From positions 213,990 to 277,989 of the forward strand of contig NZ_VWSH01000001.1 of the NCBI RefSeq assembly GCF_008629695.1: a DNA stretch of 64,000 nucleotides, written 5' to 3'. A program made the translations under genes and the position numbers. The notes under the pieces were generated by a model. It was not told the origin of the DNA and did no database searches. It worked only from the letters and a program-made list of their open reading frames with translations. Shown here in pieces: positions 1-64,000 of the stretch. This DNA is from Taibaiella lutea. GTDB taxonomy: Bacteria > Bacteroidota > Bacteroidia > Chitinophagales > Chitinophagaceae. Numbering within the stretch: position 1 is the stretch's first letter; each line of letters opens with the position of its first letter.

Positions 1-156
1 ATATAAATAAATGTACGATAAGAAAACAGTGCAAAAACAACAAAAAAGCATCCAAGGCCATAGCTGTTTTATTTTATATATTATTTTACTAAAATCTATT
101 CCTTTTTCTTCATTTAGGTCATCCCATTTTCGGAATGATGAAAGTTTATCTTCCAT
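1..156 (-). CDS. Exopolysaccharide chain-length/transport protein (Wzc-like), N-terminal fragment
   Basis: The minus strand reads from an ATG at 156 through 52 codons to the window edge without a stop. It begins MEDKLSSFRKWDD, and after a charged cytoplasmic segment enters a hydrophobic helix (WPWMLFCCFC and onward). This is how Wzc-type polysaccharide co-polymerases begin: a short cytoplasmic tail and then the first membrane helix. It lies 39 bases downstream of a Wza-like export lipoprotein on the same strand, the usual partner, so the two probably form one operon. Whether a tyrosine-kinase domain follows cannot be seen here. The family call is inferred from order and topology rather than from a catalytic motif. 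Confidence 0.65.
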   Translation of the reverse strand, partial: MEDKLSSFRKWDDLNEEKGIDFSKIIYKIKQLWPWMLFCCFCTVFLSYIYLY

Positions 157-195
157 TTTAAAAATCTATTGAGCTTCTTTTAAAAAAACGTAAAA

Positions 196-1038
196 CTATA
201 GTCGGGCAATCAGAACAACAATTAAAGAGAGAGTTGATGTAAAAAGTGCATAATATCGCAACATAGCAGTATCATTTGCTGAAGCCTTACCTTTACTTGG
301 TTGGACATATATTACGTCGCCTTGCTTTAAATAAAAATATGGAGACTGATATATATTTGAAGATGTCAGATCAAAACGAACAATTGTCTGTTTCCCGTTT
401 TCCTTTCTAGATAATAGGACATTATCTCGCAAACCAAAAATTGTCAAGTCTCCTGCTTGTCCAATGGCATCTAAAATACTGACTCTTTCTCCATTAATTA
501 AATAAGAACCGGGTCTACCCACTTCCCCAATAACAGTAATTTTGAAATTTGCGATCTGGACATTGACAATTGGATCTTTGTAATAACTTTTTGCTTTCTC
601 TCTGATAGCTTCTTTTGCTTCAGCCGTGGTCAGGCCCCCTACTTTAATTTTACCTGCTATAGGTAATTCAATTATACCGTCATCATCCACTAAATATCCA
701 AATACAGCATTTGTATTGCCATTAGGAGCAACTGAAGCAGAAGCCCCTTGTTGAGGCGTCGTATTATAATTATTTCTTAAAGAGGCATTTAAATCAGGAT
801 CTATAGTTTGTATTGTAACATTTAATATATCACCATTTTGAATTGTTATATCCTCAATTTTAGTGACAGGGATTTGTATGCCGTTTTTATAAACAATATT
901 GGAGGAATCAGAAGATATATCTTGAAAATAGGATATTCTTTTATTGCTGACGCATGATGAAATAGAAAATAAAATTACAAATAATAAACTAACTAAATAA
1001 AAGTTCTTGATGATACGGCTTTCAGTAAAATAATTCAC
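196..1038 (-). CDS. Polysaccharide export lipoprotein, Wza/SLBB family
   Basis: This 280-residue protein has a lipoprotein signal ending at Cys29 (ISSC). It is followed by a polysaccharide-export domain (about residues 60-160, including the segment GDILNVTIQT) and an SLBB-like domain (about 165-245, VIGEVGRPGSYLINGER). A single hydrophobic C-terminal helix closes the protein (YYALFTSTLSLIVVLIARL). Wza-family proteins form the outer-membrane channel through which capsule or exopolysaccharide leaves the cell. The length and the C-terminal helix match the shorter Bacteroidota versions. A Wzc-like gene follows 39 bases downstream. No clear promoter motif is visible upstream. Confidence 0.88.
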   Translation of the reverse strand: MNYFTESRIIKNFYLVSLLFVILFSISSCVSNKRISYFQDISSDSSNIVYKNGIQIPVTKIEDITIQNGDILNVTIQTIDPDLNASLRNNYNTTPQQGASASVAPNGNTNAVFGYLVDDDGIIELPIAGKIKVGGLTTAEAKEAIREKAKSYYKDPIVNVQIANFKITVIGEVGRPGSYLINGERVSILDAIGQAGDLTIFGLRDNVLLSRKENGKQTIVRFDLTSSNIYQSPYFYLKQGDVIYVQPSKGKASANDTAMLRYYALFTSTLSLIVVLIARL

Positions 1039-1068
1039 TTGCTAATGATTATATTTTTATTAAAATAT

Positions 1069-1105
1069 AGGCTCTGTCGAATCAAATAGTTAATTGACAG
1101 AGCCT
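1069..1105 (-). terminator. Hairpin terminator after the lipoprotein gene
   Basis: A perfect 10-bp stem (AGGCTCTGTC with GACAGAGCCT) encloses a 17-base loop. On the minus strand it is followed by an AT-rich tract. It sits between the lipoprotein gene that ends at 1146 and the Wza-like gene that starts at 1038, so it probably separates two transcription units. Confidence 0.5.
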
Positions 1106-1145
1106 TAAAATAATTCATTTGAAATTTAAATAAATCAATTTCAAA

Positions 1146-2744
1146 TTATTGACAGAACGTCGCAATCTGATCTTGAGGAACTACTATTGTCCTTTGATAA
1201 TTTACAGCATCTACATTGCGAGTCTTAAGGAAAACCTTATTACCACCCCAGATAACTTTAAAATCATATGTTGAATTCAAGCTTAAATTGGTAGTTGAAA
1301 AATAACCTTGCTGTACCTGACCTAATAATTGATAAGCACTACCAGAACCTGTAGCACGATACCAAACATCCACTGTAGGCCTAACAATAGGATTAGTAGA
1401 GTTATTAGGACATTGTCCCTGAATATCAAAATTGATTGGAGTCAATACAGGAATGCTCAATGTAATCGTTGGTGTGCTACCACACAATGCGCCGGAATAA
1501 ACACCAACCGGATTACCATCTCTCACCATGAAATTTGACTGGCTGTTAGCAGCAGTATTTCTATATACTTTAACATTCAAATTGCCGGTAGGTACATTAT
1601 CAAAAGTAACTGTTCCGCCATTTGCAACCTGAACAAGGAATCCTGAAACAAGAGGAATATTAGGTTCATTCGCAGCAAATATATCCACTAAAAAGCTCTC
1701 TGATGATGCTAAACCCGTGTTAAATACAATTGAAGAACTGTTACAAATATCTTCCATTACAGCTAAGTTGTAATAAGTAAGGTGGGAAGTAGGAAAACTT
1801 GCTTCCAAGCCGTTTGCACCATTCGTAATTGTTGCAACCTGCTCATAACTCCATTGACCAGTTGCAATCTGATAGCTCCAAACCGGTATTGTCTGGCCTG
1901 CAGCAAACAAAGTCCCGGTAGCTGGGTTAATTTGTGTGCCATCAATACCCATATGTAAAGTAATAGGTTGTGAAAACGTTTTTACATCCGTGTTACCTAC
2001 AGCCATTGTAATATCAGCAAAACCTGCAGTACGGAAACGGCCTGCAACTGTATTACCACTTGCATCTTTAATATTATCAGAAGCTGTTCCTCCGGGGAAT
2101 GCACTTAAAGATCCAGGATCTGTAGAACCAAAACTTACAACAGTACTTGTTAAAGTTGAACCGGTAATAACATTACCTGCTTCATCCTTGAAAGAAGTAC
2201 CTGATGGAATATCAATGGACACGACCTGATCACCCGGTTGAGCATCTGCAGGAGGAGGAATCACTACATCTGTAGCTGTACTACCACCTGTCAAAGGAGT
2301 ACTTGTTTGTTGTACATTTACACCACTTGGCGGGTTATCAATATTAACCATGCTTACGTTAACCAATTTGATAGGTTGACCCGCTTTAATTGTAATAGGA
2401 ATAAGCGCTGTTAAATAACCAGGGGCTTCTGCTTTAACTGTAAAAGTAGCAGGGTTTCCTTCAGTTGGATTTGCTTTATACAATAAACCTAATGATATAA
2501 TTCCATCAACTACATTGTAAGTTTTTACACCGCTAATCTCGTAAACATCATTTGCATTCTGACCGGTAATTGTAAGTGTAATATTGGCAGGCGCTTTAGC
2601 TGTTTTCGGATCATAGAAATTCATAGTAACCGTGTGGTCAAACGGTTTAGGATTAATACTGAATGTAAAATCCTTTGTAGGTTTGGTACATTGCGTAAAA
2701 CAAACACTGAATAATGCTACTGCTATATATAATATTTTTTTCAT
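1146..2744 (-). CDS. Large secreted lipoprotein of unknown function
   Basis: The 532-residue protein begins with a lipoprotein signal (MKKILYIAVALFSVCFTQC, lipid Cys19). The mature part is rich in Thr, Ser, Gly and Asn and looks like a string of beta-sandwich modules. An early carboxypeptidase-regulatory-like segment (FTVKAEAPGYLTALIPITI) is followed by a Pro/Thr linker (about residues 145-170). A middle region (IDIPSGTSFKDEAGNVITG) recalls extracellular FAM171/ZU5-like folds, and the C-terminal beta-rich region contains several Cys. No catalytic motif was found. It lies 41 bases before a predicted outer-membrane barrel gene on the same strand, so the two may work together at the cell surface. 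I do not recognise a function. Confidence 0.8.
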   Translation of the reverse strand: MKKILYIAVALFSVCFTQCTKPTKDFTFSINPKPFDHTVTMNFYDPKTAKAPANITLTITGQNANDVYEISGVKTYNVVDGIISLGLLYKANPTEGNPATFTVKAEAPGYLTALIPITIKAGQPIKLVNVSMVNIDNPPSGVNVQQTSTPLTGGSTATDVVIPPPADAQPGDQVVSIDIPSGTSFKDEAGNVITGSTLTSTVVSFGSTDPGSLSAFPGGTASDNIKDASGNTVAGRFRTAGFADITMAVGNTDVKTFSQPITLHMGIDGTQINPATGTLFAAGQTIPVWSYQIATGQWSYEQVATITNGANGLEASFPTSHLTYYNLAVMEDICNSSSIVFNTGLASSESFLVDIFAANEPNIPLVSGFLVQVANGGTVTFDNVPTGNLNVKVYRNTAANSQSNFMVRDGNPVGVYSGALCGSTPTITLSIPVLTPINFDIQGQCPNNSTNPIVRPTVDVWYRATGSGSAYQLLGQVQQGYFSTTNLSLNSTYDFKVIWGGNKVFLKTRNVDAVNYQRTIVVPQDQIATFCQ

Positions 2745-2785
2745 CTTGTATTTTTGTTAGATTTATTAAGTCGTTGGTTTTATAC

Positions 2786-3520
2786 TTAAAATTTGTAATT
2801 AAATCCTAACTGAAGTGTCGGCAACCAACGATAATTTTTAAGGTTATCTGCCAATTGCTGACGATTTGTTTCATTACCTACCAGATAACCGGTAGTTGAC
2901 ATATTTACTTCAGGGCGTGTTAAAGCATAATAAGTACCCAAATCAAGTGATAAACCAAAATGATTGGTGCTGATCAGATTTTGCCAGCCTAATCCGGCAT
3001 ATAAACCAATTGTATTCAAACTAACTTTACTTTCAACATATCCCATACGTTCAGGATCATCGTTGATATTGATATCACCATAATAGTAATCTCCGACAGG
3101 AATAGATCTGGCTGTACTTTTACCGCCCATATAACCTGCAACACCCGCAGTAAGGTGGAAATTAGGACCGAAAACAAACCAATCTCCAAAGAAATGAAGC
3201 TGGAACGCTTGAGTTTTATAGTCTGTTTTTACAGTGTATTGACCAATTTCATCAGTTTTACTGTAATTGAATTTTGGGATATAGCCAAAACCTGCTCTTA
3301 AATTAAATCGTTTGTTCAGGTTACCGCAAAACTCAAGACCAACTCCTGAAGTTCCTACTGACAGTCCTACAGATGTCGGTTGAATGAAAAAGCCTTTCTT
3401 TTCTTTTTCAACTTTAGCTTCACCTTTTGCACCTTGCATAAGGTCATCCTGTGCTGAAGCAGTATTGAAGCAAAATGCCGCTGCAAGGATTGTCATAGCC
3501 GTTAAATAAATTTTTTGCAT
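2786..3520 (-). CDS. Outer-membrane beta-barrel protein, porin-like
   Basis: The 244-residue protein has a cleavable signal peptide (MQKIYLTAMTILAAAFCFNTASAQ). It then shows alternating amphipathic strands (VGLSVGTSGVGLEFCGNL, FNLRAGFGYI, AFQLHFFGDWFVFGPNFHL) and ends in a phenylalanine (LQLGFNYKF), the typical barrel-insertion signal. The fold prediction is firm, but the cargo or role is unknown. It precedes the lipoprotein gene on the same strand with a 41-base gap and probably shares its transcript. Its upstream region is the long non-coding stretch described separately. Confidence 0.8.
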   Translation of the reverse strand: MQKIYLTAMTILAAAFCFNTASAQDDLMQGAKGEAKVEKEKKGFFIQPTSVGLSVGTSGVGLEFCGNLNKRFNLRAGFGYIPKFNYSKTDEIGQYTVKTDYKTQAFQLHFFGDWFVFGPNFHLTAGVAGYMGGKSTARSIPVGDYYYGDININDDPERMGYVESKVSLNTIGLYAGLGWQNLISTNHFGLSLDLGTYYALTRPEVNMSTTGYLVGNETNRQQLADNLKNYRWLPTLQLGFNYKF

Positions 3521-4183
3521 AATTGGAGTTTTAATAATTGCTGATTTTGGATTTAATGATAAAGTTTGGTTATGGTTTTATTTATAGAACAAAAAAATTA
3601 TTACAACACAATAAGTGCAGCCTCATTTCCGATCTGCACTCTACATCAGTGTTTAAACTTTCCCGAATATCTCTTTATTATTGTCTTTAGCTAAAGACAA
3701 TAAATCAAACATAAACCATTGGGAAAATGGCAAAAATTTTGGCATATTTTCAAATTTAATTGACTATAATATGGGTTTGATATTATCTGTCAATGATATA
3801 AAAATAAAACGATACGTCATTCCGTCTGATAGAAAAACAAACCGTAAAGAACAAATCAAAAATGATTTATTATGTATCCAAAAACGAAATTAATCTGAAA
3901 CACTAGTTGATGTGATTTCACTACAGTGAAAGGATTAAATCTTGTATTCTGGTCAATTGGCTTCAGGAGTGGTCAATTCCCGCTATTGGTCTTCTGCAAA
4001 TAAATAAAAACAATTACATTATCAACAGAATCTTTCAATTTCAGCACAAATGTACTACAATATTCCAAAAGAGCAAACTTTTCAATTTTTCTTTACAGAA
4101 AGAAAACAATAGAGTAATATAAAATTCCATTTAATATATTTAAGTGTAAATTTTTATTATAAAAACAAATACAAATAATAAAA
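3521..4183. other. 663-base stretch with no credible gene, containing dyad and direct repeats
   Basis: No convincing coding region was found. A 70-codon TTG-start frame at 3681-3893 has no ribosome-binding site and no family resemblance. Visible structures are a perfect 26-bp palindrome at 3678-3703 (half-site TTATTGTCTTTAG), a 16-base dyad TTTCACT-AC-AGTGAAA at 3916-3931, and two copies of TGGTCAATT at 3950-3958 and 3970-3978. The direct repeats are 20 bases apart centre to centre, about two helical turns. The region lies upstream of the barrel gene that starts at 3520, so these may be regulator sites for it. Confidence 0.6.
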
Positions 4184-4936
4184 TTAAATATTTTTATTTA
4201 AAAAAGGATATGCTTTTAAAGTTTGTATAACCGAAGGCTGATAGATACTGAGTAAAGCCCCAAGATGCCGCTCATGATGAATATCGGTACCTGCAAATTC
4301 GTATAAACCTTCTTTCAATATTTTTTCGGCAAATAACTTGATATGCTTACCGTAATATCCTGACAATGCAATTGTATTTAACTGAAATAAACAACCTGCA
4401 TCTTTTAGTTTCTGCAAAGTGTCAATAGATGCATCAATATAAAAGTTATAACGTTCCGGATGTGCCAACACAGGTTTATAGCCTCTTGTCTGCAATTCAA
4501 AAATCACCTGCATTAAATTACGATCCTCTTGTACAAAACCCATTTCAAACAAAACATGTTCTCCATCTAAAGTCAACAATTGCTCATTTGATGCAAGTTT
4601 TTTCATTAAACTTTCGTCAATCATGTATTCGGCAGCAGCATGTACTTCCAGATTAATACTATTTTCTCTTACTGCATCTTTCAAATTTTCAAGACCGGTA
4701 AGTATTGTTGATTCTGCATTTGGAAAATAATCGAGACTTATGTGAGGTGTTGTGACAATTTTTGAAAATCCGGCTTCTTGCAGCTTTTGCAACAATGATA
4801 ATGATTGTTCCATATCTGCCGTACCATCATCAATGCCCGGAATCAAATGAGAATGCATGTCCGTTTTAAGGAAAGACCAATTTACAGAAGGTATATCACT
4901 GGGTTGTTTTTCTTTTTTTTTGAGGAAGCCGAACAT
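4184..4936 (-). CDS. PHP-family tyrosine-protein phosphatase, CpsB/CapC (YwqE) type
   Basis: The PHP metal-binding motif is at the start (TDMHSHLIPGIDDGT, His28 and His30). Further metal ligands follow (TTPHIS, HPERYNFY, GTDIHH), covering the whole 250-residue family length. Enzymes of this family are manganese-dependent phosphotyrosine phosphatases that reset the Wzc-like kinase in capsule synthesis, which fits the Wza/Wzc genes at the window start. I place the start at the ATG at 4936 (MFGFLKKK), the usual family start. An ATG 36 bases further upstream (4972) would leave almost no leader after the TATTTTTG promoter element at 4980-4987. Confidence 0.88.
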   Translation of the reverse strand: MFGFLKKKEKQPSDIPSVNWSFLKTDMHSHLIPGIDDGTADMEQSLSLLQKLQEAGFSKIVTTPHISLDYFPNAESTILTGLENLKDAVRENSINLEVHAAAEYMIDESLMKKLASNEQLLTLDGEHVLFEMGFVQEDRNLMQVIFELQTRGYKPVLAHPERYNFYIDASIDTLQKLKDAGCLFQLNTIALSGYYGKHIKLFAEKILKEGLYEFAGTDIHHERHLGALLSIYQPSVIQTLKAYPFLNKNI

Positions 4937-4979
4937 TATAGTATTGTGTAAATTGGTTAAATCTAAATTCAAAATTAAT

Positions 4980-4987
4980 CAAAAATA
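4980..4987 (-). promoter_or_regulatory. -7 promoter element for the PHP phosphatase
   Basis: Read on the minus strand this is TATTTTTG, matching the Bacteroidota -7 consensus TAnnTTTG. Transcription would start near 4975 and give a leader of about 39 bases to the ATG at 4936. No good -33 TTTG is seen. Confidence 0.4.
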
Positions 4988-5166
4988 GACAGTGAAAATA
5001 ATTTGTGATGATATAGCTTCAAAATAAGGAGTCTCTCTAATAATCATAAACGATAAAAAAAAGCAACACAACCCAAACATGTGGCTTTCTTGTTGGATTA
5101 TAAAAAATAACGCTTATTTTTATCCGCATTTAATCATTAATGCGATAATCCAATATTTAACCTTGT

Positions 5167-5757
5167 ATGAAAAGATTTTTCAAGCTTCTTGGAATTATTA
5201 TTTTGCTTTTGGTCATAATTATATTGGTAGCCGGCTTTTTTATCTCTCCAAAATTTCATTTCGAAAAAAGCATAGTTATAAATGCCCCAAAAGAAGAAGT
5301 ATGGAAAAATATAAGCACATTTTCCAATTTTGAAAAATGGGATCCATGGAGTATTCAGGATCCGAAAATTCAAAAATCTATTTCCGGAACAGACGGAACA
5401 CCCGGCGCAACATATAGTTGGATCGGCAATGATGATGTCGGTACCGGAAGCCAGACTTTTATAGAGATTGCGCCATTCGATCACATCAACATCGATCTGG
5501 AATTCAAAGAACCATTTGAAAAGAAAGCTGCAGTAAAATATATCTTATTGCCTGATGGGAACAAAACAAAGATTACATGGTCGTTTGATACAGAATTCAG
5601 TTATCCATGGAATGCAGTTAGTAGCTTGTTTATGAATCTTGATAAAAGAATGGACAAAGACTTTTCGACAGGCCTTGCAAATCTTAAAAAGCTTTGCGAA
5701 AGCAACGTAACATACATTACTTACAATTGTAAAGAATCGGTAAAAACACTTCATTAA
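5167..5757 (+). CDS. SRPBCC (START-like) family protein with N-terminal membrane anchor
   Basis: The 196-residue protein opens with one membrane helix (FFKLLGIIILLLVIIILVAGFFI). A START/polyketide-cyclase-like domain follows: IVINAPKEEVWKNISTFSNFEKWDPW is the typical first strand and helix, and the C-terminal helix runs through DKRMDKDFSTGLANLKKLCE. SRPBCC proteins bind hydrophobic ligands in a deep cavity, and the ligand here is unknown. The gene stands alone between the divergent phosphatase gene and the HU gene. A transport-related protein is possible, but the domain pattern is clear. Confidence 0.8.
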   Translation: MKRFFKLLGIIILLLVIIILVAGFFISPKFHFEKSIVINAPKEEVWKNISTFSNFEKWDPWSIQDPKIQKSISGTDGTPGATYSWIGNDDVGTGSQTFIEIAPFDHINIDLEFKEPFEKKAAVKYILLPDGNKTKITWSFDTEFSYPWNAVSSLFMNLDKRMDKDFSTGLANLKKLCESNVTYITYNCKESVKTLH

Positions 5758-5841
5758 AAGAACACAATCATCGATTAATTTTCAGACCATATCGTCCGAT
5801 TTTATTTTTTGTCAGTCAGTAGCAACTAATGAAAATATTAG

Positions 5842-5849
5842 TACATTTG
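5842..5849 (+). promoter_or_regulatory. -7 promoter element for the HU gene
   Basis: TACATTTG matches TAnnTTTG and would start a transcript near 5855, about 32 bases before the HU start codon. The -33 region is not well matched. Confidence 0.4.
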
Positions 5850-5886
5850 TTATACATCCATTCTTAACTCCAAAAAAAATGTAATC

Positions 5887-6168
5887 ATGAACAAAGCAGA
5901 ACTAATAGATATGCTTGCTAAAGATGCATCGCTTACAAAGGCACAAGCGAACGAAGCGCTTGATGCGCTGACAAATGGCGTAGTGAATGCCTTGAAAAAA
6001 GGTGATCGTATTACACTTGTTGGTTTTGGTACTTTTTCTGTTTCAGAGCGAAGTGCTCGTAACGGACGTAACCCACAAACGGGTGCGGTTATAAAAATTA
6101 AAGCTAAGAAAGTTCCCAAATTCAAGGCAGGGAAGGAGTTTTCTACAAAAATTGGAGGAAAAAAATAA
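5887..6168 (+). CDS. HU-family nucleoid DNA-binding protein
   Basis: The 93-residue protein is a full-length HU/IHF-family protein. It has the N-terminal helical dimerisation part (MNKAELIDMLAKDASLTKAQ), a glycine-rich turn (LVGFGTFSV), and the DNA-intercalating arm with the family signature GRNPQTG at residues 60-66. The C-terminal lysine-rich helix is present. It bends and compacts DNA as a dimer. Expression is probably monocistronic: a -7 element lies at 5842-5849 and a hairpin terminator at 6193-6218. Confidence 0.95.
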   Translation: MNKAELIDMLAKDASLTKAQANEALDALTNGVVNALKKGDRITLVGFGTFSVSERSARNGRNPQTGAVIKIKAKKVPKFKAGKEFSTKIGGKK

Positions 6169-6192
6169 AAATCTTACTATATAAGTATTAAG

Positions 6193-6218
6193 AACCCATG
6201 ATTATTTCATGGGTTTTT
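6193..6218 (+). terminator. Rho-independent terminator after HU
   Basis: A 9-bp stem (AACCCATGA with TCATGGGTT) and a 5-base loop are followed by a T-rich run, 24 bases after the HU stop codon. Confidence 0.8.
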
Positions 6219-6260
6219 GTATTTTCGCGCATTATTAATTTCAATTAAAAACAGATTACC

Positions 6261-6374
6261 ATGGGTAGAGGTGACAATCGCACTAAAAAAGGAAAAATCT
6301 TCAGTGGCACTTTCGGTAACGTTCGTCCGGCTAAAGTAAGAAAAACAGCAGCAGCTAAAAAAGCAAAAGCTTAA
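6261..6374 (+). CDS. 30S ribosomal protein THX, 37 residues
   Basis: A small basic protein, MGRGDNRTKKGKIFSGTFG and onward, ends in an Ala/Lys tail (KTAAAKKAKA). The pattern MGkGDxxTxxGKIfxGTFGxxRP is the signature of the small subunit protein THX (bS22/Thx type), which sits in a cavity of the 16S rRNA head in Thermus and is common in Bacteroidota. The gene is short and easily missed. Its start ATG follows the HU terminator by about 40 bases, and it is closed by its own terminator. Confidence 0.88.
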   Translation: MGRGDNRTKKGKIFSGTFGNVRPAKVRKTAAAKKAKA

Positions 6375-6380
6375 TAAAAA

Positions 6381-6407
6381 AACCTTCCTAATCCGGAAGG
6401 TTTTTTT
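6381..6407 (+). terminator. Rho-independent terminator after THX
   Basis: An 8-bp stem (AACCTTCC with GGAAGGTT) and a 6-base loop are followed by a run of T, 7 bases after the THX stop codon. Confidence 0.85.
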
Positions 6408-6474
6408 CATTGGAAGCAGTTGATATTTATACGTTAAGGACTTTATTAATAGTTTATGGTACGCAAAAACTAAA

Positions 6475-6482
6475 TATCTTTG
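6475..6482 (+). promoter_or_regulatory. -7 promoter element for the PspC-like gene
   Basis: TATCTTTG matches TAnnTTTG. A TTTA at 6453-6456 lies 18 bases upstream as a partial -33 element. The predicted start of transcription is about 25 bases before the ATG at 6513. Confidence 0.5.
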
Positions 6483-6512
6483 TATTAGAGTAATCAGAAC
6501 TCTGTAGCATTT

Positions 6513-6746
6513 ATGAAAAGCCCTTTGTACAAAATAAAAAATTATATTGAATGGCAAGCCTTTGGCGTATGCAGTGCTTTAGGCGAAAAACTCGGCATTG
6601 CCACTTCCCGCATAAGGTTATGGTTTATTTACATTTCTTTTCTTACGTTAGGTTCACCGCTTATCATTTATATGATTCTTGCTTTCTGGATGAATATTCA
6701 AAATTACATCTGGCAGCATAAGCGCAATCCTTTGCGTTGGAGATAA
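6513..6746 (+). CDS. PspC-domain small membrane protein
   Basis: The 77-residue protein has the PspC layout. A short N-terminal segment (AFGVCSALGEKLGIATSRIRLWFI) contains the conserved 'GVcsaLGeklgi..srIRl.fi' pattern. A hydrophobic hairpin follows (YISFLTLGSPLIIYMILAFWM) and then a basic tail. PspC proteins act in envelope-stress responses, but no other psp gene is nearby, so the role is open. The gene is flanked by a -7 element and a bidirectional terminator. Confidence 0.82.
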   Translation: MKSPLYKIKNYIEWQAFGVCSALGEKLGIATSRIRLWFIYISFLTLGSPLIIYMILAFWMNIQNYIWQHKRNPLRWR

Positions 6747-6765
6747 TAATACTTATGATTAAACG

Positions 6766-6796
6766 GAAAGCGTCCTTTGTAATAAAGGACGCTTTC
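6766..6796. terminator. Bidirectional terminator between convergent genes
   Basis: A perfect 13-bp stem (GAAAGCGTCCTTT with AAAGGACGCTTTC) and 5-base loop lie between the PspC-like gene (plus) and the M13 peptidase (minus). Confidence 0.8.
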
Positions 6797-6829
6797 TGCT
6801 TAATTTAACTACTGATATAAATTTGACAA

Positions 6830-8875
6830 CTACCAAATTTTCACTCTTAAACTATCGGCGATAAACATACCATCACCTTGTTTAACATTATACACTTTAT
6901 AAAAAGCATCGACATCAGAAAAAGGCCCGTTAACTCTGTATTTCGCCGGAGAATGAACGTCGGTAAGTAATTGCTTTGCCATTGATTCTTTTCTGATATT
7001 ATACAACCAACCTAACGAATAACCCATAAAGAAACGCTGACCTGGAGTTAATCCATTTATTGATTCACCTTTCTTATATTGTTCTTTCTTTGTAAAAGCA
7101 TCCCAGCCAAGCAATATACCACCAAGATCGGCAATATTTTCACCTTGCGTGGCATTCCCGTTTATATGCATGCTATCAACAGGAATATAGCCGTTAAACT
7201 GGCGAATTATCAAAGCAGCACGGTTATTGAATTGTATTTCATCTTCTTTAGTCCACCAGTTTCTTAAGTTACCATTTTCATCGTATTGACGTCCCTGGTC
7301 ATCAAAGCCATGTGTTATTTCATGACCAATAGTTGAAGCAGCTGCATAACCATAGACCAATGCATCATCCAAATCTTCATCTCTCATACCAGGAACAGTA
7401 AAGATACCGGCAGGCAACACTATTTCGTTATTGGAAGGGTTATAATAAGCATTATAGGTTTGCGGCGTCATATCCCATTCATCTCTGTCAACAGGTTTGC
7501 CGAGTTTATTGACACTATAGTTATGCCACCATTCATTGGCTGCAATAACATTTCTGACATAAGGCTGGTCTTTAATTTCCATAGCAGAAAAATCTTTCCA
7601 TTTATCTGGATAACCTACTTTCTTTTTCATTTTCTCCAGCTTAACCAACGCCTTTTGCTTGGTAACTTCACTCATCCATGTAAGATTTTTAATTCTGTCT
7701 TTCAAAGCACCTCTGATATCTTCAACCATATCACTATATCGCTTCTTTGCTTTTTCATTGAAATATTCTTTTACAAAAAGTTGGCCCAACGCCTCTCCTA
7801 TTGCACCTTCTTCTGTATCCAAAATCCTTTTCCAACGTGGCTTTTGTGCTTTTGTACCATTCAGCAACTGATCATAGAAAGCAAAGTTTGCATTCTCGAT
7901 ATCTGCATTTAAATAAGAAGCCGTCGAATTCAATAAACACCATTTAAGATAATTTTTCCATGTATCTATGCTTTCTGTTTTTAATGCAGCATTTACAGCC
8001 TTAAAAAACTCAGGCTGGCCCACAATCACAGTATCGATGCCTTTTACATTCAACAATGGCAACCAACTGTTCCAGTCAATATCAGGTGTTATACTTTTCA
8101 GATTGCTTACAGCATATTTGTTATAGTTTTTATACGGGTCACGAAGATCTTCCAGCTTCCTGCTTGCCTTTGCCAGCGTTGTTTCCAGCTTCATGATGTC
8201 ATTGCTTATCTGTTTTGAATTCCCGGCAGAAGCAAGGCCCGCAAGCATAAACATCTTTTCAATGTGTGCAGGATACGCTTCCCTGATTTTTTTTGTCCGT
8301 TCATCATTATTAAAATAATAATCCCTGTTTGGCAAACCTAATCCACCCTGGCCTAAATTGAAAACCATCTTTTCGCTATTCATTTCATCCTGCGCAACAC
8401 CATCGTCAAACATAGCTTCAATGCCTTTCTTTTTCAAATCAGCAACTACTTTCAATACGTCTGCTTTTGTTTGTATAGCATCTATTTCATTCAATTCTGG
8501 CCTTAAAGGTTCAATACCATTTTTGTTAATCGCTACAGTATCCATGCCGCTTTTCCAGAAATTGGCAATCTTTTGCGATGTAGCATCATTCGGTTTTTTA
8601 AGCGCATCTTCATTTATGACTTTTTTTCTTTCATATAAATCTTCATCAACTAAATGTGCTATCCCCCAGCTTTTCTGATCGTCCGGAATCGGATTATTTT
8701 TCAGCCACCCTCCATTTGCATATTCAAAGAAGTCATTTGCAGGATTGACAGTCGTATCCATATTGGAGACCAGAATATCTTTCTTCCCTTCGTGACTTTG
8801 ATTCTGATTATTGGAACAAGAGGCGGCACCAATTGCTACAAGCCCCAAATACAATGATTTTTTAACGCTAAGCAT
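6830..8875 (-). CDS. M13-family zinc metallopeptidase (neprilysin/PepO-like), lipoprotein
   Basis: The 681-residue protein has the full M13 architecture. A lipoprotein signal (AASCSN, lipid Cys20) is followed by the N-terminal M13 domain that starts VNPANDFFEYANGGWLKNNPIP. The catalytic domain has the zinc site HEITHGFDDQGRQYD and downstream ENIADLGG, which supplies the third zinc ligand. NAYYNPSNNEIVLPAGI is the substrate-binding segment. It should cleave oligopeptides in the periplasm or at the cell surface. The C-terminal Trp (VKIW) is typical of the family. A -7 element lies about 45 bases upstream of the ATG. Confidence 0.95.
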   Translation of the reverse strand: MLSVKKSLYLGLVAIGAASCSNNQNQSHEGKKDILVSNMDTTVNPANDFFEYANGGWLKNNPIPDDQKSWGIAHLVDEDLYERKKVINEDALKKPNDATSQKIANFWKSGMDTVAINKNGIEPLRPELNEIDAIQTKADVLKVVADLKKKGIEAMFDDGVAQDEMNSEKMVFNLGQGGLGLPNRDYYFNNDERTKKIREAYPAHIEKMFMLAGLASAGNSKQISNDIMKLETTLAKASRKLEDLRDPYKNYNKYAVSNLKSITPDIDWNSWLPLLNVKGIDTVIVGQPEFFKAVNAALKTESIDTWKNYLKWCLLNSTASYLNADIENANFAFYDQLLNGTKAQKPRWKRILDTEEGAIGEALGQLFVKEYFNEKAKKRYSDMVEDIRGALKDRIKNLTWMSEVTKQKALVKLEKMKKKVGYPDKWKDFSAMEIKDQPYVRNVIAANEWWHNYSVNKLGKPVDRDEWDMTPQTYNAYYNPSNNEIVLPAGIFTVPGMRDEDLDDALVYGYAAASTIGHEITHGFDDQGRQYDENGNLRNWWTKEDEIQFNNRAALIIRQFNGYIPVDSMHINGNATQGENIADLGGILLGWDAFTKKEQYKKGESINGLTPGQRFFMGYSLGWLYNIRKESMAKQLLTDVHSPAKYRVNGPFSDVDAFYKVYNVKQGDGMFIADSLRVKIW

Positions 8876-8919
8876 TCAATTAAAATTTTAATTTTGAATA
8901 AGATCTGAATTTGAATTCT

Positions 8920-8927
8920 CAAAGATA
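8920..8927 (-). promoter_or_regulatory. -7 promoter element for the M13 peptidase
   Basis: On the minus strand this is TATCTTTG, a match to TAnnTTTG, and gives a predicted leader of about 40 bases. No good -33 element is present. Confidence 0.45.
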
Positions 8928-8991
8928 AATTTTAAGAAGTTAAATTTCATTTTTTAATGTTGGTCTGAAACTAATTTCAATAAGCCCATCC

Positions 8992-9693
8992 ATGTTTTTT
9001 AAAAGAACAACACTTTTTATATTATTCCTTCCTTTATTTCTGAATGCACAGGAAAACTATTCCAACCGATGGAAAGAAATAAGCAGAACAGACCGCAAAG
9101 ATAAATCTGTGGCCTATACCGATACTATGCGGATAAATAACGTAACTAAGGAGTCTTTAAAAATGCGCAGAGGTTCTTTCGAATATAGTGGTACCATAAG
9201 TAATGATCTTTTAGAAGTAGGCGAAGAACAATATCAAATTATTAAACAAGACGAAAAAGAAATAAGAATCGGCGATGAAGATTACATTCACATATTTGCA
9301 AGAGAATCCAAAGACTTGAGTGCAGCAGATGCAACGGCTGCCATTAATGAAAGAACTTTACCATTAAAGCCGGTAAGCTCAATAGATACATTTCTTTTAA
9401 AAGGTGAATGGCAAGCCTATAGCAGAAAAAGGAAAGATGGCCCCGGAAAAATAAATTATAAAGAGCTTATAAAAACCCTTTCCTTTCATCCTGATTTAAC
9501 CATGAATAATTATGGCATAGTCACAATAAATAATGGCATTTCCATGTTTCCAATCAGAGCATTGAAAGGTTCTGATATAATTATATCGGATGATAATAAT
9601 AAGGAACATCGTATTATAGTATGGAAGCTTACAAAAGATGAATTGATCGTCGAAGACGATAGCGGTATATTGTACTACATGAAACAGTTTTAA
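8992..9693 (+). CDS. Secreted protein of unknown function
   Basis: The 233-residue protein has a signal peptide (MFFKRTTLFILFLPLFLNAQ) and a mature part without membrane segments. The C-terminal half (LKGEWQAYSRKRKDGPGKINYKELIKTL, then FHPDLTMNNYGIV, then ELIVEDDSGILYYMKQF) resembles the lipocalin-like 'how well does it fit a threshold' fold that is common in small Bacteroidota secreted proteins. That resemblance is weak. It lies 27 bases upstream of the split nucleotidase pair on the same strand and may be co-transcribed. I do not recognise a function. Confidence 0.7.
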   Translation: MFFKRTTLFILFLPLFLNAQENYSNRWKEISRTDRKDKSVAYTDTMRINNVTKESLKMRRGSFEYSGTISNDLLEVGEEQYQIIKQDEKEIRIGDEDYIHIFARESKDLSAADATAAINERTLPLKPVSSIDTFLLKGEWQAYSRKRKDGPGKINYKELIKTLSFHPDLTMNNYGIVTINNGISMFPIRALKGSDIIISDDNNKEHRIIVWKLTKDELIVEDDSGILYYMKQF

Positions 9694-9720
9694 ATTCTAT
9701 TCTAAAAATAAAATACGACC

Positions 9721-10470
9721 ATGAAGGTCTTAACCGGCATAGCGAAACTTTTTACACTACTATTAATCTTTGGCAGTTGCGCCGTTACAAAAAAACAAGT
9801 AGTCTCTTATAATACCAGTTATACTATCATTGATAGTAGCATCCATCGTGACACTACATTTGAAACATTTCTGAGTCCATACAGAAAAAAGATGGATACC
9901 ATCATGAATGAAATTATTGGCTACAGCGATGTGCCTTTATCTAAAGCACAACCTGAATGTACTTTAGGCAATTTCATGACAGATGCACAATTGCAATATG
10001 CACAAAAAAGATATCCGAAGGTTGTCATATCTGTTATTAATTACGGCGGCATTCGTTTACCGTATGTTGGGCCCGGTGCTATTTCCAAAGGGAAAATTTA
10101 TGAAATAATGCCATTTGACAACATGCTCACGATAGTGGATATTCCGGGAAAGACATTGAGACAATTTTGTAATCACATGGCATCTTACGGAGGTTGGCCA
10201 ATTACAGGTCTTACTTATTCTATTAAAGGGAAAGAAGCAGAGAATATATTGGTAAACGGGCAACCTGTAAATGATCAGATAATTTACGAAACAGCATTAT
10301 CTGACTACATTGCCAATGGAGGTGACAACTGCGATTTTCTGGCTGATTGCAAAAAAGAATATCTCGATGTTTTTATCAGAGACATTTTAATAGAGCACAT
10401 AAGAGCATTACAGGCAAAAGGACAAAAGCTTCATGTAGAACTTGAAAAAAGAATTCGATATGCAGAATAG
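9721..10470 (+). CDS. 5'-nucleotidase C-terminal domain protein, lipoprotein
   Basis: The 249-residue protein has a lipoprotein signal (LLLIFGSCAVTKK, lipid Cys20). The rest is the substrate-binding C-terminal domain of UshA-type nucleotidases, seen in LGNFMTDAQLQYAQKRYP, INYGGIRLPYVGPGAISKGKIYEIMPFDN and the ligand loop SDYIANGGDNCDF. The metal-binding catalytic domain is absent here and is encoded by the next gene, which overlaps this one by 11 bases. Together the two proteins probably rebuild a periplasmic 5'-nucleotidase. The order, C-terminal domain first, is the reverse of the single-chain enzyme. Confidence 0.88.
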   Translation: MKVLTGIAKLFTLLLIFGSCAVTKKQVVSYNTSYTIIDSSIHRDTTFETFLSPYRKKMDTIMNEIIGYSDVPLSKAQPECTLGNFMTDAQLQYAQKRYPKVVISVINYGGIRLPYVGPGAISKGKIYEIMPFDNMLTIVDIPGKTLRQFCNHMASYGGWPITGLTYSIKGKEAENILVNGQPVNDQIIYETALSDYIANGGDNCDFLADCKKEYLDVFIRDILIEHIRALQAKGQKLHVELEKRIRYAE

Positions 10471-11392
10471 AAGAGATTTCATAAAACAGGCCACAATAGG
10501 TGGAGGATTACTAATGGCCGGAGGTTTTCCGTTTCAGGCACTGGCAGGAGCGACTGAAACAAGGTTAACAATTTTACATACCAATGATGTGCATAGCAGG
10601 CTCGATCCTTTTCCGATGGATGGCAGCAAATATCAGGGGCTTGGAGGAGTAGCTGCAAGAGCAAGCGCTATAGAAAAAATAAGATCGCAGGAAGAACATG
10701 TACTGCTTTTGGATGCCGGCGATATTTTTCAGGGAACACCGTATTTTAATTTATATAAGGGCGAACCTGAAATTAAAGCAATGAGCATGATGCAATACGA
10801 TGCAACTACAATGGGGAACCATGATTTCGATGCAGGCATTGAGGGCTTTGCTTTGCAGTTACCACATGCAAATTTTCCTATTCTTATTGCTAATTATGAT
10901 TTCAATAATACTCCTCTGGAGGGTAAAACCCAGCCATATAAAATTTTCAAAAAGGGAAATTTGAAAATCGGAGTGTTCGGTCTTGGGATTCAATTACACG
11001 GCCTGGTTCCTACAGAGGCTTACGGCCAGACAAAATATATGGATCCGATTGAAAAAGCAAAAGAATATAGTGAGCTATTAAAGAAGAAGAAAAATTGCGA
11101 TTTTGTTATATGCCTTTCCCATCTTGGTTTTCAATACAATGGCAATAAAGTAAGCGATTGTATAATTGCACAGGAAACCGAATATATTGACTTAATCATT
11201 GGCGGGCACACGCATACATTTTTAGATACCCCCACTATAATAAAAAATAAAAAAGGAATTGACGTAATTGTCAATCAAATGGGTTGGGCAGGTGTCAGAT
11301 TAGGCAAACTTGATTATGTATTCGACAGCAAAAAAAATGTCAAACTCTCCAATGCCCAAACTGTAATTCTAACCAAACAAACAATAGGTTGA
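10460..11392 (+). CDS. Metallophosphatase (5'-nucleotidase N-terminal domain) with Tat-type signal
   Basis: The start is set at the ATG at 10460, giving MQNRRDFIKQATIGGG. This contains a twin-arginine motif (RRDFIK) and a hydrophobic stretch ending QALAGA. A longer frame from 10442 would place six residues before the signal. The catalytic calcineurin-like domain shows all the metal motifs: LHTNDVHSR, DAGDIFQGTP, GNHDFDAG, CLSHLG and GGHTHTF. It should hydrolyse nucleotides or related phosphoesters once folded and exported. Overlap with the preceding gene suggests translational coupling and a two-chain enzyme. Confidence 0.9.
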   Translation: MQNRRDFIKQATIGGGLLMAGGFPFQALAGATETRLTILHTNDVHSRLDPFPMDGSKYQGLGGVAARASAIEKIRSQEEHVLLLDAGDIFQGTPYFNLYKGEPEIKAMSMMQYDATTMGNHDFDAGIEGFALQLPHANFPILIANYDFNNTPLEGKTQPYKIFKKGNLKIGVFGLGIQLHGLVPTEAYGQTKYMDPIEKAKEYSELLKKKKNCDFVICLSHLGFQYNGNKVSDCIIAQETEYIDLIIGGHTHTFLDTPTIIKNKKGIDVIVNQMGWAGVRLGKLDYVFDSKKNVKLSNAQTVILTKQTIG

Positions 11393-11661
11393 TAATTTTT
11401 TTTTTCAACAAAATGTTGAGAATTTCGCATTGAGGATTCAGGAATAACGAAAGAAAAATTTGGCTTGCATTTATTGAATATTATTTCATATTTTCAACCA
11501 AGTTTTACGGAGAAAAAATCATTTTAAATTTACAGATTTTGGTATGTCTTTTGATTAAAAATACAATCAGAAGCAAAAGCCGTCTTCGTTATTTTTTGAA
11601 AAAACAAAACCATTATACCGAAAAAAGCATTAAAACAACTTTACCCCCTTTAATAATTTAA

Positions 11662-13143
11662 ATGACTCCATCCCAACAAAACATTAATACATCTAATACA
11701 GACGCGGTTACAGCCTGGGAGAAATGTCTTGGTATCATCAAGGACAATGTAAATTGGCGGGCATTTCAAACATGGTTTGAGCCTATAAAGGCTGCGGCTC
11801 TTGTAAATGGCGTTTTAACGATACAAGTACCGAGTCAGTTCTTTTATGAGTGGCTTGAAGAACACTATGTAGAATTATTGGGTAAAACGATTAAAAGAGT
11901 TTTAGGACGCGAAGGCCGCTTGGAATACCGCATCCAAATGGAAGCAAACGCACAGCAACGTCAGCAACAACCTGCTACAATGCAGTTGCCCGGCAGTGCA
12001 CACCCTAAGGCTCCTAAAGATAATAATTATGTGAATCTGGACTATGTAATGGAAGATCCATTAAAGATCAAAAATCCATTCATTATTCCGGGAATGAAAC
12101 GGGTACAGATTGATCCCCAGTTAAATCCTAATTCTACCTTTGATAATTATATTGAAGGCGAATGTAACAGATTGGCAAGAACTGCCGGTGTGCATATTGC
12201 TCAAAAACCCGGTGCTACTGCATTTAATCCATTAATGATCTTTGGAGGAACAGGCTGTGGAAAAACACATTTATTGCAGGCAATAGGTAATGAAGTACGC
12301 AGGCTTCATCCTAATAAATCCGTTTTATACGTAAGTACAGAGAAATTCATCAATCAGTTTATTGATCATTCAAAAAATCAGGAAGTCAATGATTTTATTC
12401 ATTTCTATCAATTGATTGATGTGTTGTTGTTGGATGATATTCATTTGTTTGTTAGTGCAACAAAAACACAGGATGTATTCTTTGCAATCTTTAATCACTT
12501 GCATCAGAATGGCAAGCAAATTGTATTGACAAGCGATACGCCCCCTAAGGATTTGGAAGGCATGCAGGAACGTCTTTTAAGCCGTTTCAGATGGGGATTA
12601 CACGCCGAAATCCAATCACCTGATTATGACACACGCAAAGCCATTCTGGAAATGAAAATGCGCAATGAAGGATTGGAAATTCCGGAAGAAGTGGTGCAAT
12701 ATGTAGCATACAATGTTCAAAACAATGTGCGCGATTTGGAAGGAACCGTTATCTCGCTTTTTGCACAGGCAACTTTGAATAAAAAAGAGATTGACCTCGA
12801 ACTGGCAAAACGTGTGTTGAAGAATTTTGTAAAATCTTCTTTCAAGGAATTGAGTATTGAAGATATTCAAAAGATGGTATGCAATTTCTACAACGTTACT
12901 TACAATGATCTGCTGTCTAAAACACGTAAACGCGAAATAGTACAAGCTCGTCAGATCACAATGTATCTTGCAAAAAAATTCACAAGAAACTCATTAAAGT
13001 CAATAGGAGAACACTTTACAGGTAAAGATCACACAACGGTTATTCACTCTTGTCAGACTGTTGAAAACCTTATGGATACTGATTCTGCCTACAAAGAGAA
13101 GTTGCTGGAAATTCAACAAAAAGTACAGCTGGCGGCTATGTAA
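11662..13143 (+). CDS. dnaA: Chromosomal replication initiator DnaA
   Basis: The 493-residue protein has every DnaA domain. Domain I comes first (WEKCLGIIKDNVNWRAFQTWFEPI), then a Gln-rich linker (about residues 95-115). The AAA+ domain has Walker A GGTGCGKTH (about 195-203) and Walker B LLLDDIH (about 255-262). Domain IV carries the DNA-binding signature GKDHTTVIHSCQTV. It melts the origin and loads the replicative helicase. The 269-base upstream region holds a small dyad (TCAACA-aaa-TGTTGA near 11405), but I see no cluster of TTATCCACA boxes, so I do not claim an origin here. A 20-bp hairpin follows the gene. Confidence 0.97.
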   Translation: MTPSQQNINTSNTDAVTAWEKCLGIIKDNVNWRAFQTWFEPIKAAALVNGVLTIQVPSQFFYEWLEEHYVELLGKTIKRVLGREGRLEYRIQMEANAQQRQQQPATMQLPGSAHPKAPKDNNYVNLDYVMEDPLKIKNPFIIPGMKRVQIDPQLNPNSTFDNYIEGECNRLARTAGVHIAQKPGATAFNPLMIFGGTGCGKTHLLQAIGNEVRRLHPNKSVLYVSTEKFINQFIDHSKNQEVNDFIHFYQLIDVLLLDDIHLFVSATKTQDVFFAIFNHLHQNGKQIVLTSDTPPKDLEGMQERLLSRFRWGLHAEIQSPDYDTRKAILEMKMRNEGLEIPEEVVQYVAYNVQNNVRDLEGTVISLFAQATLNKKEIDLELAKRVLKNFVKSSFKELSIEDIQKMVCNFYNVTYNDLLSKTRKREIVQARQITMYLAKKFTRNSLKSIGEHFTGKDHTTVIHSCQTVENLMDTDSAYKEKLLEIQQKVQLAAM

Positions 13144-13159
13144 AGAACATTAAAGAATT

Positions 13160-13204
13160 TATACGAAGAAGGGAATTGCTTACCGCAATTCCCTTCTTCG
13201 TATA
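13160..13204. terminator. Long hairpin between convergent dnaA and PIG-L genes
   Basis: A perfect 20-bp stem (left arm 13160-13179, right arm 13185-13204) has a TTACC loop. It starts 17 bases after the dnaA stop codon and ends 21 bases before the end of the opposing gene. It lacks a long T tract but is well placed as a bidirectional terminator. Confidence 0.7.
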
Positions 13205-13225
13205 ACAGAACCTGATATTACACTG

Positions 13226-15697
13226 TTATGGTTTTCCTTTTCCAGCAGACAATAAATTCATCATAAGTCTTATTGACCCTACATTTCCTGCAGGTAATTC
13301 TCTGAAAAAAACCAATGGTGAATAGATATATTGCCCTTTTCCATAAGGAGTGTAAATAACCGCGCCATTCAAAGGTTTTTCATCACCATCATGCATAGAG
13401 AATAAGGATTTATAATTGCTTTCAAATCCGGAAGGAAAATAAATGCCCCTTTCCTGAACCCAATCTTTAAAATCACTTTCTGTTATCTCATTCGGAAAAT
13501 GCATCAGCGAAGAAGTTGTATCTGTAAAAGTTACTTTCGCCTCTTCATCGGTCACTCTGTCTCTTGAAATAATAAACGGATAAGGACCATATTGTTTGGT
13601 TTGCAGATTGCCATTAGTATTATATTGCATCAGAACCGTACCTCCTTCTTCGACATATTTCATTAAAACAGGCATCCATGCTGCACTTTGTTTATCAACA
13701 TTCAATGCGCGTACGCCTACAACAACGGCATCATACTGCGCTAATGATTGTGCATTGCTTAACGAACTTTCTGGAATTATTTCTACTTGTAACCCTGCTA
13801 ACTTCAATATATCATCTACATAATCACCTGCACCTTCTATGTAGCCAATTTTCTTAACTGCCACATTCCAGTTTTTCTTAACCAAATGCATCCAGGAAGC
13901 TGTAAAATATTGTAAGTCGGGCAGATGCGGGTATTGAATTAAATGCTGTGTTTTATCATAAACCTTACCTCTGGCTTTTACTGAAACCATGATGTAATCA
14001 TCTTTGGCAGCATCAGTAAAAGTGGTGGTGGGAATGTCCAGCGTATAAGTAGTATCCTGACCTTGAACCAGGTTACTTATTGCCTTTGAGATGATTACTT
14101 TATCTTTATATGTAACCTGAAGGATTGGGCTATCAACAGCTTTGAATACCTTAAGATGTACCCATACTTTTTTACTCTTACCCTTTTCATAAATAAAAAG
14201 ATTATGATAAGGTTCAACAGAAACGGCAGGAACAATTCTTAATTGCTGTACAACATCGCCTTTTACGGGATCTAATTTCTTGTAAGAAACCGGAACAGAT
14301 GCACCAAATTGCTGGCCATTTATTTCGAAAAAAACACGGGCATTAGGGTTAGAAACAGCTTCCGGCAAACCGTTGTATTGAGGCTCGTACTGATATGCAG
14401 AATTAGCTGCACCATATTTCATCCAATAAGGTTGTGTAAGCTGTTCCGGGTCGTTAATTGTCATTTTGAAAGAATACTGATACAAAGAATCCGAAACCAT
14501 CTGAATTGCAGGCATGCCGTTTCCGTCTGCAATTCCGCTCAAACTAAAAGATTGCAATTTTACAGGAACAGCGCTTCGTGCAATAACATTCATTTTTACA
14601 GGAATAATCGCTCCTTCAGTTTGCTCCTGCTGATCTGTAAGTGCTTCTACCATTATACCCGCACAAGAAACGATGATATCATTTAGTTCTTCAAGTTTTT
14701 TTCGTTTCCAAAAATCATCTTTTACATTACTTCCAATCTCTTTATATATTGCTGTAAGTTTTGGAATGCTTAAAGATGGATTATTAAAGTCGAAATCAGT
14801 AAGAACCTGTTGGATATGCTGCCCTATTTCAGGATGCCCTACCCTGTTCCAGGTGATGTCAATATCATCGTATAAACTGTTTGCAATCGGGCTGCCACCT
14901 AATAATTTAAAGTAATCGTTAGCAACACCTACCGTTTGCGGCGTACCTGCACCCTGGCTTTTATGAACACTTCTGCTTCTTCCCGCCATTTCACCATAAC
15001 CTTCGCCAAGCAAAGGATCGTATTGGTTTATCGGAAGCTTGAATTGGTCTTCGCTTGTAGTATTATTATCACCAAATCTGAAAGAATTAAAGAGTAATCT
15101 TTTAGGCAACCAGATTTCTTTATCATCCGGATGTTGCTTTTTGTTTGCCTCCAATTGTTGATAAACATCCCCTGCAACAATAGCGGAAACCGTATGTTGC
15201 CCATGTCCGCCTTCTCCTGTTGTCGGAAACCTGCAAATCACAACATCCGGCCTGTATTTCTCAATCATTTGCTTTACGTCAGCATCCAGATCTGTCCGGT
15301 TCCAGAATTTAAAAGTTTCTTCCGGAGACTTTGTAAAACCAAAGTCAATAACATGGGTGAACAACTGTTCAGCACCATCAATTTTTCGGGCTTCCATTAA
15401 TTCGTGGGTACGAATCAATCCTAAAACGCTGCCTTGTTCATTTCCTAAAATATTCTGGCCGCCATCGCCTCGTGTCAGGGAAAGATAGATGGTCTGCACA
15501 TGATCGTGATGCACTAAATAAGACAACAACCTTGTGTTTTCATCGTCGGGATGCGCGGCAACATACATTACAGTTCCCAACACATTTAGCTGTTGCAGCT
15601 TTTGAAAGATTTCGGAAGAAGGCATGGGCCTGTATTGCTGTGCCTGAATAGCATTACCAATAAGCGACAACAAAAAGAGTGAAAAGATTTTTCTCAT
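13226..15697 (-). CDS. Secreted PIG-L/LmbE-family deacetylase with C-terminal glutamine-amidotransferase-like region
   Basis: The 823-residue protein has a signal peptide (MRKIFSLFLLSLIGNAIQA). The N-terminal PIG-L deacetylase domain has the zinc motif AHPDDENTRLLSYLVHH (about residues 48-64), then LTRGDGGQN and GEGGHGQHT, which carries the third metal ligand. Family members de-N-acetylate sugars such as GlcNAc derivatives. The middle (about 370-620) looks like beta-sandwich modules (VPVKLQSFSLSG). The last 200 residues (GYIEGAGDYVDDILKLAG to YGKGQYIYSPLVFFREL) resemble a ThuA/GATase1-like fold. It is probably periplasmic or surface-exposed and acts on an external glycan. Confidence 0.85.
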   Translation of the reverse strand: MRKIFSLFLLSLIGNAIQAQQYRPMPSSEIFQKLQQLNVLGTVMYVAAHPDDENTRLLSYLVHHDHVQTIYLSLTRGDGGQNILGNEQGSVLGLIRTHELMEARKIDGAEQLFTHVIDFGFTKSPEETFKFWNRTDLDADVKQMIEKYRPDVVICRFPTTGEGGHGQHTVSAIVAGDVYQQLEANKKQHPDDKEIWLPKRLLFNSFRFGDNNTTSEDQFKLPINQYDPLLGEGYGEMAGRSRSVHKSQGAGTPQTVGVANDYFKLLGGSPIANSLYDDIDITWNRVGHPEIGQHIQQVLTDFDFNNPSLSIPKLTAIYKEIGSNVKDDFWKRKKLEELNDIIVSCAGIMVEALTDQQEQTEGAIIPVKMNVIARSAVPVKLQSFSLSGIADGNGMPAIQMVSDSLYQYSFKMTINDPEQLTQPYWMKYGAANSAYQYEPQYNGLPEAVSNPNARVFFEINGQQFGASVPVSYKKLDPVKGDVVQQLRIVPAVSVEPYHNLFIYEKGKSKKVWVHLKVFKAVDSPILQVTYKDKVIISKAISNLVQGQDTTYTLDIPTTTFTDAAKDDYIMVSVKARGKVYDKTQHLIQYPHLPDLQYFTASWMHLVKKNWNVAVKKIGYIEGAGDYVDDILKLAGLQVEIIPESSLSNAQSLAQYDAVVVGVRALNVDKQSAAWMPVLMKYVEEGGTVLMQYNTNGNLQTKQYGPYPFIISRDRVTDEEAKVTFTDTTSSLMHFPNEITESDFKDWVQERGIYFPSGFESNYKSLFSMHDGDEKPLNGAVIYTPYGKGQYIYSPLVFFRELPAGNVGSIRLMMNLLSAGKGKP

Positions 15698-15781
15698 TAA
15701 TGGTATAAATTTAAGAACCCCAAAGCAAAGCTAAGGGGTTCAAAGGTCTTAAACAAAGATGCTTGTAAGCATTGATTTTTC

Positions 15782-18700
15782 TTATCGCATGATGTAAAGC
15801 TTGCCATATCCGTTTTTGAAAAATTTATCAACGGTTGCATTGGCTCTATGCTCAACATCTTCACCTCTGATGGACGTAATGACTCTGTACAAATACACGC
15901 CATTACCAAGCATTTGCCCATACTCGTCTTTACCATCCCAACGATAATCTGTTATATTTCTACCCACATGCAAATTACCCAGCTCTGCCTTCTTTATTTC
16001 ACGTACAACTTTACCTGTAACAGAAAGTACCTGAATTTTAAATTGAGAAGGTACTTCGGAGCCCGTCAGTGTAAATACAAATTGAGTTGCTGTTGAAAAA
16101 GGATTCGGATAATTCAACACATTTGTAATGGAGGGTGTATTTTCAACTGTAAAATTAATTTTATAAGCAAGAGAAGTGTTACCTGCTACGTTTCCTATTC
16201 TGTCTTTACCTGTAACCACAAGCTGATAAACACCATCTTCTGTTAAATTAGGCCTGTATTCTATCCTGGCTTCGTTCTTTGTGCCATTGACGTTTGTGGC
16301 CGGAATAAACTTACAAGTGTTGCCATCTATTGGTATTTCAACAGGAGTAGATTGATCAGGGTATAATAACTGAACCTTTAACAAGGAAGAATCATCCAAT
16401 GGAAGAAATTTATTTTCATCTCTGAGCAGCACACGAATGAACGGTTTTGCAGAAACAATGTCTTTATCCAGAATATGAATGCCATCAAAAGTTACATCCA
16501 GCAATGGATTTTGTTTATCGGCAACAACATATTGGCTCAAATAACCCAGATTATTGGGATGATATTGTTCCGGTTGGTCATTATCAGGATTAGCTTCTAC
16601 CAATAAGAAGTCTTTGCCATGGTAATTGGAAATATCATAATTCAACGTCACGATTAAAGTGTCATTTCCTGATAACGGCTTATATCTGCGTGGTGTATCT
16701 AAGTCGTGTTTAATGCCCGATGCGTCAATCAACTTATATTGCACCAACATGCTATCCATAGGATAAGGAGTCAGATTTTCAATTGCTATCTCAAACTTAC
16801 TTTTCTGACCTTCACCTGTTGTATCATTATGAACAAAGTGGGCTGCGGCATTTAAAGCTGCTTCAGGAACAGGTGAATATAATACTCTCCAATAATCCAG
16901 ATAAGGAGCTGAGCGCGCAAAACTATCGCTATTATGCCATACCAATTTCAAATTAGGATAGATTGCGGCATTGATAAAAGCCAAAGAAGTATCTGTTGAT
17001 GAGCCGCGATATAACAATGTTTCATTACTGATCGTATCAAGGCCAATTACATCTACAAAGCTTGAATCATATTGAGGAGCATTGTCGGTTGCTGATGTTT
17101 TCCATTTTAAAGCTTGCCATTCTTTTGCCGGGCCTACAATTTTAGAAGTTACATTCCCACTGTCCGTATTACTCCTGAAAGTAGCAGTGAATTCAATTTT
17201 ATCGGTTCCACCATTACTGATTTCCTGCGTTACAGGGTAACTATTATCTCCCTTTTTTCTAAAAAACGCAAATGCTCTTTTGAAAGTAAATTGGTCTATC
17301 ATGTCAAAACCAAGATTCTTTATAGCATGATAAAGTGAATTCCCTGCTCCATATGTAGCAGTATCTGCCTGCCATTTATCAGCAGTTTGCTGATCCCATA
17401 TCGCACCCGGAGGTCCATCATAAATCAAATTTTTAATCAGTATATAATCTCCGGCCGGAATACTTTCTATAAATAACCTGGCTCTGTTTCTGCTGGCAGA
17501 ATCACTGGTTAAGTATTCGAAAACATAGCGGGGAACAGGAGCACTACAATATATAGAACCCTGGGAACCTTGTCCTACGAAAGAGCCCTGTCCTATGCCA
17601 GGCTGTCCGGGAAGCGGGTAATTAGCCATTAACTGTCCTGAAACGGAATCAATAACAGCAATCTGCACAGAACCTGTATAACCACAACCTACTCCACCAA
17701 ATCTGACATCATTTAGTGATTGATCCATATTTTGATAATCGTTCAATAAAGGACTAATGACCTTAGCAGACACTTTCAGCGTATTGATTATGCCATCATA
17801 TTTAAATTTCCTGGTTTGGGGAACCAATGCCAGGCCTGTATATGGTTCGTCTTTCAGATATTGGAAATAATGTGATTGATTCCAACCATCTGAGCCATTA
17901 GCCAGATAGACAAAGGAACTATAGTTCCAATTATTAACTCCATTAACCAAAGAGTCTGGTGCAGCCCTCCAGTAATATACAGTACTGTCTTTGTAAACAA
18001 GATTTGGTTTCCATTTTATAACGCCACCCATACTTGTAATAGTAGTGCTTTGCTTTAAAAAGCTATTAAAATTCTCTGTTGTATCAATTTCCAGTTTATA
18101 GTTTCTTATTGGTGCAAAAGCGTTGAGAGTGGAAGCTTTTAGTGTAATGTCCTGCTGATGCATTATCGCAAATTCTTTAGGATAAACAGGGATGATACTT
18201 TCAGAATAAATATACAATTGGTAAATAACTTCGTTATTATCCTCCGACAGTTCGTCGTATTGCTCTTTTGAATCAATCTTTATGGCATAATTGTTTAAAC
18301 CGATATCAGTCGTCTCATTCAGAGGAACTTTAAACGTAATAGTATCTGTGTTGAACAGATTAGTCACTCTTATAGAATCCTGAAACAAGACATTATTATT
18401 TCCCGGAAGCGTATGTCTTAATCTAACCCAAACACTATCTTCAGTTGCTTTACCAAGGTTATACAAAACAACTTTTAAATCAAAACTATCAATTGCCGTA
18501 GTCACATTTGCCGGTATTGTATTTACGCCTGATTCTTCTATAGCAAAATCAGTTTTATCAGGATTATACGTCAATAAGCCGGGGTCTCCTTGATAGAGCT
18601 GGCATTGTGTATGAATGTCCATAAAAACATCGTTACCCAAAGTTTGCAGGTATGCTATATTATCTCTGTATTGCATACCCATTCTTTTACCATAGCTTTT

Positions 18701-20848
18701 ATAAGCCATTGAACGATAAAGTCCCGTCATGTAATTGGGTAAAGTACCTGTGAAACCGGTATTGTCGGCTGCTATCATTGCAATGGCACCACCGTTAACT
18801 GAAGTAATATATTGCTCACTTATTGTCTTTATAGAGCTATTGGAAAAAATATATGCAACCTCACAGGCATAAGCTCCAAACACCGGGAACTTCGGACTGG
18901 AATGATACACATCCGGAGAGTTAAGATTATAATCAAAACCGGCAGTGGAACCATGACCATAAAATGATATAAAGCTGACACCGTTGCTAATTAAACTATC
19001 AACTACGGGATTATCAACATTTTCAACAGGATCGGTTGTTGTCTTTTTTATAGTTGTAACTGTCGCTCCAACAAGTGTATCTTCAATAATACCTTTACAA
19101 TTATTCAAAGCAGGCAATAATTGCTGTTCCTGTAAATTCAGATCAGATGAACCTGCAATATGCAATCCTCTTTTTTTCCATAGGTCATGTTCTACTGTCG
19201 GTTTGGGTAATCCCGGTTTTATAGCCGTCTCATAGTCCTTTACTTTCGATAAATAATTGCCTATCTCCTGGTTACTCCAGGCCGATAATCTTCCGGTAGC
19301 TAAAAGAGGGGTCTGATCATTATTAAAACTTGAAAACAAATTATCAGAACCGGGATTTCCCCACGTCGGAATACTTGGATAATTGACGGCACTGACCTGA
19401 GTTGTCACATAATCAGATCCGCGCCCTATTATAAACAAATATTCAGGTTTTACTGTCCAGACATTATTAGCAAAATTGATGAAGTTGCGTATGCTCAAAG
19501 GATGTTGATCATGACCATAGGCAAATTGATCATACAATTCTGTTACATCCACTACTACTGACTGAAAAGAGCCGCCATCAGAACCATTTCTGTATTGTTT
19601 GTATTGATTAACGTAGTCAGGCGAGGCATTTATATAATCTTTATGGCTAAGGATAATATAATTTCCCTGATTAGCGGTAAGAGCATAATTTTTGAATGGA
19701 ACGCTTTTCAAGTCTAAATTATCTGATATGGATGCTACATTAGTAAGGAATACATCTCTTGGCATTATAGATATATCCAGATAGAATTTGAGTAAGCCAC
19801 CCGACTCTGTCCCGATATAAATCTTATTATTTGTCCTGTCGTACAGACGTGGCGATTGCCCCCCTGTAGAAAATCCGCTTATTTCAATATATCGGTCAGA
19901 TGAAGGTATCTGAAACGATGCCTGTGTGGAAAAATTCCCGGAAAAATCATATGTTCTCGGGTATTTTATTTTTCCCAAAAAAACGTAAAATGTACTGTTA
20001 TCAGAAAAAGTCAAATTATTGGAACCCGATAAACCGGAACTTACAAAGCTTTTAACTTTCTTTACTAATTGAAAATTACTGACAAAGGAAGTGTCGAAAA
20101 GAGCATTGCCATTAAGAGTGATATGCTTATTTAAGGATTGTCCTACACTGGCTTCTGCAAAATTAAAAGAAACTTCTGAAGCCGGACCTGATGCATAAAC
20201 ATTAGGTGTATTTAATACCAGATTACCGGAGGTACTGCCAAAATATGCCCATCCTTCTCCCAAATCAAAATCCGAGGAGTAAAATCCTCCGGAATAATAC
20301 GACTGTCCGGGATCGAAAGAATATTTTGAAAGATTGGAAGGATAAACAGTTGTCCAACAAAATGAAGCGGCAGGAGGCGGCACTCCCGGAATAGCATTAT
20401 TTATCAGGCTGTAACGAAAATGTGTAGAAGCATCATAAGTAAGGAAATAACTAATCGTATCCTTCACGGAGATTACTGTGCTTTCGATATCAGGTTGAAA
20501 AAAAGGCCCGGAATACAAAGCCGTATCAATGATACCATCCACTTTTGTACCATAAAATTCTATATAATCATTTACTCCCAATGTTCCATTTGTTGAGACA
20601 TATATGGGTAACTGCTGACCATCACGATATAAAGCAAACTGACTTCCTGTAACAGCACTCATATTATTGGCAGCGAGCTGAGCTTGCGTAATCCTGTATA
20701 TTCCTTCTTTGGTTATTTTTAATTTGTAATAAGTGTTATCAAAATTGATCCAGCTATTGCTATATTGCGCATGAACATTTTGTATAAATAAACCTGCAAA
20801 GAAAAACAGGATAAGGAGTGAAATATTTCTTGATATAATTTTTCTCAT
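15782..20848 (-). CDS. PorU-like C25 (gingipain-family) peptidase of the type IX secretion system
   Basis: This 1688-residue protein has a signal peptide. Its C25 peptidase domain contains the catalytic His (SFYGHGSTAG, about residue 630) and Cys (GAYACEVAY, about 660), preceded by the family segment PEYLFIIGRGSDYVTT. Beta-rich modules follow, including CARDB-like segments (VVLYNLGKATEDSVWVRL). A FlgD-like or type-A sorting module closes it (NYPNPFSTATQFVF, GKVVREIKK, LGNGVYLYRV). PorU is the sortase that removes C-terminal signals and attaches cargo to the surface, and its partner PorV is encoded just upstream. The protein is several hundred residues longer than the PorU of Porphyromonas gingivalis, so PorU-like is safer than PorU. 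Confidence 0.85.
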   Translation of the reverse strand: MRKIISRNISLLILFFFAGLFIQNVHAQYSNSWINFDNTYYKLKITKEGIYRITQAQLAANNMSAVTGSQFALYRDGQQLPIYVSTNGTLGVNDYIEFYGTKVDGIIDTALYSGPFFQPDIESTVISVKDTISYFLTYDASTHFRYSLINNAIPGVPPPAASFCWTTVYPSNLSKYSFDPGQSYYSGGFYSSDFDLGEGWAYFGSTSGNLVLNTPNVYASGPASEVSFNFAEASVGQSLNKHITLNGNALFDTSFVSNFQLVKKVKSFVSSGLSGSNNLTFSDNSTFYVFLGKIKYPRTYDFSGNFSTQASFQIPSSDRYIEISGFSTGGQSPRLYDRTNNKIYIGTESGGLLKFYLDISIMPRDVFLTNVASISDNLDLKSVPFKNYALTANQGNYIILSHKDYINASPDYVNQYKQYRNGSDGGSFQSVVVDVTELYDQFAYGHDQHPLSIRNFINFANNVWTVKPEYLFIIGRGSDYVTTQVSAVNYPSIPTWGNPGSDNLFSSFNNDQTPLLATGRLSAWSNQEIGNYLSKVKDYETAIKPGLPKPTVEHDLWKKRGLHIAGSSDLNLQEQQLLPALNNCKGIIEDTLVGATVTTIKKTTTDPVENVDNPVVDSLISNGVSFISFYGHGSTAGFDYNLNSPDVYHSSPKFPVFGAYACEVAYIFSNSSIKTISEQYITSVNGGAIAMIAADNTGFTGTLPNYMTGLYRSMAYKSYGKRMGMQYRDNIAYLQTLGNDVFMDIHTQCQLYQGDPGLLTYNPDKTDFAIEESGVNTIPANVTTAIDSFDLKVVLYNLGKATEDSVWVRLRHTLPGNNNVLFQDSIRVTNLFNTDTITFKVPLNETTDIGLNNYAIKIDSKEQYDELSEDNNEVIYQLYIYSESIIPVYPKEFAIMHQQDITLKASTLNAFAPIRNYKLEIDTTENFNSFLKQSTTITSMGGVIKWKPNLVYKDSTVYYWRAAPDSLVNGVNNWNYSSFVYLANGSDGWNQSHYFQYLKDEPYTGLALVPQTRKFKYDGIINTLKVSAKVISPLLNDYQNMDQSLNDVRFGGVGCGYTGSVQIAVIDSVSGQLMANYPLPGQPGIGQGSFVGQGSQGSIYCSAPVPRYVFEYLTSDSASRNRARLFIESIPAGDYILIKNLIYDGPPGAIWDQQTADKWQADTATYGAGNSLYHAIKNLGFDMIDQFTFKRAFAFFRKKGDNSYPVTQEISNGGTDKIEFTATFRSNTDSGNVTSKIVGPAKEWQALKWKTSATDNAPQYDSSFVDVIGLDTISNETLLYRGSSTDTSLAFINAAIYPNLKLVWHNSDSFARSAPYLDYWRVLYSPVPEAALNAAAHFVHNDTTGEGQKSKFEIAIENLTPYPMDSMLVQYKLIDASGIKHDLDTPRRYKPLSGNDTLIVTLNYDISNYHGKDFLLVEANPDNDQPEQYHPNNLGYLSQYVVADKQNPLLDVTFDGIHILDKDIVSAKPFIRVLLRDENKFLPLDDSSLLKVQLLYPDQSTPVEIPIDGNTCKFIPATNVNGTKNEARIEYRPNLTEDGVYQLVVTGKDRIGNVAGNTSLAYKINFTVENTPSITNVLNYPNPFSTATQFVFTLTGSEVPSQFKIQVLSVTGKVVREIKKAELGNLHVGRNITDYRWDGKDEYGQMLGNGVYLYRVITSIRGEDVEHRANATVDKFFKNGYGKLYIMR

Positions 20849-20880
20849 CTGGTAAAATTGAAATGAATAGGACTTGAAAT

Positions 20881-22056
20881 TTAATTTGTTCCTTTTACAT
20901 CCGGTTTCGGAGTAACAGGTAACGGACTTGAGTTACTATCCGCAGGCTTTTTCTTTGCCTTCATAATATCCAAACGAATAGAAATCACATGTGACATCAG
21001 CGGATTGTCCTGCATCTGTAAACTTGTAAAGGCATAGTCAATAGCAAAACTTTTTACTTTAAAACCAACACCAATGGAAGGTTGAAAAACAGTATATTTC
21101 TTCACATTTAAAGTATCGGAATTATCAAGCGCTCTGTAAAAATTACCAACACCCGCACGCAGGAAAATAGTATTTTTATAACTGGCCTCCACACCCATTT
21201 TGGGGTCAATACTAATAGGATTACTTGCAATAAGCGTGCTTCTTTTACCATCCGTGGTTACATCAAAACCTAACTCAGCAAGAACCTGAAAATCATTATC
21301 CGGTTTCAGGAAAGTATGCGCCACACCAAAATTCAATCTTGGCATCATCACTTCATAGGATTTAATAGGAATTTCGTTACCGGTTTTACCAAAAACTTCT
21401 TTTTCGTGATCATTTAAATGAAAGGACCATGCTGTATAACTTGTTGTAATATCTTTCGCCGTTAACCCAAACCGCCAGCTTTTATATTTCATCTGAAAAC
21501 CCAAATCCATTCCGAAACCCCATGCATTTGCCATGCTTCCCACGTTTCTGTATATAATTTTTGCATTGCCGCCTATGCTTGTTTCAATCAAAGGGTTTTT
21601 CTTAAACAAACTCAGTTTTTGAGCATAAGACAGAAAAACAGCGTAATCTCCTGCAGAAAATTCTTTAAGTTTGCTATCATCAAATGAACCATCGGGCTGC
21701 ACATAATCCAATGTATAAGGAATATTATCTGTGGCAAAACGAATAAAAGAAATACCGATTGCGCGTTTTTTATCTTTTAAAGGAATAGCAACTGCGCCGT
21801 AATCATATTTAAAAATACCTGCAAAATACTCTGCGTGCATCAAACCCGCCTGAACATCAGATTCCATTCCTGTAAGACCTGCAGGATTCCAGTAAGCAGA
21901 ATATACATCTGAAGTGGTAGCAGACGTTGCCCCGGCCATACCCAACCCTCTCGCACCGACACCAATATTCAGGTATTCATTTACATAAATACGCTTTTGG
22001 GCAAAACTCGAAAAACATGCAATAGAACTAAATAAAAAAAGTATTGTTTTCTTCAT
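20881..22056 (-). CDS. PorV/PorQ-family outer-membrane protein of type IX secretion
   Basis: The 391-residue protein has a signal peptide (MKKTILFLFSSIACFSSFAQ). The family signature follows at once (NIGVGARGLGMAGATSATTSDVYSAYWNPAGL), and a FadL-like barrel has regular amphipathic strands. PorV shuttles folded cargo from the translocon to the sortase PorU. It lies 32 bases upstream of the C25 peptidase gene on the same strand, the arrangement known for porV and porU. A short Pro/Ser/Lys-rich tail after the last strand (KKKPADSNSSPLPVTPKPDVKG) is unusual for a barrel and may project into the periplasm. Confidence 0.88.
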   Translation of the reverse strand: MKKTILFLFSSIACFSSFAQKRIYVNEYLNIGVGARGLGMAGATSATTSDVYSAYWNPAGLTGMESDVQAGLMHAEYFAGIFKYDYGAVAIPLKDKKRAIGISFIRFATDNIPYTLDYVQPDGSFDDSKLKEFSAGDYAVFLSYAQKLSLFKKNPLIETSIGGNAKIIYRNVGSMANAWGFGMDLGFQMKYKSWRFGLTAKDITTSYTAWSFHLNDHEKEVFGKTGNEIPIKSYEVMMPRLNFGVAHTFLKPDNDFQVLAELGFDVTTDGKRSTLIASNPISIDPKMGVEASYKNTIFLRAGVGNFYRALDNSDTLNVKKYTVFQPSIGVGFKVKSFAIDYAFTSLQMQDNPLMSHVISIRLDIMKAKKKPADSNSSPLPVTPKPDVKGTN

Positions 22057-22209
22057 AATCGCTGACTATTGATTCAAGGGTTATTCTTCTAAACGTAAAC
22101 AAGTAATAAAAATTGCTTTTATATATGCCTGCATAAAATAAATGCTCTCCAAAGTTAACGAACAACACATAGCATTCCAACTACTATTAATACTATGTCC
22201 ATCAAAATC

Positions 22210-22240
22210 TTGCCAATTATATAAAACACCCCTATTTTTG
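22210..22240 (+). promoter_or_regulatory. Promoter of tyrS
   Basis: TTG at 22210-22212 is separated by 20 bases from TATTTTTG at 22233-22240, matching the -33/-7 layout. A second TATTTTTG lies at 22252-22259. Both place transcription starts inside the long in-frame extension of tyrS, which argues for the downstream TTG start codon. Confidence 0.5.
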
Positions 22241-22291
22241 CTAACAACCAGTATTTTTGATAACATAAATACCATTTTAAAAAGAGAAGTT

Positions 22292-23581
22292 TTGGCTACA
22301 AATTTTATTCCCGAATTACAAAAGAGAGGTTTATTACAAGATATCATTCCCGGCACAGAGGAACAATTGGCAAAAGAAATGACTTCCGGTTATGTGGGTT
22401 TTGACCCGACATCCGACAGTTTGCATATCGGAAGCATGTTACCTATCATTTTATTAATGCATCTGCAAAAAGCAGGCCACAAACCTTATGCTTTAATCGG
22501 AGGTGCAACAGGCATGATTGGCGACCCTTCGGGAAAATCGGCCGAGCGTAATTTGTTGGATATGGATACCCTGAGTAAAAACGTAGAAGGCATAAAGAAA
22601 CAATTATCCAGATTTCTGAACTTTAACGACAATATTCCTAATAAAGCCGAACTGGTAAACAATTACGATTGGTTTAAAGATTTCAATTTCCTTGATTTTA
22701 TCCGTGACGTGGGTAAGCACATTACAGTGAATTATATGATGTCTAAGGATTCCGTTAAAAACAGACTGGAAGGCACGTCAGGAATGTCGTTTACTGAATT
22801 TACCTATCAATTGATTCAGGGTTATGATTTCTATTATCTTAATAAAGAAAATAATATCAAGCTTCAATTTGGCGGTGCCGATCAATGGGGCAATATCGTA
22901 ACCGGAACAGAAATGATCCGCAAAAAAGGCGGTAGCGATGCTTTTGCATTTACGTGTCCGTTGTTGAAAAAAGCAGATGGCGGTAAATTCGGCAAATCCG
23001 AATCAGGTAATGTATGGCTTGACAGAGAAAAAACTTCGCCTTATGCTTTTTATCAATATTGGTTAAATGTTGCAGATGAAGATGCGAAGAAATTAATTAA
23101 AATTTTCACGTTTCTGCCTTTATCTAAAATCGATGAATTAATTAAAGAACACGAAGGAGCAGAACAGCTAAGAATATTACAAAAGAAGCTGGCGGAAGAA
23201 ATTACAATTATGGTTCATAGTAAGGCAGATTTTGATGCAGCAATAAAAACCACTAATTTCCTTTTTGGGAAAAACACCAATGAAGATTTGAATGCACTTT
23301 CAAAAGAAGAATTTATAGAACTAATGACAGGAGTTCCATTTGTTAGTTATAAAAAGGACTTATTAAACGAGAGTTTGGATATCATTCAATTCCTATCAGA
23401 TACCGGAATTTTTCCGTCAAAAGGAGAAGCAAGGAAAATGATTCAAGGTGGCGGAGTGAGTATCAATAGAACGAAAATAAATAAGGATATAACTTCTTTA
23501 GACAAATCCTATTTATTAAAAGATAAATTCATGCTGATTAATAAAGGAAGAAAAGAAGTACATCTTGTAACTTTTGAATAA
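22292..23581 (+). CDS. tyrS: Tyrosine--tRNA ligase
   Basis: The catalytic core has the class I HIGH-like motif (DSLHIGSML) and the KMSKS-like loop (KFGKSESGN). Tyrosine-binding residues lie in QLIQGYDFYYLN and FGGADQWGNIVTG, and a C-terminal S4 RNA-binding domain is present (IFPSKGEARKMIQGGGVSIN). The enzyme charges tRNA-Tyr. The open frame reaches back to 22142, but the family normally begins ATNFIPELQKRG. The TTG at 22292 follows AAAGAGAAG and lies downstream of the promoter elements, giving 429 residues, the usual length. The 50-residue extension has no resemblance to the family. Confidence 0.93.
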   Translation: MATNFIPELQKRGLLQDIIPGTEEQLAKEMTSGYVGFDPTSDSLHIGSMLPIILLMHLQKAGHKPYALIGGATGMIGDPSGKSAERNLLDMDTLSKNVEGIKKQLSRFLNFNDNIPNKAELVNNYDWFKDFNFLDFIRDVGKHITVNYMMSKDSVKNRLEGTSGMSFTEFTYQLIQGYDFYYLNKENNIKLQFGGADQWGNIVTGTEMIRKKGGSDAFAFTCPLLKKADGGKFGKSESGNVWLDREKTSPYAFYQYWLNVADEDAKKLIKIFTFLPLSKIDELIKEHEGAEQLRILQKKLAEEITIMVHSKADFDAAIKTTNFLFGKNTNEDLNALSKEEFIELMTGVPFVSYKKDLLNESLDIIQFLSDTGIFPSKGEARKMIQGGGVSINRTKINKDITSLDKSYLLKDKFMLINKGRKEVHLVTFE

Positions 23582-23588
23582 TAATTAT

Positions 23589-23619
23589 AAATGCGGAATT
23601 TAAACGTTCCGCATTTTTT
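23589..23619 (+). terminator. Rho-independent terminator after tyrS
   Basis: A 10-bp stem (AAATGCGGAA with TTCCGCATTT), an 8-base loop and a T run lie directly after the tyrS stop codon. Confidence 0.8.
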
Positions 23620-23634
23620 ATAAAAACCAGGTCT

Positions 23635-25140
23635 ATGAAAATATTCACTGCTGCACAAATAAAAGCTTTGGATGCATTTACCATTCAGGAGCAGAATATT
23701 ACTTCATCAGAATTGATGGAACGTGCAGCTACAGCTTGTTTTCAATGGATTACATCCCATTATCCTATTCAGAAACCAATTTTGGTTTTATGTGGCATGG
23801 GCAATAATGGAGGTGACGGGCTGGCACTTTGCCGGATATTAATCCAACATGGTTTTTCCGCAAAAGCAGTTATTCTGAAACACAGGGAAACTTTTTCTGA
23901 TGATGCAAGTCACAACCTGACATCATTGCATCACCAGGCTCCTGATGATATCCAGATACTTGAACCCGGTTCTTTTGTAACAGGAATCGATGAGAATATC
24001 CTCGTAATAGATGCGCTTTTTGGAACAGGTTTGAACCGCGCTTTGGATGAATGGACTGCCGAATTCGTTCATGAAATCAATGAATTGCCAAACGAGATTA
24101 TCAGTATTGATATTCCCAGCGGATTACCTTCCGATGTTTTGCCGACAAAGAATGCAGCCGTTATTGAGGCAAATCATACTTTAAGTTTTCAGTTATACAA
24201 ACGCAGCTTCCTGCATCCTGAATCTTCAAAATTTACCGGCAAAATTCATTTACTGCATATTGGCCTGAATGAAAAATTTATAGAAGCGACACACTCTCAA
24301 TACAAGATTATTGATAAACAAGTTGTGAAAGAGATTTATAAACCCCGCAATTCATTCGGGCATAAAGGAAATTTCGGAAGGGCGCAGGTTGTTGGCGGTA
24401 GCTATGGCAAAATCGGCGCTATAACATTAGCAGGCAAAGCATGCGCAAAAGCCGGAGCAGGATTGGTTTTCACACTCGCCCCATCCTGTGGCAACAATAT
24501 TATTCAGACCACAAATCCGGAAAGCATGTTTATTGCTTCGGGTGAAAAATTCATAAATGAGATTAAAGTTAACAAATCTATAAATGCTATTGGAATCGGA
24601 CCGGGATTGGACACGGAAGCTGCTACTAAAGAGGCTTTACTACAATTTTTAGAAACAAATGAAAAGCCCTTGGTAATAGATGCAGATGCGCTTAACCTGC
24701 TTTCTGAAAATGAAGAACATTTACTGAAACTGAAATATGCTGCAATCCTTACGCCGCATCCAAAGGAATTTGAACGATTATTCGGTACTGCGGTCGATAC
24801 TATGTTTCAGGTTGAAATAGGCAGGGCTAAAGCCATGAAATACAACATTCACATCATTTTAAAAGGTCATCATACAGCAGTTCTGACTCCTTCGGGAGAA
24901 TGCTGGTACAATATGACCGGTAACGCCGGAATGGCTACCGGTGGCAGCGGCGATGTCCTTACCGGCATTCTTACAGCTTTATTAGCTCAGGGATATACAA
25001 CTAAAGACGCTTGCTTATTAGGTGTTTATTTACATGGCCTGGCAGGAGATCTGGCTGCCAATGAACTTTCAGAAGAATCACTAATTGCCGGAGATATTAT
25101 TGATTATCTGGGAAAAGCATTTTTGACATTCAAAGATTAA
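23635..25140 (+). CDS. Bifunctional NAD(P)H-hydrate epimerase / ADP-dependent NAD(P)H-hydrate dehydratase
   Basis: The 501-residue protein fuses two repair activities. Residues 1-210 are the YjeF-type epimerase (LCGMGNNGGDGLALCR, IDALFGTGLNR, SIDIPSGLPSD). Residues 225-501 are the ribokinase-like dehydratase (VVGGSYGKIGAITLAGKACAKAGAGL, LTPHPKEFERLFG, and the nucleotide and catalytic signature NAGMATGGSGDVLTG). Together they restore hydrated NADH and NADPH. The start ATG is 53 bases after tyrS, beyond its terminator. The fusion is the standard bacterial arrangement and the length is normal. Confidence 0.95.
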   Translation: MKIFTAAQIKALDAFTIQEQNITSSELMERAATACFQWITSHYPIQKPILVLCGMGNNGGDGLALCRILIQHGFSAKAVILKHRETFSDDASHNLTSLHHQAPDDIQILEPGSFVTGIDENILVIDALFGTGLNRALDEWTAEFVHEINELPNEIISIDIPSGLPSDVLPTKNAAVIEANHTLSFQLYKRSFLHPESSKFTGKIHLLHIGLNEKFIEATHSQYKIIDKQVVKEIYKPRNSFGHKGNFGRAQVVGGSYGKIGAITLAGKACAKAGAGLVFTLAPSCGNNIIQTTNPESMFIASGEKFINEIKVNKSINAIGIGPGLDTEAATKEALLQFLETNEKPLVIDADALNLLSENEEHLLKLKYAAILTPHPKEFERLFGTAVDTMFQVEIGRAKAMKYNIHIILKGHHTAVLTPSGECWYNMTGNAGMATGGSGDVLTGILTALLAQGYTTKDACLLGVYLHGLAGDLAANELSEESLIAGDIIDYLGKAFLTFKD

Positions 25141-25164
25141 TCATTGCAAGACTATCCCTTATAC

Positions 25165-25198
25165 AAGAAAGCAGCACCTGATAGGATGCTGCTTTCTT
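25165..25198. terminator. Bidirectional terminator between convergent genes
   Basis: A perfect 12-bp stem (AAGAAAGCAGCA with TGCTGCTTTCTT) and 10-base loop lie between the NAD(P)H-hydrate repair gene (plus) and the DUF3276 gene (minus). Confidence 0.8.
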
Positions 25199-25212
25199 TA
25201 CGAATTGTAAAA

Positions 25213-25677
25213 TTATATTTTCCACGCATCCATTCCTGCGTCATCATCGTCGGCAGTAATAACGGAAGCAGTTTCTGATACGGTATTAGTAGTGGGTTCA
25301 GAAATGTAGCTTGTAGCAGGTTCAGCAGCAGCATACGTTTTTTCTCCTGTGTATTCGCTACCTTCTTCATTTTCATCATGATTGAAAGCATCGAAATCGA
25401 AATCAGGCATCAAATCAGTTTTAACATACTCAACAGTTTCAGTCAAAGCAGCTAAAAATTTATTGAAATCTTCTTTGTAGATAAACATTTTATGACGATC
25501 ATATCCATCATCATTAAAACGCTTCTTGCTTTCGGTAATAGTGATGAAATAATCGCTTCCACGAGTTTCGCGAACATCAAAGAAATAAGTCCTTCTTTTA
25601 CCGGCTTTTACTCTTTTACTAAAAATGCTTTCAGCATTTCTTTTCTCGTCAAAAGGTTTGTTGTTTTCGTACGCCAC
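25213..25677 (-). CDS. PUR-alpha-like nucleic-acid-binding protein, DUF3276
   Basis: The 154-residue protein matches the Bacteroidota/spirochaete PUR family (DUF3276): ESIFSKRVKAGKRRTYFFDVRETRGSDYFITITESKKRF, then a helix (KMFIYKEDFNKFLAALTETVEYVK). Family members bind single-stranded DNA or RNA as dimers. A long acidic Ser/Thr/Asp-rich tail (about residues 100-154) is poorly conserved and probably disordered. The start codon is GTG at 25675-25677 (MAYENNKPF). It is served by a promoter that fits both consensus elements at the ideal spacing. Confidence 0.9.
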   Translation of the reverse strand: MAYENNKPFDEKRNAESIFSKRVKAGKRRTYFFDVRETRGSDYFITITESKKRFNDDGYDRHKMFIYKEDFNKFLAALTETVEYVKTDLMPDFDFDAFNHDENEEGSEYTGEKTYAAAEPATSYISEPTTNTVSETASVITADDDDAGMDAWKI

Positions 25678-25715
25678 AGTTCAAATTTTTATAGTTAGTA
25701 AATTTTTTAGATTCG

Positions 25716-25746
25716 CAAAAATAAGGAAGTTAAGTATGTAACCAAA
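25716..25746 (-). promoter_or_regulatory. Promoter of the DUF3276 gene
   Basis: On the minus strand, TTTG (25743-25746) is followed after exactly 19 bases by TATTTTTG (25716-25723). This is one of the two best matches to the Bacteroidota promoter in the window. The predicted leader is about 35 bases. Confidence 0.75.
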
Positions 25747-25792
25747 TTATTTTATAGTAAAACTTTTGTAATTAATTAGACGATTCAAAACA

Positions 25793-25818
25793 AAAGGCGG
25801 CTCTTTGGAGCCGCCTTT
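25793..25818 (-). terminator. Terminator after sucC
   Basis: A GC-rich 11-bp stem (AAAGGCGGCTC with GAGCCGCCTTT) and 4-base loop are followed on the minus strand by TTGTTTTG, 19 bases past the sucC stop codon. Confidence 0.8.
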
Positions 25819-25836
25819 AAAATCAATTTAGTAAAA

Positions 25837-27054
25837 TTAGTTATTCAAAGCCTTTTGAACCAGGTCAGCAGCTTCGCTTAAAAGAGTAGCTGATTGAACT
25901 TGCAATCCGCTTCCCTCAATCAATTTCTTAGCTTCTTCAGCGTTTGTACCTTGCAAGCGTACAATGATAGGAATATTGATAGTTCCCATATTTTTGTATG
26001 CTTCAATTACACCCGCAGCAACACGGTCGCAACGAACGATACCTCCGAAGATATTAATCAAAATAGCTTTTACGTTAGGATCTTTCATGATGATACGGAA
26101 ACCCGCTTCAACAGTCTGAGCATTTGCAGTACCACCAACGTCAAGGAAGTTAGCAGGTTCACCGCCGGCCAGCTTAATCATATCCATTGTAGCCATAGCC
26201 AGACCTGCACCGTTAACCATGCAACCAACGTTACCGTCCAGTTTCACATAGTTAAGGTTATGTTCTCCTGCTTCAACTTCTGTAGGATCTTCTTCTGTTT
26301 TATCGCGAAGGTCAACAAGGTTTTTATGACGCATTAAAGCATTGTCATCCAGACCCATTTTGCAATCTACAGCAATGATTTTATCATCAGCAGATTTGAA
26401 CAATGGATTGATTTCCAACATTTCGCAGTCAAGGCCAACGTATGCGTTATATAAATTGGTAACAAACTTAACCATGTTTTTATGTGCTTCACCACTCAAA
26501 CCAAGGTTAAAAGCAATATTGCGTGCCTGAAAACCTTGCAATGAGTAACCCGGTTTTACCCACTCTTTGAAAATCAATTCAGGTGTATTATGTGCAACAT
26601 CTTCGATATCCATACCACCTTCTGTGCTGTACATGATTACATTTTGCTTTTTAGCACGGTCCATCAATACAGACATGTAAAATTCTTTACGCTCGCTCGG
26701 TCCGTCATAGTACATATCCTGAGCAATAAGGATTTTGCTTACTTTCTTACCGGCTTCGCCAGTTTGAATCGTAACCAAAGTATTTCCTAAAAGATTTTTA
26801 GCAACCGTTTCAACATCTTCAGCACTCTTCACCACCTGAACACCATGTTGACTTGGCACTTCTTTAAGTGTACCTTTACCACGGCCACCGGCATGTATTT
26901 GCGCTTTCACTACTACAAACTTACTTCCGGTATCCACAGCTATCTGCTTGTAGGCATTCACTGCTTCATCAACATTGTGTACTGCAATACCTTCCTGAGT
27001 AGGTACATTATATTGTTTTAAAAGTTCTTTGGCTTGATATTCGTGAAGATTCAT
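25837..27054 (-). CDS. sucC: Succinyl-CoA synthetase, ADP-forming, beta subunit
   Basis: The 405-residue protein is a full-length SucC. It has the N-terminal ATP-grasp domain (MNLHEYQAKELLKQYNVPTQEGI, KAQIHAGGRGKG, LEINPL), the glycine-rich phosphate loop in NGAGLAMATMDMI and FLDVGGTAN, and the C-terminal ligase domain (NIFGGIVRCDRVAAG). With SucD it interconverts succinyl-CoA and succinate with substrate-level phosphorylation in the TCA cycle. sucD is not adjacent here. The gene stands alone and is closed by a strong terminator. A near-match -7 element (TATCTTCG) lies just upstream of the start codon. Confidence 0.96.
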   Translation of the reverse strand: MNLHEYQAKELLKQYNVPTQEGIAVHNVDEAVNAYKQIAVDTGSKFVVVKAQIHAGGRGKGTLKEVPSQHGVQVVKSAEDVETVAKNLLGNTLVTIQTGEAGKKVSKILIAQDMYYDGPSERKEFYMSVLMDRAKKQNVIMYSTEGGMDIEDVAHNTPELIFKEWVKPGYSLQGFQARNIAFNLGLSGEAHKNMVKFVTNLYNAYVGLDCEMLEINPLFKSADDKIIAVDCKMGLDDNALMRHKNLVDLRDKTEEDPTEVEAGEHNLNYVKLDGNVGCMVNGAGLAMATMDMIKLAGGEPANFLDVGGTANAQTVEAGFRIIMKDPNVKAILINIFGGIVRCDRVAAGVIEAYKNMGTINIPIIVRLQGTNAEEAKKLIEGSGLQVQSATLLSEAADLVQKALNN

Positions 27055-27162
27055 TTTTTGAAAAATTTTGGCGAAGATAATGGATAATTCAAAAAATTTA
27101 ACTTTTTTTCGCTTTTCATCCTAAGGATAGTATTGATTCTAATCTCAGAGAGGCATACATTC

Positions 27163-28311
27163 ATGATATTTATTATAATTACCATTCTGTTATTCCTGAG
27201 CTATGCTATACTTATGCTGGTTTATAGACGAGGATGGATCCGATATTCTATGCCATTGCATGAAACTTTTCCCAATTCCGCGCAGAAAATATCCATTATA
27301 ATCCCTGCCAGAAACGAAGCAGATAATATCGGAAAATGCCTGCATTCCATATTATCAAATGAATTTCCTGCTGCATATTTTGAAATAATCGTAATCGATG
27401 ATTTTTCGGAAGATGAAACAGCTTCTGTCGCCGGTAAAATACTAAACAATAAAAACGGCCGTGTAATTGCATTAAAAGATTATCTGAGCAAAGATGAACG
27501 CATTAATGCGTATAAAAAGAAAGCGTTGGAAATAGCGATAATCATAGCTTCCGGCGATTGGATAATTACAACGGACGCCGACTGCATCGCGCCCAAAAAT
27601 TGGCTGAAACAAATGCACCGGGCTATGCAAAATGAGCACACGCAATTCATTGCTGCTCCTGTTTCATTTATTCCTTTCAGTCGTCGCAACTGGCTATACT
27701 ATTTTCAGTCATTAGATTTTATGACTATGCAGGGCATTACAGCCGCAAGCATTGCAAATAATATGGGCAATATGTGCAATGGCGCCAATCTTGCTTTCCG
27801 GAAATCAGCATTTAATGAAGTAGGCGGTTATAAAGACATAGATCACATAGCATCGGGAGATGATATGTTGCTGATGCACAAAATTCAAAGTAAATATCCG
27901 GATGGGATTTATTATTTAAAATCTGAACAAGCTATTGTTGAAACACCTGTTCAAGCCAATTGGAAAGCATTCTTAAATCAAAGAATACGCTGGTCTTCAA
28001 AAGCAGATAAATACAATGACAAGAAATTAACTGCGGTTCTTGCGTTGGTTTATCTTTTTAATTTTAATATTTTAGTATTAGTTATTGCTTCTGTTTGGAA
28101 TTATAATTTGGTATTTTTATTATTTGGCACGGTTTTTGCTAAGGTTATAGTAGAACTTCTTTTTCTTATTCCTGTTGCAAAGTTCTATGGTAAATCAAAT
28201 GAAATGATATATTTTACAGTATTGCAGCCAATACACATTTTATATATCGTCATGGCCGGTTTTTTAGGGAAGTTTGGAAAATATGACTGGAAAGGAAGAA
28301 CAGTAAAATAA
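27163..28311 (+). CDS. Family 2 glycosyltransferase, membrane-anchored
   Basis: A GT2 catalytic domain lies behind an N-terminal helix (FIIITILLFLSYAILMLVY). It shows ISIIIPARNEADNIGKCLHSIL, VIDDFSEDETAS, the metal motif TTDADC and a C-terminal QRIRW motif (LNQRIRWSSKADK), typical of processive or membrane glycosyltransferases. Two or three helices follow. It probably transfers a sugar to a lipid or growing glycan at the inner membrane, and the substrate is unknown. I choose the ATG at 27163, which has AGAGAGG eleven bases upstream, rather than the TTG at 27133. Confidence 0.88.
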   Translation: MIFIIITILLFLSYAILMLVYRRGWIRYSMPLHETFPNSAQKISIIIPARNEADNIGKCLHSILSNEFPAAYFEIIVIDDFSEDETASVAGKILNNKNGRVIALKDYLSKDERINAYKKKALEIAIIIASGDWIITTDADCIAPKNWLKQMHRAMQNEHTQFIAAPVSFIPFSRRNWLYYFQSLDFMTMQGITAASIANNMGNMCNGANLAFRKSAFNEVGGYKDIDHIASGDDMLLMHKIQSKYPDGIYYLKSEQAIVETPVQANWKAFLNQRIRWSSKADKYNDKKLTAVLALVYLFNFNILVLVIASVWNYNLVFLLFGTVFAKVIVELLFLIPVAKFYGKSNEMIYFTVLQPIHILYIVMAGFLGKFGKYDWKGRTVK

Positions 28312-28342
28312 CTTAAATACTAATTTTTAAAAATTCATTTCT

Positions 28343-28762
28343 ATGCGAAAATTCATCTTCTTCTCCGTATTGATTATACTTTTAGCCGTTATCGGATATG
28401 TCTATTTTTCCTATTACAAAGTTTATGATTCCGGAGGAAGAGAAGGTGTATTATATAATTTTTCCATAAAAGGAACTGTTTTTAAAACTTATGAAGGCAT
28501 CATTTTACAGCCGGGCATTCGTTCTGCCAAAGCCGGAGGACTAAACACGAATGAGTTTCATTTCTCTGTTACCGATGAGGTGGTTGCTGACTCGCTGAAA
28601 AAATGTATAGGCATGCAGGTATTGGTGCATTACAATAAATATTCAAAAAACCTTGCATGGCGCGGGGAAAACAATAATCTTGACAATAAGGAAGATGGCC
28701 AGTATGTGGTTGATAAAATAGAATCGGTAAAACCGTCGACAAATGCTTACAATAATTTTTAG
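28343..28762 (+). CDS. Small membrane-anchored protein of unknown function
   Basis: The 139-residue protein has one N-terminal membrane helix (FIFFSVLIILLAVIGYVYFSYY) and a soluble beta-rich remainder (GVLYNFSIKGTVFKTYEGIILQPG, HYNKYSKNLAWRGE). Homologues with this pattern are common in Bacteroidota, and I recall some being labelled '6-phosphogluconate dehydrogenase'. No dehydrogenase motif or adequate length supports that label. It lies 31 bases after the glycosyltransferase on the same strand and may share its transcript. A strong terminator follows. Confidence 0.75.
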   Translation: MRKFIFFSVLIILLAVIGYVYFSYYKVYDSGGREGVLYNFSIKGTVFKTYEGIILQPGIRSAKAGGLNTNEFHFSVTDEVVADSLKKCIGMQVLVHYNKYSKNLAWRGENNNLDNKEDGQYVVDKIESVKPSTNAYNNF

Positions 28763-28779
28763 GACAAATCCATATCATT

Positions 28780-28813
28780 AAAAATGGCTGCAACCTTTGT
28801 TGCAGCCATTTTT
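28780..28813 (+). terminator. Rho-independent terminator
   Basis: A 14-bp stem (AAAAATGGCTGCAA with TTGCAGCCATTTTT) and 6-base loop end in a T run, 17 bases after the preceding stop codon. Confidence 0.85.
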
Positions 28814-28846
28814 CTTACCGGAACATAGGATTATTGCGGAGGGTCG

Positions 28847-28854
28847 TATATTTG
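28847..28854 (+). promoter_or_regulatory. -7 promoter element of the methylmalonyl-CoA mutase operon
   Basis: TATATTTG matches TAnnTTTG. The predicted transcript starts about 34 bases before the mutA ATG and just after the upstream terminator. No good -33 match is seen. Confidence 0.5.
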
Positions 28855-28894
28855 TGCGTTCAAAGAACATACGGCAAATACACTAAATATTTTG

Positions 28895-30205
28895 ATGAAA
28901 CATTTATTCAACGAGTTTAATCCTGCAAGTGCCTCTGAATGGAAAGTCCGGTTAGAAAAGGATTTGAAGGGCATTACTTTTGAAGAACTTTCTGTTAAAG
29001 ACAGAAACGGCATAACGATACATCCTTTTTATACAAGCGAAGATGTAAATGTTGAATATAGCGTGGTAACCTCAAATCCTGATTGGAGTATATGCGAACA
29101 GATTGTTACCGAAGACGCTTCCGTTGCTAATAAACAAGCTTTAGAAGCATTAAATAATGGCGCTTCAGGTATTTCTTTCATTATTAAAAATGATGTAGAA
29201 ATTGCTGCCCTATTACAAAATATAGAACTGCCATATATCTATTGCAATTTTAAAATTAATAATTCTGAAACATTTTTGACCAAATTTCAGGACTATCTGC
29301 AATCAAAGAATTGGAAATTGAATTGTTTTATCAGTAATGATTTCGTTGGAAACTATCTGGAAACTAATGAATGGAACAAAGAGCCTGAAACAAATGCTTT
29401 CCTTTCAACTTTTGAGACAACCAAACAATTGAGTATTGATGCATCTTTGTTTCAAAATGCAGGCTGCAACAGCGTTACAGAGCTTGCATATGCTTTGGCG
29501 CAAATAAATGAGTATCTGAACATATTGAATGAAAACAATAAGGTTTCATTACTTCAAAAAGTACATATCAGCATTGCAACCGATACGAATTTCTATGAGC
29601 AGATTGCAAAGCTTCGCGCTTTAAAAAATGTATTGCATCTTTTACTGGAACAATACGGGCTAAAGAATATCCCGGTGCATCTGCATGTCGAAACCAGCAA
29701 TGTTTATCGTTCGCCATTTGATAGTTACAGCAATCTTTTGCGAGATACTTTAGCCGGCATGGCAGGCGTATTGGGCAGTTGCGATAGTTTATATATCCAT
29801 CCTTTCGATGAAACTCTGCGAACGTCAACTGATTTCAGTAAGCGCATGAGCCGTAACCAGCAACTGATTTTCAAAGAGGAAAGTTATTTAGACAAAGTAG
29901 CAGATATAGCAGCTGGTTCCTACTATCTGGAAACGCTGACGGCACAATTATCTGAAAAGGCATGGAGTTCCTTTAAAGGAGTTGAAGCAAATGGCGGCCT
30001 GATTGCAATCTTTGAAAACGGAGATTTAAAGAAAACAATTGAAACGCAGGCACAACAATTAATTCAGGAATACAAAGAAGGGAAACGTATCTTAATTGGT
30101 GTCAATAAATTTATCAATGCAACAGATTCGCCCAAGCCTTTAGTAGTTGAAAACCATAATGCCAAAGGCATTCAGCGCATTTTATTATCAAGTGAAATTT
30201 TATAG
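28895..30205 (+). CDS. mutA: Methylmalonyl-CoA mutase, small (beta) subunit
   Basis: The sequence follows the TIM-barrel domain of the mutase small subunit: LFNEFNPASASEWKVRLEKDLKGITFEEL, then SNVYRSPFDSYSNLLRDTLAGMAGVLGSCDSLYIHPFDETL, and the C-terminal YYLETLTAQLSEKAW. At 436 residues it lacks the C-terminal cobalamin-like domain that longer MutA proteins keep. The small subunit is non-catalytic and pairs with MutB. I start at the ATG at 28895, one codon after a TTG. It is separated from the GNAT gene by only 2 bases, so the operon is tight. Confidence 0.92.
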   Translation: MKHLFNEFNPASASEWKVRLEKDLKGITFEELSVKDRNGITIHPFYTSEDVNVEYSVVTSNPDWSICEQIVTEDASVANKQALEALNNGASGISFIIKNDVEIAALLQNIELPYIYCNFKINNSETFLTKFQDYLQSKNWKLNCFISNDFVGNYLETNEWNKEPETNAFLSTFETTKQLSIDASLFQNAGCNSVTELAYALAQINEYLNILNENNKVSLLQKVHISIATDTNFYEQIAKLRALKNVLHLLLEQYGLKNIPVHLHVETSNVYRSPFDSYSNLLRDTLAGMAGVLGSCDSLYIHPFDETLRTSTDFSKRMSRNQQLIFKEESYLDKVADIAAGSYYLETLTAQLSEKAWSSFKGVEANGGLIAIFENGDLKKTIETQAQQLIQEYKEGKRILIGVNKFINATDSPKPLVVENHNAKGIQRILLSSEIL

Positions 30206-30207
30206 AA

Positions 30208-30750
30208 ATGGCATCTTCAAATATTATAGAAACGCCGAGATTATTGATTAGGATGGATACAGCTGCGGATTATATCCGGTTTGTAAAAGAATACGATGAT
30301 GCAACTTTAAAACAATATTTCGGATGGGACGATGCATTGCTCGCTGCAGCTAAGGAAAAGGTCAGTGGCGGATTGCATACCTATCGTACCTCGGTTATGT
30401 TTGCTCATTTTATAGAGAAAGCAAGTGGTACTATCATAGGAGACTTTGCATTTCATAATTGGTTTCCGATGCATAATCGTTCGGAAATAGGCTATGCAAT
30501 GCGAAACGATGTATTCAAAAACAAAGGCTTTATGAAAGAAGCCATCAGGCCATTAATTGATTATGGCTTTGAGCAGTTGAATCTGAATCGTATGGAAGCC
30601 TTTATTGGTCCCAATAATATTGCATCGCAAAAGACAGTACAAAGTGTTGGCTTTAAGCAGGAAGGAGTTTTAAAAGAACACTTTAATGTGAATGGAAAAC
30701 TACAGGATTCATTAGTATTTGCACTTTTAAAAAGTGAATACAAATCATAA
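30208..30750 (+). CDS. GNAT-family N-acetyltransferase, RimJ/RimL type
   Basis: The 180-residue protein carries the GNAT fold of the RimJ/RimL group: ETPRLLIRMDTAADYIRFV, then IGDFAFHNWFPMHNRSEIGYAMRNDVFKNKGFMKEA (acetyl-CoA-binding strand and helix), then LNRMEAFIGPNNIASQKTVQSVGFKQEGVLKEH. Such enzymes acetylate protein N-termini or small amines. The substrate is unknown. It lies 2 bases after mutA and 39 before mutB, inside the mutase operon, though no role in propionate metabolism is known for this family. It may simply share the transcript. Confidence 0.88.
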   Translation: MASSNIIETPRLLIRMDTAADYIRFVKEYDDATLKQYFGWDDALLAAAKEKVSGGLHTYRTSVMFAHFIEKASGTIIGDFAFHNWFPMHNRSEIGYAMRNDVFKNKGFMKEAIRPLIDYGFEQLNLNRMEAFIGPNNIASQKTVQSVGFKQEGVLKEHFNVNGKLQDSLVFALLKSEYKS

Positions 30751-30789
30751 TTCAGACAATAAACAACCTTACAGTTCAGACAGATAATA

Positions 30790-32925
30790 ATGCGAAAAGA
30801 CTTTTCAGATATTGAATATAAAACGGTAATCAATCAGTCGCAAAGACAGCCGGAACAGCAACCCTGGCTTACGGCTGAAAATATAGAGGTAAAGCCTTCT
30901 TATTCAAAAGAAGATATTCAACGAAACTCAAACCTGAATTTTGTTGCGGGCATTGCTCCTTTTTTGCGTGGCCCTTACAGTAGCATGTATGTTCAAAAGC
31001 CCTGGACTATCAGGCAATATGCCGGTTTCAGTACGGCCGAAGAAAGCAACGCATTTTACAGAAGAAACCTCGCAGCAGGGCAAAAAGGTTTGTCGGTCGC
31101 ATTTGACCTGGCAACGCACAGAGGTTATGACAGCGACCATGAACGTGTGGTGGGCGATGTGGGAAAAGCAGGTGTGGCAATCGATTCCATTCTCGACATG
31201 AAAATACTTTTCGACCAGATTCCATTGGATGAAATGAGTGTTTCTATGACCATGAATGGCGCTGTGCTTCCGATTCTTGCATTTTATATTGTAGCTGCTG
31301 AAGAGCAAGGCGTATCAATGGAAAAACTGAGCGGCACTATTCAAAACGATATTCTGAAAGAATTTATGGTGCGCAATACCTATGTATATCCGCCTGAAGC
31401 TTCTATGAAAATCATTGCTGACATTTTTGAATTCACATCACAAAAGATGCCAAAATTCAATTCTATTTCCATCAGCGGTTACCATATGCAGGAAGCAGGG
31501 GCCACTGCAGATATAGAACTGGCCTATACTTTAGCTGATGGATTGGAATATATAAGAACAGGTATTAAAGCAGGTTTGAAAATTGATGATTTTGCACCAA
31601 GGCTTTCTTTCTTCTGGGCCATAGGCATGAATCATTTTATGGAGATTGCCAAAATGCGCGCAGCACGTATGCTATGGGCTAAGATTGTAAAACAATTCAA
31701 TCCCCAAAAAGAAAAAAGTATGGCTTTGCGTACGCATTGTCAGACAAGCGGATGGAGTCTTACAGAACAAGACCCGTTTAATAATGTTACACGTACCGCC
31801 ATTGAAGCATTGGCTGCTGCAATGGGGCATACACAAAGTTTACACACCAATGCATTAGACGAAGCCATTGCATTGCCAACCGATTTCAGTGCGCGTATTG
31901 CCCGCAATACACAAATCATTTTACAACAGGAGGCAGACATCTGTCGCACAGTTGACCCCTGGGGCGGCTCTTACTATATAGAATCCCTTACAGCAGAAAT
32001 TGCAGAGAAAGCATGGGCTCTGATTGAAGAAGTGGAAGCACTGGGAGGCATGGCAAAAGCTATAGAAACAGGTGTTCCGAAAATGCGTATTGAAGAAGCT
32101 GCGGCAAGGAAACAGGCAAGAATTGACAGCGGTAAAGATGTAATTGTAGGTGTAAATAATTATACAACCGATGAAGCTTCGAACATCGAAATTCTGGATG
32201 TTGATAATGCCAAAGTAAGAGAACAACAATTGGCGAGATTAAAATCGCTGAAAGAGAACAGGGATGAAGCTAAAGTAAACGAAGCCTTGCAAGCCCTGAC
32301 TACAGCGGCAAGCACTAATGATGGCAATCTGTTGGCATTAGCTATTGATGCAGCAAGATTAAGATGTACTTTGGGTGAAATATCTTTTGCTCTGGAAAAA
32401 GTATATGGTCGTTATCAGGCACGTATCCGTTCTATTGCGGGTGTATATTCCAAAGAAATTGCTATGGATAAAAACTTTGAAGAAGCCAGAAAATTAGCAG
32501 ATGAATTTGCAGAACTGGATGGCCGCCGCCCGAGGATTATGATTGCTAAAATGGGGCAGGATGGTCATGACCGCGGTGCTAAAGTAATTGCGACAAGCTT
32601 TGCTGATCTCGGCTTTGATGTGGATATTGGTCCTTTGTTCCAAACACCTGCCGAAGCTGCAAAACAGGCTGTGGAAAATGATGTGCACATTTTGGGCGTT
32701 TCCAGTCTCGCAGCAGGCCATAAGACATTGGTGCCACAGGTTATTGAGGAATTAAAAAAATATGGCAGGGAAGATATCATGGTTGTTGCCGGGGGTGTTA
32801 TACCGCAGCAGGATTATGATTTCTTGTTTAATGCAGGCGTGTCTTTTGTTTTTGGACCCGGAACGATCATTGCTAAAAGCGCGATTGATATTTTGAAGAA
32901 GATGAGTCAAAATTATGCTAAATGA
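30790..32925 (+). CDS. mutB: Methylmalonyl-CoA mutase, large (catalytic) subunit
   Basis: The 711-residue protein has both domains. The N-terminal TIM barrel shows [57 protein letters not shown] and [20 protein letters not shown]. The C-terminal cobalamin-binding domain has the DxHxxG motif in [13 protein letters not shown] (about residues 590-600) and later GVSSLAAGH and AGGVIPQQD. It uses adenosylcobalamin to interconvert methylmalonyl-CoA and succinyl-CoA. Neighbouring meaB encodes the matching G-protein chaperone. An epimerase gene is not present in this window. Confidence 0.97.
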
Positions 32926-33069
32926 ATGCAGCGAGTATATACATGCAGCAAAGGAACCAGGATTGCTGAAATTTCAAATTAATGGTTTAAAGAGCTCATA
33001 AAATCAAAAGAACTTCGATGCTAAATGTAATTAAAGTTCTGAAGAAATCATACAGGAATTAGTATAATC

Positions 33070-33576
33070 ATGGTGGTTGCATTATTAATATTTTTTGCTT
33101 TGGTTGTCTGCATCAGTAATCTATCTTATTTTAAAATATTAGGTAGTAATGCCAGACGTAGGAAAGATATTAAAAAACGAGACATCAGTCAATCAAAAAA
33201 TAAAGACAATACAAAAGCATTAGGAGAATTAATTGAGGAATTGAATTTTCCATTAGTAACATTTGATTGTGATAAGACAATTGAAACTATCAGAAGTCGC
33301 TTTATTGAATGCAAACATGAATTAGAATTATTTTGTGTAATAATTGACATTTCTAACTGTTTTCACAATCAATTTGCTATAGTTGGAAACTTTGTGGGGA
33401 CCGAGATTATACCTTCAAAACATGAGAATCATTCAATATCAAAATTATATTCGGCTAATATTCTTTTCAGAAAAAATGATGATGCACTAACCTTACTATC
33501 TACATTTCCTGAAGACAAAGACCATGATTTCTTTATAAAAGATTTTACAACCCGAATAAAAGAAATTTTAAAATGA
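33070..33576 (+). CDS. Membrane-anchored protein of unknown function inside the mutase operon
   Basis: The 168-residue protein has one N-terminal helix (VVALLIFFALVVCISNLSYF), a Lys/Arg-rich stretch and a soluble domain with two short hydrophobic segments (FCVIIDISNCFHNQFAIVGNFVG). I do not recognise the family. Its stop codon overlaps the start of the thioesterase gene (ATGA at 33573-33576), which implies translational coupling. A 144-base gap separates it from mutB. Its codon use looks more AT-rich than that of its neighbours, which may mean a later insertion. Confidence 0.65.
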   Translation: MVVALLIFFALVVCISNLSYFKILGSNARRRKDIKKRDISQSKNKDNTKALGELIEELNFPLVTFDCDKTIETIRSRFIECKHELELFCVIIDISNCFHNQFAIVGNFVGTEIIPSKHENHSISKLYSANILFRKNDDALTLLSTFPEDKDHDFFIKDFTTRIKEILK

Positions 33577-33965
33577 ACTTCTATACACGCAAACTTATAA
33601 AGCCCGAAGATCTCAATGCCAATAATACTTTATTTGGCGGAAGCCTTTTAAGATGGCTTGACGAAGAAGCGGCTATTTATGCTATTATACAATTGGGTAC
33701 GAATAAATGTGTTACAAAGTTTATGTCAGAAATCAACTTCGTAAGCTCGGCCAGACAAGGTGATATTGTTGAATTAGGTATAAAAGCTGTGGCTTTCGGA
33801 ACGACTTCACTGACTTTAAATTGCCAGGTGCGTAACAAGATTACCCAAAAGACAATTCTTACCATAGATAAAATGGTTTTTGTAAGTGTGGATGATGACG
33901 GAAAACCTTGCCCACACGGCAAAACAAGCATTACTTATACGGATGAAAGATTAAGAGAAGACTAA
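33573..33965 (+). CDS. Acyl-CoA thioesterase, hotdog fold (YciA/BFIT type)
   Basis: The 130-residue protein has the single hotdog domain of the YciA/acyl-CoA hydrolase group: NNTLFGGSLLRWLDEEAAIYA, with the conserved N-x-x-G-x-x-x-G and catalytic Asp region, then KFMSEINFVSSARQGDIVELGIK and the C-terminal strand MVFVSVDDDGKPCPHG. It hydrolyses acyl-CoA to free CoA and acid. It sits between an unknown gene it overlaps and meaB. A housekeeping role releasing CoA from propionyl- or methylmalonyl-CoA is plausible but not shown. Confidence 0.88.
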   Translation: MNFYTRKLIKPEDLNANNTLFGGSLLRWLDEEAAIYAIIQLGTNKCVTKFMSEINFVSSARQGDIVELGIKAVAFGTTSLTLNCQVRNKITQKTILTIDKMVFVSVDDDGKPCPHGKTSITYTDERLRED

Positions 33966-33976
33966 TACTTATATTT

Positions 33977-34957
33977 TTGCCAAAGCAACTCGACATACAG
34001 GATTATATAAAAGGCTTACAAGACAGCAATATTGCTGTCTTAAGCCGGGCCATTACATTAATAGAATCAACAAAGCCGGAGCATCAGGCATTAGCGTCCC
34101 AATTAATTGACACTATTCTTCCATTAACCGGAAAGTCAATAAGAATAGGCATTACAGGTGTTCCGGGTGTAGGTAAAAGCACCTTCATTGAATCTTTTGG
34201 AATGTATTGCATTAACGAAGGAAAGAAAGTTGCAGTATTGGCTATCGACCCTTCAAGCAGCCTAAGCAAAGGAAGTATCCTGGGTGATAAAACAAGGATG
34301 GAGCAACTCTCTGTTCATCCAAATGCATTTATCCGTCCGTCGGCAGCAAGCGGCAGCTTAGGCGGTGTAACTTATAAAACCCGTGAAGCAACCTTGTTAT
34401 GTGAAGCGGCAGGTTTCGATACTATTATAATTGAAACTGTCGGAGTGGGTCAAAGCGAAACCGAAGTAAGTCAGATTACCGATTTCTTTTTGTTGCTTAT
34501 GCTGGCCGGTGCAGGCGATGAGCTCCAAGGCATTAAAAGAGGCATTATGGAAATGGCTGACGGTTTAATCATTACAAAAGCTGATGGAAACAATGTAACT
34601 AAAGCAAAGTCTGCCAGGACAGAATATGCAAGAGCTTTGCATTTCCTGCCACCGCAGCCTTCCGGCTGGATTCCCGAAGTGTTGGTTTGTTCGTCTTATG
34701 AAAATTCAGGCATTCAGGAAGTAGTTCAGATGATAGAAAAATTTGTTCAGCATCAAAACATAAACGGCTTTTTTCAGCAAAAAAGAAAAGAACAAAACCA
34801 TCATGCTTTTCAACGATTGTTGCAGGAATACCTGAGAAGGTTTTTTCTTTTAAAACCTGACATCAAAGAAACGATAAATAAACTGGAAAGCGCCGTTGTA
34901 TCAGGCGAAACAAGCCCCTACTCTGCTGTTCAGCAATTAGCTGCATTCATACAATAA
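33977..34957 (+). CDS. meaB: Methylmalonyl-CoA mutase-associated GTPase MeaB
   Basis: The 326-residue protein is a full MeaB/ArgK G protein. It has Walker A GVPGVGKST (about residue 60), VLAIDPSSSLSKGSILGDKTRM (switch I and magnesium site), IETVGVGQSETEVSQITDFFLLL and the guanine-specificity region TKADGNN. It protects the mutase and gates loading of adenosylcobalamin. The start codon is TTG at 33977, since no in-frame ATG lies near the N-terminus, and it is 11 bases after the thioesterase. A terminator follows at 34981. Confidence 0.95.
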   Translation: MPKQLDIQDYIKGLQDSNIAVLSRAITLIESTKPEHQALASQLIDTILPLTGKSIRIGITGVPGVGKSTFIESFGMYCINEGKKVAVLAIDPSSSLSKGSILGDKTRMEQLSVHPNAFIRPSAASGSLGGVTYKTREATLLCEAAGFDTIIIETVGVGQSETEVSQITDFFLLLMLAGAGDELQGIKRGIMEMADGLIITKADGNNVTKAKSARTEYARALHFLPPQPSGWIPEVLVCSSYENSGIQEVVQMIEKFVQHQNINGFFQQKRKEQNHHAFQRLLQEYLRRFFLLKPDIKETINKLESAVVSGETSPYSAVQQLAAFIQ

Positions 34958-34980
34958 TCCACTTTTTTATTTTATACAAC

Positions 34981-35014
34981 AAAGAGGAGATGAATTTAAA
35001 ACCATCTCCTCTTT
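34981..35014. terminator. Bidirectional terminator between meaB and rpoN
   Basis: A perfect 12-bp stem (AAAGAGGAGATG with CATCTCCTCTTT) and 10-base loop are flanked by T-rich and A-rich sequence between convergent genes. Confidence 0.8.
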
Positions 35015-35036
35015 ACATTTTTATTGTTATATCTTT

Positions 35037-36524
35037 TTATACTTGCCTGCGTAAACGGGCAACAGGTATTTCCATTTGTTCTCTGTATTTCGCCACTGTT
35101 CTTCTAGCTACATTAAAACCTTGCTCTGCTATTAATTCCATCAATCGTTCATCAGATAAAGGTTTTTGTTTGTCTTCTTCATTAATGAATTTTGTAAGAA
35201 TCCTTTTTACTTCTCTTGTCGAAACCTCTTCTCCGCTATCATTTACAATAGCCTCGGAAAAGAAGAATTTCAAAATAAATGTTCCGTATTCGCATTGAAC
35301 ATACTTACTGCTTGCAACACGGGAAACTGTAGAGATATCCATGTTGATCTTATCTGCAATATCTTTCAAAATCATGGGGCGTAAAGAAGCTTCATCTCCG
35401 GTCAAAAAGAATTCCGCCTGATACTCCAGTATAGCATTCATCGTTACCAACAGCGTATGCTGCCGCTGTTTAATAGCATCGATAAACCATTTTGCCGCAT
35501 CAATCTTTTGCTTGATAAAAACCAATGCATCCCGCTGGCTTTTACTTTGCTTCTCATTGGAATCGTAAGTCTTCAACATATCACGATACCCTTCGGAAAC
35601 CCTCAACTCAGGGGCATTCCGGGCGTTCAATGTCAATTCTAAAATACCGTTATTATTATAGATAAAGAAGTCGGGAATGATATAAGTCCCTGCTTCTTCC
35701 GGGCCGCTGTAAGCGCTGCCCGGCTTTGGCGTCAGTTTCAGAATTATATTTATCGCATCCCTGAATTCATCTTCATCAATCTTCAGCTTCTGTATAATCC
35801 TGTCGTAATGCTTACGTGTAAACTCTTCAAAGAATTCATCCAGGATAAGCATTGCATTCGTGAGAGCCTGAGAACGGAAATCCAGCCTTTCGAGCTGCAG
35901 TAAAAGACATTCCCTCAAATCCATAGCCGCAACACCGGGTGGATCAAAATTTTGAATTTTCTTTATAAGCTCCTTCACCTCTTTCTCATCTGTCGCAATG
36001 TTCCGGTTGAATGCCAGATCATCTGCTATAGACACAGGATCCCGTCTTAAATAACCATCATCATCTATGCTGCCAATAATCTGTTCCGCAATCTCTGTCC
36101 TTCTTTCATCCAGATCCAACATACCCATTTGATTGGTCAGATATTCGGTAAAAGTTGTTTCCACCCTCACAGGATTACTCATGGGTTCGTCATCATCATC
36201 ACGACCTTCATATAAATGATGATCACTTTGCATATCCCCTTCTTCTCTCAGGTATTCGCTTACATCAAAATTTTCCAGTTCATCATTACCTTCCTGGTGT
36301 TCCTCCTCGCCTTCATATTTTTCCTTATTCAGAATTTCATTTTCATTCAGTCCGTAGGGATCATTATCTTTATCGGAGCCGGTGTCAAGCGCAGGGTTAT
36401 TTTCTAATTCATCTTTAATCCGTTCTTCTAAATTAGACGTAGGAACCTGTAGCAGCTTCATAAGTTGAATCTGTTGCGGCGAAAGCTTCTGCGTTAATTT
36501 CTGAGTCTGGGTCTGTCTTAACAT
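35037..36524 (-). CDS. rpoN: RNA polymerase sigma-54 factor
   Basis: The 495-residue protein has all three regions. Region I is LTQKLSPQQIQLMKLLQVPTSNLEERIKDELENNPAL. An acidic region II follows (about residues 45-120, many Asp and Glu). The core-binding and DNA-binding parts end in the RpoN box (ARRTVAKYREQ). It directs polymerase to -24/-12 promoters that need enhancer-binding activators, none of which is encoded here. The gene lies upstream of a glycosyltransferase on the same strand with an 84-base gap. Confidence 0.96.
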   Translation of the reverse strand: MLRQTQTQKLTQKLSPQQIQLMKLLQVPTSNLEERIKDELENNPALDTGSDKDNDPYGLNENEILNKEKYEGEEEHQEGNDELENFDVSEYLREEGDMQSDHHLYEGRDDDDEPMSNPVRVETTFTEYLTNQMGMLDLDERRTEIAEQIIGSIDDDGYLRRDPVSIADDLAFNRNIATDEKEVKELIKKIQNFDPPGVAAMDLRECLLLQLERLDFRSQALTNAMLILDEFFEEFTRKHYDRIIQKLKIDEDEFRDAINIILKLTPKPGSAYSGPEEAGTYIIPDFFIYNNNGILELTLNARNAPELRVSEGYRDMLKTYDSNEKQSKSQRDALVFIKQKIDAAKWFIDAIKQRQHTLLVTMNAILEYQAEFFLTGDEASLRPMILKDIADKINMDISTVSRVASSKYVQCEYGTFILKFFFSEAIVNDSGEEVSTREVKRILTKFINEEDKQKPLSDERLMELIAEQGFNVARRTVAKYREQMEIPVARLRRQV

Positions 36525-36608
36525 AGCTATATCTTCGGTCGGTCGTCTGTCTGTTGGTTGGGTTTGGTTACAATTGCATCTAAAGATAAAATGCAGTTCT
36601 TATATTTC

Positions 36609-37553
36609 CTAAAGCTTCAATTTCTGTTCTATCAGGTAATGGTTTCTGTCGGGCGCGTTTCTTATAATCAATTCAGCTATAAAACCCGTAAGGAAAAACA
36701 TAGTACCAAGAATAATACATGTCAGCGCAATATAAAACGGCGGACGGTTAGACAATGAATTTTCCGGAGAAATAATCTTATCGACAATCAGATAGCCACC
36801 CACTCCAAAACCGATTAAGAATATAATGGTACCTAACAAACCGAAAAACTGCATTGGCTTTTTACCATACCGGCCCACAAACATGATGCTTGCCAAGTCT
36901 AAAGGTCCGTTTACAAAACGGCTTAATCCGAATTTGGAAACACCGAATTTTCTGGCTCTGTGTTCCACTACTTTCTCACCTACTTTTCTGAAACCCGCCC
37001 ATTTAGCCAATACAGGTATATAACGGTGCATTTCACTATATACCTCAATGCTTTTAATTACATTTTTACGATAAGCCTTAAGCCCGCAATTCATATCATG
37101 CAGCTTAATGCCACTCATGCGGCGCGTTACAGAATTATATATCTTAGAAGGTATATTTTTAGTGAGCGCGTTATCATAACGTTTTTTCTTCCATCCGCTT
37201 ACCAAATCATATCCGTCATTCATCACCATTGCATATAACGCAGGAATTTCATCAGGACTATCCTGCAAATCAGCATCCATGGTGATTATAACATTGCCCT
37301 GTGCAGCTTTAAAGCCTTCATTCAATGCAGCACTTTTACCATAATTCCTTTGGAATTTTATTCCTTTAACGGCTGCGTTTTTATTACTAAGCGATTCAAT
37401 AACTTTCCAACTTTCGTCCGTACTTCCATCATCAATAAAAATCAATTCGTAAGAAAGATTATTAGCAACCGCAACCCTGTTAATCCATTCGGACAATTCA
37501 GGAAGGGATTCTTCTTCATTTAACAAGGGTACTACTATAGACAAACAAAGCAT
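36609..37553 (-). CDS. Family 2 glycosyltransferase, GtrB/dolichol-phosphate-mannosyltransferase type
   Basis: The 314-residue protein has a GT2 catalytic domain (LSIVVPLLNEEESLPEL, FIDDGSTDESW, metal motif TMDADLQDSPDEIP, and the acceptor region GLKAYRKNVIKSIEVY). Two C-terminal helices follow (FFGLLGTIIFLIGFGVGGYLIV and IALTCIILGTMFFLTGFIAELI). This layout fits enzymes that load a sugar onto undecaprenyl phosphate for later transfer outside the membrane. The sugar cannot be told from sequence. It lies 84 bases before rpoN on the same strand. Confidence 0.9.
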   Translation of the reverse strand: MLCLSIVVPLLNEEESLPELSEWINRVAVANNLSYELIFIDDGSTDESWKVIESLSNKNAAVKGIKFQRNYGKSAALNEGFKAAQGNVIITMDADLQDSPDEIPALYAMVMNDGYDLVSGWKKKRYDNALTKNIPSKIYNSVTRRMSGIKLHDMNCGLKAYRKNVIKSIEVYSEMHRYIPVLAKWAGFRKVGEKVVEHRARKFGVSKFGLSRFVNGPLDLASIMFVGRYGKKPMQFFGLLGTIIFLIGFGVGGYLIVDKIISPENSLSNRPPFYIALTCIILGTMFFLTGFIAELIIRNAPDRNHYLIEQKLKL

Positions 37554-37607
37554 ATGATGTAAAGCCCTGGGGCATTTCTTTTAAAATTGGAGATTAAAAA
37601 TATAAAA

Positions 37608-38120
37608 TTAAGCTTTACTCTTTTTAAAAATACCAGCCCCTACCAATGCAAAAATCACTCCGTAAAATATATTGGTGAACACTGCGTTCATTACAATCAT
37701 TAAGGTAAAATTATCACGTGCCAGTTTCATCGCACTGTCAATCTCTGCCTTTGTTTTCTTTGCGGCAACCAAAGCGGCAAGATTATTATCCATTATTTCC
37801 TTTTTTACCGAAGGATCAATAAAAACAGTTAACAATGCTGCTGTGAGTAACACAATCGTTACTATTGCAATCATCCTGAATCCGCCTTTAAACATACCAC
37901 CAAAAGAAGTATCATGATTTTCATTCTTGCTGAAAATGTAGCAAAACCATAATACACCTACCAGGTAGATTACCAATACCATAAAATTCAACCATGAGGC
38001 ATCCGGTACATGCATCATCCGGAGAATGAGATTATAAACCACCATTGATAATCCTGTTGCGAGGCCAAAAGTGATGCCCAATTTATTGGAAGGTAATATT
38101 GCTTTAGTTTCTGATGCCAT
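37608..38120 (-). CDS. DUF4199 membrane protein
   Basis: The 170-residue protein has four predicted membrane helices: LGITFGLATGLSMVVYNLIL, FMVLVIYLVGVLWFCYIF, IAIVTIVLLTAALLTVF and a C-terminal helix (NAVFTNIFYGVIFALVGAGIF). A soluble segment lies between the third and fourth. The motif MFKGGFRM between helices is typical of DUF4199, a Bacteroidota family without known function. It lies 26 bases downstream of the dihydroorotase-like gene and 54 upstream of the glycosyltransferase, all on the same strand, so a shared transcript is likely. Confidence 0.82.
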   Translation of the reverse strand: MASETKAILPSNKLGITFGLATGLSMVVYNLILRMMHVPDASWLNFMVLVIYLVGVLWFCYIFSKNENHDTSFGGMFKGGFRMIAIVTIVLLTAALLTVFIDPSVKKEIMDNNLAALVAAKKTKAEIDSAMKLARDNFTLMIVMNAVFTNIFYGVIFALVGAGIFKKSKA

Positions 38121-38146
38121 TTTTTAAATTTCCTGTCTGCTGATTA

Positions 38147-39376
38147 TTAAAACGTTTTCCCTTTCAAAATCTTGTCGAATAACGGAGAATTAATACCGAG
38201 GGATTTTTTATTGGATTTGGTATATGTCCACGTTGCTGTTGTATCAAAGACCGAGATATTTGCAGGCTGGCCTTCTTCAATTTTCACTTCCGGCAACCCG
38301 AATATTTTCCTTGGATTTACAGACATCAGTTTTACCAATTGCGTAGAGTCTAATTTCGGCGCAGCCTCCATAATCATCGCAAGACATGTTTCCTGCGTAA
38401 TCATTCCCGGCGAAGCGTATTCAAACTCTTTCACCTTTGCATCCCAGTCCTGAGGGCGATGGTGCGTGGCAATACAATCAATTGTTCCATCCATCAAGGC
38501 TTTTACAAGTAATTTTCTTTCTGCTTCCGTACGTAAAGGCGGCTCCACTCTATAAACGCTGTCGTACATCTTCAGATTTTCTTCCGTATATAATAAATGG
38601 AATGGTGTAACGGAACAGGTTACCTTCAAGCCATCTTTTTTAGCCGCTTTAATTAAGGCCAGAGATTCAGCCGTAGTAACGCCGGTAAAATGAATGCGGC
38701 TGTTTGTATATCTCACCAATTCAATATCACGATGCACGATCAGGCTTTCCGCAATATTGGGAATGCCACTCATGCCAAGTCTTACCGAAGTCTCACCTTC
38801 GTTCATCAACCCTCCTGCCGCAAGAGAAGCCTGCACCGGAAGCTGAATAATGATACCATCAAACGCCGTTACATACTCCAATGACTTTTGCATCAGGCCT
38901 GCATTCTGCACCGGATGCCAGCCATCGCTGAAAGCAATGGCACCTGCATGTTGCATATCCATCATTTCAGCCAGATCTTTACCTTCCACATTTCTGGAAA
39001 CGGCTCCCAGCACATGAAGGTTTACAGCATGGCCTTTCGCTTTATTCTGAACATATTCCAATGTTGTCTTGGAGGCAATAACCGGATGTGTGTTCGGTAC
39101 TACAAAAACATCGGTGAAACCGCCTGCCGCCGCTGCATCCAGTCCGGTCAGCAAAGTCTCTTTATGCTCATAACCCGGATCGCAATAATCTGCAAAAACA
39201 TCGACCCATCCCGGGCTTACCTGCAAGTCATTGCTTTCAATGACTTTATCCGCCTTATGGTTAAGGTTTTTACCTATTTCGGCAATGATGCCTTTTTGAA
39301 TAAAAATATCAGCCTTCTTGCCATCCAAAGGCGAATCAGGGGCGGATATAGTTGCGTTTTTGATTAGGATAGACAT
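38147..39376 (-). CDS. Dihydroorotase homologue lacking metal-binding residues (probably non-catalytic)
   Basis: The 409-residue protein has the amidohydrolase fold of class I dihydroorotase (VSPGWVDVFADYCDPGYEHKETLLTG, VVPNTHPV, GLKVTCSVTPFHLLYTEEN). Key ligands are changed: the HxH at the end of strand 1 is FAD in 'VDVFADY', and the catalytic Asp region (normally IATDHAPH) reads IATHHRPQ. The protein is therefore probably not a working dihydroorotase and may be a structural partner of an active enzyme encoded elsewhere. The start is ATG at 39376. A longer frame to 39475 adds a hydrophobic, non-homologous leader, and a -7 element lies at 39385-39392, inside that extension. Confidence 0.85.
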   Translation of the reverse strand: MSILIKNATISAPDSPLDGKKADIFIQKGIIAEIGKNLNHKADKVIESNDLQVSPGWVDVFADYCDPGYEHKETLLTGLDAAAAGGFTDVFVVPNTHPVIASKTTLEYVQNKAKGHAVNLHVLGAVSRNVEGKDLAEMMDMQHAGAIAFSDGWHPVQNAGLMQKSLEYVTAFDGIIIQLPVQASLAAGGLMNEGETSVRLGMSGIPNIAESLIVHRDIELVRYTNSRIHFTGVTTAESLALIKAAKKDGLKVTCSVTPFHLLYTEENLKMYDSVYRVEPPLRTEAERKLLVKALMDGTIDCIATHHRPQDWDAKVKEFEYASPGMITQETCLAMIMEAAPKLDSTQLVKLMSVNPRKIFGLPEVKIEEGQPANISVFDTTATWTYTKSNKKSLGINSPLFDKILKGKTF

Positions 39377-39384
39377 ACGAAACG

Positions 39385-39392
39385 CAAAAATA
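39385..39392 (-). promoter_or_regulatory. -7 promoter element of the dihydroorotase-like gene
   Basis: On the minus strand this is TATTTTTG, 9 bases before the chosen ATG, so the transcript would be nearly leaderless. It excludes the longer start. Confidence 0.45.
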
Positions 39393-39490
39393 AAAAAGCA
39401 TTGCCAAAAAGGCCGATTTATTTTTAAGGTGAGAAGGATATTTAAGAGAAGCAGGATTTTACATCCGAATCGCACAAATATTTAAAAAAA

Positions 39491-39866
39491 CTACAAACCC
39501 TGTAAGCCGGATTTTGTACCCCGCATTGCTGCGGGGCTGCTGCCATTTATCTGGATGTTACATTGCTGCAACATTCTATCTGCCTACCCGCAGGCATCGG
39601 ACGAGCAGTCCTCAAGCGCCTGCCTATTGGGCATTTCATCATGCAAGGTTTACCCGCAATTATAGTTACCCATAACTACCGTGCGCTCTTACCGCACATT
39701 TTCACCCTTACCGTTGCGCTTCGGCAAGCCTTGACGCTCCGGCGGTTATTTTCTGTGGCACTTTCTGTATTCTTAAAAAGAACCCCATCCGTTAGATGGT
39801 GCATCGCTCTATGCTGTCCGGACTTTCCTCCATTTCTTTCGAAACAGCGGCAGCACGGGTTTGTAG
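39491..39866 (-). ncRNA. rnpB: RNase P RNA, bacterial class A
   Basis: The minus strand carries the hallmarks of the catalytic RNA of ribonuclease P, which matures tRNA 5' ends. These are GAGGAAAGTCCGG near the 5' end (CR-I), followed by ACAGCATAGAGCGATGC, then the central GGGTGAAAATGTGCGGTAAG with GAGCGCAC, and a 3' part ending ATCCGGCTTACAGGG. The ends are set by helix P1: CTACAAACCC at the 5' end pairs with GGGTTTGTAG at the 3' end, giving 376 nucleotides. A promoter -7 element lies directly upstream. It sits between the surA-like and dihydroorotase-like genes on the same strand. Confidence 0.93.
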
Positions 39867-39871
39867 TGGCG

Positions 39872-39879
39872 CAAAGGTA
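39872..39879 (-). promoter_or_regulatory. -7 promoter element of rnpB
   Basis: On the minus strand TACCTTTG ends five bases before the predicted RNA 5' end at 39866, exactly where transcription should begin. A TTTA near 39896-39899 is a partial -33 element. Confidence 0.65.
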
Positions 39880-39900
39880 GCTTAATTTGGCGGGATAAAA

Positions 39901-39930
39901 GAAGGGCTGCCATTTGCATAGCAACCCTTC
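39901..39930 (-). terminator. Terminator after the SurA-like gene
   Basis: A 10-bp stem with one wobble pair (GAAGGGCTGC with GCAACCCTTC) and 10-base loop lie 24 bases past the stop codon and just before the rnpB promoter. The T tract is weak. Confidence 0.5.
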
Positions 39931-39953
39931 CGGTATTTTAATAATCAAAATGC

Positions 39954-41318
39954 TTAGTTCTTCGCGCTTGTTGGTTTTGTCCAGCCCTGTACAGATTCGC
40001 AATTCTGGAAGTCAGGATCGATTCTTATAAAATAAGTGCTTACTCTTTCATTGATCCATTTATGCAGGTATTCATTTTGTTTCTTTGCCAATGCAACGGC
40101 CTGAATTTTTGCATAATCGTCTTTCAGGTTAAGCGTATGCGGCTCTGTCCTGCTTTTCATAAATAAGATACGTGTAGCGCGGCTACCTGTTTGCGGATTT
40201 TCGGTAAATATCTGCGGTTGAGAATATTCGCCCACTTTAAGTTCGCCTACGGCCTGTGACATTTCCCTGTCCATGTTTTCTATTTGCAAAATGGGGCTGT
40301 TGGTATTATAATCATATACCATACCACCTGTCATTTTAGACTGCTCATCCGTACTGTATTTACCTACAGCTTCTGCAAAGCTTATTTTTCCGCTTACCAA
40401 ATCGGCACGTACGCTGTCCAGTTTTTTCATGCTCATCTGCAAATCCGCATTGGTAATTTCCGGAACAATAATGATGTGCCTTACACGGGCATCATCACCG
40501 GAACGACTGATCATCTGAATGATATGGTAACCGAACTTAGAACGGATAACCGGAGAAATTTCACCCGGTTGCAGCCTGTATGCCGCCGCCACAAATTGCT
40601 GATCAAGATTGTCTTTACGGTTAATGCTCAATTCGCCTCCGTTATCTTTGGTACCATCCATACTGTAGATACCGGCCATTGTAGCAAAGCTCTTGCCGTT
40701 TTCCACAATATCTTTACGGATGCCTTCCAGTTTTTCCCTTGCAAGCTGATCTACTTCCGTGCTTACTTTCGGTGTCACCACTATCTGTCCCATCTCAACG
40801 GTAGCAGGAAATGGCGGCAAGCTATCTTGCGGAAGGCCTTTGTAATAAGCATCTATTTCCTGAGGTGTGATTTTTACTTTTTCCATGATGATGCCCTGCA
40901 TTTTGTTTGCAATGGCCTGATCCTTGAAAAAAGTGCGGTACTGATCTTTTAACTGATAAACGGTACGGCCGCCATTGGCTTCTTCAAAAGCTTCTTTACT
41001 GCCATATTGCTGTATCATATTTCTGATACGGTTATCCAGATTGCCTTCAATTTCATCATCGGCAACAATAACACTATCCCTGTCAGCCTGCTCAATCAGT
41101 ATTTGTTGGGACATTAAATTAAAAAAGATGTCACATTTTGCATCTCCGGGCATAGCAGGATTATCTTTAGCTGCCTGATTATACATCTCATCCAAATCAG
41201 ATTTAAGGATAATTTTATTGCCAACCTGGCCAATAATTTTATCTGCCACCTGAACCTGAGCCATAGCAGGTTTTACTGCAATGGATATAAAAAATAATAG
41301 TAGTGATTTACGAAACAT
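39954..41318 (-). CDS. SurA-like periplasmic peptidylprolyl isomerase
   Basis: The 454-residue protein has a signal peptide (MFRKSLLLFFISIAVKPAMA) and a SurA N-terminal chaperone domain (VADKIIGQVGNKIILKSDLDEMYNQ). Two parvulin domains follow (VVTPKVSTEVDQLAREKLEGI to SKFGYHIIQMISRSGDDARVRHIIIV, then a second, more degenerate copy ending at KVGEYSQPQIF). It helps outer-membrane proteins fold in the periplasm. I use the ATG at 41318, because a -7 element at 41325-41332 overlaps the three-codon extension to 41327. Confidence 0.9.
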   Translation of the reverse strand: MFRKSLLLFFISIAVKPAMAQVQVADKIIGQVGNKIILKSDLDEMYNQAAKDNPAMPGDAKCDIFFNLMSQQILIEQADRDSVIVADDEIEGNLDNRIRNMIQQYGSKEAFEEANGGRTVYQLKDQYRTFFKDQAIANKMQGIIMEKVKITPQEIDAYYKGLPQDSLPPFPATVEMGQIVVTPKVSTEVDQLAREKLEGIRKDIVENGKSFATMAGIYSMDGTKDNGGELSINRKDNLDQQFVAAAYRLQPGEISPVIRSKFGYHIIQMISRSGDDARVRHIIIVPEITNADLQMSMKKLDSVRADLVSGKISFAEAVGKYSTDEQSKMTGGMVYDYNTNSPILQIENMDREMSQAVGELKVGEYSQPQIFTENPQTGSRATRILFMKSRTEPHTLNLKDDYAKIQAVALAKKQNEYLHKWINERVSTYFIRIDPDFQNCESVQGWTKPTSAKN

Positions 41319-41324
41319 AGCTTG

Positions 41325-41332
41325 CAAAGATA
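41325..41332 (-). promoter_or_regulatory. -7 promoter element of the SurA-like gene
   Basis: On the minus strand this is TATCTTTG, seven bases before the chosen ATG, implying a leaderless or nearly leaderless transcript. Confidence 0.5.
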
Positions 41333-41498
41333 AGCGATTGCCTTATTGAATGTTGGCATACCCGCAATTTTCAGGTTCTAAAACTGAATTTTCTTTTTTT
41401 TAGTATTCAGGCCGGCCAAATATTTATGTTTTGGCAACTCTTTTACCAAATTCAAAAGACATGCTTTACCTTTAGACCCTGAAATTAAAAAATACATT

Positions 41499-42197
41499 AT
41501 GGGATTTAATAAAGTAGTTGCCAATGCTGATGAAGCCATTAAGGACATTCCTGATGGAGCAACCATTATGTTGGGTGGTTTTGGCCTTTGCGGAATACCT
41601 GAAAACAGTATCAATGCATTGGTAAAAAAAGGCACCAAAGATTTGACTTGTATATCGAATAACGCAGGTGTGGATGATTTCGGTATCGGATTGATGCTGA
41701 AAACACGTCAGGTTAAGAAAATGATTTCCTCTTATGTGGGTGAAAATGCAGAGTTTGAACGCCAGTTGCTGAGTGGTGAGCTGGAAGTGGAATTGATACC
41801 ACAGGGTACATTGGCTACCCGTTGCCTTGCTGCGGCTTATGGCTATCCTGCCATGTTTACGCCTGCGGGTGTCGGCACCGAAGTTGCGGAAGGAAAAGAG
41901 GTGCGCAATTTTAACGGTAAAGATTATCTGGTTGAAATGGCTTTTGAGGCTGATTATTCTATTGTAAAGGCATGGAAAGGTGATACTGCAGGTAATGTGA
42001 TATTCAATAAAACTGCCAGAAACTTCAATGAAGTAATGGCAAAAGGTGCAAAAATATCTATTGTAGAAGTAGAAGAACTGGTACCTGCCGGAGCATTGGA
42101 CCCGAATGCTATACACGTACCGGGAATATATGTGCACCGCATTTTTGAAGGAAAAGATTACGAAAAAAGAATAGAACAGAAAACGGTGAGTAAATAG
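41499..42197 (+). CDS. CoA-transferase alpha subunit (3-oxoacid CoA-transferase subunit A type), no beta partner adjacent
   Basis: The 232-residue protein is a full family I CoA-transferase subunit [79 protein letters not shown] and [24 protein letters not shown]-like segments. It normally pairs with subunit B, which holds the catalytic Glu, to move CoA between succinate and acetoacetate or similar acids. Subunit B usually follows at once. Here the next gene is dapD, 87 bases later. The partner must be elsewhere or missing. Confidence 0.92.
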
Positions 42198-42284
42198 TTG
42201 ATAGTGGTCAGTCGTTAGTTGATAGTGAGGCATGAATTGTGAAGAAGCAATTTATCGATCAAACAATTAAACAATAAATATTAA

Positions 42285-43100
42285 ATGAACGAATACCAAA
42301 ACTTAGTAGAAGAAGCATATACCAACAGGGCATTATTGAGCGAAGAAAAGTATGAAAATGCAGTGCGTGCTGTGATTGAACTGGTGGACAAGGGGCAATT
42401 GCGCGTATCTGAACCAACTGCTGCCGGATGGCAGGTAAACCAGTGGGTGAAACAAGCCATACTAATGTATTTCAGTATTCAGAAAATGAAAACCTGGGAT
42501 GTGGCTCCTTTTGAATTCTATGATAAAATGGAATTGAAGAAAGGCTATGCCGAATTGGGCGTACGTGCCGTACCGCATGCCGTAGCACGCTATGGCGCCT
42601 ATATTGCGCGTAATGTAGTATTGATGCCTTCTTATGTAAATATCGGCGCTTATGTGGATGAAGGCACGATGGTAGATACCTGGGCAACCGTTGGTAGCTG
42701 CGCACAGATTGGCAAAGGTGTGCATTTAAGTGGCGGCGTAGGCATTGGCGGTGTGCTGGAACCATTACAGGCTTCTCCTGTAGTGATTGAAGACGGCTGT
42801 TTTATTGGTTCACGCTGTATTGTTGTGGAAGGCGTGCGTGTTGAAAAAGAAGCAGTTTTGGGTGCAAATGTGGTATTGACCCAAAGTACCAAAATCATTG
42901 ATGTAAGCGGCGATGCGCCTGTAGAATATAAAGGTGTGGTTCCTGCAAGAAGCGTCGTGATTCCGGGTAACTATACTAAAAAATTCCCTGCCGGAGAATT
43001 TGGTGTGGGTTGTGCGTTAATTATTGGTAAGCGTAAAGAAAGTACCGACCTGAAAACCAGCCTGAATGATGCGCTGAGAGATTTCAATGTATCGATATAA
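42285..43100 (+). CDS. dapD: 2,3,4,5-tetrahydropyridine-2,6-dicarboxylate N-succinyltransferase
   Basis: The 271-residue protein has the DapD layout. An N-terminal helical domain (LVEEAYTNRALLSEEKYENAV) is followed by the left-handed beta-helix built from hexapeptide repeats (VLMPSYVNIGAYVDEGTMVDTWATVGSCAQIGKGVHLSGGVGIGGVLEP), with the active-site region in EDGCFIGSRCIVVEGV. It transfers succinyl from succinyl-CoA in lysine and meso-diaminopimelate synthesis. The length is normal, and a strong terminator follows the stop codon. The 87 bases before it contain spacer-like AGTTGATAGTG repeats and no clear promoter. Confidence 0.96.
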   Translation: MNEYQNLVEEAYTNRALLSEEKYENAVRAVIELVDKGQLRVSEPTAAGWQVNQWVKQAILMYFSIQKMKTWDVAPFEFYDKMELKKGYAELGVRAVPHAVARYGAYIARNVVLMPSYVNIGAYVDEGTMVDTWATVGSCAQIGKGVHLSGGVGIGGVLEPLQASPVVIEDGCFIGSRCIVVEGVRVEKEAVLGANVVLTQSTKIIDVSGDAPVEYKGVVPARSVVIPGNYTKKFPAGEFGVGCALIIGKRKESTDLKTSLNDALRDFNVSI

Positions 43101-43104
43101 TATT

Positions 43105-43133
43105 AAAGCAGTGCGGTTGCACTGCTTTTTTTT
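43105..43133 (+). terminator. Rho-independent terminator after dapD
   Basis: A 10-bp stem (AAAGCAGTGC with GCACTGCTTT) has a GGTT loop and a T run, immediately after the dapD stop codon. Confidence 0.85.
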
Positions 43134-43180
43134 GCTCCTGCAGTTGATGTACTCTTAGCCATGCTTTACTTATTGTCAAA

Positions 43181-43210
43181 ATCCTATGAGATTTTGAAAC
43201 CTCATAAGAT
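43181..43210. repeat. Imperfect intergenic palindrome, REP-like
   Basis: Two 14-base arms (ATCCTATGAGATTT and AAACCTCATAAGAT) pair with two mismatches around a 2-base centre. The core CTCATAAG resembles the core of the perfect palindrome at 61245-61275, so both may belong to one dispersed family. Confidence 0.45.
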
Positions 43211-43233
43211 GTTACTATCTACCGAAGGTATCC

Positions 43234-43566
43234 CTACCCTTTTCTGCTGATAAGCTCCTTCAGTAAATCATTTTCCCATTGCAGCTTTTTAATCTGCTCT
43301 GCCTGTTCGGCCAGCAGTTTATCTTGTGGCGTATCAGCAGCAGAGGCATAATCTGTCGGCAATCTTAGCGCTATGTCCTTAAAAAAATTGTAACGCAAAC
43401 CGTGGCATAATTTCAAAAGGCTGTGCACGTGCAGGGAACTCCTTTTTTCATATGCATAGACGGCCGTTTCAGACAATCCCATTTGAATACCCAGTTGTGT
43501 GCGTTTTACACGCAATGCTTCGATACGATGACTTAACATGCTGCCAATATGCACTTTTGTTTCCAT
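43234..43566 (-). CDS. XRE-like helix-turn-helix protein with C-terminal coiled coil
   Basis: The 110-residue protein has an N-terminal HTH (about residues 8-50: GSMLSHRIEALRVKRTQLGIQMGLSETAVYAYEKRSSLHVHSLLKL). The recognition-helix region is LSETAVYAYEKR. A C-terminal heptad-like helix (KLLAEQAEQIKKLQWENDLLKELI) could form a dimer. It is a small regulator of unknown target. Its gene starts 78 bases from the first copy of the 41-bp repeat array, on the opposite side from the plus-strand GldM_C genes, so the array lies in the shared divergent control region. Confidence 0.85.
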   Translation of the reverse strand: METKVHIGSMLSHRIEALRVKRTQLGIQMGLSETAVYAYEKRSSLHVHSLLKLCHGLRYNFFKDIALRLPTDYASAADTPQDKLLAEQAEQIKKLQWENDLLKELISRKG

Positions 43567-43643
43567 AATGATAATTTTATTGAAAATTTATACAATCAAT
43601 AAAATGATTACTGCAAAAAGTATGCCAAAACATATGTTTTGAG

Positions 43644-43956
43644 GAAAAAAATTAATCGGGACTATAAAATTCTTATTGAAAATCAGAAAAAATTAACTCC
43701 AACAACAAGTTGCTTATGGAGGGACGGAAAATATTAACCTGTACGATAAGCCGCTTATGTAGGGATAGAAAAAATTAACCACGACGATAAACTGCTTATG
43801 TGGGGGCGGAAAATGTTAACTTGAACGATAAGCCTCTTATGGAAGGATAGAAAAAATTAACCACAACGAGAAGCTGCTTATGGAGGGATTGAAAAAATTA
43901 ACTTTAACGATAAGTTTCTTATAGAAATACAGAAAAAATTATCGAAATCTATAATC
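43644..43956. repeat. Tandem array of 41-bp units, intergenic
   Basis: Six complete units of exactly 41 bp lie at 43686-43726, 43727-43767, 43768-43808, 43809-43849, 43850-43890 and 43891-43931, with degenerate copies on both flanks (43644 and 43932 onward). In all six, GAAAA, TTAAC and CTTAT are invariant. The approximate consensus is GAAAAAATTAAC, then a variable AACG part, then an imperfect dyad ATAAG-nnn-CTTAT, then GGAGGGATA. There are no spacers, so it is not CRISPR. The length is not a multiple of three and stops occur, so it is not coding. The rest of 43567-44042 has no gene. Confidence 0.9.
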
Positions 43957-44042
43957 AGGCTCATGTCTTAAGCCAGCAAGCAATGATATTAGCATGCTTT
44001 CATGAAATTTTATTAAATTCGTAAAGCTATAAATACGTGATT

Positions 44043-44680
44043 ATGAAAATCTTATTGCTGCTGCTATTTTCATTATACCTGCCTATTTCAATGTCCGGGC
44101 AAAATGTTGTGGTGGCTAACGACGGAATGAATGTGGCTTACGCGGGCGTTCCCAACCCTATAACTATCGCAGTTGAAAACTACAAAGCCGAACAGGTTAT
44201 TGTTTCAACCGATAACGGAACACTGGTAAACAATGGTGATGGGAACTATTATTACACACCTCTAAAAGCGGGGGAAGCCATTATAAAGCTTGAAGTAAAA
44301 ACTAAGAATGGCAACAGGGAAATCGGACAAACGGGTTATAGGATTAAAGAAGCGCCGGCTCCTACTGCAAGTATTGGAAGGGAAACGGGCGGGCAAATTA
44401 GTAGAGCAAAATTAATACCTCAATTAGGTATCCTAGCCACTATGCAGAATCTTGACATTGAAATGAGTTCAAAGTTTCAAAATTTAAAGTAACGATTATT
44501 AGGAATGGCTCAATTAAATTCACTAAAGACAACATAGGTAATCGATTTAACGATGATATAAAGAGTGCATTTCAGTCGCTTATGGCCGGAGACCTTGTTT
44601 TATTTGAAAATATATTTTGCTCCGCGCCTGATAAAAAGGAGCGGGCTTTAGAATCTATTGAATTTACCATAATTCCATAA
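44043..44680 (+). pseudogene. GldM C-terminal-domain protein, interrupted by a frameshift
   Basis: The first frame (ATG at 44043, stop 44490-44492) encodes a signal peptide and a GldM_C domain (MNVAYAGVPNPITIAV, YYYTPLKAGEAIIKLEV). It ends early at MSSKFQNLK. The -1 frame continues the domain without a break (KFKVTIIRNGSIKF, FQSLMAGDLVLFENIFCSAPDKKE, IEFTIIP) to a stop at 44678-44680. Adding one base to the A run at 44461-44463 restores an alignment with the intact neighbour at 44690, residue for residue. A -1 slippery heptamer A-AAT-TTA at 44480-44486 precedes the stop. The cause may be mutation, programmed frameshift or sequencing error. Confidence 0.75.
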
Positions 44681-44689
44681 TTTGAAATC

Positions 44690-45325
44690 ATGAAAATACC
44701 TTTTTTCGTTTTTTTGATATTATTATCTGCAAACTTGTTTGCTCAATCCTTTGTCATTTCAGCCGATAAGATGAACATCGCATACATAGGTATTGACAAT
44801 CCGCTAAGCATCGTTTCAGATAATTGCAGTTGCAAAGATTTATTTGCCACAACAGATAATGGAACGCTTATAAAAAAAGATAGTTGTCATTTCTTGTATG
44901 AGCCCTCGCAAGCTGAAAAAGCAACTATCATCATTCAAAAGAAACAAAACGGGAAGCTTGTTAAGATTGGAGAACAAGTACTGAGATGTAAACGTATTCC
45001 TGATCCATATCCGGTTGTTGGCAATAGGCATAGTGGATCTTTTCCGTTGGCTCAATTTAAAGTGCAGCAAGGAGTAGTCATGACATTTGGCGAATCATTT
45101 GATTTAGACTTCAAAGCAATAGTTATATCTTTTAAAATAACGCTATTAAGTAATAATCAGGTTTTCCATACTCAGGAAACAAACGGCAATCGTTTCACTT
45201 CCAATACCATAGTTGCTTTTAGCCAACTAAAAACTGGCGACATAGTAGCAATCGAAGGTATAAAATGTATCAGAAGCGGCGGTTGTCCTAAAGGAGCAGG
45301 AACTTTAACTTTTGTTATGCGCTAA
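44690..45325 (+). CDS. Secreted GldM C-terminal-domain protein
   Basis: The 211-residue protein has a signal peptide (MKIPFFVFLILLSANLFAQ) and a complete GldM C-terminal domain: FVISADKMNIAYIGIDNPLSIV, CHFLYEPSQAEKATIIIQKK, the diagnostic LRCKRIPDPYPVVGNRHSGSFPLAQFKVQQGVV and a final FDLDFKAIVISFKITLL region. GldM is the large periplasmic stalk of the type IX secretion motor. This protein has no membrane helix or stalk, only the terminal domain that contacts the outer-membrane ring. It is an adjacent paralogue of the broken gene 10 bases upstream. The function as a free domain is unknown. Confidence 0.85.
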   Translation: MKIPFFVFLILLSANLFAQSFVISADKMNIAYIGIDNPLSIVSDNCSCKDLFATTDNGTLIKKDSCHFLYEPSQAEKATIIIQKKQNGKLVKIGEQVLRCKRIPDPYPVVGNRHSGSFPLAQFKVQQGVVMTFGESFDLDFKAIVISFKITLLSNNQVFHTQETNGNRFTSNTIVAFSQLKTGDIVAIEGIKCIRSGGCPKGAGTLTFVMR

Positions 45326-45376
45326 CCAAAAACCTTACCTTTGTTATTCATTTTTATTAATCAAAAATCAATAACC

Positions 45377-46558
45377 TTGAACTTGTCTTTTCTGCAACAG
45401 GAGTATTTTGGAAACAGTCTTAAAGCCTATCTTTTATTTGTAGTCATTCTCTTGCTCGCATTAATCCTGAAGCGTTATATCTCTTCCATTCTTGCAAAGC
45501 TATTCTTTACAGTTTTCAAAAAATTCTCCGCAAACTTTTATGGTCAACAGTTTAAAACGCTTGTATTACAACCTATTCAGGGTATCATTGTAAGCATCGC
45601 TTTTTATATTGCTTTTTACCAGCTTGGCAGTTCTTTGGAAAATATCATCCTGATTCATCGTATGAAACCCGATGATTCCGGCCATCCCGTTACTTCTATG
45701 ATGGTAACTGCAATGGATGTGGTTGACCACCTGTTTTTTCTCTTCCTGCTGTTTTATTTTATATTGTTGCTGTCCCGCCTGCTTGATTTTGTGTTTCTTG
45801 TATTAATCAATAAATCTATTGAAAAAGGAGACAGGGAGCGTCAGCAGATTCAGCCTCTGATAAGAGATGTCATCAAGGTGGTTATATGGTCTTTTGGTAT
45901 TTTATCGGTGCTGGGCGTGGTCTTTCATGTGAATGTCGGTGCATTGATTGCGGGCCTGGGCGTAGGTGGAATTGCCATTGCTTTTGCAGCGAAGGAAACA
46001 CTGGAAAACCTGCTGGCATCTTTCATGGTATTGCTCGACAAACCTTTTACGATTGGCGACTGGGTTAAGATGGGCGGCGTTGAAGGACATGTTGAAAAGA
46101 TTGGTTTCAGGAGCACGCGCATCCGTACTTTTGACAAATCGCTTATTGCTATACCTAACAGAAAGATGATTGACGATAATCTTGAAAACCTTTCGGAACG
46201 CGGCATGCGCAGGGTTGTAATGACTGTGGGCGCAATATATGGTTTATCCAGAAAAGTATTGGAACAGTTGATGGATGAGATAAAAACGGATGTTGCAAAA
46301 GTGGAGGGCACAACAGGGAATACGGTGGTTCATCTTGACAGCTTCGGCGATTCATCTGTCAACATACAAATTGTATATTTCGTAAAAGTAGATGCGGGCA
46401 TAGATTTCGGGAATGTAAAACAACAGGTGCTGTTTAGTATTTATGAAAGCATGTACCGCCATGCAGCCGGCTTTGCTTATCCTACGCAAATGCAGTTAAA
46501 CGGTAGGGACAGGAATGAAGTATTGACCCCCGAGCCGTCAAATGGCCCTTCTGCCTGA
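45377..46558 (+). CDS. MscS-family mechanosensitive ion channel
   Basis: The protein has several N-terminal helices (AYLLFVVILLLALIL, IIVSIAFYIAFYQLG, LFFLFLLFYFILLL). The MscS pore helix (NVGALIAGLGVGGIAIAFAAKETLENLLASFMVLLDKPFTIGDWVKMG) follows, then the beta domain (VEGHVEKIGFRSTRIRTFDKSLIAIPNRKM) and a C-terminal cage domain. It opens under membrane tension and protects against osmotic shock. The start is uncertain because no ATG lies near the N-terminus: the TTG at 45377 (LNLSFLQQEYFGN) fits homologues better than the TTG at 45341. It begins about 50 bases after the GldM_C gene. Confidence 0.9.
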   Translation: MNLSFLQQEYFGNSLKAYLLFVVILLLALILKRYISSILAKLFFTVFKKFSANFYGQQFKTLVLQPIQGIIVSIAFYIAFYQLGSSLENIILIHRMKPDDSGHPVTSMMVTAMDVVDHLFFLFLLFYFILLLSRLLDFVFLVLINKSIEKGDRERQQIQPLIRDVIKVVIWSFGILSVLGVVFHVNVGALIAGLGVGGIAIAFAAKETLENLLASFMVLLDKPFTIGDWVKMGGVEGHVEKIGFRSTRIRTFDKSLIAIPNRKMIDDNLENLSERGMRRVVMTVGAIYGLSRKVLEQLMDEIKTDVAKVEGTTGNTVVHLDSFGDSSVNIQIVYFVKVDAGIDFGNVKQQVLFSIYESMYRHAAGFAYPTQMQLNGRDRNEVLTPEPSNGPSA

Positions 46559-46616
46559 TAAATATTAATTATTTTTTGGTAACAATTTCGTAATGTTAAC
46601 ATACTGTGCCTGAACG

Positions 46617-46624
46617 TAATTTTG
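46617..46624 (+). promoter_or_regulatory. -7 promoter element of the response-regulator gene
   Basis: TAATTTTG matches TAnnTTTG and gives a predicted leader of about 17 bases. No -33 TTTG is found at the right distance. Confidence 0.4.
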
Positions 46625-46646
46625 CACAGAAATCAAATTTGATATA

Positions 46647-47333
46647 ATGGAATCCAACTTAGGAAAAATTCTCGTGGTGGACGATGAACAGGATATTGTA
46701 GAGTTTATTGATTACAATTTACAAAAAGCCGGTTATGATACTTTGACGGCTAACAATGGTGACGAGGCTATCAGAAAAGCTTCTTTGTTTAATCCTGATT
46801 TGATTTTGCTTGATGTAATGATGCCTGAAAAGGATGGTTTGCAAACTATTCAGCAATTGCGCCGTAACCCTGAACTTGACGGAACTATCATTATCTTTCT
46901 TACAGCGTTGAGCGACGAAAAATCAGAAATCGAAGGTTTGAAAATGGGTGCAGACGATTATATTGCCAAACCTATTAAACCTGAATTATTATTGACTCGT
47001 TTACGCACTGCGCTGCGCAGGGTTAAAAAAGACGAAGAGTCTGATAACAAGATTGTCTTCGGCGACCTGGAAATCAACAAGTATAAATTTACGGTAAGTT
47101 ACAAAGGCGAAGAAATCATTCTTGCTAAAAAAGAATTCGAATTATTGAATTTACTGGCAAGCAAGCCTGGCAGGGTATTTTTAAGAAATGAAATTCTTCA
47201 GAAAGTGTGGGGAACAGAAGTTATTGTAGGTGACAGAACAATTGACGTTCACATCCGTAAAATCAGACAAAAATTAGGTATCGACGTAATTACTACCGTT
47301 AAAGGTGTAGGTTATAAATTCGAAATGGAATAA
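46647..47333 (+). CDS. OmpR/PhoB-family response regulator
   Basis: The 228-residue protein has a receiver domain (VDDEQD at residues 11-16, phosphoacceptor Asp56 in LLDVMMPEKDG, conserved Lys in IAKPIKPE). A winged-helix DNA-binding domain follows (KKEFELLNLLASKPGRVFLRNEILQKVWGTEVIVGDRTIDVHIRKIRQKLG). It should be switched on by a histidine kinase and then bind promoters. No kinase gene is next to it, so it is an orphan in this window. Flanked by a -7 element and a strong terminator, it looks like a single-gene unit. Confidence 0.95.
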   Translation: MESNLGKILVVDDEQDIVEFIDYNLQKAGYDTLTANNGDEAIRKASLFNPDLILLDVMMPEKDGLQTIQQLRRNPELDGTIIIFLTALSDEKSEIEGLKMGADDYIAKPIKPELLLTRLRTALRRVKKDEESDNKIVFGDLEINKYKFTVSYKGEEIILAKKEFELLNLLASKPGRVFLRNEILQKVWGTEVIVGDRTIDVHIRKIRQKLGIDVITTVKGVGYKFEME

Positions 47334-47394
47334 GGATTATACATTCCCTTCCGATAAGAAACTCCAATCCAAACTCCAAAATTCAACCACAAAG

Positions 47395-47428
47395 CCCGAT
47401 GATATTTCATCGGGTTTTTGTTTTTTTA
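47395..47428 (+). terminator. Rho-independent terminator after the response regulator
   Basis: An 8-bp stem (CCCGATGA with TCATCGGG) and TATT loop are followed by a long T run. Confidence 0.85.
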
Positions 47429-47438
47429 TTCTACTATT

Positions 47439-47602
47439 AGATTTGACAACTTTTGAAAAATCTTAGGTTCTGTATTTTGTATTAAGATTTGACAACTTTT
47501 GAAAAATCGGCACCCGCTTTTCCGTTTACAAATTTGACAACATTAAAAAAGCATGAGTTCTGCATATTAAGATTTGACAACTTTTAAAAAGTTGTCAAAT
47601 CT
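47439..47602. repeat. Cluster of REP-like repeats upstream of the RAYT gene
   Basis: Half-copies of AGATTTGACAACTTTT occur at 47439-47454 and 47485-47500. A diverged copy (AAATTTGACAAC) lies at 47530-47541. A complete palindrome lies at 47570-47602: two 16-base arms, AGATTTGACAACTTTT and AAAAGTTGTCAAATCT, around a single A. The rest of 47334-47695 holds only the upstream terminator and the RAYT gene leader. Confidence 0.85.
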
Positions 47603-47695
47603 GTAAATAAAAAATTAGCTCTTAATTTTATATTTATAGCTAATTTTTTTCTTTTTGGCACGAATTTTGATCCATAATGTTATAAACTAATAACA

Positions 47696-48331
47696 ATGGC
47701 TCTTACAGAACATTATTACACACAATTTGAAGCAGGTAAATTCTATCATGTTTATAATCGTACGGTAGATCTCAAACCCATGTTCAGAACTAATTCAAAT
47801 TATATCTTCTTTCTAAAGAAATACAATGAATATCTTTCTGACGTAGTTGACACGTATGCTTATTGTCTTTTGGGAAATCACTTTCATCTGGCAATTAAGA
47901 TAAAAAGCCAGGAAGAACTTGACATATTTCAATCAACAAGGGATTATAAGAATATTCCGGACAATCATGAAATAGTGAGCCATCAGTTTCGTAAGTTCTT
48001 CCAATCTTACTCTATGGCATTTAATAAATCATTTGAAAGGGTCGGAACACTTTTTCAAACACCATTTAAAAGAGCGTTAATAGATAATCCTGTTTACCTG
48101 AAAAGGTTGATCTATTATATTCATTATAACCCGCAGCACCATAATCTTGTTGATGATTTTCGGGATTGGGAATGGAGTTCCTTTGAAAGATTTCTGATAG
48201 AGCGACCAAGTAAATTGAAAAAAGAAGATGTTTTTAATTGTTTTGATGGCAGGAATGGTTTCCTTGAATATCATGATTTGAAACATTCTGATAATTTTCC
48301 GGAGCCTGTTTTTATTGATGATATTTATTGA
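47696..48331 (+). CDS. REP-associated tyrosine transposase (Y1/IS200-like, RAYT)
   Basis: The 211-residue protein has the Y1 transposase fold: GKFYHVYNRTVDLKPMF, then the HUH motif NHFHLAIK, then a helix with SFERVGTLFQTPFKRALIDNPVYLKRLIYYIHYNPQHHNL, which contains the catalytic-Tyr region. A C-terminal tail follows (WEWSSFERFLIERPSKLKKEDVF). HUH enzymes cut and join single-stranded DNA, and RAYTs recognise REP hairpins. The gene is intact and lies inside the hairpin pair described for the whole unit. It starts about 90 bases after the upstream hairpin. Confidence 0.92.
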   Translation: MALTEHYYTQFEAGKFYHVYNRTVDLKPMFRTNSNYIFFLKKYNEYLSDVVDTYAYCLLGNHFHLAIKIKSQEELDIFQSTRDYKNIPDNHEIVSHQFRKFFQSYSMAFNKSFERVGTLFQTPFKRALIDNPVYLKRLIYYIHYNPQHHNLVDDFRDWEWSSFERFLIERPSKLKKEDVFNCFDGRNGFLEYHDLKHSDNFPEPVFIDDIY

Positions 48332-48348
48332 AATGTCATCATTTCAGA

Positions 48349-48381
48349 AGATTTGACAACTTTTAAAAAGTTGTCAAATCT
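48349..48381. repeat. Downstream REP-like hairpin of the RAYT unit
   Basis: A 33-base palindrome identical to that at 47570-47602: 16-base arms AGATTTGACAACTTTT and AAAAGTTGTCAAATCT around one A. It starts 18 bases after the transposase stop codon. Confidence 0.92.
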
Positions 48382-48548
48382 CAAACCTTAATATCAGCTG
48401 CTTAAACTTAATACACATTCCACTCCGTTTCCGCGGCAACACCGCGAGAAGGTATGCCACACTGATCAATCATTTTTAGTTTTTACTTTCAACTTTTCAT
48501 CATTAAGCATTCTTTAATTTGCTTATATTGCATAAAAAGAAAGCAGGT

Positions 48549-49472
48549 ATGGAAAGGAAAATATGGAAGACAGCGTCTTTAGGATTTTTGATCGGAACTA
48601 TATTCGTAGCAGGTCTGTCATTTGTGGCAAAAGACAGCAACAGTCCTGTGGAAGTTACCGAGGACGGCAGCATGCAATACAAATGGTATCCTCCCAAAGT
48701 GCCTAAAAGCATGAGCTTTGCAGGTGAAAAAGTTCCCTTGGAGCGTTGGGAAATCAAAGAACGGCTGGACAGGGAATTGCTTATTAATTATTATGCTCAT
48801 GGCGGCACGCTTTACGTCCTGAAGTTAAGCACCCGCGTATTTCCTATTATAGAAAAGATATTGAAACAACAAGGCGTTCCTGAAGATTTCAAATACCTGT
48901 GCGTAGCTGAAAGCTCTTTGCAAAACCCGACTTCTCCTGCCGGCGCCATAGGTTACTGGCAGTTTATGACTGCCACAGGAAAGCAATACGGGCTTGTAAT
49001 TAATGATGAAGTGGATGAAAGATACAATCTTGAAAAATCGACCATAGCAGCCTGCAAATACCTGAACGCAGCCTATGCAAAATTCGGTTCATGGACGGCG
49101 GCGGCAGCTTCCTATAATTGCGGTTCAGGCGGATACAGCAACCAAAGTGACTTTCAGATGTCAAAAAATTACTACGATCTACTTTTGCCTGAAGAAACCA
49201 ATCGTTACGTTTTCAGGATCCTGGCATTGAAGCAAATAATAGGCAATGCTGCTAAGTATGGTTTTATATTGCCGGAAGAAGACGCTTATAAACCTGTTGC
49301 AACAGTAAATGATACTATTACTGCAACGGTTGATAATTTTGCCCAGTATGCTTTTAATAAAGGCACAAATTATAAGATGCTGAAAATCCTGAACCCCTGG
49401 CTGCGCGACCGCAAACTGACTTTGAATGCCGGCGATACTGTAATTGTGCAGCTTCCAGCTACACGGATGTGA
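48549..49472 (+). CDS. Membrane-bound lytic transglycosylase, SLT family
   Basis: The 307-residue protein has an N-terminal anchor or signal (LGFLIGTIFVAGLSFVAK). The SLT catalytic domain contains the catalytic Glu121 (YLCVAESSLQNPTSPAGAIGYWQFM) and the family loop EVDERYNLEKSTIAACKYLNAAYAKFGSWTAAAASYNCG. It cleaves peptidoglycan glycan strands between MurNAc and GlcNAc, producing anhydro ends. The C-terminal part (VDNFAQYAFNKGTNYKMLKILNPWLRDRKLTLNAGDTVIVQLP) looks LysM-like. I start at the ATG at 48549 rather than the TTG at 48519, because AAAGCAGGT precedes it. Confidence 0.92.
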   Translation: MERKIWKTASLGFLIGTIFVAGLSFVAKDSNSPVEVTEDGSMQYKWYPPKVPKSMSFAGEKVPLERWEIKERLDRELLINYYAHGGTLYVLKLSTRVFPIIEKILKQQGVPEDFKYLCVAESSLQNPTSPAGAIGYWQFMTATGKQYGLVINDEVDERYNLEKSTIAACKYLNAAYAKFGSWTAAAASYNCGSGGYSNQSDFQMSKNYYDLLLPEETNRYVFRILALKQIIGNAAKYGFILPEEDAYKPVATVNDTITATVDNFAQYAFNKGTNYKMLKILNPWLRDRKLTLNAGDTVIVQLPATRM

Positions 49473-49501
49473 AATCATTAGCAGGATTGCCTTAAAAGCA
49501 A

Positions 49502-49509
49502 TATTTTTG
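49502..49509 (+). promoter_or_regulatory. -7 promoter element of the DUF5683 gene
   Basis: TATTTTTG matches TAnnTTTG, with a predicted leader of about 17 bases before the ATG at 49532. Confidence 0.45.
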
Positions 49510-49531
49510 CGCCTTCAGCGTTTTCCGTGAT

Positions 49532-50128
49532 ATGAACAGAGCCCTTGCCCTTTTCTTCTTTTTGATTATAGCATCATCGTACACTTTTGCACAGCAAAAG
49601 GCGGATTCTGCTGCCCAAAAGCAGCCAATAGCATCGATGATTGCTGCAAAAGATTCTACTTTAAATACAGTAATCAAAAAAGATAGTGTCATTGCTTTAA
49701 CGCCCAAGAAAATCGGGATGTATTCTGCATTGGTACCGGGTTGGGGCCAGATTTATAATAAGCAATACTGGAAACTTCCTATTATATATATTGGCTTGGG
49801 AGCAGCAGCTTATTTTATATACGACAATCAAAAAAACTATAACCGTTACCGTACAGAATATGCGGCAAGGTTCAACGGAAAAAAAACGGTGTATCCGGAG
49901 CTGGCTGTTTACGGACCGGAAGAATTACAATATAATATTGATTACTACCAGCGCAACAGAGATCTGACATATATCCTTACGGGTGTGGGTTACGCTTTAC
50001 AGATTGTGGATGCCGTTGTTTTCGCGCACTTAAAAGGCTTTGATATTTCAGAAGATATCAGTTTCAGGGTTCACCCCATTGTAACGCCTCAGGGTGGTTA
50101 TGGCTTTGGATTAGCCATGAATTTTTAA
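49532..50128 (+). CDS. DUF5683 membrane protein
   Basis: The 198-residue protein has a signal peptide (MNRALALFFFLIIASSYTFAQ), an Ala/Ser/Lys-rich linker and the DUF5683 core (KKIGMYSALVPGWGQIYNKQYWKLPIIYIGLGAAAYFIYDNQKNYNRY). A second pair of helices follows (ILTGVGYALQIVDAVVFAHLKG). The family is widespread in Bacteroidota, of unknown role, and usually envelope-located. The start ATG lies 59 bases after the lytic transglycosylase, and a -7 element is present, so it may have its own promoter. Confidence 0.85.
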   Translation: MNRALALFFFLIIASSYTFAQQKADSAAQKQPIASMIAAKDSTLNTVIKKDSVIALTPKKIGMYSALVPGWGQIYNKQYWKLPIIYIGLGAAAYFIYDNQKNYNRYRTEYAARFNGKKTVYPELAVYGPEELQYNIDYYQRNRDLTYILTGVGYALQIVDAVVFAHLKGFDISEDISFRVHPIVTPQGGYGFGLAMNF

Positions 50129-50166
50129 AAATCCGCTTTCTCAATTTACATTTATATCTCATTTTT

Positions 50167-50580
50167 ATGGCAAGGATTTTAGCAATCGATTATGGCAGGA
50201 AACGCACAGGCATTGCAGTTACAGATCCTTTAAAAATGATAGCATCGGGCCTGACTACCATTGATACGGAGAAATTAATCTGGTTTCTTAAAGATTATTT
50301 TTCCAAAGAAGCTGTGGAGTTAATTTTATTAGGTGATCCTAAAAGACTGGACGGAACGGACAATGATATAACTCCTAAAGTCGATAAGTTGTTTGGCCAG
50401 TTGCAGAAACTCTTCCCGAATATCCCATCCCAAAAAGTCGATGAAAGATTTACGTCAAAGATGGCTTTCCAAACGATGATAGACAGTGGATTGAAGAAAA
50501 AGGACAGACAAAACAAAGCTTTGATAGATGAAATAAGCGCTACTATCTTATTGCAAGGTTATCTGGATTTCAACGCTTAA
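50167..50580 (+). CDS. ruvX: YqgF/RuvX-family Holliday-junction resolvase-like protein
   Basis: The 137-residue protein has the RNase H-like YqgF fold: ARILAIDYGRKRTGIAVTDPL (first catalytic Asp), a central LLGDPKRLDGTDNDI and the C-terminal PSQKVDERFTSKMAFQTMIDSGLKKKDRQNKALIDEISATILLQGYLD. Members act in 16S rRNA 5'-end processing and are also named RuvX for a proposed role in junction resolution. The length is normal. A 13-bp hairpin overlaps its stop codon, terminating it and the convergent gene downstream. Confidence 0.92.
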   Translation: MARILAIDYGRKRTGIAVTDPLKMIASGLTTIDTEKLIWFLKDYFSKEAVELILLGDPKRLDGTDNDITPKVDKLFGQLQKLFPNIPSQKVDERFTSKMAFQTMIDSGLKKKDRQNKALIDEISATILLQGYLDFNA

Positions 50581-50597
50581 TCTTCGTTGAAATCCAG
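50563..50597. terminator. Bidirectional terminator overlapping the ruvX stop codon
   Basis: A perfect 13-bp stem (CTGGATTTCAACG with CGTTGAAATCCAG) and 9-base loop: the left arm lies in the last codons of ruvX. Confidence 0.7.
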
Positions 50598-50613
50598 TAG
50601 CTTCTACACAAAT

Positions 50614-51297
50614 CTAACCGCGACGCTTTTTGAAATCGGCAGCAGAATTCTTTATATACTCAAGGAATTCATACTCGTTCCAGGCTTTAATCTGGTCATA
50701 GGTAGGACGGTAAAAACGACGATAGTCTTCCATTTGGGTACTATCAATATTGGCTATTTTATGGATCAATCTTTCATTGAAAACATAATCGACAAATTTC
50801 TCCTTTTCAAAATATTCATAACGCTTCTGGAAAGCCCAAATCTGGCGATTCCTTTTGCTTAATGCATCAAACGGGTGTTCGATGGATTCCATAGGTCCGA
50901 GCGTATAATGCTCGATTGCCCATTTATAAACTTCACGCTTTTCAATACTGTCTGTTCTGTAATTGCTGGCTGTTATGTCCACATTCTGCAATTCAAAAGA
51001 ACCTTCCTTCATGGCAATTTTGTAAAAAGGGACATTGAGGTTATCAATCCTCACTCTTACAATTTTATAGCCTACTCTTGTAAATTCCAGCAAATGTCCC
51101 TTCTCCACCTCAATTGAAAACTTGCCGGTATTATCTGTTGTCATTCCTCTGTCCGTAAAAATATTCCTGATATTCACGTTAGACATGGGTTCATTTGTCT
51201 TATAATCATAAACAACGCCGGTAACAATTATTGCAAATGCTTTCTGGCTGATGCCAAATACTAATAATAGCAACGATAATCGAAGGATAAATTTCAT
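50614..51297 (-). CDS. Secreted protein with carboxypeptidase-regulatory-like domain
   Basis: The 227-residue protein has a signal peptide (MKFILRLSLLLLVFGISQKAFA) and a CarboxypepD_reg-like domain (ITGVVYDYKTNEPMSNVNIRNIFTDRGMTTDNTGKFSIEVEKGHLLEFTRVGYKIVRV). A charged helical C-terminal half of unknown function follows. The fold binds or anchors partners at the envelope, often beside SusD- or TonB-dependent systems. The ATG at 51297 starts the signal peptide. A longer frame to 51357 adds a non-homologous leader that overlaps the sdh terminator, and is rejected. Confidence 0.8.
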   Translation of the reverse strand: MKFILRLSLLLLVFGISQKAFAIIVTGVVYDYKTNEPMSNVNIRNIFTDRGMTTDNTGKFSIEVEKGHLLEFTRVGYKIVRVRIDNLNVPFYKIAMKEGSFELQNVDITASNYRTDSIEKREVYKWAIEHYTLGPMESIEHPFDALSKRNRQIWAFQKRYEYFEKEKFVDYVFNERLIHKIANIDSTQMEDYRRFYRPTYDQIKAWNEYEFLEYIKNSAADFKKRRG

Positions 51298-51354
51298 ATA
51301 AGCTAAGATACAAAGAAGCTGTTGATTAAGAATAATTCCTGTAAAATTAATTGA

Positions 51355-51382
51355 CACAAAAAAACGCCCGTTAAGGGCGTTT
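51355..51382 (-). terminator. Terminator after sdhB
   Basis: An 8-bp stem (AAACGCCC with GGGCGTTT) and 5-base loop are followed on the minus strand by seven T, about 30 bases past the sdhB stop codon. Confidence 0.85.
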
Positions 51383-51413
51383 AGTATATTTTACAATGCA
51401 AATGATAAAAAGT

Positions 51414-52181
51414 TTATTTATCGTCACCACTGAATACAGAACGGATGTACTCCGAATTCAGACGGCGAATGTTTTGTACAGAAATTCCTTTTGGACATTC
51501 TGCTTCACAAGCTTCTGTATTGGTACAACTTCCGAATCCTTCTTTATCCATTTGATCCACCATGTTTGTTACACGGCTCATACGTTCAGGTTCGCCTTGA
51601 GGCAACAATGCCAGATGCGCAACTTTAGCAGAAAGGAATAACATCGCTGAGGAATTCTTACAAGAGGCTACACATGCACCGCAACCAATACAAGCCGCCG
51701 CTGCGAAAGATTCGTCAGCTTTGTCTTTATTGATAGGAAGATTGTTGGCATCCTGTGCATTTCCGGTATCGACAGAGATATAACCACCAGCCTGAATAAT
51801 ACGGTCAAACGCACGGCGATCCACCATCAAATCTTTGATGACCGGGAAAGCTTTTGCACGCCAGGGTTCCACCACAATTGTGTCGCCGTCTTTGTAGGCA
51901 CGCATGTGAAGCTGACAGGTGGTTGTCTGCGCCCAGGGGCCATGTGCCTGACCATTGATATGCATGGAACAAGCACCACAAATACCTTCACGACAATCAT
52001 GGTCAAAAGTAATAGGTTCCTTTCCTTCGTTGATCAACTGTTCGTTCAACACATCAAACATTTCCAAAAAGGACATTTCAGAAGAAATATCTTTTACCTG
52101 ATAGGTTTCAAAACCGCCTTTGTCTTGTGCATTTTTCTGACGCCAAACTTTAAGGGTCAGATTCATATTGTAATGTTCCAT
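51414..52181 (-). CDS. sdhB: Succinate dehydrogenase/fumarate reductase iron-sulfur subunit
   Basis: The 255-residue protein has all three clusters. The 2Fe-2S site is in [27 protein letters not shown]. The 4Fe-4S site is in [15 protein letters not shown]. The third cluster is in [15 protein letters not shown]. It passes electrons from the flavoprotein SdhA to the membrane cytochrome SdhC. It is the last gene of the sdh operon on the minus strand. Its start codon (ATG at 52181) lies just seven bases after the inverted repeat that bounds the inserted four-helix-bundle gene, so its original ribosome-binding site may have been changed. An ATG five codons downstream (52166) is an alternative start. 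Confidence 0.95.
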
Positions 52182-52187
52182 CTAATT

Positions 52188-52634
52188 AATTTGATGATGT
52201 GTCAATTTGATAATTTGATTATGATTTAGAGCTGGAAATTATTTTTGAAAGTACCCTTTGTATAGATTGAATATCATTTATCAATTCCGGACAATCAGGA
52301 TAATTTACAGCTTCATTGCATAATAACAACCAATATTCCGTTTCGTCAGCCTCTTTGGCTGCTATTTTCATTTTATGAATAAAATCATTTTTACTTTCTG
52401 CATTTTGCGCTTCTCTTACATTGGCTCCAATTGAAGTACCTGATTTAAATAATTGATTAGCTAAATTGTATTTCTTTATCTTTTCCAATGTTTCTGAAAA
52501 TACGATTATTGCCAAGGCGAATTTAAATGTTAACTCAACTATTAAATTCTCTTTATTAGTCTGCATTCAAAAGGCTATTTATAATGATGTGCAATTCTTT
52601 TCCGGAAATCATCAAATCAGCACATCATCAAATT
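52188..52634 (-). mobile_element. Cassette-like insertion between sdhA and sdhB bounded by inverted repeats
   Basis: The left arm lies at 52188-52220 and the right arm at 52604-52634. Read inward, both begin AATTTGATGATGTG, then have three differences, then share ATTTGAT-n-ATTT (25 of 29 bases match). They enclose a single gene for a four-helix-bundle (S23-type) protein of the kind known from 23S rRNA intervening sequences. No transposase is inside. The structure suggests a small non-autonomous mobile unit. Confidence 0.6.
52219..52566 (-). CDS. Four-helix-bundle protein, S23/IVS family
   Basis: The 115-residue protein matches the family named for proteins encoded in 23S rRNA intervening sequences: LTFKFALAIIVFSETLEKIKKYNLANQLFKSGTSIGANVREAQNAESKNDFIHKMKIAAKEADETEYWLLLCNEA. 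The signature S-G-T-S-I-G-A-N-v-R-E-A is intact. The proteins form pentamers, and their role is unclear. The gene lies between sdhA and sdhB on the same strand and would be carried on the sdh transcript. It sits inside inverted repeats, as described for the cassette. Confidence 0.9.
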   Translation of the reverse strand: MQTNKENLIVELTFKFALAIIVFSETLEKIKKYNLANQLFKSGTSIGANVREAQNAESKNDFIHKMKIAAKEADETEYWLLLCNEAVNYPDCPELINDIQSIQRVLSKIISSSKS

Positions 52635-52640
52635 ACCAAA

Positions 52641-54617
52641 TTATTTATAAGAACGCTGCGTAGGATGCATTATCTCATAATCCAGAGCCTCTTTATGCAA
52701 TTCCCAGTTACTGATATCTTTATATTCCCAGGCTGAAACGTACATGAATTTTTCATCATCACGTTTTGCTTCACCTTCATCTGTTTGTGATTCTTCACGG
52801 AAGTGACCACCACAGCTTTCTTCACGATTCAAAGCATCTTTACACATCAATTCACCTAATTCAATGAAATCAGCTACGCGATTCGCTTTATCCAATTCTG
52901 TATTCATACCGTCTGCAGAACCCGGAATACGGACATTGCTCCAGAATTCTTTGCGCAATGCCTGAATTTCTGTAATAGCTTCCTGCAATCCTTTTGCATT
53001 ACGCGCCATTCCGCATTTCTCCCACATAATCTTACCAAGACGTTTGTGCATGCTTTCAACAGATTCTGTTCCCTGAATGCTCATCAATTTGTTGATGCGG
53101 TCCGCAACTTCCTGTTCTGCTTTCACAAACTCAGGGTGGTCTGTAGGAATAGCTTTTGTGCGGATATCGTCAGCGAGATAATTACCGATTGTGTAAGGAA
53201 TTACAAAGTAACCGTCAGCAAGGCCTTGCATCAATGCAGAAGCACCCAAGCGATTTGCTCCGTGGTCGCTGAAGTTGGCTTCACCTAAAGCATATAAACC
53301 AGGAACGGTTGTCATCAATTCGTAATCAACCCAGATACCACCCATTGTATAGTGAACGGCAGGATAGATACGCATTGGCATTTCATAAGGATTTTCACCG
53401 GTAATTTTTTCGTACATATCGAAGAGGTTACCGTATTTCTCTTTTACTACTTCTTTACCTAAGGTAATAGCCTTATCCAATGCAGGGTTGTGATCGCCTT
53501 GTTTGTTACACTCAATTCTGCCGTAACGCTCAATGGCTGCAGCAAAATCAAGGAATACAGCTTGTTTGGAAGTACCTACACCATAACCGGCATCGCAACG
53601 CTCTTTTGCCGCACGGCTTGCCACGTCACGGGGAACAAGGTTACCGAATGCAGGGTATCTTCTTTCCAGATAATAATCTCTTTCGTCTTCAGGAATATCT
53701 TTTGCTTTACGTGTATCGTTTTGTTTTTTTGGTACCCAGATACGGCCATCGTTACGTAATGATTCAGACATCAGGGTCAATTTGGACTGATGATCGCCTG
53801 AAACAGGAATACAGGTCGGGTGAATCTGTGTATAGCAAGGGTTTCCAAAGTAAGCGCCTTTTTTGTGCGCTTTCCATGCAGCGGTAACATTACTGCCCAT
53901 TGCGTTGGTAGATAAATAGAAAACGTTACCATAACCACCACTTGCCAGCAATACCGCATGTCCGAAATGACGCTCCAGTTTACCTGAAACCAAATCGCGT
54001 GCAATAATACCACGAGCCTTACCATCAATCTTAACAATATCAAGCATTTCATGGCGATCGTACATAGTTACATTACCCAATGCAATCTGACGCTCCAAAG
54101 CCTGGTAAGCGCCAATCAATAATTGCTGTCCGGTTTGACCTGCAGCATAGAAAGTACGCTGAACTTGCGTACCACCGAAAGAACGGTTGCTGAGCAAGCC
54201 ACCATATTCACGTGCAAAAGGAACACCCTGAGCGACGCATTGGTCAATGATATTGGCACTTACTTCAGCTAAGCGGTGAACGTTGGCCTCGCGTGCGCGA
54301 TAATCGCCACCTTTAATAGTATCGTAGAAAAGACGGAATGTAGAATCACCGTCATTTTGATAATTTTTTGCAGCATTGATACCACCTTGTGCAGCAATAG
54401 AGTGTGCACGACGGGCAGAATCCTGAAAGCAAAATGCTTTAACCTTATAACCCATTTCACCCAAAGAAGCTGCAGCAGAGGCTCCGGCAAGACCGGTTCC
54501 TACAATGATAACTTCAATGTTACGCTTATTGGCAGGATTTACCAATTTACAATGATCTTTATAATCTGTCCACTTTTGAGCCATCTGGCCCGCAGGTATT
54601 TTTGAATTAAGAGGCAT
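52641..54617 (-). CDS. sdhA: Succinate dehydrogenase/fumarate reductase flavoprotein subunit
   Basis: The 658-residue protein has the FAD-binding motif [21 protein letters not shown], the flavin-linking His in [19 protein letters not shown], the active-site regions [30 protein letters not shown] and [19 protein letters not shown], and the C-terminal helical domain. It oxidises succinate to fumarate, or the reverse, as the catalytic subunit. Length and order (cytochrome, flavoprotein, iron-sulfur) match the B-type three-subunit enzyme of Bacteroidota. The gap to sdhB, 459 bases, is far larger than normal because of the inserted cassette. Confidence 0.96.
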
Positions 54618-54729
54618 CTTATTATGATTTGAGATATGAGATTTGAGATGTTAGATTTTTGAAGAAAATCATCAAAGCATCTTTACTCAATATTCAGAAT
54701 TTTGTTATTTATTTTTTACTGTTGACTTA

Positions 54730-55389
54730 TTACACCCAATGCATGTAAAACGCAATCGGCATCATAATAAAAATGAAAGGAACAATGATTGAAAAAGCAT
54801 AACCAATGCCGCGGATAATCGGCCTGTATTTGGAAGTACTTAAACCCAATGTCTGAAATGCGCTCCAAAAGCCGTGAAGCAGATGATATGCCAAAGCAAT
54901 GCAACCCAGGATGTAAACAATTACGACCCAAAGTTCGCTGAATGTAGCCTGCATTTTATCATACAAAGAAATTTCTTCTCCGGTAGTGATTTGGTTATAG
55001 CGGTTAGGCCCCCAGAAGTGCCAAAGGTGTAAGACCAAAAACAATAAAATCAAAGTACCTAATAAGCCCATAGAACGGCTATACCATTTGCTGCTTTTAT
55101 TGCCCGGGTTAATTTCATAACCAACAGGGCGCATTTTCTGATTCTGAAAAGTAAGCATCAAGCCTTGAACAATATGGAGGATAATGCCTGCGAACAAGCC
55201 AACTTCTGCAATATGCATTAAAAGGTTTGTACCTAAAAAGTGAGCAGCATCGTTAAATGATTCGACATTGATAAAAACCAAAGAGTTCACATAGCAATGC
55301 ACACAAAGAAATGCAATTAAAGATACACCGGTGATACCCATAACAAGTTTTTTACCGATGGAAGATGTAAAGGCGTGTTTCCAATTCAT
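54730..55389 (-). CDS. sdhC: Succinate dehydrogenase cytochrome b subunit
   Basis: The 219-residue protein has five predicted membrane helices (for example LVMGITGVSLIAFLCVHCYVNSL, LLMHIAEVGLFAGIILHIVQGLML, LLGTLILLFLVLHLWHFW, LGCIALAYHLLHGFWSAF, FSIIVPFIFIMMPIAFYM). Conserved His residues sit in several of them and would bind two haems. This is the single-chain cytochrome of B-type succinate dehydrogenase, anchoring SdhA/SdhB and passing electrons to or from menaquinone. It is the first gene of the operon and has a -7 promoter element about 50 bases upstream. Confidence 0.94.
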   Translation of the reverse strand: MNWKHAFTSSIGKKLVMGITGVSLIAFLCVHCYVNSLVFINVESFNDAAHFLGTNLLMHIAEVGLFAGIILHIVQGLMLTFQNQKMRPVGYEINPGNKSSKWYSRSMGLLGTLILLFLVLHLWHFWGPNRYNQITTGEEISLYDKMQATFSELWVVIVYILGCIALAYHLLHGFWSAFQTLGLSTSKYRPIIRGIGYAFSIIVPFIFIMMPIAFYMHWV

Positions 55390-55441
55390 AATGTAAGAAG
55401 GAAAAAATTGAATTGTAATTTTATTGTCATTTTTTCGGTGG

Positions 55442-55449
55442 CAAAGTTA
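55442..55449 (-). promoter_or_regulatory. -7 promoter element of the sdh operon
   Basis: On the minus strand this is TAACTTTG, a match to TAnnTTTG. The predicted leader is about 48 bases to the sdhC start. Confidence 0.5.
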
Positions 55450-55533
55450 ATACCCAAATTCAACAATTGCTAACAATTTTTTAAAAAAATGTATCCTTAT
55501 TGCGTCAAAAGCCCGATAGATAAAGCATTTAGC

Positions 55534-56508
55534 TCATCTTTTTTTATGAAAGAACAAATATTGCTGAATGCCAATGCAATAAACCGGATAAAGGCGCGCG
55601 TATGTTGTTCCTAACATGTGGAAAGTAGCAGCACAATCAATACGTAAATTGGAACGTATGATGAACTGAACACCAGGACTCATGTCAACAAAATAGTTGC
55701 CTTGCAGCGCCGGCGGATAACGTACAGACTCCAGATAATATTCATTGGCTTCGCCTACAAAAAGGTTGACTTTAGCTGTCTGATAAGCCTTGCCATGAAA
55801 TTCAAGGTAAAGGTTCACATTCGTCTGATTGTAATCTTTATATTTTCGCGGCAACAATAAATAACCGAACGAAAGGCTGTAAGTAAGGGCTTTACCATAT
55901 TGAATAGTAATGGGAACAGGCGGCAGGTTATCAATCGGGTCGGGAGAATCTCCGCTATTTTCAGATGGCAAAATGCCTCCGAATGTTCCGGACACTGCAA
56001 ATTTATTTTTCAGGTAAGTACCGATAAGGCCAGCCCCTACCCCGGTATTGTCGCCATATTCCAAATCAGGCTCTGTTTCATGATGCGTAGTTTTCACAAG
56101 CGTCCCTTCCGCATAAGCAGCCATCCGCAAATGTTCGTTTTCTCCGTCTCTGGAAAAGAACCGGTATTTACCATACAGGTGAACTCCATTAAATTTATAA
56201 GGGTATTTAGCTCCTCTTTCCGGTGTGTTATGGAAAGGAAATTCAACGGGAAAATTTTCACCATGATGATTGGAAGTAATGCCTGTAAGATATACCGAAA
56301 ACCTGGGCGTGACACCATACATCAATCGTAAGTAGGTCATGTTCCTGATTTTATCGACCTCTTTATATGTTTCGGAAAACAGCCGGATGCCTAACGCATT
56401 TTTAGGAATACTGCTCGCAGCTTCGCTCAAAGGGAAAAGCTCCTGAGCATTTGAATATTGCCCAAAGACGGTCAAAAGTAATATTGATATGAATATGTTT
56501 TTTTGCAA
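55534..56508 (-). CDS. Outer-membrane protein, probable beta-barrel, unknown function
   Basis: The 324-residue protein has a signal peptide (MQKNIFISILLLTVFGQYSNAQ). It then has many amphipathic strands (LGIRLFSETY, FSVYLTGITSNHHG, VHLYGKYRFF, LRMAAYAEGTLV, TYSLSFGYLLLP, NVNLYLEFHGKAY). A His/Glu-rich loop (VKTTHHETEPDLEYG) could bind metal. It does not match a barrel family I recognise. It lies 34 bases after a heavy-metal-binding protein on the same strand, which hints at a joint role in metal handling. Confidence 0.8.
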   Translation of the reverse strand: MQKNIFISILLLTVFGQYSNAQELFPLSEAASSIPKNALGIRLFSETYKEVDKIRNMTYLRLMYGVTPRFSVYLTGITSNHHGENFPVEFPFHNTPERGAKYPYKFNGVHLYGKYRFFSRDGENEHLRMAAYAEGTLVKTTHHETEPDLEYGDNTGVGAGLIGTYLKNKFAVSGTFGGILPSENSGDSPDPIDNLPPVPITIQYGKALTYSLSFGYLLLPRKYKDYNQTNVNLYLEFHGKAYQTAKVNLFVGEANEYYLESVRYPPALQGNYFVDMSPGVQFIIRSNLRIDCAATFHMLGTTYARLYPVYCIGIQQYLFFHKKR

Positions 56509-56542
56509 AAAGCTTGTTCTTTAAGTTATCATTTAATTTTCA

Positions 56543-57031
56543 TCACGACGCCAATTTCAGGCTATAGACATGTCCTTTTGCCGGACTTTCATTTGTATTG
56601 CTTTCATTCTTTCCCGAAGAGAACATCTTTCCTAAGAAACGAAACTTTGCATTTGCAGATTGGATATTTTTTGCATCAGGAAATAAATACAAGTCATTGC
56701 CTATCGTAAATCCCTTTTCATGCATCTTCACCTTTTGCATGTCAATTTCAGCATCCAAAAATCTTACTGAAAATCCCGCATCCTTTACGGCTTTTGCAAT
56801 CTTTAAAAAATCAATATCTGAACCTTCTTTGAATTGTAATGTTCCTTCTGTACTTGCAAGGTTCATGTTTACATTTTTCACAAAAGAAAGTTTACGTAAT
56901 TGTATTTCAACACTGCGGCTGCATTGAGAACAAGTAAGCCCGTTAATGCCTACTTTAGCTGATAATACCTGAGCCTGACAATGATTGACCATCATCAATA
57001 ATAACATTACATAAACAAATCTTTTGAACAT
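56543..57031 (-). CDS. Periplasmic heavy-metal-associated (HMA) domain protein
   Basis: The 162-residue protein has a signal peptide (MFKRFVYVMLLLMMVNHCQA). An HMA domain follows with the metal-binding pair GLTCSQCSRSVEIQLRKLSFVKNVNMNLASTEGTLQF, a CxxC that binds copper or a similar ion. A C-terminal extension of about 75 residues ends in Asn/Ser/Lys-rich sequence. HMA proteins usually pass metal to a transporter or sensor. I use the ATG at 57031. A longer frame reaching 57196 runs into the divergent DUF3810 gene and adds non-homologous residues. Confidence 0.85.
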   Translation of the reverse strand: MFKRFVYVMLLLMMVNHCQAQVLSAKVGINGLTCSQCSRSVEIQLRKLSFVKNVNMNLASTEGTLQFKEGSDIDFLKIAKAVKDAGFSVRFLDAEIDMQKVKMHEKGFTIGNDLYLFPDAKNIQSANAKFRFLGKMFSSGKNESNTNESPAKGHVYSLKLAS

Positions 57032-57125
57032 AAGCCACGTCTTAGACTGTAAAGTTAAGTAATTTAGGTGTTGCAGTACATCGAAAAAGAATCCCGATTC
57101 ATCATTAATCCTCGCTGCCGAAAGC

Positions 57126-58220
57126 ATGCCCATTAAACAGAGTAAAGGTGTCGTTATAAGATTTGTAGCATTAATTACTTTAATTGTGCTTACCATTCTG
57201 TTGCAAACAGCTTTGCAAAATCACCCTGCTTTCCTGCGTTTTTACATTCGTAATATTTTCACTCCCCTACAGCAATTAAGGAGTTATTCATTTAATGTTC
57301 TGTCTTTCAGCATCGGCGATATTATTTATCTGCTATTGCTTTTATTACTCTTATTAATAACTATCAGGCTTATATTTTTTCTCTTTACCATCCGTAAAAA
57401 CGGTTATGATTTTAAAGTAGAGCTGCTACGGTTTTTGCTTTTCCCTGTCATTGTTTATTTTTTGTTTCTATTGCTTTGGGGAGGTAATTATTCAAGACTA
57501 CGCCTTTCAGCCCATTGGAATCTTGAAAGCCTCAAATGGGATAAAACAGCGCTTATTACACTCAATAATGAATTGGTGCAAAAAATGAATAGGGAACAGA
57601 ATACGCCCATTGTTTATACCAATCTGGAAGGTACCAATAAAATTGCCAATGCACTCTATCATGCATGTTATAAGGATAAAATTGCACAGTTAAAGGTGAA
57701 GCCTACTTCTTTGGGCTATATGCTGAATTATATCGGCGTGCAGGGCTATTATAATCCGTTATCAGGGGAAGCACAATTCAACAGGTTTATCCCTCCTTTC
57801 ATGCATCCTTTTGTAGTAAGTCATGAAATGGCGCATCAGACAGGCATTGCAGCAGAAGACGATGCCAATTTGCTGGCTTATGTTTTAGGTTCCGAAAGTA
57901 ATATTCCAGAATTTCGTTACTCTGCCTATTTCAATATTTTCATTTATGCTTATGCAGATTTGAAAGAAAGAGATTCGGTTGCTGCAAAAAATGTCTATGC
58001 TCTACTCAATCAGCAAAGCCGTAATGACATGGATACTTTAAGGGCTATGAATAGAAAATACCGCAGCTCCTTCCGGAAATTCACTAACTCCATGTACGAT
58101 GAGTATTTGAAAATGCATGGGCAGGAAGAAGGACTGAATACTTACAGTGATGTAACACGTTGGGTTTACTTCTGGGAACACAGCACACAAAAAAAGGCAG
58201 ACCTGAATGTCTGCCCTTAA
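57126..58220 (+). CDS. DUF3810 membrane protein with zinc-peptidase motif
   Basis: The 364-residue protein has three N-terminal membrane helices (FVALITLIVLTILLQTALQ, IIYLLLLLLLLLITIRLIFFLF, FPVIVYFLFLLLWGGNY). A large soluble domain has HExxH (VSHEMAHQTGIAAEDDANLLAY), which includes a downstream Glu that could be the third zinc ligand. This matches DUF3810, a Bacteroidota family thought to be a membrane metalloprotease. The substrate is unknown. Its end overlaps a hairpin terminator. Confidence 0.88.
   Translation: MPIKQSKGVVIRFVALITLIVLTILLQTALQNHPAFLRFYIRNIFTPLQQLRSYSFNVLSFSIGDIIYLLLLLLLLLITIRLIFFLFTIRKNGYDFKVELLRFLLFPVIVYFLFLLLWGGNYSRLRLSAHWNLESLKWDKTALITLNNELVQKMNREQNTPIVYTNLEGTNKIANALYHACYKDKIAQLKVKPTSLGYMLNYIGVQGYYNPLSGEAQFNRFIPPFMHPFVVSHEMAHQTGIAAEDDANLLAYVLGSESNIPEFRYSAYFNIFIYAYADLKERDSVAAKNVYALLNQQSRNDMDTLRAMNRKYRSSFRKFTNSMYDEYLKMHGQEEGLNTYSDVTRWVYFWEHSTQKKADLNVCP
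58196..58215. terminator. Hairpin at the end of the DUF3810 gene
   Basis: A 7-bp stem (GGCAGAC with GTCTGCC) and 6-base loop sit within the last codons, between convergent genes, with A/T runs on both sides. Confidence 0.55.
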
Positions 58221-58238
58221 AAATTTGATTTCGAAAAA

Positions 58239-59561
58239 CTATTCGGTCACTTCTTTTAATAATTTCCTTGTTTCTGCAAGCTTATCAGTTTGCTCTGTCC
58301 TTGCATAGATTTCTTTCAAACCTGTAAGCGAATTGACATATTCAGTCATTTGCTCTTTGGTAAGTTTGTCTTTTTTAGGAGAGAAAATATCTCTTGTTTT
58401 TTCCAGATAAGGCAATGCTTTTACAAATTCAGCATTTTTATCTTTATCCAATTGGTCATACTTAGCCTGATCTGCTTTTGAAGTACCCAATCCATTCATA
58501 ACAGTTAGAATGCGGGAAGCATTATTATAATAATAGCTGCCCAGCTGGAAATTATAAGTGCCGTTATCCGGAGCCAGTTCCACTGCTTTTTTATAGGCAG
58601 CCTCTGCTTTGGCGCCATATTCAGCAGCTTTTGGATTAGAACTTCCGTCTTTAGGATATGCAATATTATAATTAAGGATTCCAAGGTTCATATATAAATC
58701 TGCATTCTTTGGATCTTTGTTAATGGCATCTTCCATTTTAGTGATTGCCTCATTTTGAGTTCCACTTGAAATGGCAAGATTTAAATCCAGCGCCTGAAGA
58801 TTCTTGTCATTGGGAAATTTTGAAAGACCTTCGGCAATTGTAGCTGATTGATTGGCTTTATCTCCTTTTTTCTCGTACGCTTGCGCTAATACCAGATAGA
58901 TACTTGGTTCTGAAAGATAAGCGCTGCTTTTTACCTGACTAAGATTTTTAACTGCTTCATCCAATTTTCCGTTAACATCAGCGCCTTGTTCATTAGAACT
59001 GTAATAAGCGTTGAAACCCATATACATAACAGCTTGGGCACGAATAGTATCTACAACAGGTACAGCTTGAAAACGTTTGTCCTTATCTTCTCCAAGTAAC
59101 GTTTTACTTTGTTTGAATAAACCGTAAGCATCAGAATAATGACTTTGGTTATAAGTTTTCACACCATCATTAAATGAATGGAAAGCAGCATTTACTAATA
59201 AATTCACTACTTTTTCATCTGTGCTTAATTTAGGATTTAACTCTATCGCTTTATTCAATGCTGCTATACCTTCTTTATAAGGTTCATCAGCATTTAAGTT
59301 AGGATTTTCCTGCATACCAATATAAATACCTGCTTTTGTCAACCATGTTTCCGGTTTATCCTTCGTATCAGGATTAGTAACAGCCAGATCAATTGCCTCC
59401 TTAGCCTTTGCATACGAAATAGCAGCAAGGTCCGGACTCGCAGCAGCTGCGGTAGTAGCGGTTTCTAATTGTTTGGTTGCTTCTTTAAGTTTATCTTTTT
59501 GTGCAAATGCAGCAGCAGACATCATTATTCCGGCAGAAAGGAATAAGACTTTTTTATTCAT
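58239..59561 (-). CDS. Secreted tetratricopeptide-repeat protein
   Basis: The 440-residue protein has a signal peptide (MNKKVLFLSAGIMMSAAAFAQ) and several TPR motifs. The clearest are around residues 200-260 (SIYLVLAQAYEKKGDKANQSATIAEGL), 270-300 (AITKMEDAINKDPKNADLYMNLGILNYNIA) and 305-345 (KAEAAYKKAVELAPDNGTYNFQLGSYYYNNA). TPRs bind other proteins. It is probably a periplasmic scaffold or assembly factor and has no catalytic domain. It is transcribed away from the ribosomal operon. Its specific partner is unknown. Confidence 0.88.
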   Translation of the reverse strand: MNKKVLFLSAGIMMSAAAFAQKDKLKEATKQLETATTAAAASPDLAAISYAKAKEAIDLAVTNPDTKDKPETWLTKAGIYIGMQENPNLNADEPYKEGIAALNKAIELNPKLSTDEKVVNLLVNAAFHSFNDGVKTYNQSHYSDAYGLFKQSKTLLGEDKDKRFQAVPVVDTIRAQAVMYMGFNAYYSSNEQGADVNGKLDEAVKNLSQVKSSAYLSEPSIYLVLAQAYEKKGDKANQSATIAEGLSKFPNDKNLQALDLNLAISSGTQNEAITKMEDAINKDPKNADLYMNLGILNYNIAYPKDGSSNPKAAEYGAKAEAAYKKAVELAPDNGTYNFQLGSYYYNNASRILTVMNGLGTSKADQAKYDQLDKDKNAEFVKALPYLEKTRDIFSPKKDKLTKEQMTEYVNSLTGLKEIYARTEQTDKLAETRKLLKEVTE

Positions 59562-59795
59562 AATAAGATGTTATTTTGAAATGAGCGGTAAAAATACTGT
59601 AAATATTCAAAGAAAATAATCTCCTAAACGGATAAGAATAAAAAACGTAAATTTGCCTCCCTGATTTAACGATTTCGTAATCTCAGGATGGTTTTGCTTT
59701 AGGAAGCAGTTAGATCAAAAACAAATTGTCATTAATTTTAATGCGATTAAAATTTAGGGAATATTTTGAATATTTATACCCTTGATGAATTTTTT

Positions 59796-59826
59796 TTTGG
59801 TATTCGAAATAATCTTCCTACTTTTG
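59796..59826 (+). promoter_or_regulatory. Promoter of the alpha ribosomal operon
   Basis: TTTG (59796-59799) is followed after exactly 19 bases by TACTTTTG (59819-59826), a full Bacteroidota promoter. The infA ATG at 59844 leaves a leader of about 12 bases. The rest of 59562-59843 holds no gene. Confidence 0.8.
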
Positions 59827-59843
59827 CAAACCTTTTGTAAAAT

Positions 59844-60062
59844 ATGGCAAAACAATCTCTGATAAAACAAGACGGAAATATAGTAGAAGCATTATCTAAT
59901 GCTATGTTCCGTGTTCGTTTGGAAAATGGACATGAAATTTTAGCAACTATCTCCGGAAAAATGCGTATGCACTACATCCGCATACTGCCCGGCGATAAAG
60001 TTGGCGTAGAAATGAGTCCTTATGATTTATCGAGAGGCCGCATTATATATAGGTACAAGTAA
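59844..60062 (+). CDS. infA: Translation initiation factor IF-1
   Basis: The 72-residue protein is a complete IF-1: [72 protein letters not shown]. The S1-like OB fold binds the ribosomal A site during initiation. It opens the alpha operon, directly after a strong promoter. In many Bacteroidota secY and map lie just upstream, but here a TPR gene on the other strand takes that place. Confidence 0.97.
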
Positions 60063-60093
60063 GTTTATTTTAAATTTCAAATTTCAAATACAG

Positions 60094-60210
60094 ATGAAAG
60101 TTCGTGCAGCCATCAAAAAGCGTAGCGCCGATTGTAAAATCGTTCGTCGCAAAGGCGTTTTATTCGTTATCAACAAAAAAAATCCTCGCTTTAAGCAACG
60201 TCAAGGATAA
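60094..60210 (+). CDS. rpmJ: 50S ribosomal protein L36
   Basis: A 38-residue protein, [21 protein letters not shown] and onward, ends in NPRFKQRQG. It is the B-type L36, lacking most of the zinc-binding Cys (one Cys remains, in ADCK). It lies 31 bases after infA, as expected in this operon. Confidence 0.92.
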
Positions 60211-60270
60211 TTCTTAACAGCGAAGCAGGAAACAAAGTAGTTTTCAAATCGTAAATAGTAAATACACAAC

Positions 60271-60651
60271 ATGGCTCGTATAGCTGGTATTGATCTTCCC
60301 AAAAACAAACGTGGCGAAATAGGCCTTACGTACATCTTTGGTATCGGACGTAGCACCGCTCGTTACATTTTAGACAAGTCTGAAATAGACTATAATAAAA
60401 AAGTAAACGAATGGAATGACGAAGAACAAACTGCAATTCGTAACATCATCAACGGAGAATTCAAAGTTGAAGGTCAATTACGTTCTGAAGTGCAAATGAA
60501 CATCAAACGTTTGATGGATATTGCATGTTACCGCGGTCTTCGTCATCGTAAAGGATTGCCTTTACGTGGTCAACGTACTCGTACTAACAGTCGTACTCGT
60601 AAGGGTAAACGTAAAACGGTTGCTGGTAAGAAAAAAGCGCCAAAGAAGTAA
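60271..60651 (+). CDS. rpsM: 30S ribosomal protein S13
   Basis: The 126-residue protein is a complete S13: [34 protein letters not shown] with a helix-hairpin-helix, the central [23 protein letters not shown] segment that contacts 16S rRNA, and a lysine-rich C-terminal tail. It lies 60 bases after rpmJ. The 150-base gap before rpsK is longer than usual and holds no gene. Confidence 0.97.
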
Positions 60652-60801
60652 AATTGATCTTGAGATACTCTATCTCAACTCAGTTTCAAGACAATTGCAT
60701 TTTCACCGGAGCCTCCTTTTACTTCTTGGCACAGGTTAGGGACGATGCAGCTTAACCAAGGTTAAGTACATTTTTTAACAGACTACCTTTTTTTAAAGAA
60801 A

Positions 60802-61203
60802 ATGGCAAAAGCAAAACAAGGCGCTAAAGTAGCAGCCAAAAAACGTGTAGCAAAAGTTGATACCCACGGTGACGTGCATATCAGTGCTACATTCAACAAC
60901 ATTATCATCAGCTTTACCAACAAGCAAGGACAAGTTATTTCCTGGTCTTCTGCAGGTAAAATGGGTTTCCGTGGTTCTAAAAAGAACACTCCATACGCTG
61001 CTCAGCAAGCAGCAGCAGATGCAGCAAAAGTTGCATTGGATGCGGGTATGAAAAAAGCGGACATATTTGTAAAAGGACCGGGTTCTGGTCGTGAAGGAGC
61101 TATCCGTTCTGTAGCTAACAGTGGTATCGAAGTAGTAACTATCAAAGATATTACTCCAATGCCTCACAATGGTTGCCGCCCTCCTAAGAAAAGAAGAGTA
61201 TAA
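60802..61203 (+). CDS. rpsK: 30S ribosomal protein S11
   Basis: The 133-residue protein has the S11 signature ([45 protein letters not shown]) and the C-terminal rRNA-binding region [17 protein letters not shown]. It forms part of the platform of the small subunit. The spacer to rpsD (183 bases) contains a perfect 31-base palindrome. Confidence 0.97.
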
Positions 61204-61244
61204 TCTTATTATATTGGAAATGGTGTTTTAATTACCCGTTTCTG

Positions 61245-61275
61245 AACCTTATAGGTTTTTAAAACCTATAAGGTT
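61245..61275. repeat. Perfect palindrome between rpsK and rpsD, REP-like
   Basis: Two 15-base arms (AACCTTATAGGTTTT and AAAACCTATAAGGTT) surround a single T. This can form a strong RNA hairpin between two operon genes. A diverged relative lies at 43181-43210. Confidence 0.8.
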
Positions 61276-61386
61276 TTATCCGTAAAAGGAAATTCAATTT
61301 TAAACAAGCTCCTCGTATCCGCTTTCCGACTTTTATATGAGACGCAGGAGCTATTCTAAATCAAAAGTCGATAATTAATACAAAAA

Positions 61387-61992
61387 ATGGCACGTTACAC
61401 AGGTCCAAAAAACAAAATCTGCCGTATCTTCGGTGAGCCTATCTTAGGTTCTGGTAAAAATCTTGGAAAAAACAGCAATCCTCCTGGTATGCATGGTGCA
61501 AACCGCAAGCGTAAACAAGCGAGTGAATATGCTATCCAATTGAAAGAAAAGCAAAAAGCAAAATTTACTTATTTAGTATTGGAACGCCAGTTCTTCAACA
61601 CTTATGCTGAAGCAAGCCGCTTGAAAGGTTCTACAGGTGAAAACCTTATCAAACTTTTGGAAGCACGTTTGGACAATACAGTTTACCGTATGGGTATTGC
61701 GCCTACACGTAGCGCTGCACGTCAATTGGTATCTCATAAACACATTTTAGTTAATGGTCATTCAGTAAACATCCCTTCTTATTCTTTGAAACCGGGTGAT
61801 GTAGTTGAATTGAAACCTAAATCTAAAGCTAATACTGCTGTTACAGGAAATGTACGCGGTAAAAATCCAAGCATCAGCTGGTTGGATTTCAGCGAAAAAG
61901 ATATCAAAGGTGTATTCATGGCTTACCCTGAGCGTGAAAGCGTTCCTGAAAATATCAAGGAACAATTGATCGTTGAGTTGTACTCTAAATAA
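61387..61992 (+). CDS. rpsD: 30S ribosomal protein S4
   Basis: The 201-residue protein has the S4 N-terminal domain (RYTGPKNKICRIFGEPILGSGKNLGKNSNPPGMHGANRKRKQASEYAIQLKEKQKAKFTYLV) and the S4 RNA-binding domain (RLDNTVYRMGIAPTRSAARQLVSHKHILVNGHSVNIPSYSLKPGDVVELK). It nucleates small-subunit assembly. No N-terminal zinc Cys cluster is present. A weak hairpin lies between its stop codon and rpoA. Confidence 0.97.
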   Translation: MARYTGPKNKICRIFGEPILGSGKNLGKNSNPPGMHGANRKRKQASEYAIQLKEKQKAKFTYLVLERQFFNTYAEASRLKGSTGENLIKLLEARLDNTVYRMGIAPTRSAARQLVSHKHILVNGHSVNIPSYSLKPGDVVELKPKSKANTAVTGNVRGKNPSISWLDFSEKDIKGVFMAYPERESVPENIKEQLIVELYSK

Positions 61993-61997
61993 TATCC

Positions 61998-62016
61998 AAT
62001 GCCCTTTGCGGGCATT
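61998..62016 (+). terminator. Weak hairpin between rpsD and rpoA
   Basis: A 7-bp stem (AATGCCC with GGGCATT) and TTTGC loop have a poor T tract. It may attenuate or stabilise the transcript rather than end it, since rpoA must still be expressed. Confidence 0.35.
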
Positions 62017-62072
62017 TGGCACTTTGTTTATATTTTTACAAAAATCTTTAAATACAAATTCAAAATTTCCAC

Positions 62073-63068
62073 ATGGCAATATTGAACTTTCAGAAACCGG
62101 ATAAAATTGTGTTGCAAAAAGCAACTGACTTTGAAGCACAGTTTGAGTTTCGTCCTTTAGAACCAGGATATGGTGTTACCATTGGTAATGCACTACGTCG
62201 TGTTTTGCTTAACTCTTTAGAGGGTTATGCCATCACCGGAATCAAAATTTCCGGCGCTGACCACGAGTTTGCAACCATCAAAGGTGTTATCGAGGATGTT
62301 ACCGAAATTATCCTGAACTTAAAGCAAGTTCGTTTGAAGAAGAATGGAGATGGTGACTTGAACCATGACAGAGTGGAACTAGTAATCAAAGGTAAAGAGC
62401 AATTTACTGCAGCAATGATTGGTGAAGCAACTCCTAACTTTGAGGTAATGAATCCTGAGCTTGTAATTTGCAACCTGGATTCAGCTGCTACCATGGAAAT
62501 TGAACTTCATATCGGAAAAGGCCGCGGTTATGTGCCTTCCGAAGAAAATCAACCAAAAGACGCACCGGTTAGCTTCATCGCAATCGATTCGATCTTTACA
62601 CCGATTAAAAATGTAAAATATACTATCGAAAATACCCGTGTTGAGCAACGTACAGACTACGAAAAACTTATCATGGAAGTTATTACAGATGGTACTATTC
62701 ATCCTGAAGAAGCAGTTAAAGAAGCATCACGCATCTTGATTCAGCACTTAATGATTATCACCGACGAAAATATTTCGTTGGATGTTAAACGTGAAGAAAA
62801 AGAAGAAACTGTTGACGAAGGTATGTTGCAATTACGCAAAGTATTGAACACTCCATTGGAAGATCTTGAACTTTCAGTACGTGCGTTCAATTGTCTGAAA
62901 GCAGCTAAAATCAATTCTTTGAGCGAATTAGTTCAATACACTCAGGATGAGTTGATGAAATTCAGAAACTTTGGTCAGAAATCTTTAACTGAAATCGATC
63001 AGGTTCTTGGTGAACGTGGATTACATTTCGGTATGGATATCAGCCGCGTTAAAATGAGTGAAGAATAA
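62073..63068 (+). CDS. rpoA: DNA-directed RNA polymerase alpha subunit
   Basis: The 331-residue protein has the N-terminal assembly domain (FEFRPLEPGYGVTIGNALRRVLLNSLEGYAITGIKI) and insert region. The C-terminal domain (MLQLRKVLNTPLEDLELSVRAFNCLKAAKINSLSELVQYTQDELMKFRNFGQKSLTEIDQVL) contacts upstream promoter DNA. It dimerises to start polymerase assembly. It lies 80 bases after rpsD, and a 21-bp inverted repeat follows it before rplQ. Confidence 0.97.
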   Translation: MAILNFQKPDKIVLQKATDFEAQFEFRPLEPGYGVTIGNALRRVLLNSLEGYAITGIKISGADHEFATIKGVIEDVTEIILNLKQVRLKKNGDGDLNHDRVELVIKGKEQFTAAMIGEATPNFEVMNPELVICNLDSAATMEIELHIGKGRGYVPSEENQPKDAPVSFIAIDSIFTPIKNVKYTIENTRVEQRTDYEKLIMEVITDGTIHPEEAVKEASRILIQHLMIITDENISLDVKREEKEETVDEGMLQLRKVLNTPLEDLELSVRAFNCLKAAKINSLSELVQYTQDELMKFRNFGQKSLTEIDQVLGERGLHFGMDISRVKMSEE

Positions 63069-63074
63069 TATTTG

Positions 63075-63128
63075 TGAATGGTGAATTGTCAATAAAGAAT
63101 ATTTTCTATTGACAATTCACCATTCACT
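63075..63128. repeat. Long inverted repeat between rpoA and rplQ
   Basis: Two perfectly complementary 21-base arms (63075-63095 and 63108-63128, beginning GTGAATGGTGAATTGTC and ending GACAATTCACCATTCAC) surround a 12-base loop. A T-rich stretch follows, so it may act as a partial terminator or an RNA-stabilising hairpin between rpoA and rplQ. Confidence 0.85.
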
Positions 63129-63214
63129 TTTTACCTTTTTTATTAACAGGCTTTAAATTAAAAGCCGCCATTGTGACCCTTGACACGGCACAATGTTTTA
63201 AAACAACAATCGTC

Positions 63215-63736
63215 ATGCGTCACGGAGACAAAATCAACAATTTAGGCCGTACTACGGCACACAGAAAGGCATTGCTTTCTAACCTTGCTTGTCAATTAAT
63301 TCAACACAAACGTATCACTACTACATTAGCCAAAGCAAAATCTTTGCGCGTTTATGTAGAGCCGATGATTACAAAGTCTAAAACAGACAGCGTAAACAAC
63401 CGTCGTTTGGTATTTGCTAAATTGCAGGACAAAGAAGCTATCAAAGAATTGTTTGGTGCTATCAGCGACAAAGTTGCAAGCCGTCCGGGTGGTTATACCC
63501 GTATCATCAAGTTACAACACCGTATGGGTGATAACGCGGATATGGCAATGATTGAGTTGGTTGATTTCAACACTATCTACACTAAGGAAGCTAAAGTTGC
63601 AACTGCCAAGAAAACTCGTAGAAGCCGCGGTGGCGCTGCTAAAGCAACTGCTACAACTACAGAAGCTGCTGCGCCTGTTACAGAGGAAACTCCGGTTACA
63701 GAAACGCCTGCTGCTGAAGAAGGTGCTGCTGAATAA
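63215..63736 (+). CDS. rplQ: 50S ribosomal protein L17
   Basis: The 173-residue protein has a complete L17 core ([56 protein letters not shown] and [27 protein letters not shown]). A 45-residue Ala/Glu/Thr/Lys-rich tail (from [10 protein letters not shown] onward) is longer than in E. coli and probably disordered. I use the ATG at 63215, the conserved start. A longer frame to 63173 adds residues not seen in the family. The preceding gap holds the long inverted repeat. Confidence 0.95.
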
Positions 63737-63759
63737 TATTTAGTAGAAATCATTAAAGT

Positions 63760-63791
63760 AAAAACCCGAATTCTTACGAATTCGGGTTTTT
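63760..63791. terminator. Bidirectional terminator after rplQ
   Basis: A perfect 14-bp stem (AAAAACCCGAATTC with GAATTCGGGTTTTT) and TTAC loop lie between rplQ (plus) and the partial gene on the minus strand. Confidence 0.85.
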
Positions 63792-63816
63792 ACTTTTTAA
63801 TCTGAAATATAGTCTA

Positions 63817-64000
63817 TTACGGGATATGAACTTCGGGGTTTAAATAAAACAATGCCGGTTTGTTTTTATACTTACCGGGTTCCCATCTCGGCATATTTAC
63901 AATAAGCTTTTCAATTGCCGGTTCCCACTTTAATCTGAGTAGTCTTGCATTACTCATATCATCAAAAATCAGTTCAAAATAAACCGGTTTTCCATATTCG
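63817..64000 (-). CDS. C-terminal fragment of a protein with a TonB-like C-terminal motif
   Basis: On the minus strand an open frame enters from the window edge and ends at a TAA at 63817-63819, about 61 codons. The end (WEPAIEKLIVNMPRWEPGKYKNKPALFYLNPEVHIP) follows the pattern of TonB_C-type domains, which finish with a 'mPkWkPGk.ngkpv...' segment. The amino end is missing, so whether it is a TonB protein or a related energy-transduction module cannot be told. It converges on rplQ through a shared terminator. Confidence 0.55.
   Translation of the reverse strand, partial: EYGKPVYFELIFDDMSNARLLRLKWEPAIEKLIVNMPRWEPGKYKNKPALFYLNPEVHIP

Follow-up and report, generated by a model that had tools for sequence, protein, structure and literature searches.

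A phased 41-bp repeat array beside a small XRE-type regulator gene in Taibaiella lutea as a candidate cooperative operator array

Introduction

In Taibaiella lutea, a run of 41-bp tandem repeats lies beside the gene for a small XRE-type regulator, which raises the question of what protein reads these repeats. They were studied in a 64,000-nt window (GCF_008629695.1, NZ_VWSH01000001.1, positions 213,990 to 277,989), to which all coordinates without a prefix refer. A preliminary description, made from the sequence alone, had placed them between the regulator gene and genes for GldM-type proteins transcribed away from them, an arrangement that was confirmed (regulator on the minus strand, GldM-domain genes on the plus strand), and had considered an operator array, a centromere-like site or a nucleoid-anchor site. 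The reading favoured here, with a probability of about 0.6, is that the repeats (array W) serve as a cooperative operator array for the neighbouring gene's own product, an XRE/coiled-coil protein, with a second site in trans.

Structure and conservation of the array

Array W (43643..43941, plus strand), as delimited by Tandem Repeats Finder (TRF), a listing of units, alignment and covariance-model matches, consists of seven 41-bp units and a 12-base partial copy. The units start at 43643, 43684, 43725, 43766, 43807, 43848 and 43889; the first (43643-43683) is decayed, the six clean units span 43684-43929, and the partial copy runs to 43941, the arrays in general decaying towards their ends. 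The majority consensus of the unit over array W and a second array, B, is CAGAAAAAATTAACTACGACGATAAGCTGCTTATGGAGGGA. TRF reported a period of 41 with 6.3 copies, 72% matches, 0% indels and a score of 243, which bears out the earlier statement that six units stand in perfect register. Treated as an 82-bp double unit, the array scored 318. In 246-bp stretches, periods 41 and 82 gave match fractions of 0.70 and 0.74, compared with at most 0.42 elsewhere in the window or at periods that are not multiples of 41. Such an 82-bp pattern suggests growth of the array by unit pairs.

The motifs GAAAA, TTAAC and CTTAT, previously singled out as invariant, are indeed present in all six clean units. The dyad ATAAG-nnn-CTTAT, which had been assigned to every unit, is exact in three of them (43725, 43807 and 43889), whereas the other three keep CTTAT alone and have ACAAG, ATAAA or AGAAG as the left arm. 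Covariation in the dyad columns did not exceed chance (its score was reached by 270 of 500 shuffles), and array W folded as RNA no better than shuffles (z 0.66). Conservation across the columns of the unit is uneven: over the 16 units of arrays W and B, with 89 inferred changes, 14 of the 41 columns are unchanged against 4.6 expected, a number reached in none of 20,000 simulations, and the 12 core units have 17 unchanged columns against 12.0 expected (p 0.013). The spread of changes over columns is likewise uneven (variance p 0.003 for 16 units and 0.022 for the 12 core units).

The adjacent regulator and its genomic setting

The gene facing away from array W on the minus strand (43234..43566), whose start codon lies 76 bp from the array, encodes a protein of 110 aa, identified from its ORF, an AlphaFold (AF2) model and a profile as a small XRE/Cro-CI-type regulator with a long C-terminal helix. 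The model (mean pLDDT 85.9, pTM 0.57) combines an HTH-like bundle of helices with one long helix at residues 80-109. A profile of 17 homologues matched the chain DBP48 (E 3.3e-5) and SinR (E 6.5e-5) and, more weakly, P22 C2 and HipB, while a Foldseek search of the PDB with the model gave a best E of 6e-3, with C.Esp1396I and HipB as top structures, C.BclI also among them and none at 0.001. The AF2 model, the SinR profile match and the weak Foldseek matches place the predicted protein in the Cro/CI HTH fold, and its sequence and model suggest a coiled coil. A Pfam scan of the protein by itself returned no match, so no ParB domain was found. The linker between array and start codon (43567..43642, minus strand), where the XRE promoter would be expected, contains no TAnnTTTG box.

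On the other side of the array lie a gene for a GldM third-domain protein (44037..44492, plus strand) and a second gene for a protein with GldM third and fourth domains (44690..45325, plus strand). The frame of the first is probably interrupted, two stops being located inside the homologous stretch. In the interval 44037-44680, GldM homology resumes in another frame past the stop at 44492. Seven local proteins scanned with Pfam comprised DapD, the two GldM-domain proteins, MscS, a response regulator and two without a match, namely the XRE protein and a REP-transposase-like ORF; among these seven, no ParA-type ATPase, HipA kinase or restriction gene was detected. The REP-associated transposase-like ORF (47696-48331) scored 45.7 bits against a cut-off of 80. 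About 30 kb from array W lies an ORF (11662-13143) that we take, from its sequence, to be dnaA-like.

In two congeners, only about 107 bp (G001) and 130 bp (G002) lie between the dapD and GldM-type matches, where neither an XRE match nor a TRF array was detected. In T. lutea, the dapD stop and position 44043 are 942 bp apart, and the XRE gene and the array fill this interval. The short interval in the congeners would fit a cassette made up of the XRE gene and its array; a third congener (G003) has no GldM-type match beside dapD. Three XRE paralogues were detected in the T. lutea genome, the two further ones on contigs 4 and 2, and all three have an array directly upstream, with units of 41, 21 and 22 bp that are mutually unrelated in sequence.

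Periodic arrays upstream of homologous regulators

Homologues of the XRE protein were collected from 147 genomes of the family (E 1e-5) and 396 genomes of the order (E 1e-6), yielding 21 and 57 matches, nine of them shared, and thus 69 distinct ones. Two short fragments in G022 (C85 and C28) and an unlocated match in G333 were left out, and 66 homologues in 33 genomes remained. For each, self-similarity in the 500 bp upstream and the 500 bp downstream was compared with dinucleotide shuffles (60 for homologues), and an array was called at z of at least 5 with no shuffle as high, a criterion fixed after the first results had been seen; the downstream side was measurable in 62 homologues. A periodic array was found upstream of 40 of the 66 homologues and downstream of 2 of the 62 (Fisher p 3e-13), and 17 of the 33 genomes have at least one upstream array. 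The combination of an XRE gene with an upstream periodic array hence recurs in other genomes. All 16 homologues scoring at least 80 bits have it (10 of these built the profile and 6 did not), and the 26 array-negative homologues all score below 80 bits. Outside the profile-building set, the counts are 30/55 upstream and 1/52 downstream. One genus (g125, nine genomes) supplies 33 of the 66 homologues, with arrays upstream in 23/33 and downstream in 0/30; outside it, the proportions are 17/33 and 2/32. Random-gene controls, run with slightly different settings (40 shuffles and a score pre-filter), gave 4/120 in T. lutea, 8/120 in G366, 4/120 in G095 and 6/120 in G003.

The periods are confined to few values, with 38 of the 40 upstream arrays peaking at 21, 22, 42, 43, 63, 82, 84 or 105 bp, close to multiples of two helical turns, and the remaining two at 16 and 57 bp. 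The G092 array is weak (z 5.5). Among the arrays written out in full, up to about 20 units occur. Searches of plasmids and phages with the XRE and P1 proteins (the latter described below) by tblastn returned no match. One group of these regulators (A5) was found at four loci in genome contigs, all in MAGs titled Bacteroidetes or Chitinophaga, and at none in viral contigs.

At 13 of the 66 loci, one of two recurrent, apparently helical proteins is encoded on the upstream side. P1 (about 165 aa) occurs at six loci, in all of which the order is gene, array and XRE on one strand, and P2/P2b (about 310-340 aa) at seven, five of them with an array by the criterion used; members lie at L059:568-1071 and L058:2444-2944 and in G292, G366, G369, G383 and G397. 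No Pfam family was found in the three members scanned, and the structure prediction for P1 is of low confidence (pLDDT 63). A TAnnTTTG box lies between -90 and -8 in 11 of 38 array-positive upstream regions (2.4 in shuffles), several of the 11 being close relatives, and in ten of them at -33 to -24; the difference from the other homologues (4/28) is not significant (p 0.13). Some arrays end some tens of bases before the start codon, a placement that would suit an activator or switch, and others reach within 20 bp of it, which would suit autorepression.

Correspondence between array motif and HTH sequence

When the arrays are folded at 21 bp, their core differs for each regulator group. In 31 of 38 arrays, those with a period of 21 and sufficient information, core similarity tracks HTH identity (r 0.68, permutation p 0.0005), averaging 0.66 in 21 pairs whose recognition segments are at least 0.6 identical versus 0.27 in 425 pairs below 0.35. 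An exception is G372d, which shares 0.61-0.67 of its recognition segment with G366d and G369c at a motif similarity of 0.05-0.06; G366a and G369f also differ in motif. In the pairs G366f/G369e and G366d/G369c, the units stand at matching distances from the start codon, and the arrays of each pair look orthologous. Between the members of these two pairs, core columns are 0.84-0.93 identical versus 0.52-0.59 for the filler (3 to 6 columns), while the 100-bp linkers are 0.72 and 0.85 and the whole arrays 0.74 and 0.78 identical. Judged from these alignments, shared ancestry accounts for part of the correlation between motif and HTH, and the higher conservation of core than of filler points to selection. 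The link between array and regulator, which had been put forward as a conjecture for array W, is thus supported by comparison, through the upstream bias among homologues (40/66 versus 2/62) and a motif that follows the HTH.

A second array and the distribution of the 41-bp unit

About 37 kb downstream of array W, array B comprises nine copies of the same unit on the same strand (C1:294534-294902, corresponding to L004:8535-8903), with a decayed stretch from 294493. It begins just after an outer-membrane-type gene, named from its sequence, and at the other end the final unit leads into a terminator-like hairpin. The two arrays are 80% identical over 296 bp, and their alignment is best when collinear (0.805 over six units at offset 0, compared with 0.752 and 0.760 at two other six-unit offsets), which suggests that they derive from one block duplication. 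The preliminary description had proposed counting copies of the unit across genomes and had held that the same array at many unrelated loci lacking the regulator would speak against the link. A covariance-model search of the whole genome retrieved 16 units, all within arrays W and B and on one strand, so that array B is the one such locus. A search of 243 other genomes of the family, a sample of a larger group to which strict filters were applied, did not find the unit in any of them. No blastn match was obtained in 58 relatives or in plasmids and phages, and one exact unit pattern was absent from collections of genome contigs and viral contigs that may themselves omit the T. lutea genome.

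Proposed mechanism and comparison with known systems

In the favoured model, the XRE/coiled-coil protein would occupy a row of sites in the array beside its gene, its HTH recognising a short core of every unit. With units about two or four helical turns apart, all bound dimers would face the same side of the DNA and could assemble cooperatively. The bound array would then control how strongly the regulator's own gene is expressed, and perhaps also the GldM-domain genes transcribed the other way; array B would offer this protein a second site. Binding, dimer formation, cooperativity, the sign of regulation and action at array B are what we infer in this model. The arrangement points to an apparently undescribed means of lining up many regulator sites along one DNA face, and a search of open-licence full-text literature turned up no account of XRE genes preceded by 21-bp phased arrays.

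The closest parallels are hipBA operators and restriction-modification C proteins, in which a small Cro/CI-fold protein likewise has repeated sites upstream of its own gene. Those systems have few operators; in contrast, array W has seven units and the arrays written out up to about 20, a second array lies elsewhere, and the seven neighbours scanned include neither a HipA kinase, the partner that would mark a hipBA toxin-antitoxin locus beside the HTH gene, nor a restriction gene. Repeated sites directly upstream, the hallmark of an XRE regulator with tandem operators, are present here and in 40 of the 66 homologues. REP/RAYT elements, whose palindromes are dispersed through the genome, were rejected despite the REP-transposase-like ORF, since the 16 units form two tandem arrays on one strand. 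Of the hallmarks of ParABS, an adjacent ParA is missing among the seven proteins and a ParB_N domain was not found by Pfam in the DNA-binding protein; tandem repeats are present, with a dyad exact in three of the six clean units. In Omega/parS of pSM19035 (PMC9499535), rows of short sites overlapping promoters are bound by a partition protein that also controls expression, the protein being of the RHH type, with 7-10 contiguous 7-bp repeats and a ParA partner; here, the fold is XRE, the spacing 21 or 41 bp, and ParA absent from the proteins scanned. F-plasmid sopC (parS F; PMC6238139) is built of twelve tandem copies of a 43-bp repeat and contains ten inverted repeats of 16 bp. The tandem repeats are alike, but the dyad here is exact in three of six clean units, and sopC is read by ParB on a plasmid, whereas the XRE protein is without a ParB domain by Pfam.

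A wider and rather doubtful proposal, though one worth stating, is that Bacteroidota possess a genome-wide addressing system in which many small XRE proteins each have a private phased-array motif at their own gene and some also at distant sites, often with an unknown partner across the array, so as to gather or silence chosen loci. The favoured operator-array reading, if right, would itself amount to a recurrent regulatory architecture with diversified regulator-array pairs whose sequences reveal their specificity. It would open helical phasing, cooperativity and the way DNA recognition evolves to direct tests, and such pairs might be used as orthogonal sets of regulators and operators.

Arrays without the regulator and alternative explanations

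The 21-bp spacing extends beyond the XRE loci. In noncoding sequence of T. lutea (800 kb) and G366 (391 kb), self-similarity identified 12 segments each at lag 21, whereas lags 20 and 22 gave no segment. Excluded from this comparison is a run taken to be masked bases, which in the full T. lutea scan had added a steady single count to the majority of lags under 75. Over lags 12-129, T. lutea has peaks at 21, 42, 63, 84, 105 and 126 and at 41, 82 and 123; in G366, lags above 67 were sampled at five values only. G095 (395 kb) has a single such array, located at its XRE gene, and the congener G003, which has no XRE match, gives a less clear picture, with three segments at lag 21, three at 14 and others scattered. 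One clear 21-bp array was seen within 400 kb of G003 (G003:C21:73980-74076). An XRE of this family adjoins 1 of 17 array loci in T. lutea (800 kb), 4 of 13 in G366, the single locus in G095 and none of the four in G003; the loci counted include short and weak ones. Most arrays in the sampled T. lutea sequence lack an adjoining XRE of this family, so not every array needs the gene beside it.

An unlikely but serious alternative is a nucleoid-organising or centromere-like site, at which the XRE protein or a partner would cluster or bridge arrays W and B, with expression control secondary. It would accommodate the four array families found at two sites each in the examined T. lutea sequence (W-B, 80%; C4-A404, 71%; A372-A503, 77%; A484-A544, 80% over 90 bp), the position of the XRE-less sites A404 and A503 between convergent genes, and the resemblance to the F-plasmid parS repeats noted above (PMC6238139). 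For the centromere-like site of the preliminary description, however, nothing was found in favour: no ParA occurs among the seven local proteins, the single ParB_N (PF02195) match of the genome lies 538 kb away (C1:795519), and no site within two mismatches of the parS consensus exists in the 400 kb scanned. Moreover, arrays lie upstream but not downstream of the homologues, which favours a promoter role. A reading of the locus as replication origin or parS was rejected, given that cumulative GC skew over the 400 kb read reaches its minimum at C1:433 kb and not at dnaA, and that the closest parS-like sites have three mismatches.

That an unrelated host protein preferring 21-bp phasing reads the arrays, with the XRE gene merely a frequent neighbour, is improbable. 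It would explain the array loci without an XRE of this family (16 of 17 in T. lutea and 9 of 13 in G366) and the occurrence of arrays upstream of a different HTH type, HTH_26-like, at one T. lutea locus and two adjoining G366 loci. A single protein should, however, give a single motif, whereas unit sequences change between arrays in line with the HTH of the protein encoded alongside. Still less probable is a neutral minisatellite whose register is maintained by unequal exchange: decay at the array ends and apparent growth by unit pairs would be expected of it, but column changes are uneven in both unit sets (p 0.003 and 0.022), 21 bp and its multiples recur over unrelated sequences, and core exceeds filler in conservation in the two related pairs. 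A structured RNA or a coding repeat is hardly credible, for although array B, taken together with its flank, outperforms shuffles in folding (z -5.0), 21 is divisible by 3 and some 21-bp arrays contain ORFs, the fold of array B includes the terminator-like hairpin, array W neither folds better than shuffles nor covaries in its dyad, RNase P is the only Rfam match in the window, and 22-, 41- and 43-bp units break the reading frame. A second helix (columns 14-17 with 35-38) beat shuffles of its 3' letters, which reached its pairing in 0/500 and its covariation in 7/500 cases, and it pairs at 73.6% in place versus 51-53% in slid controls; it was set aside because the controls slid by +1 and +2 covary at 0.159 and 0.184 compared with 0.153 in place.

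Beyond the cooperative operator array proposed for array W, the HTH_26-like proteins (about 115 aa) with 21-bp arrays upstream are encoded at C1:428347-428700 and at about G366:C2:97107-97463. Further 21-bp phased intergenic arrays without a detected XRE of this family beside them are located at C1:372292, 403841, 484217, 503577, 544145, 638034, 775243 and 806438, and several of them form sequence-related pairs.
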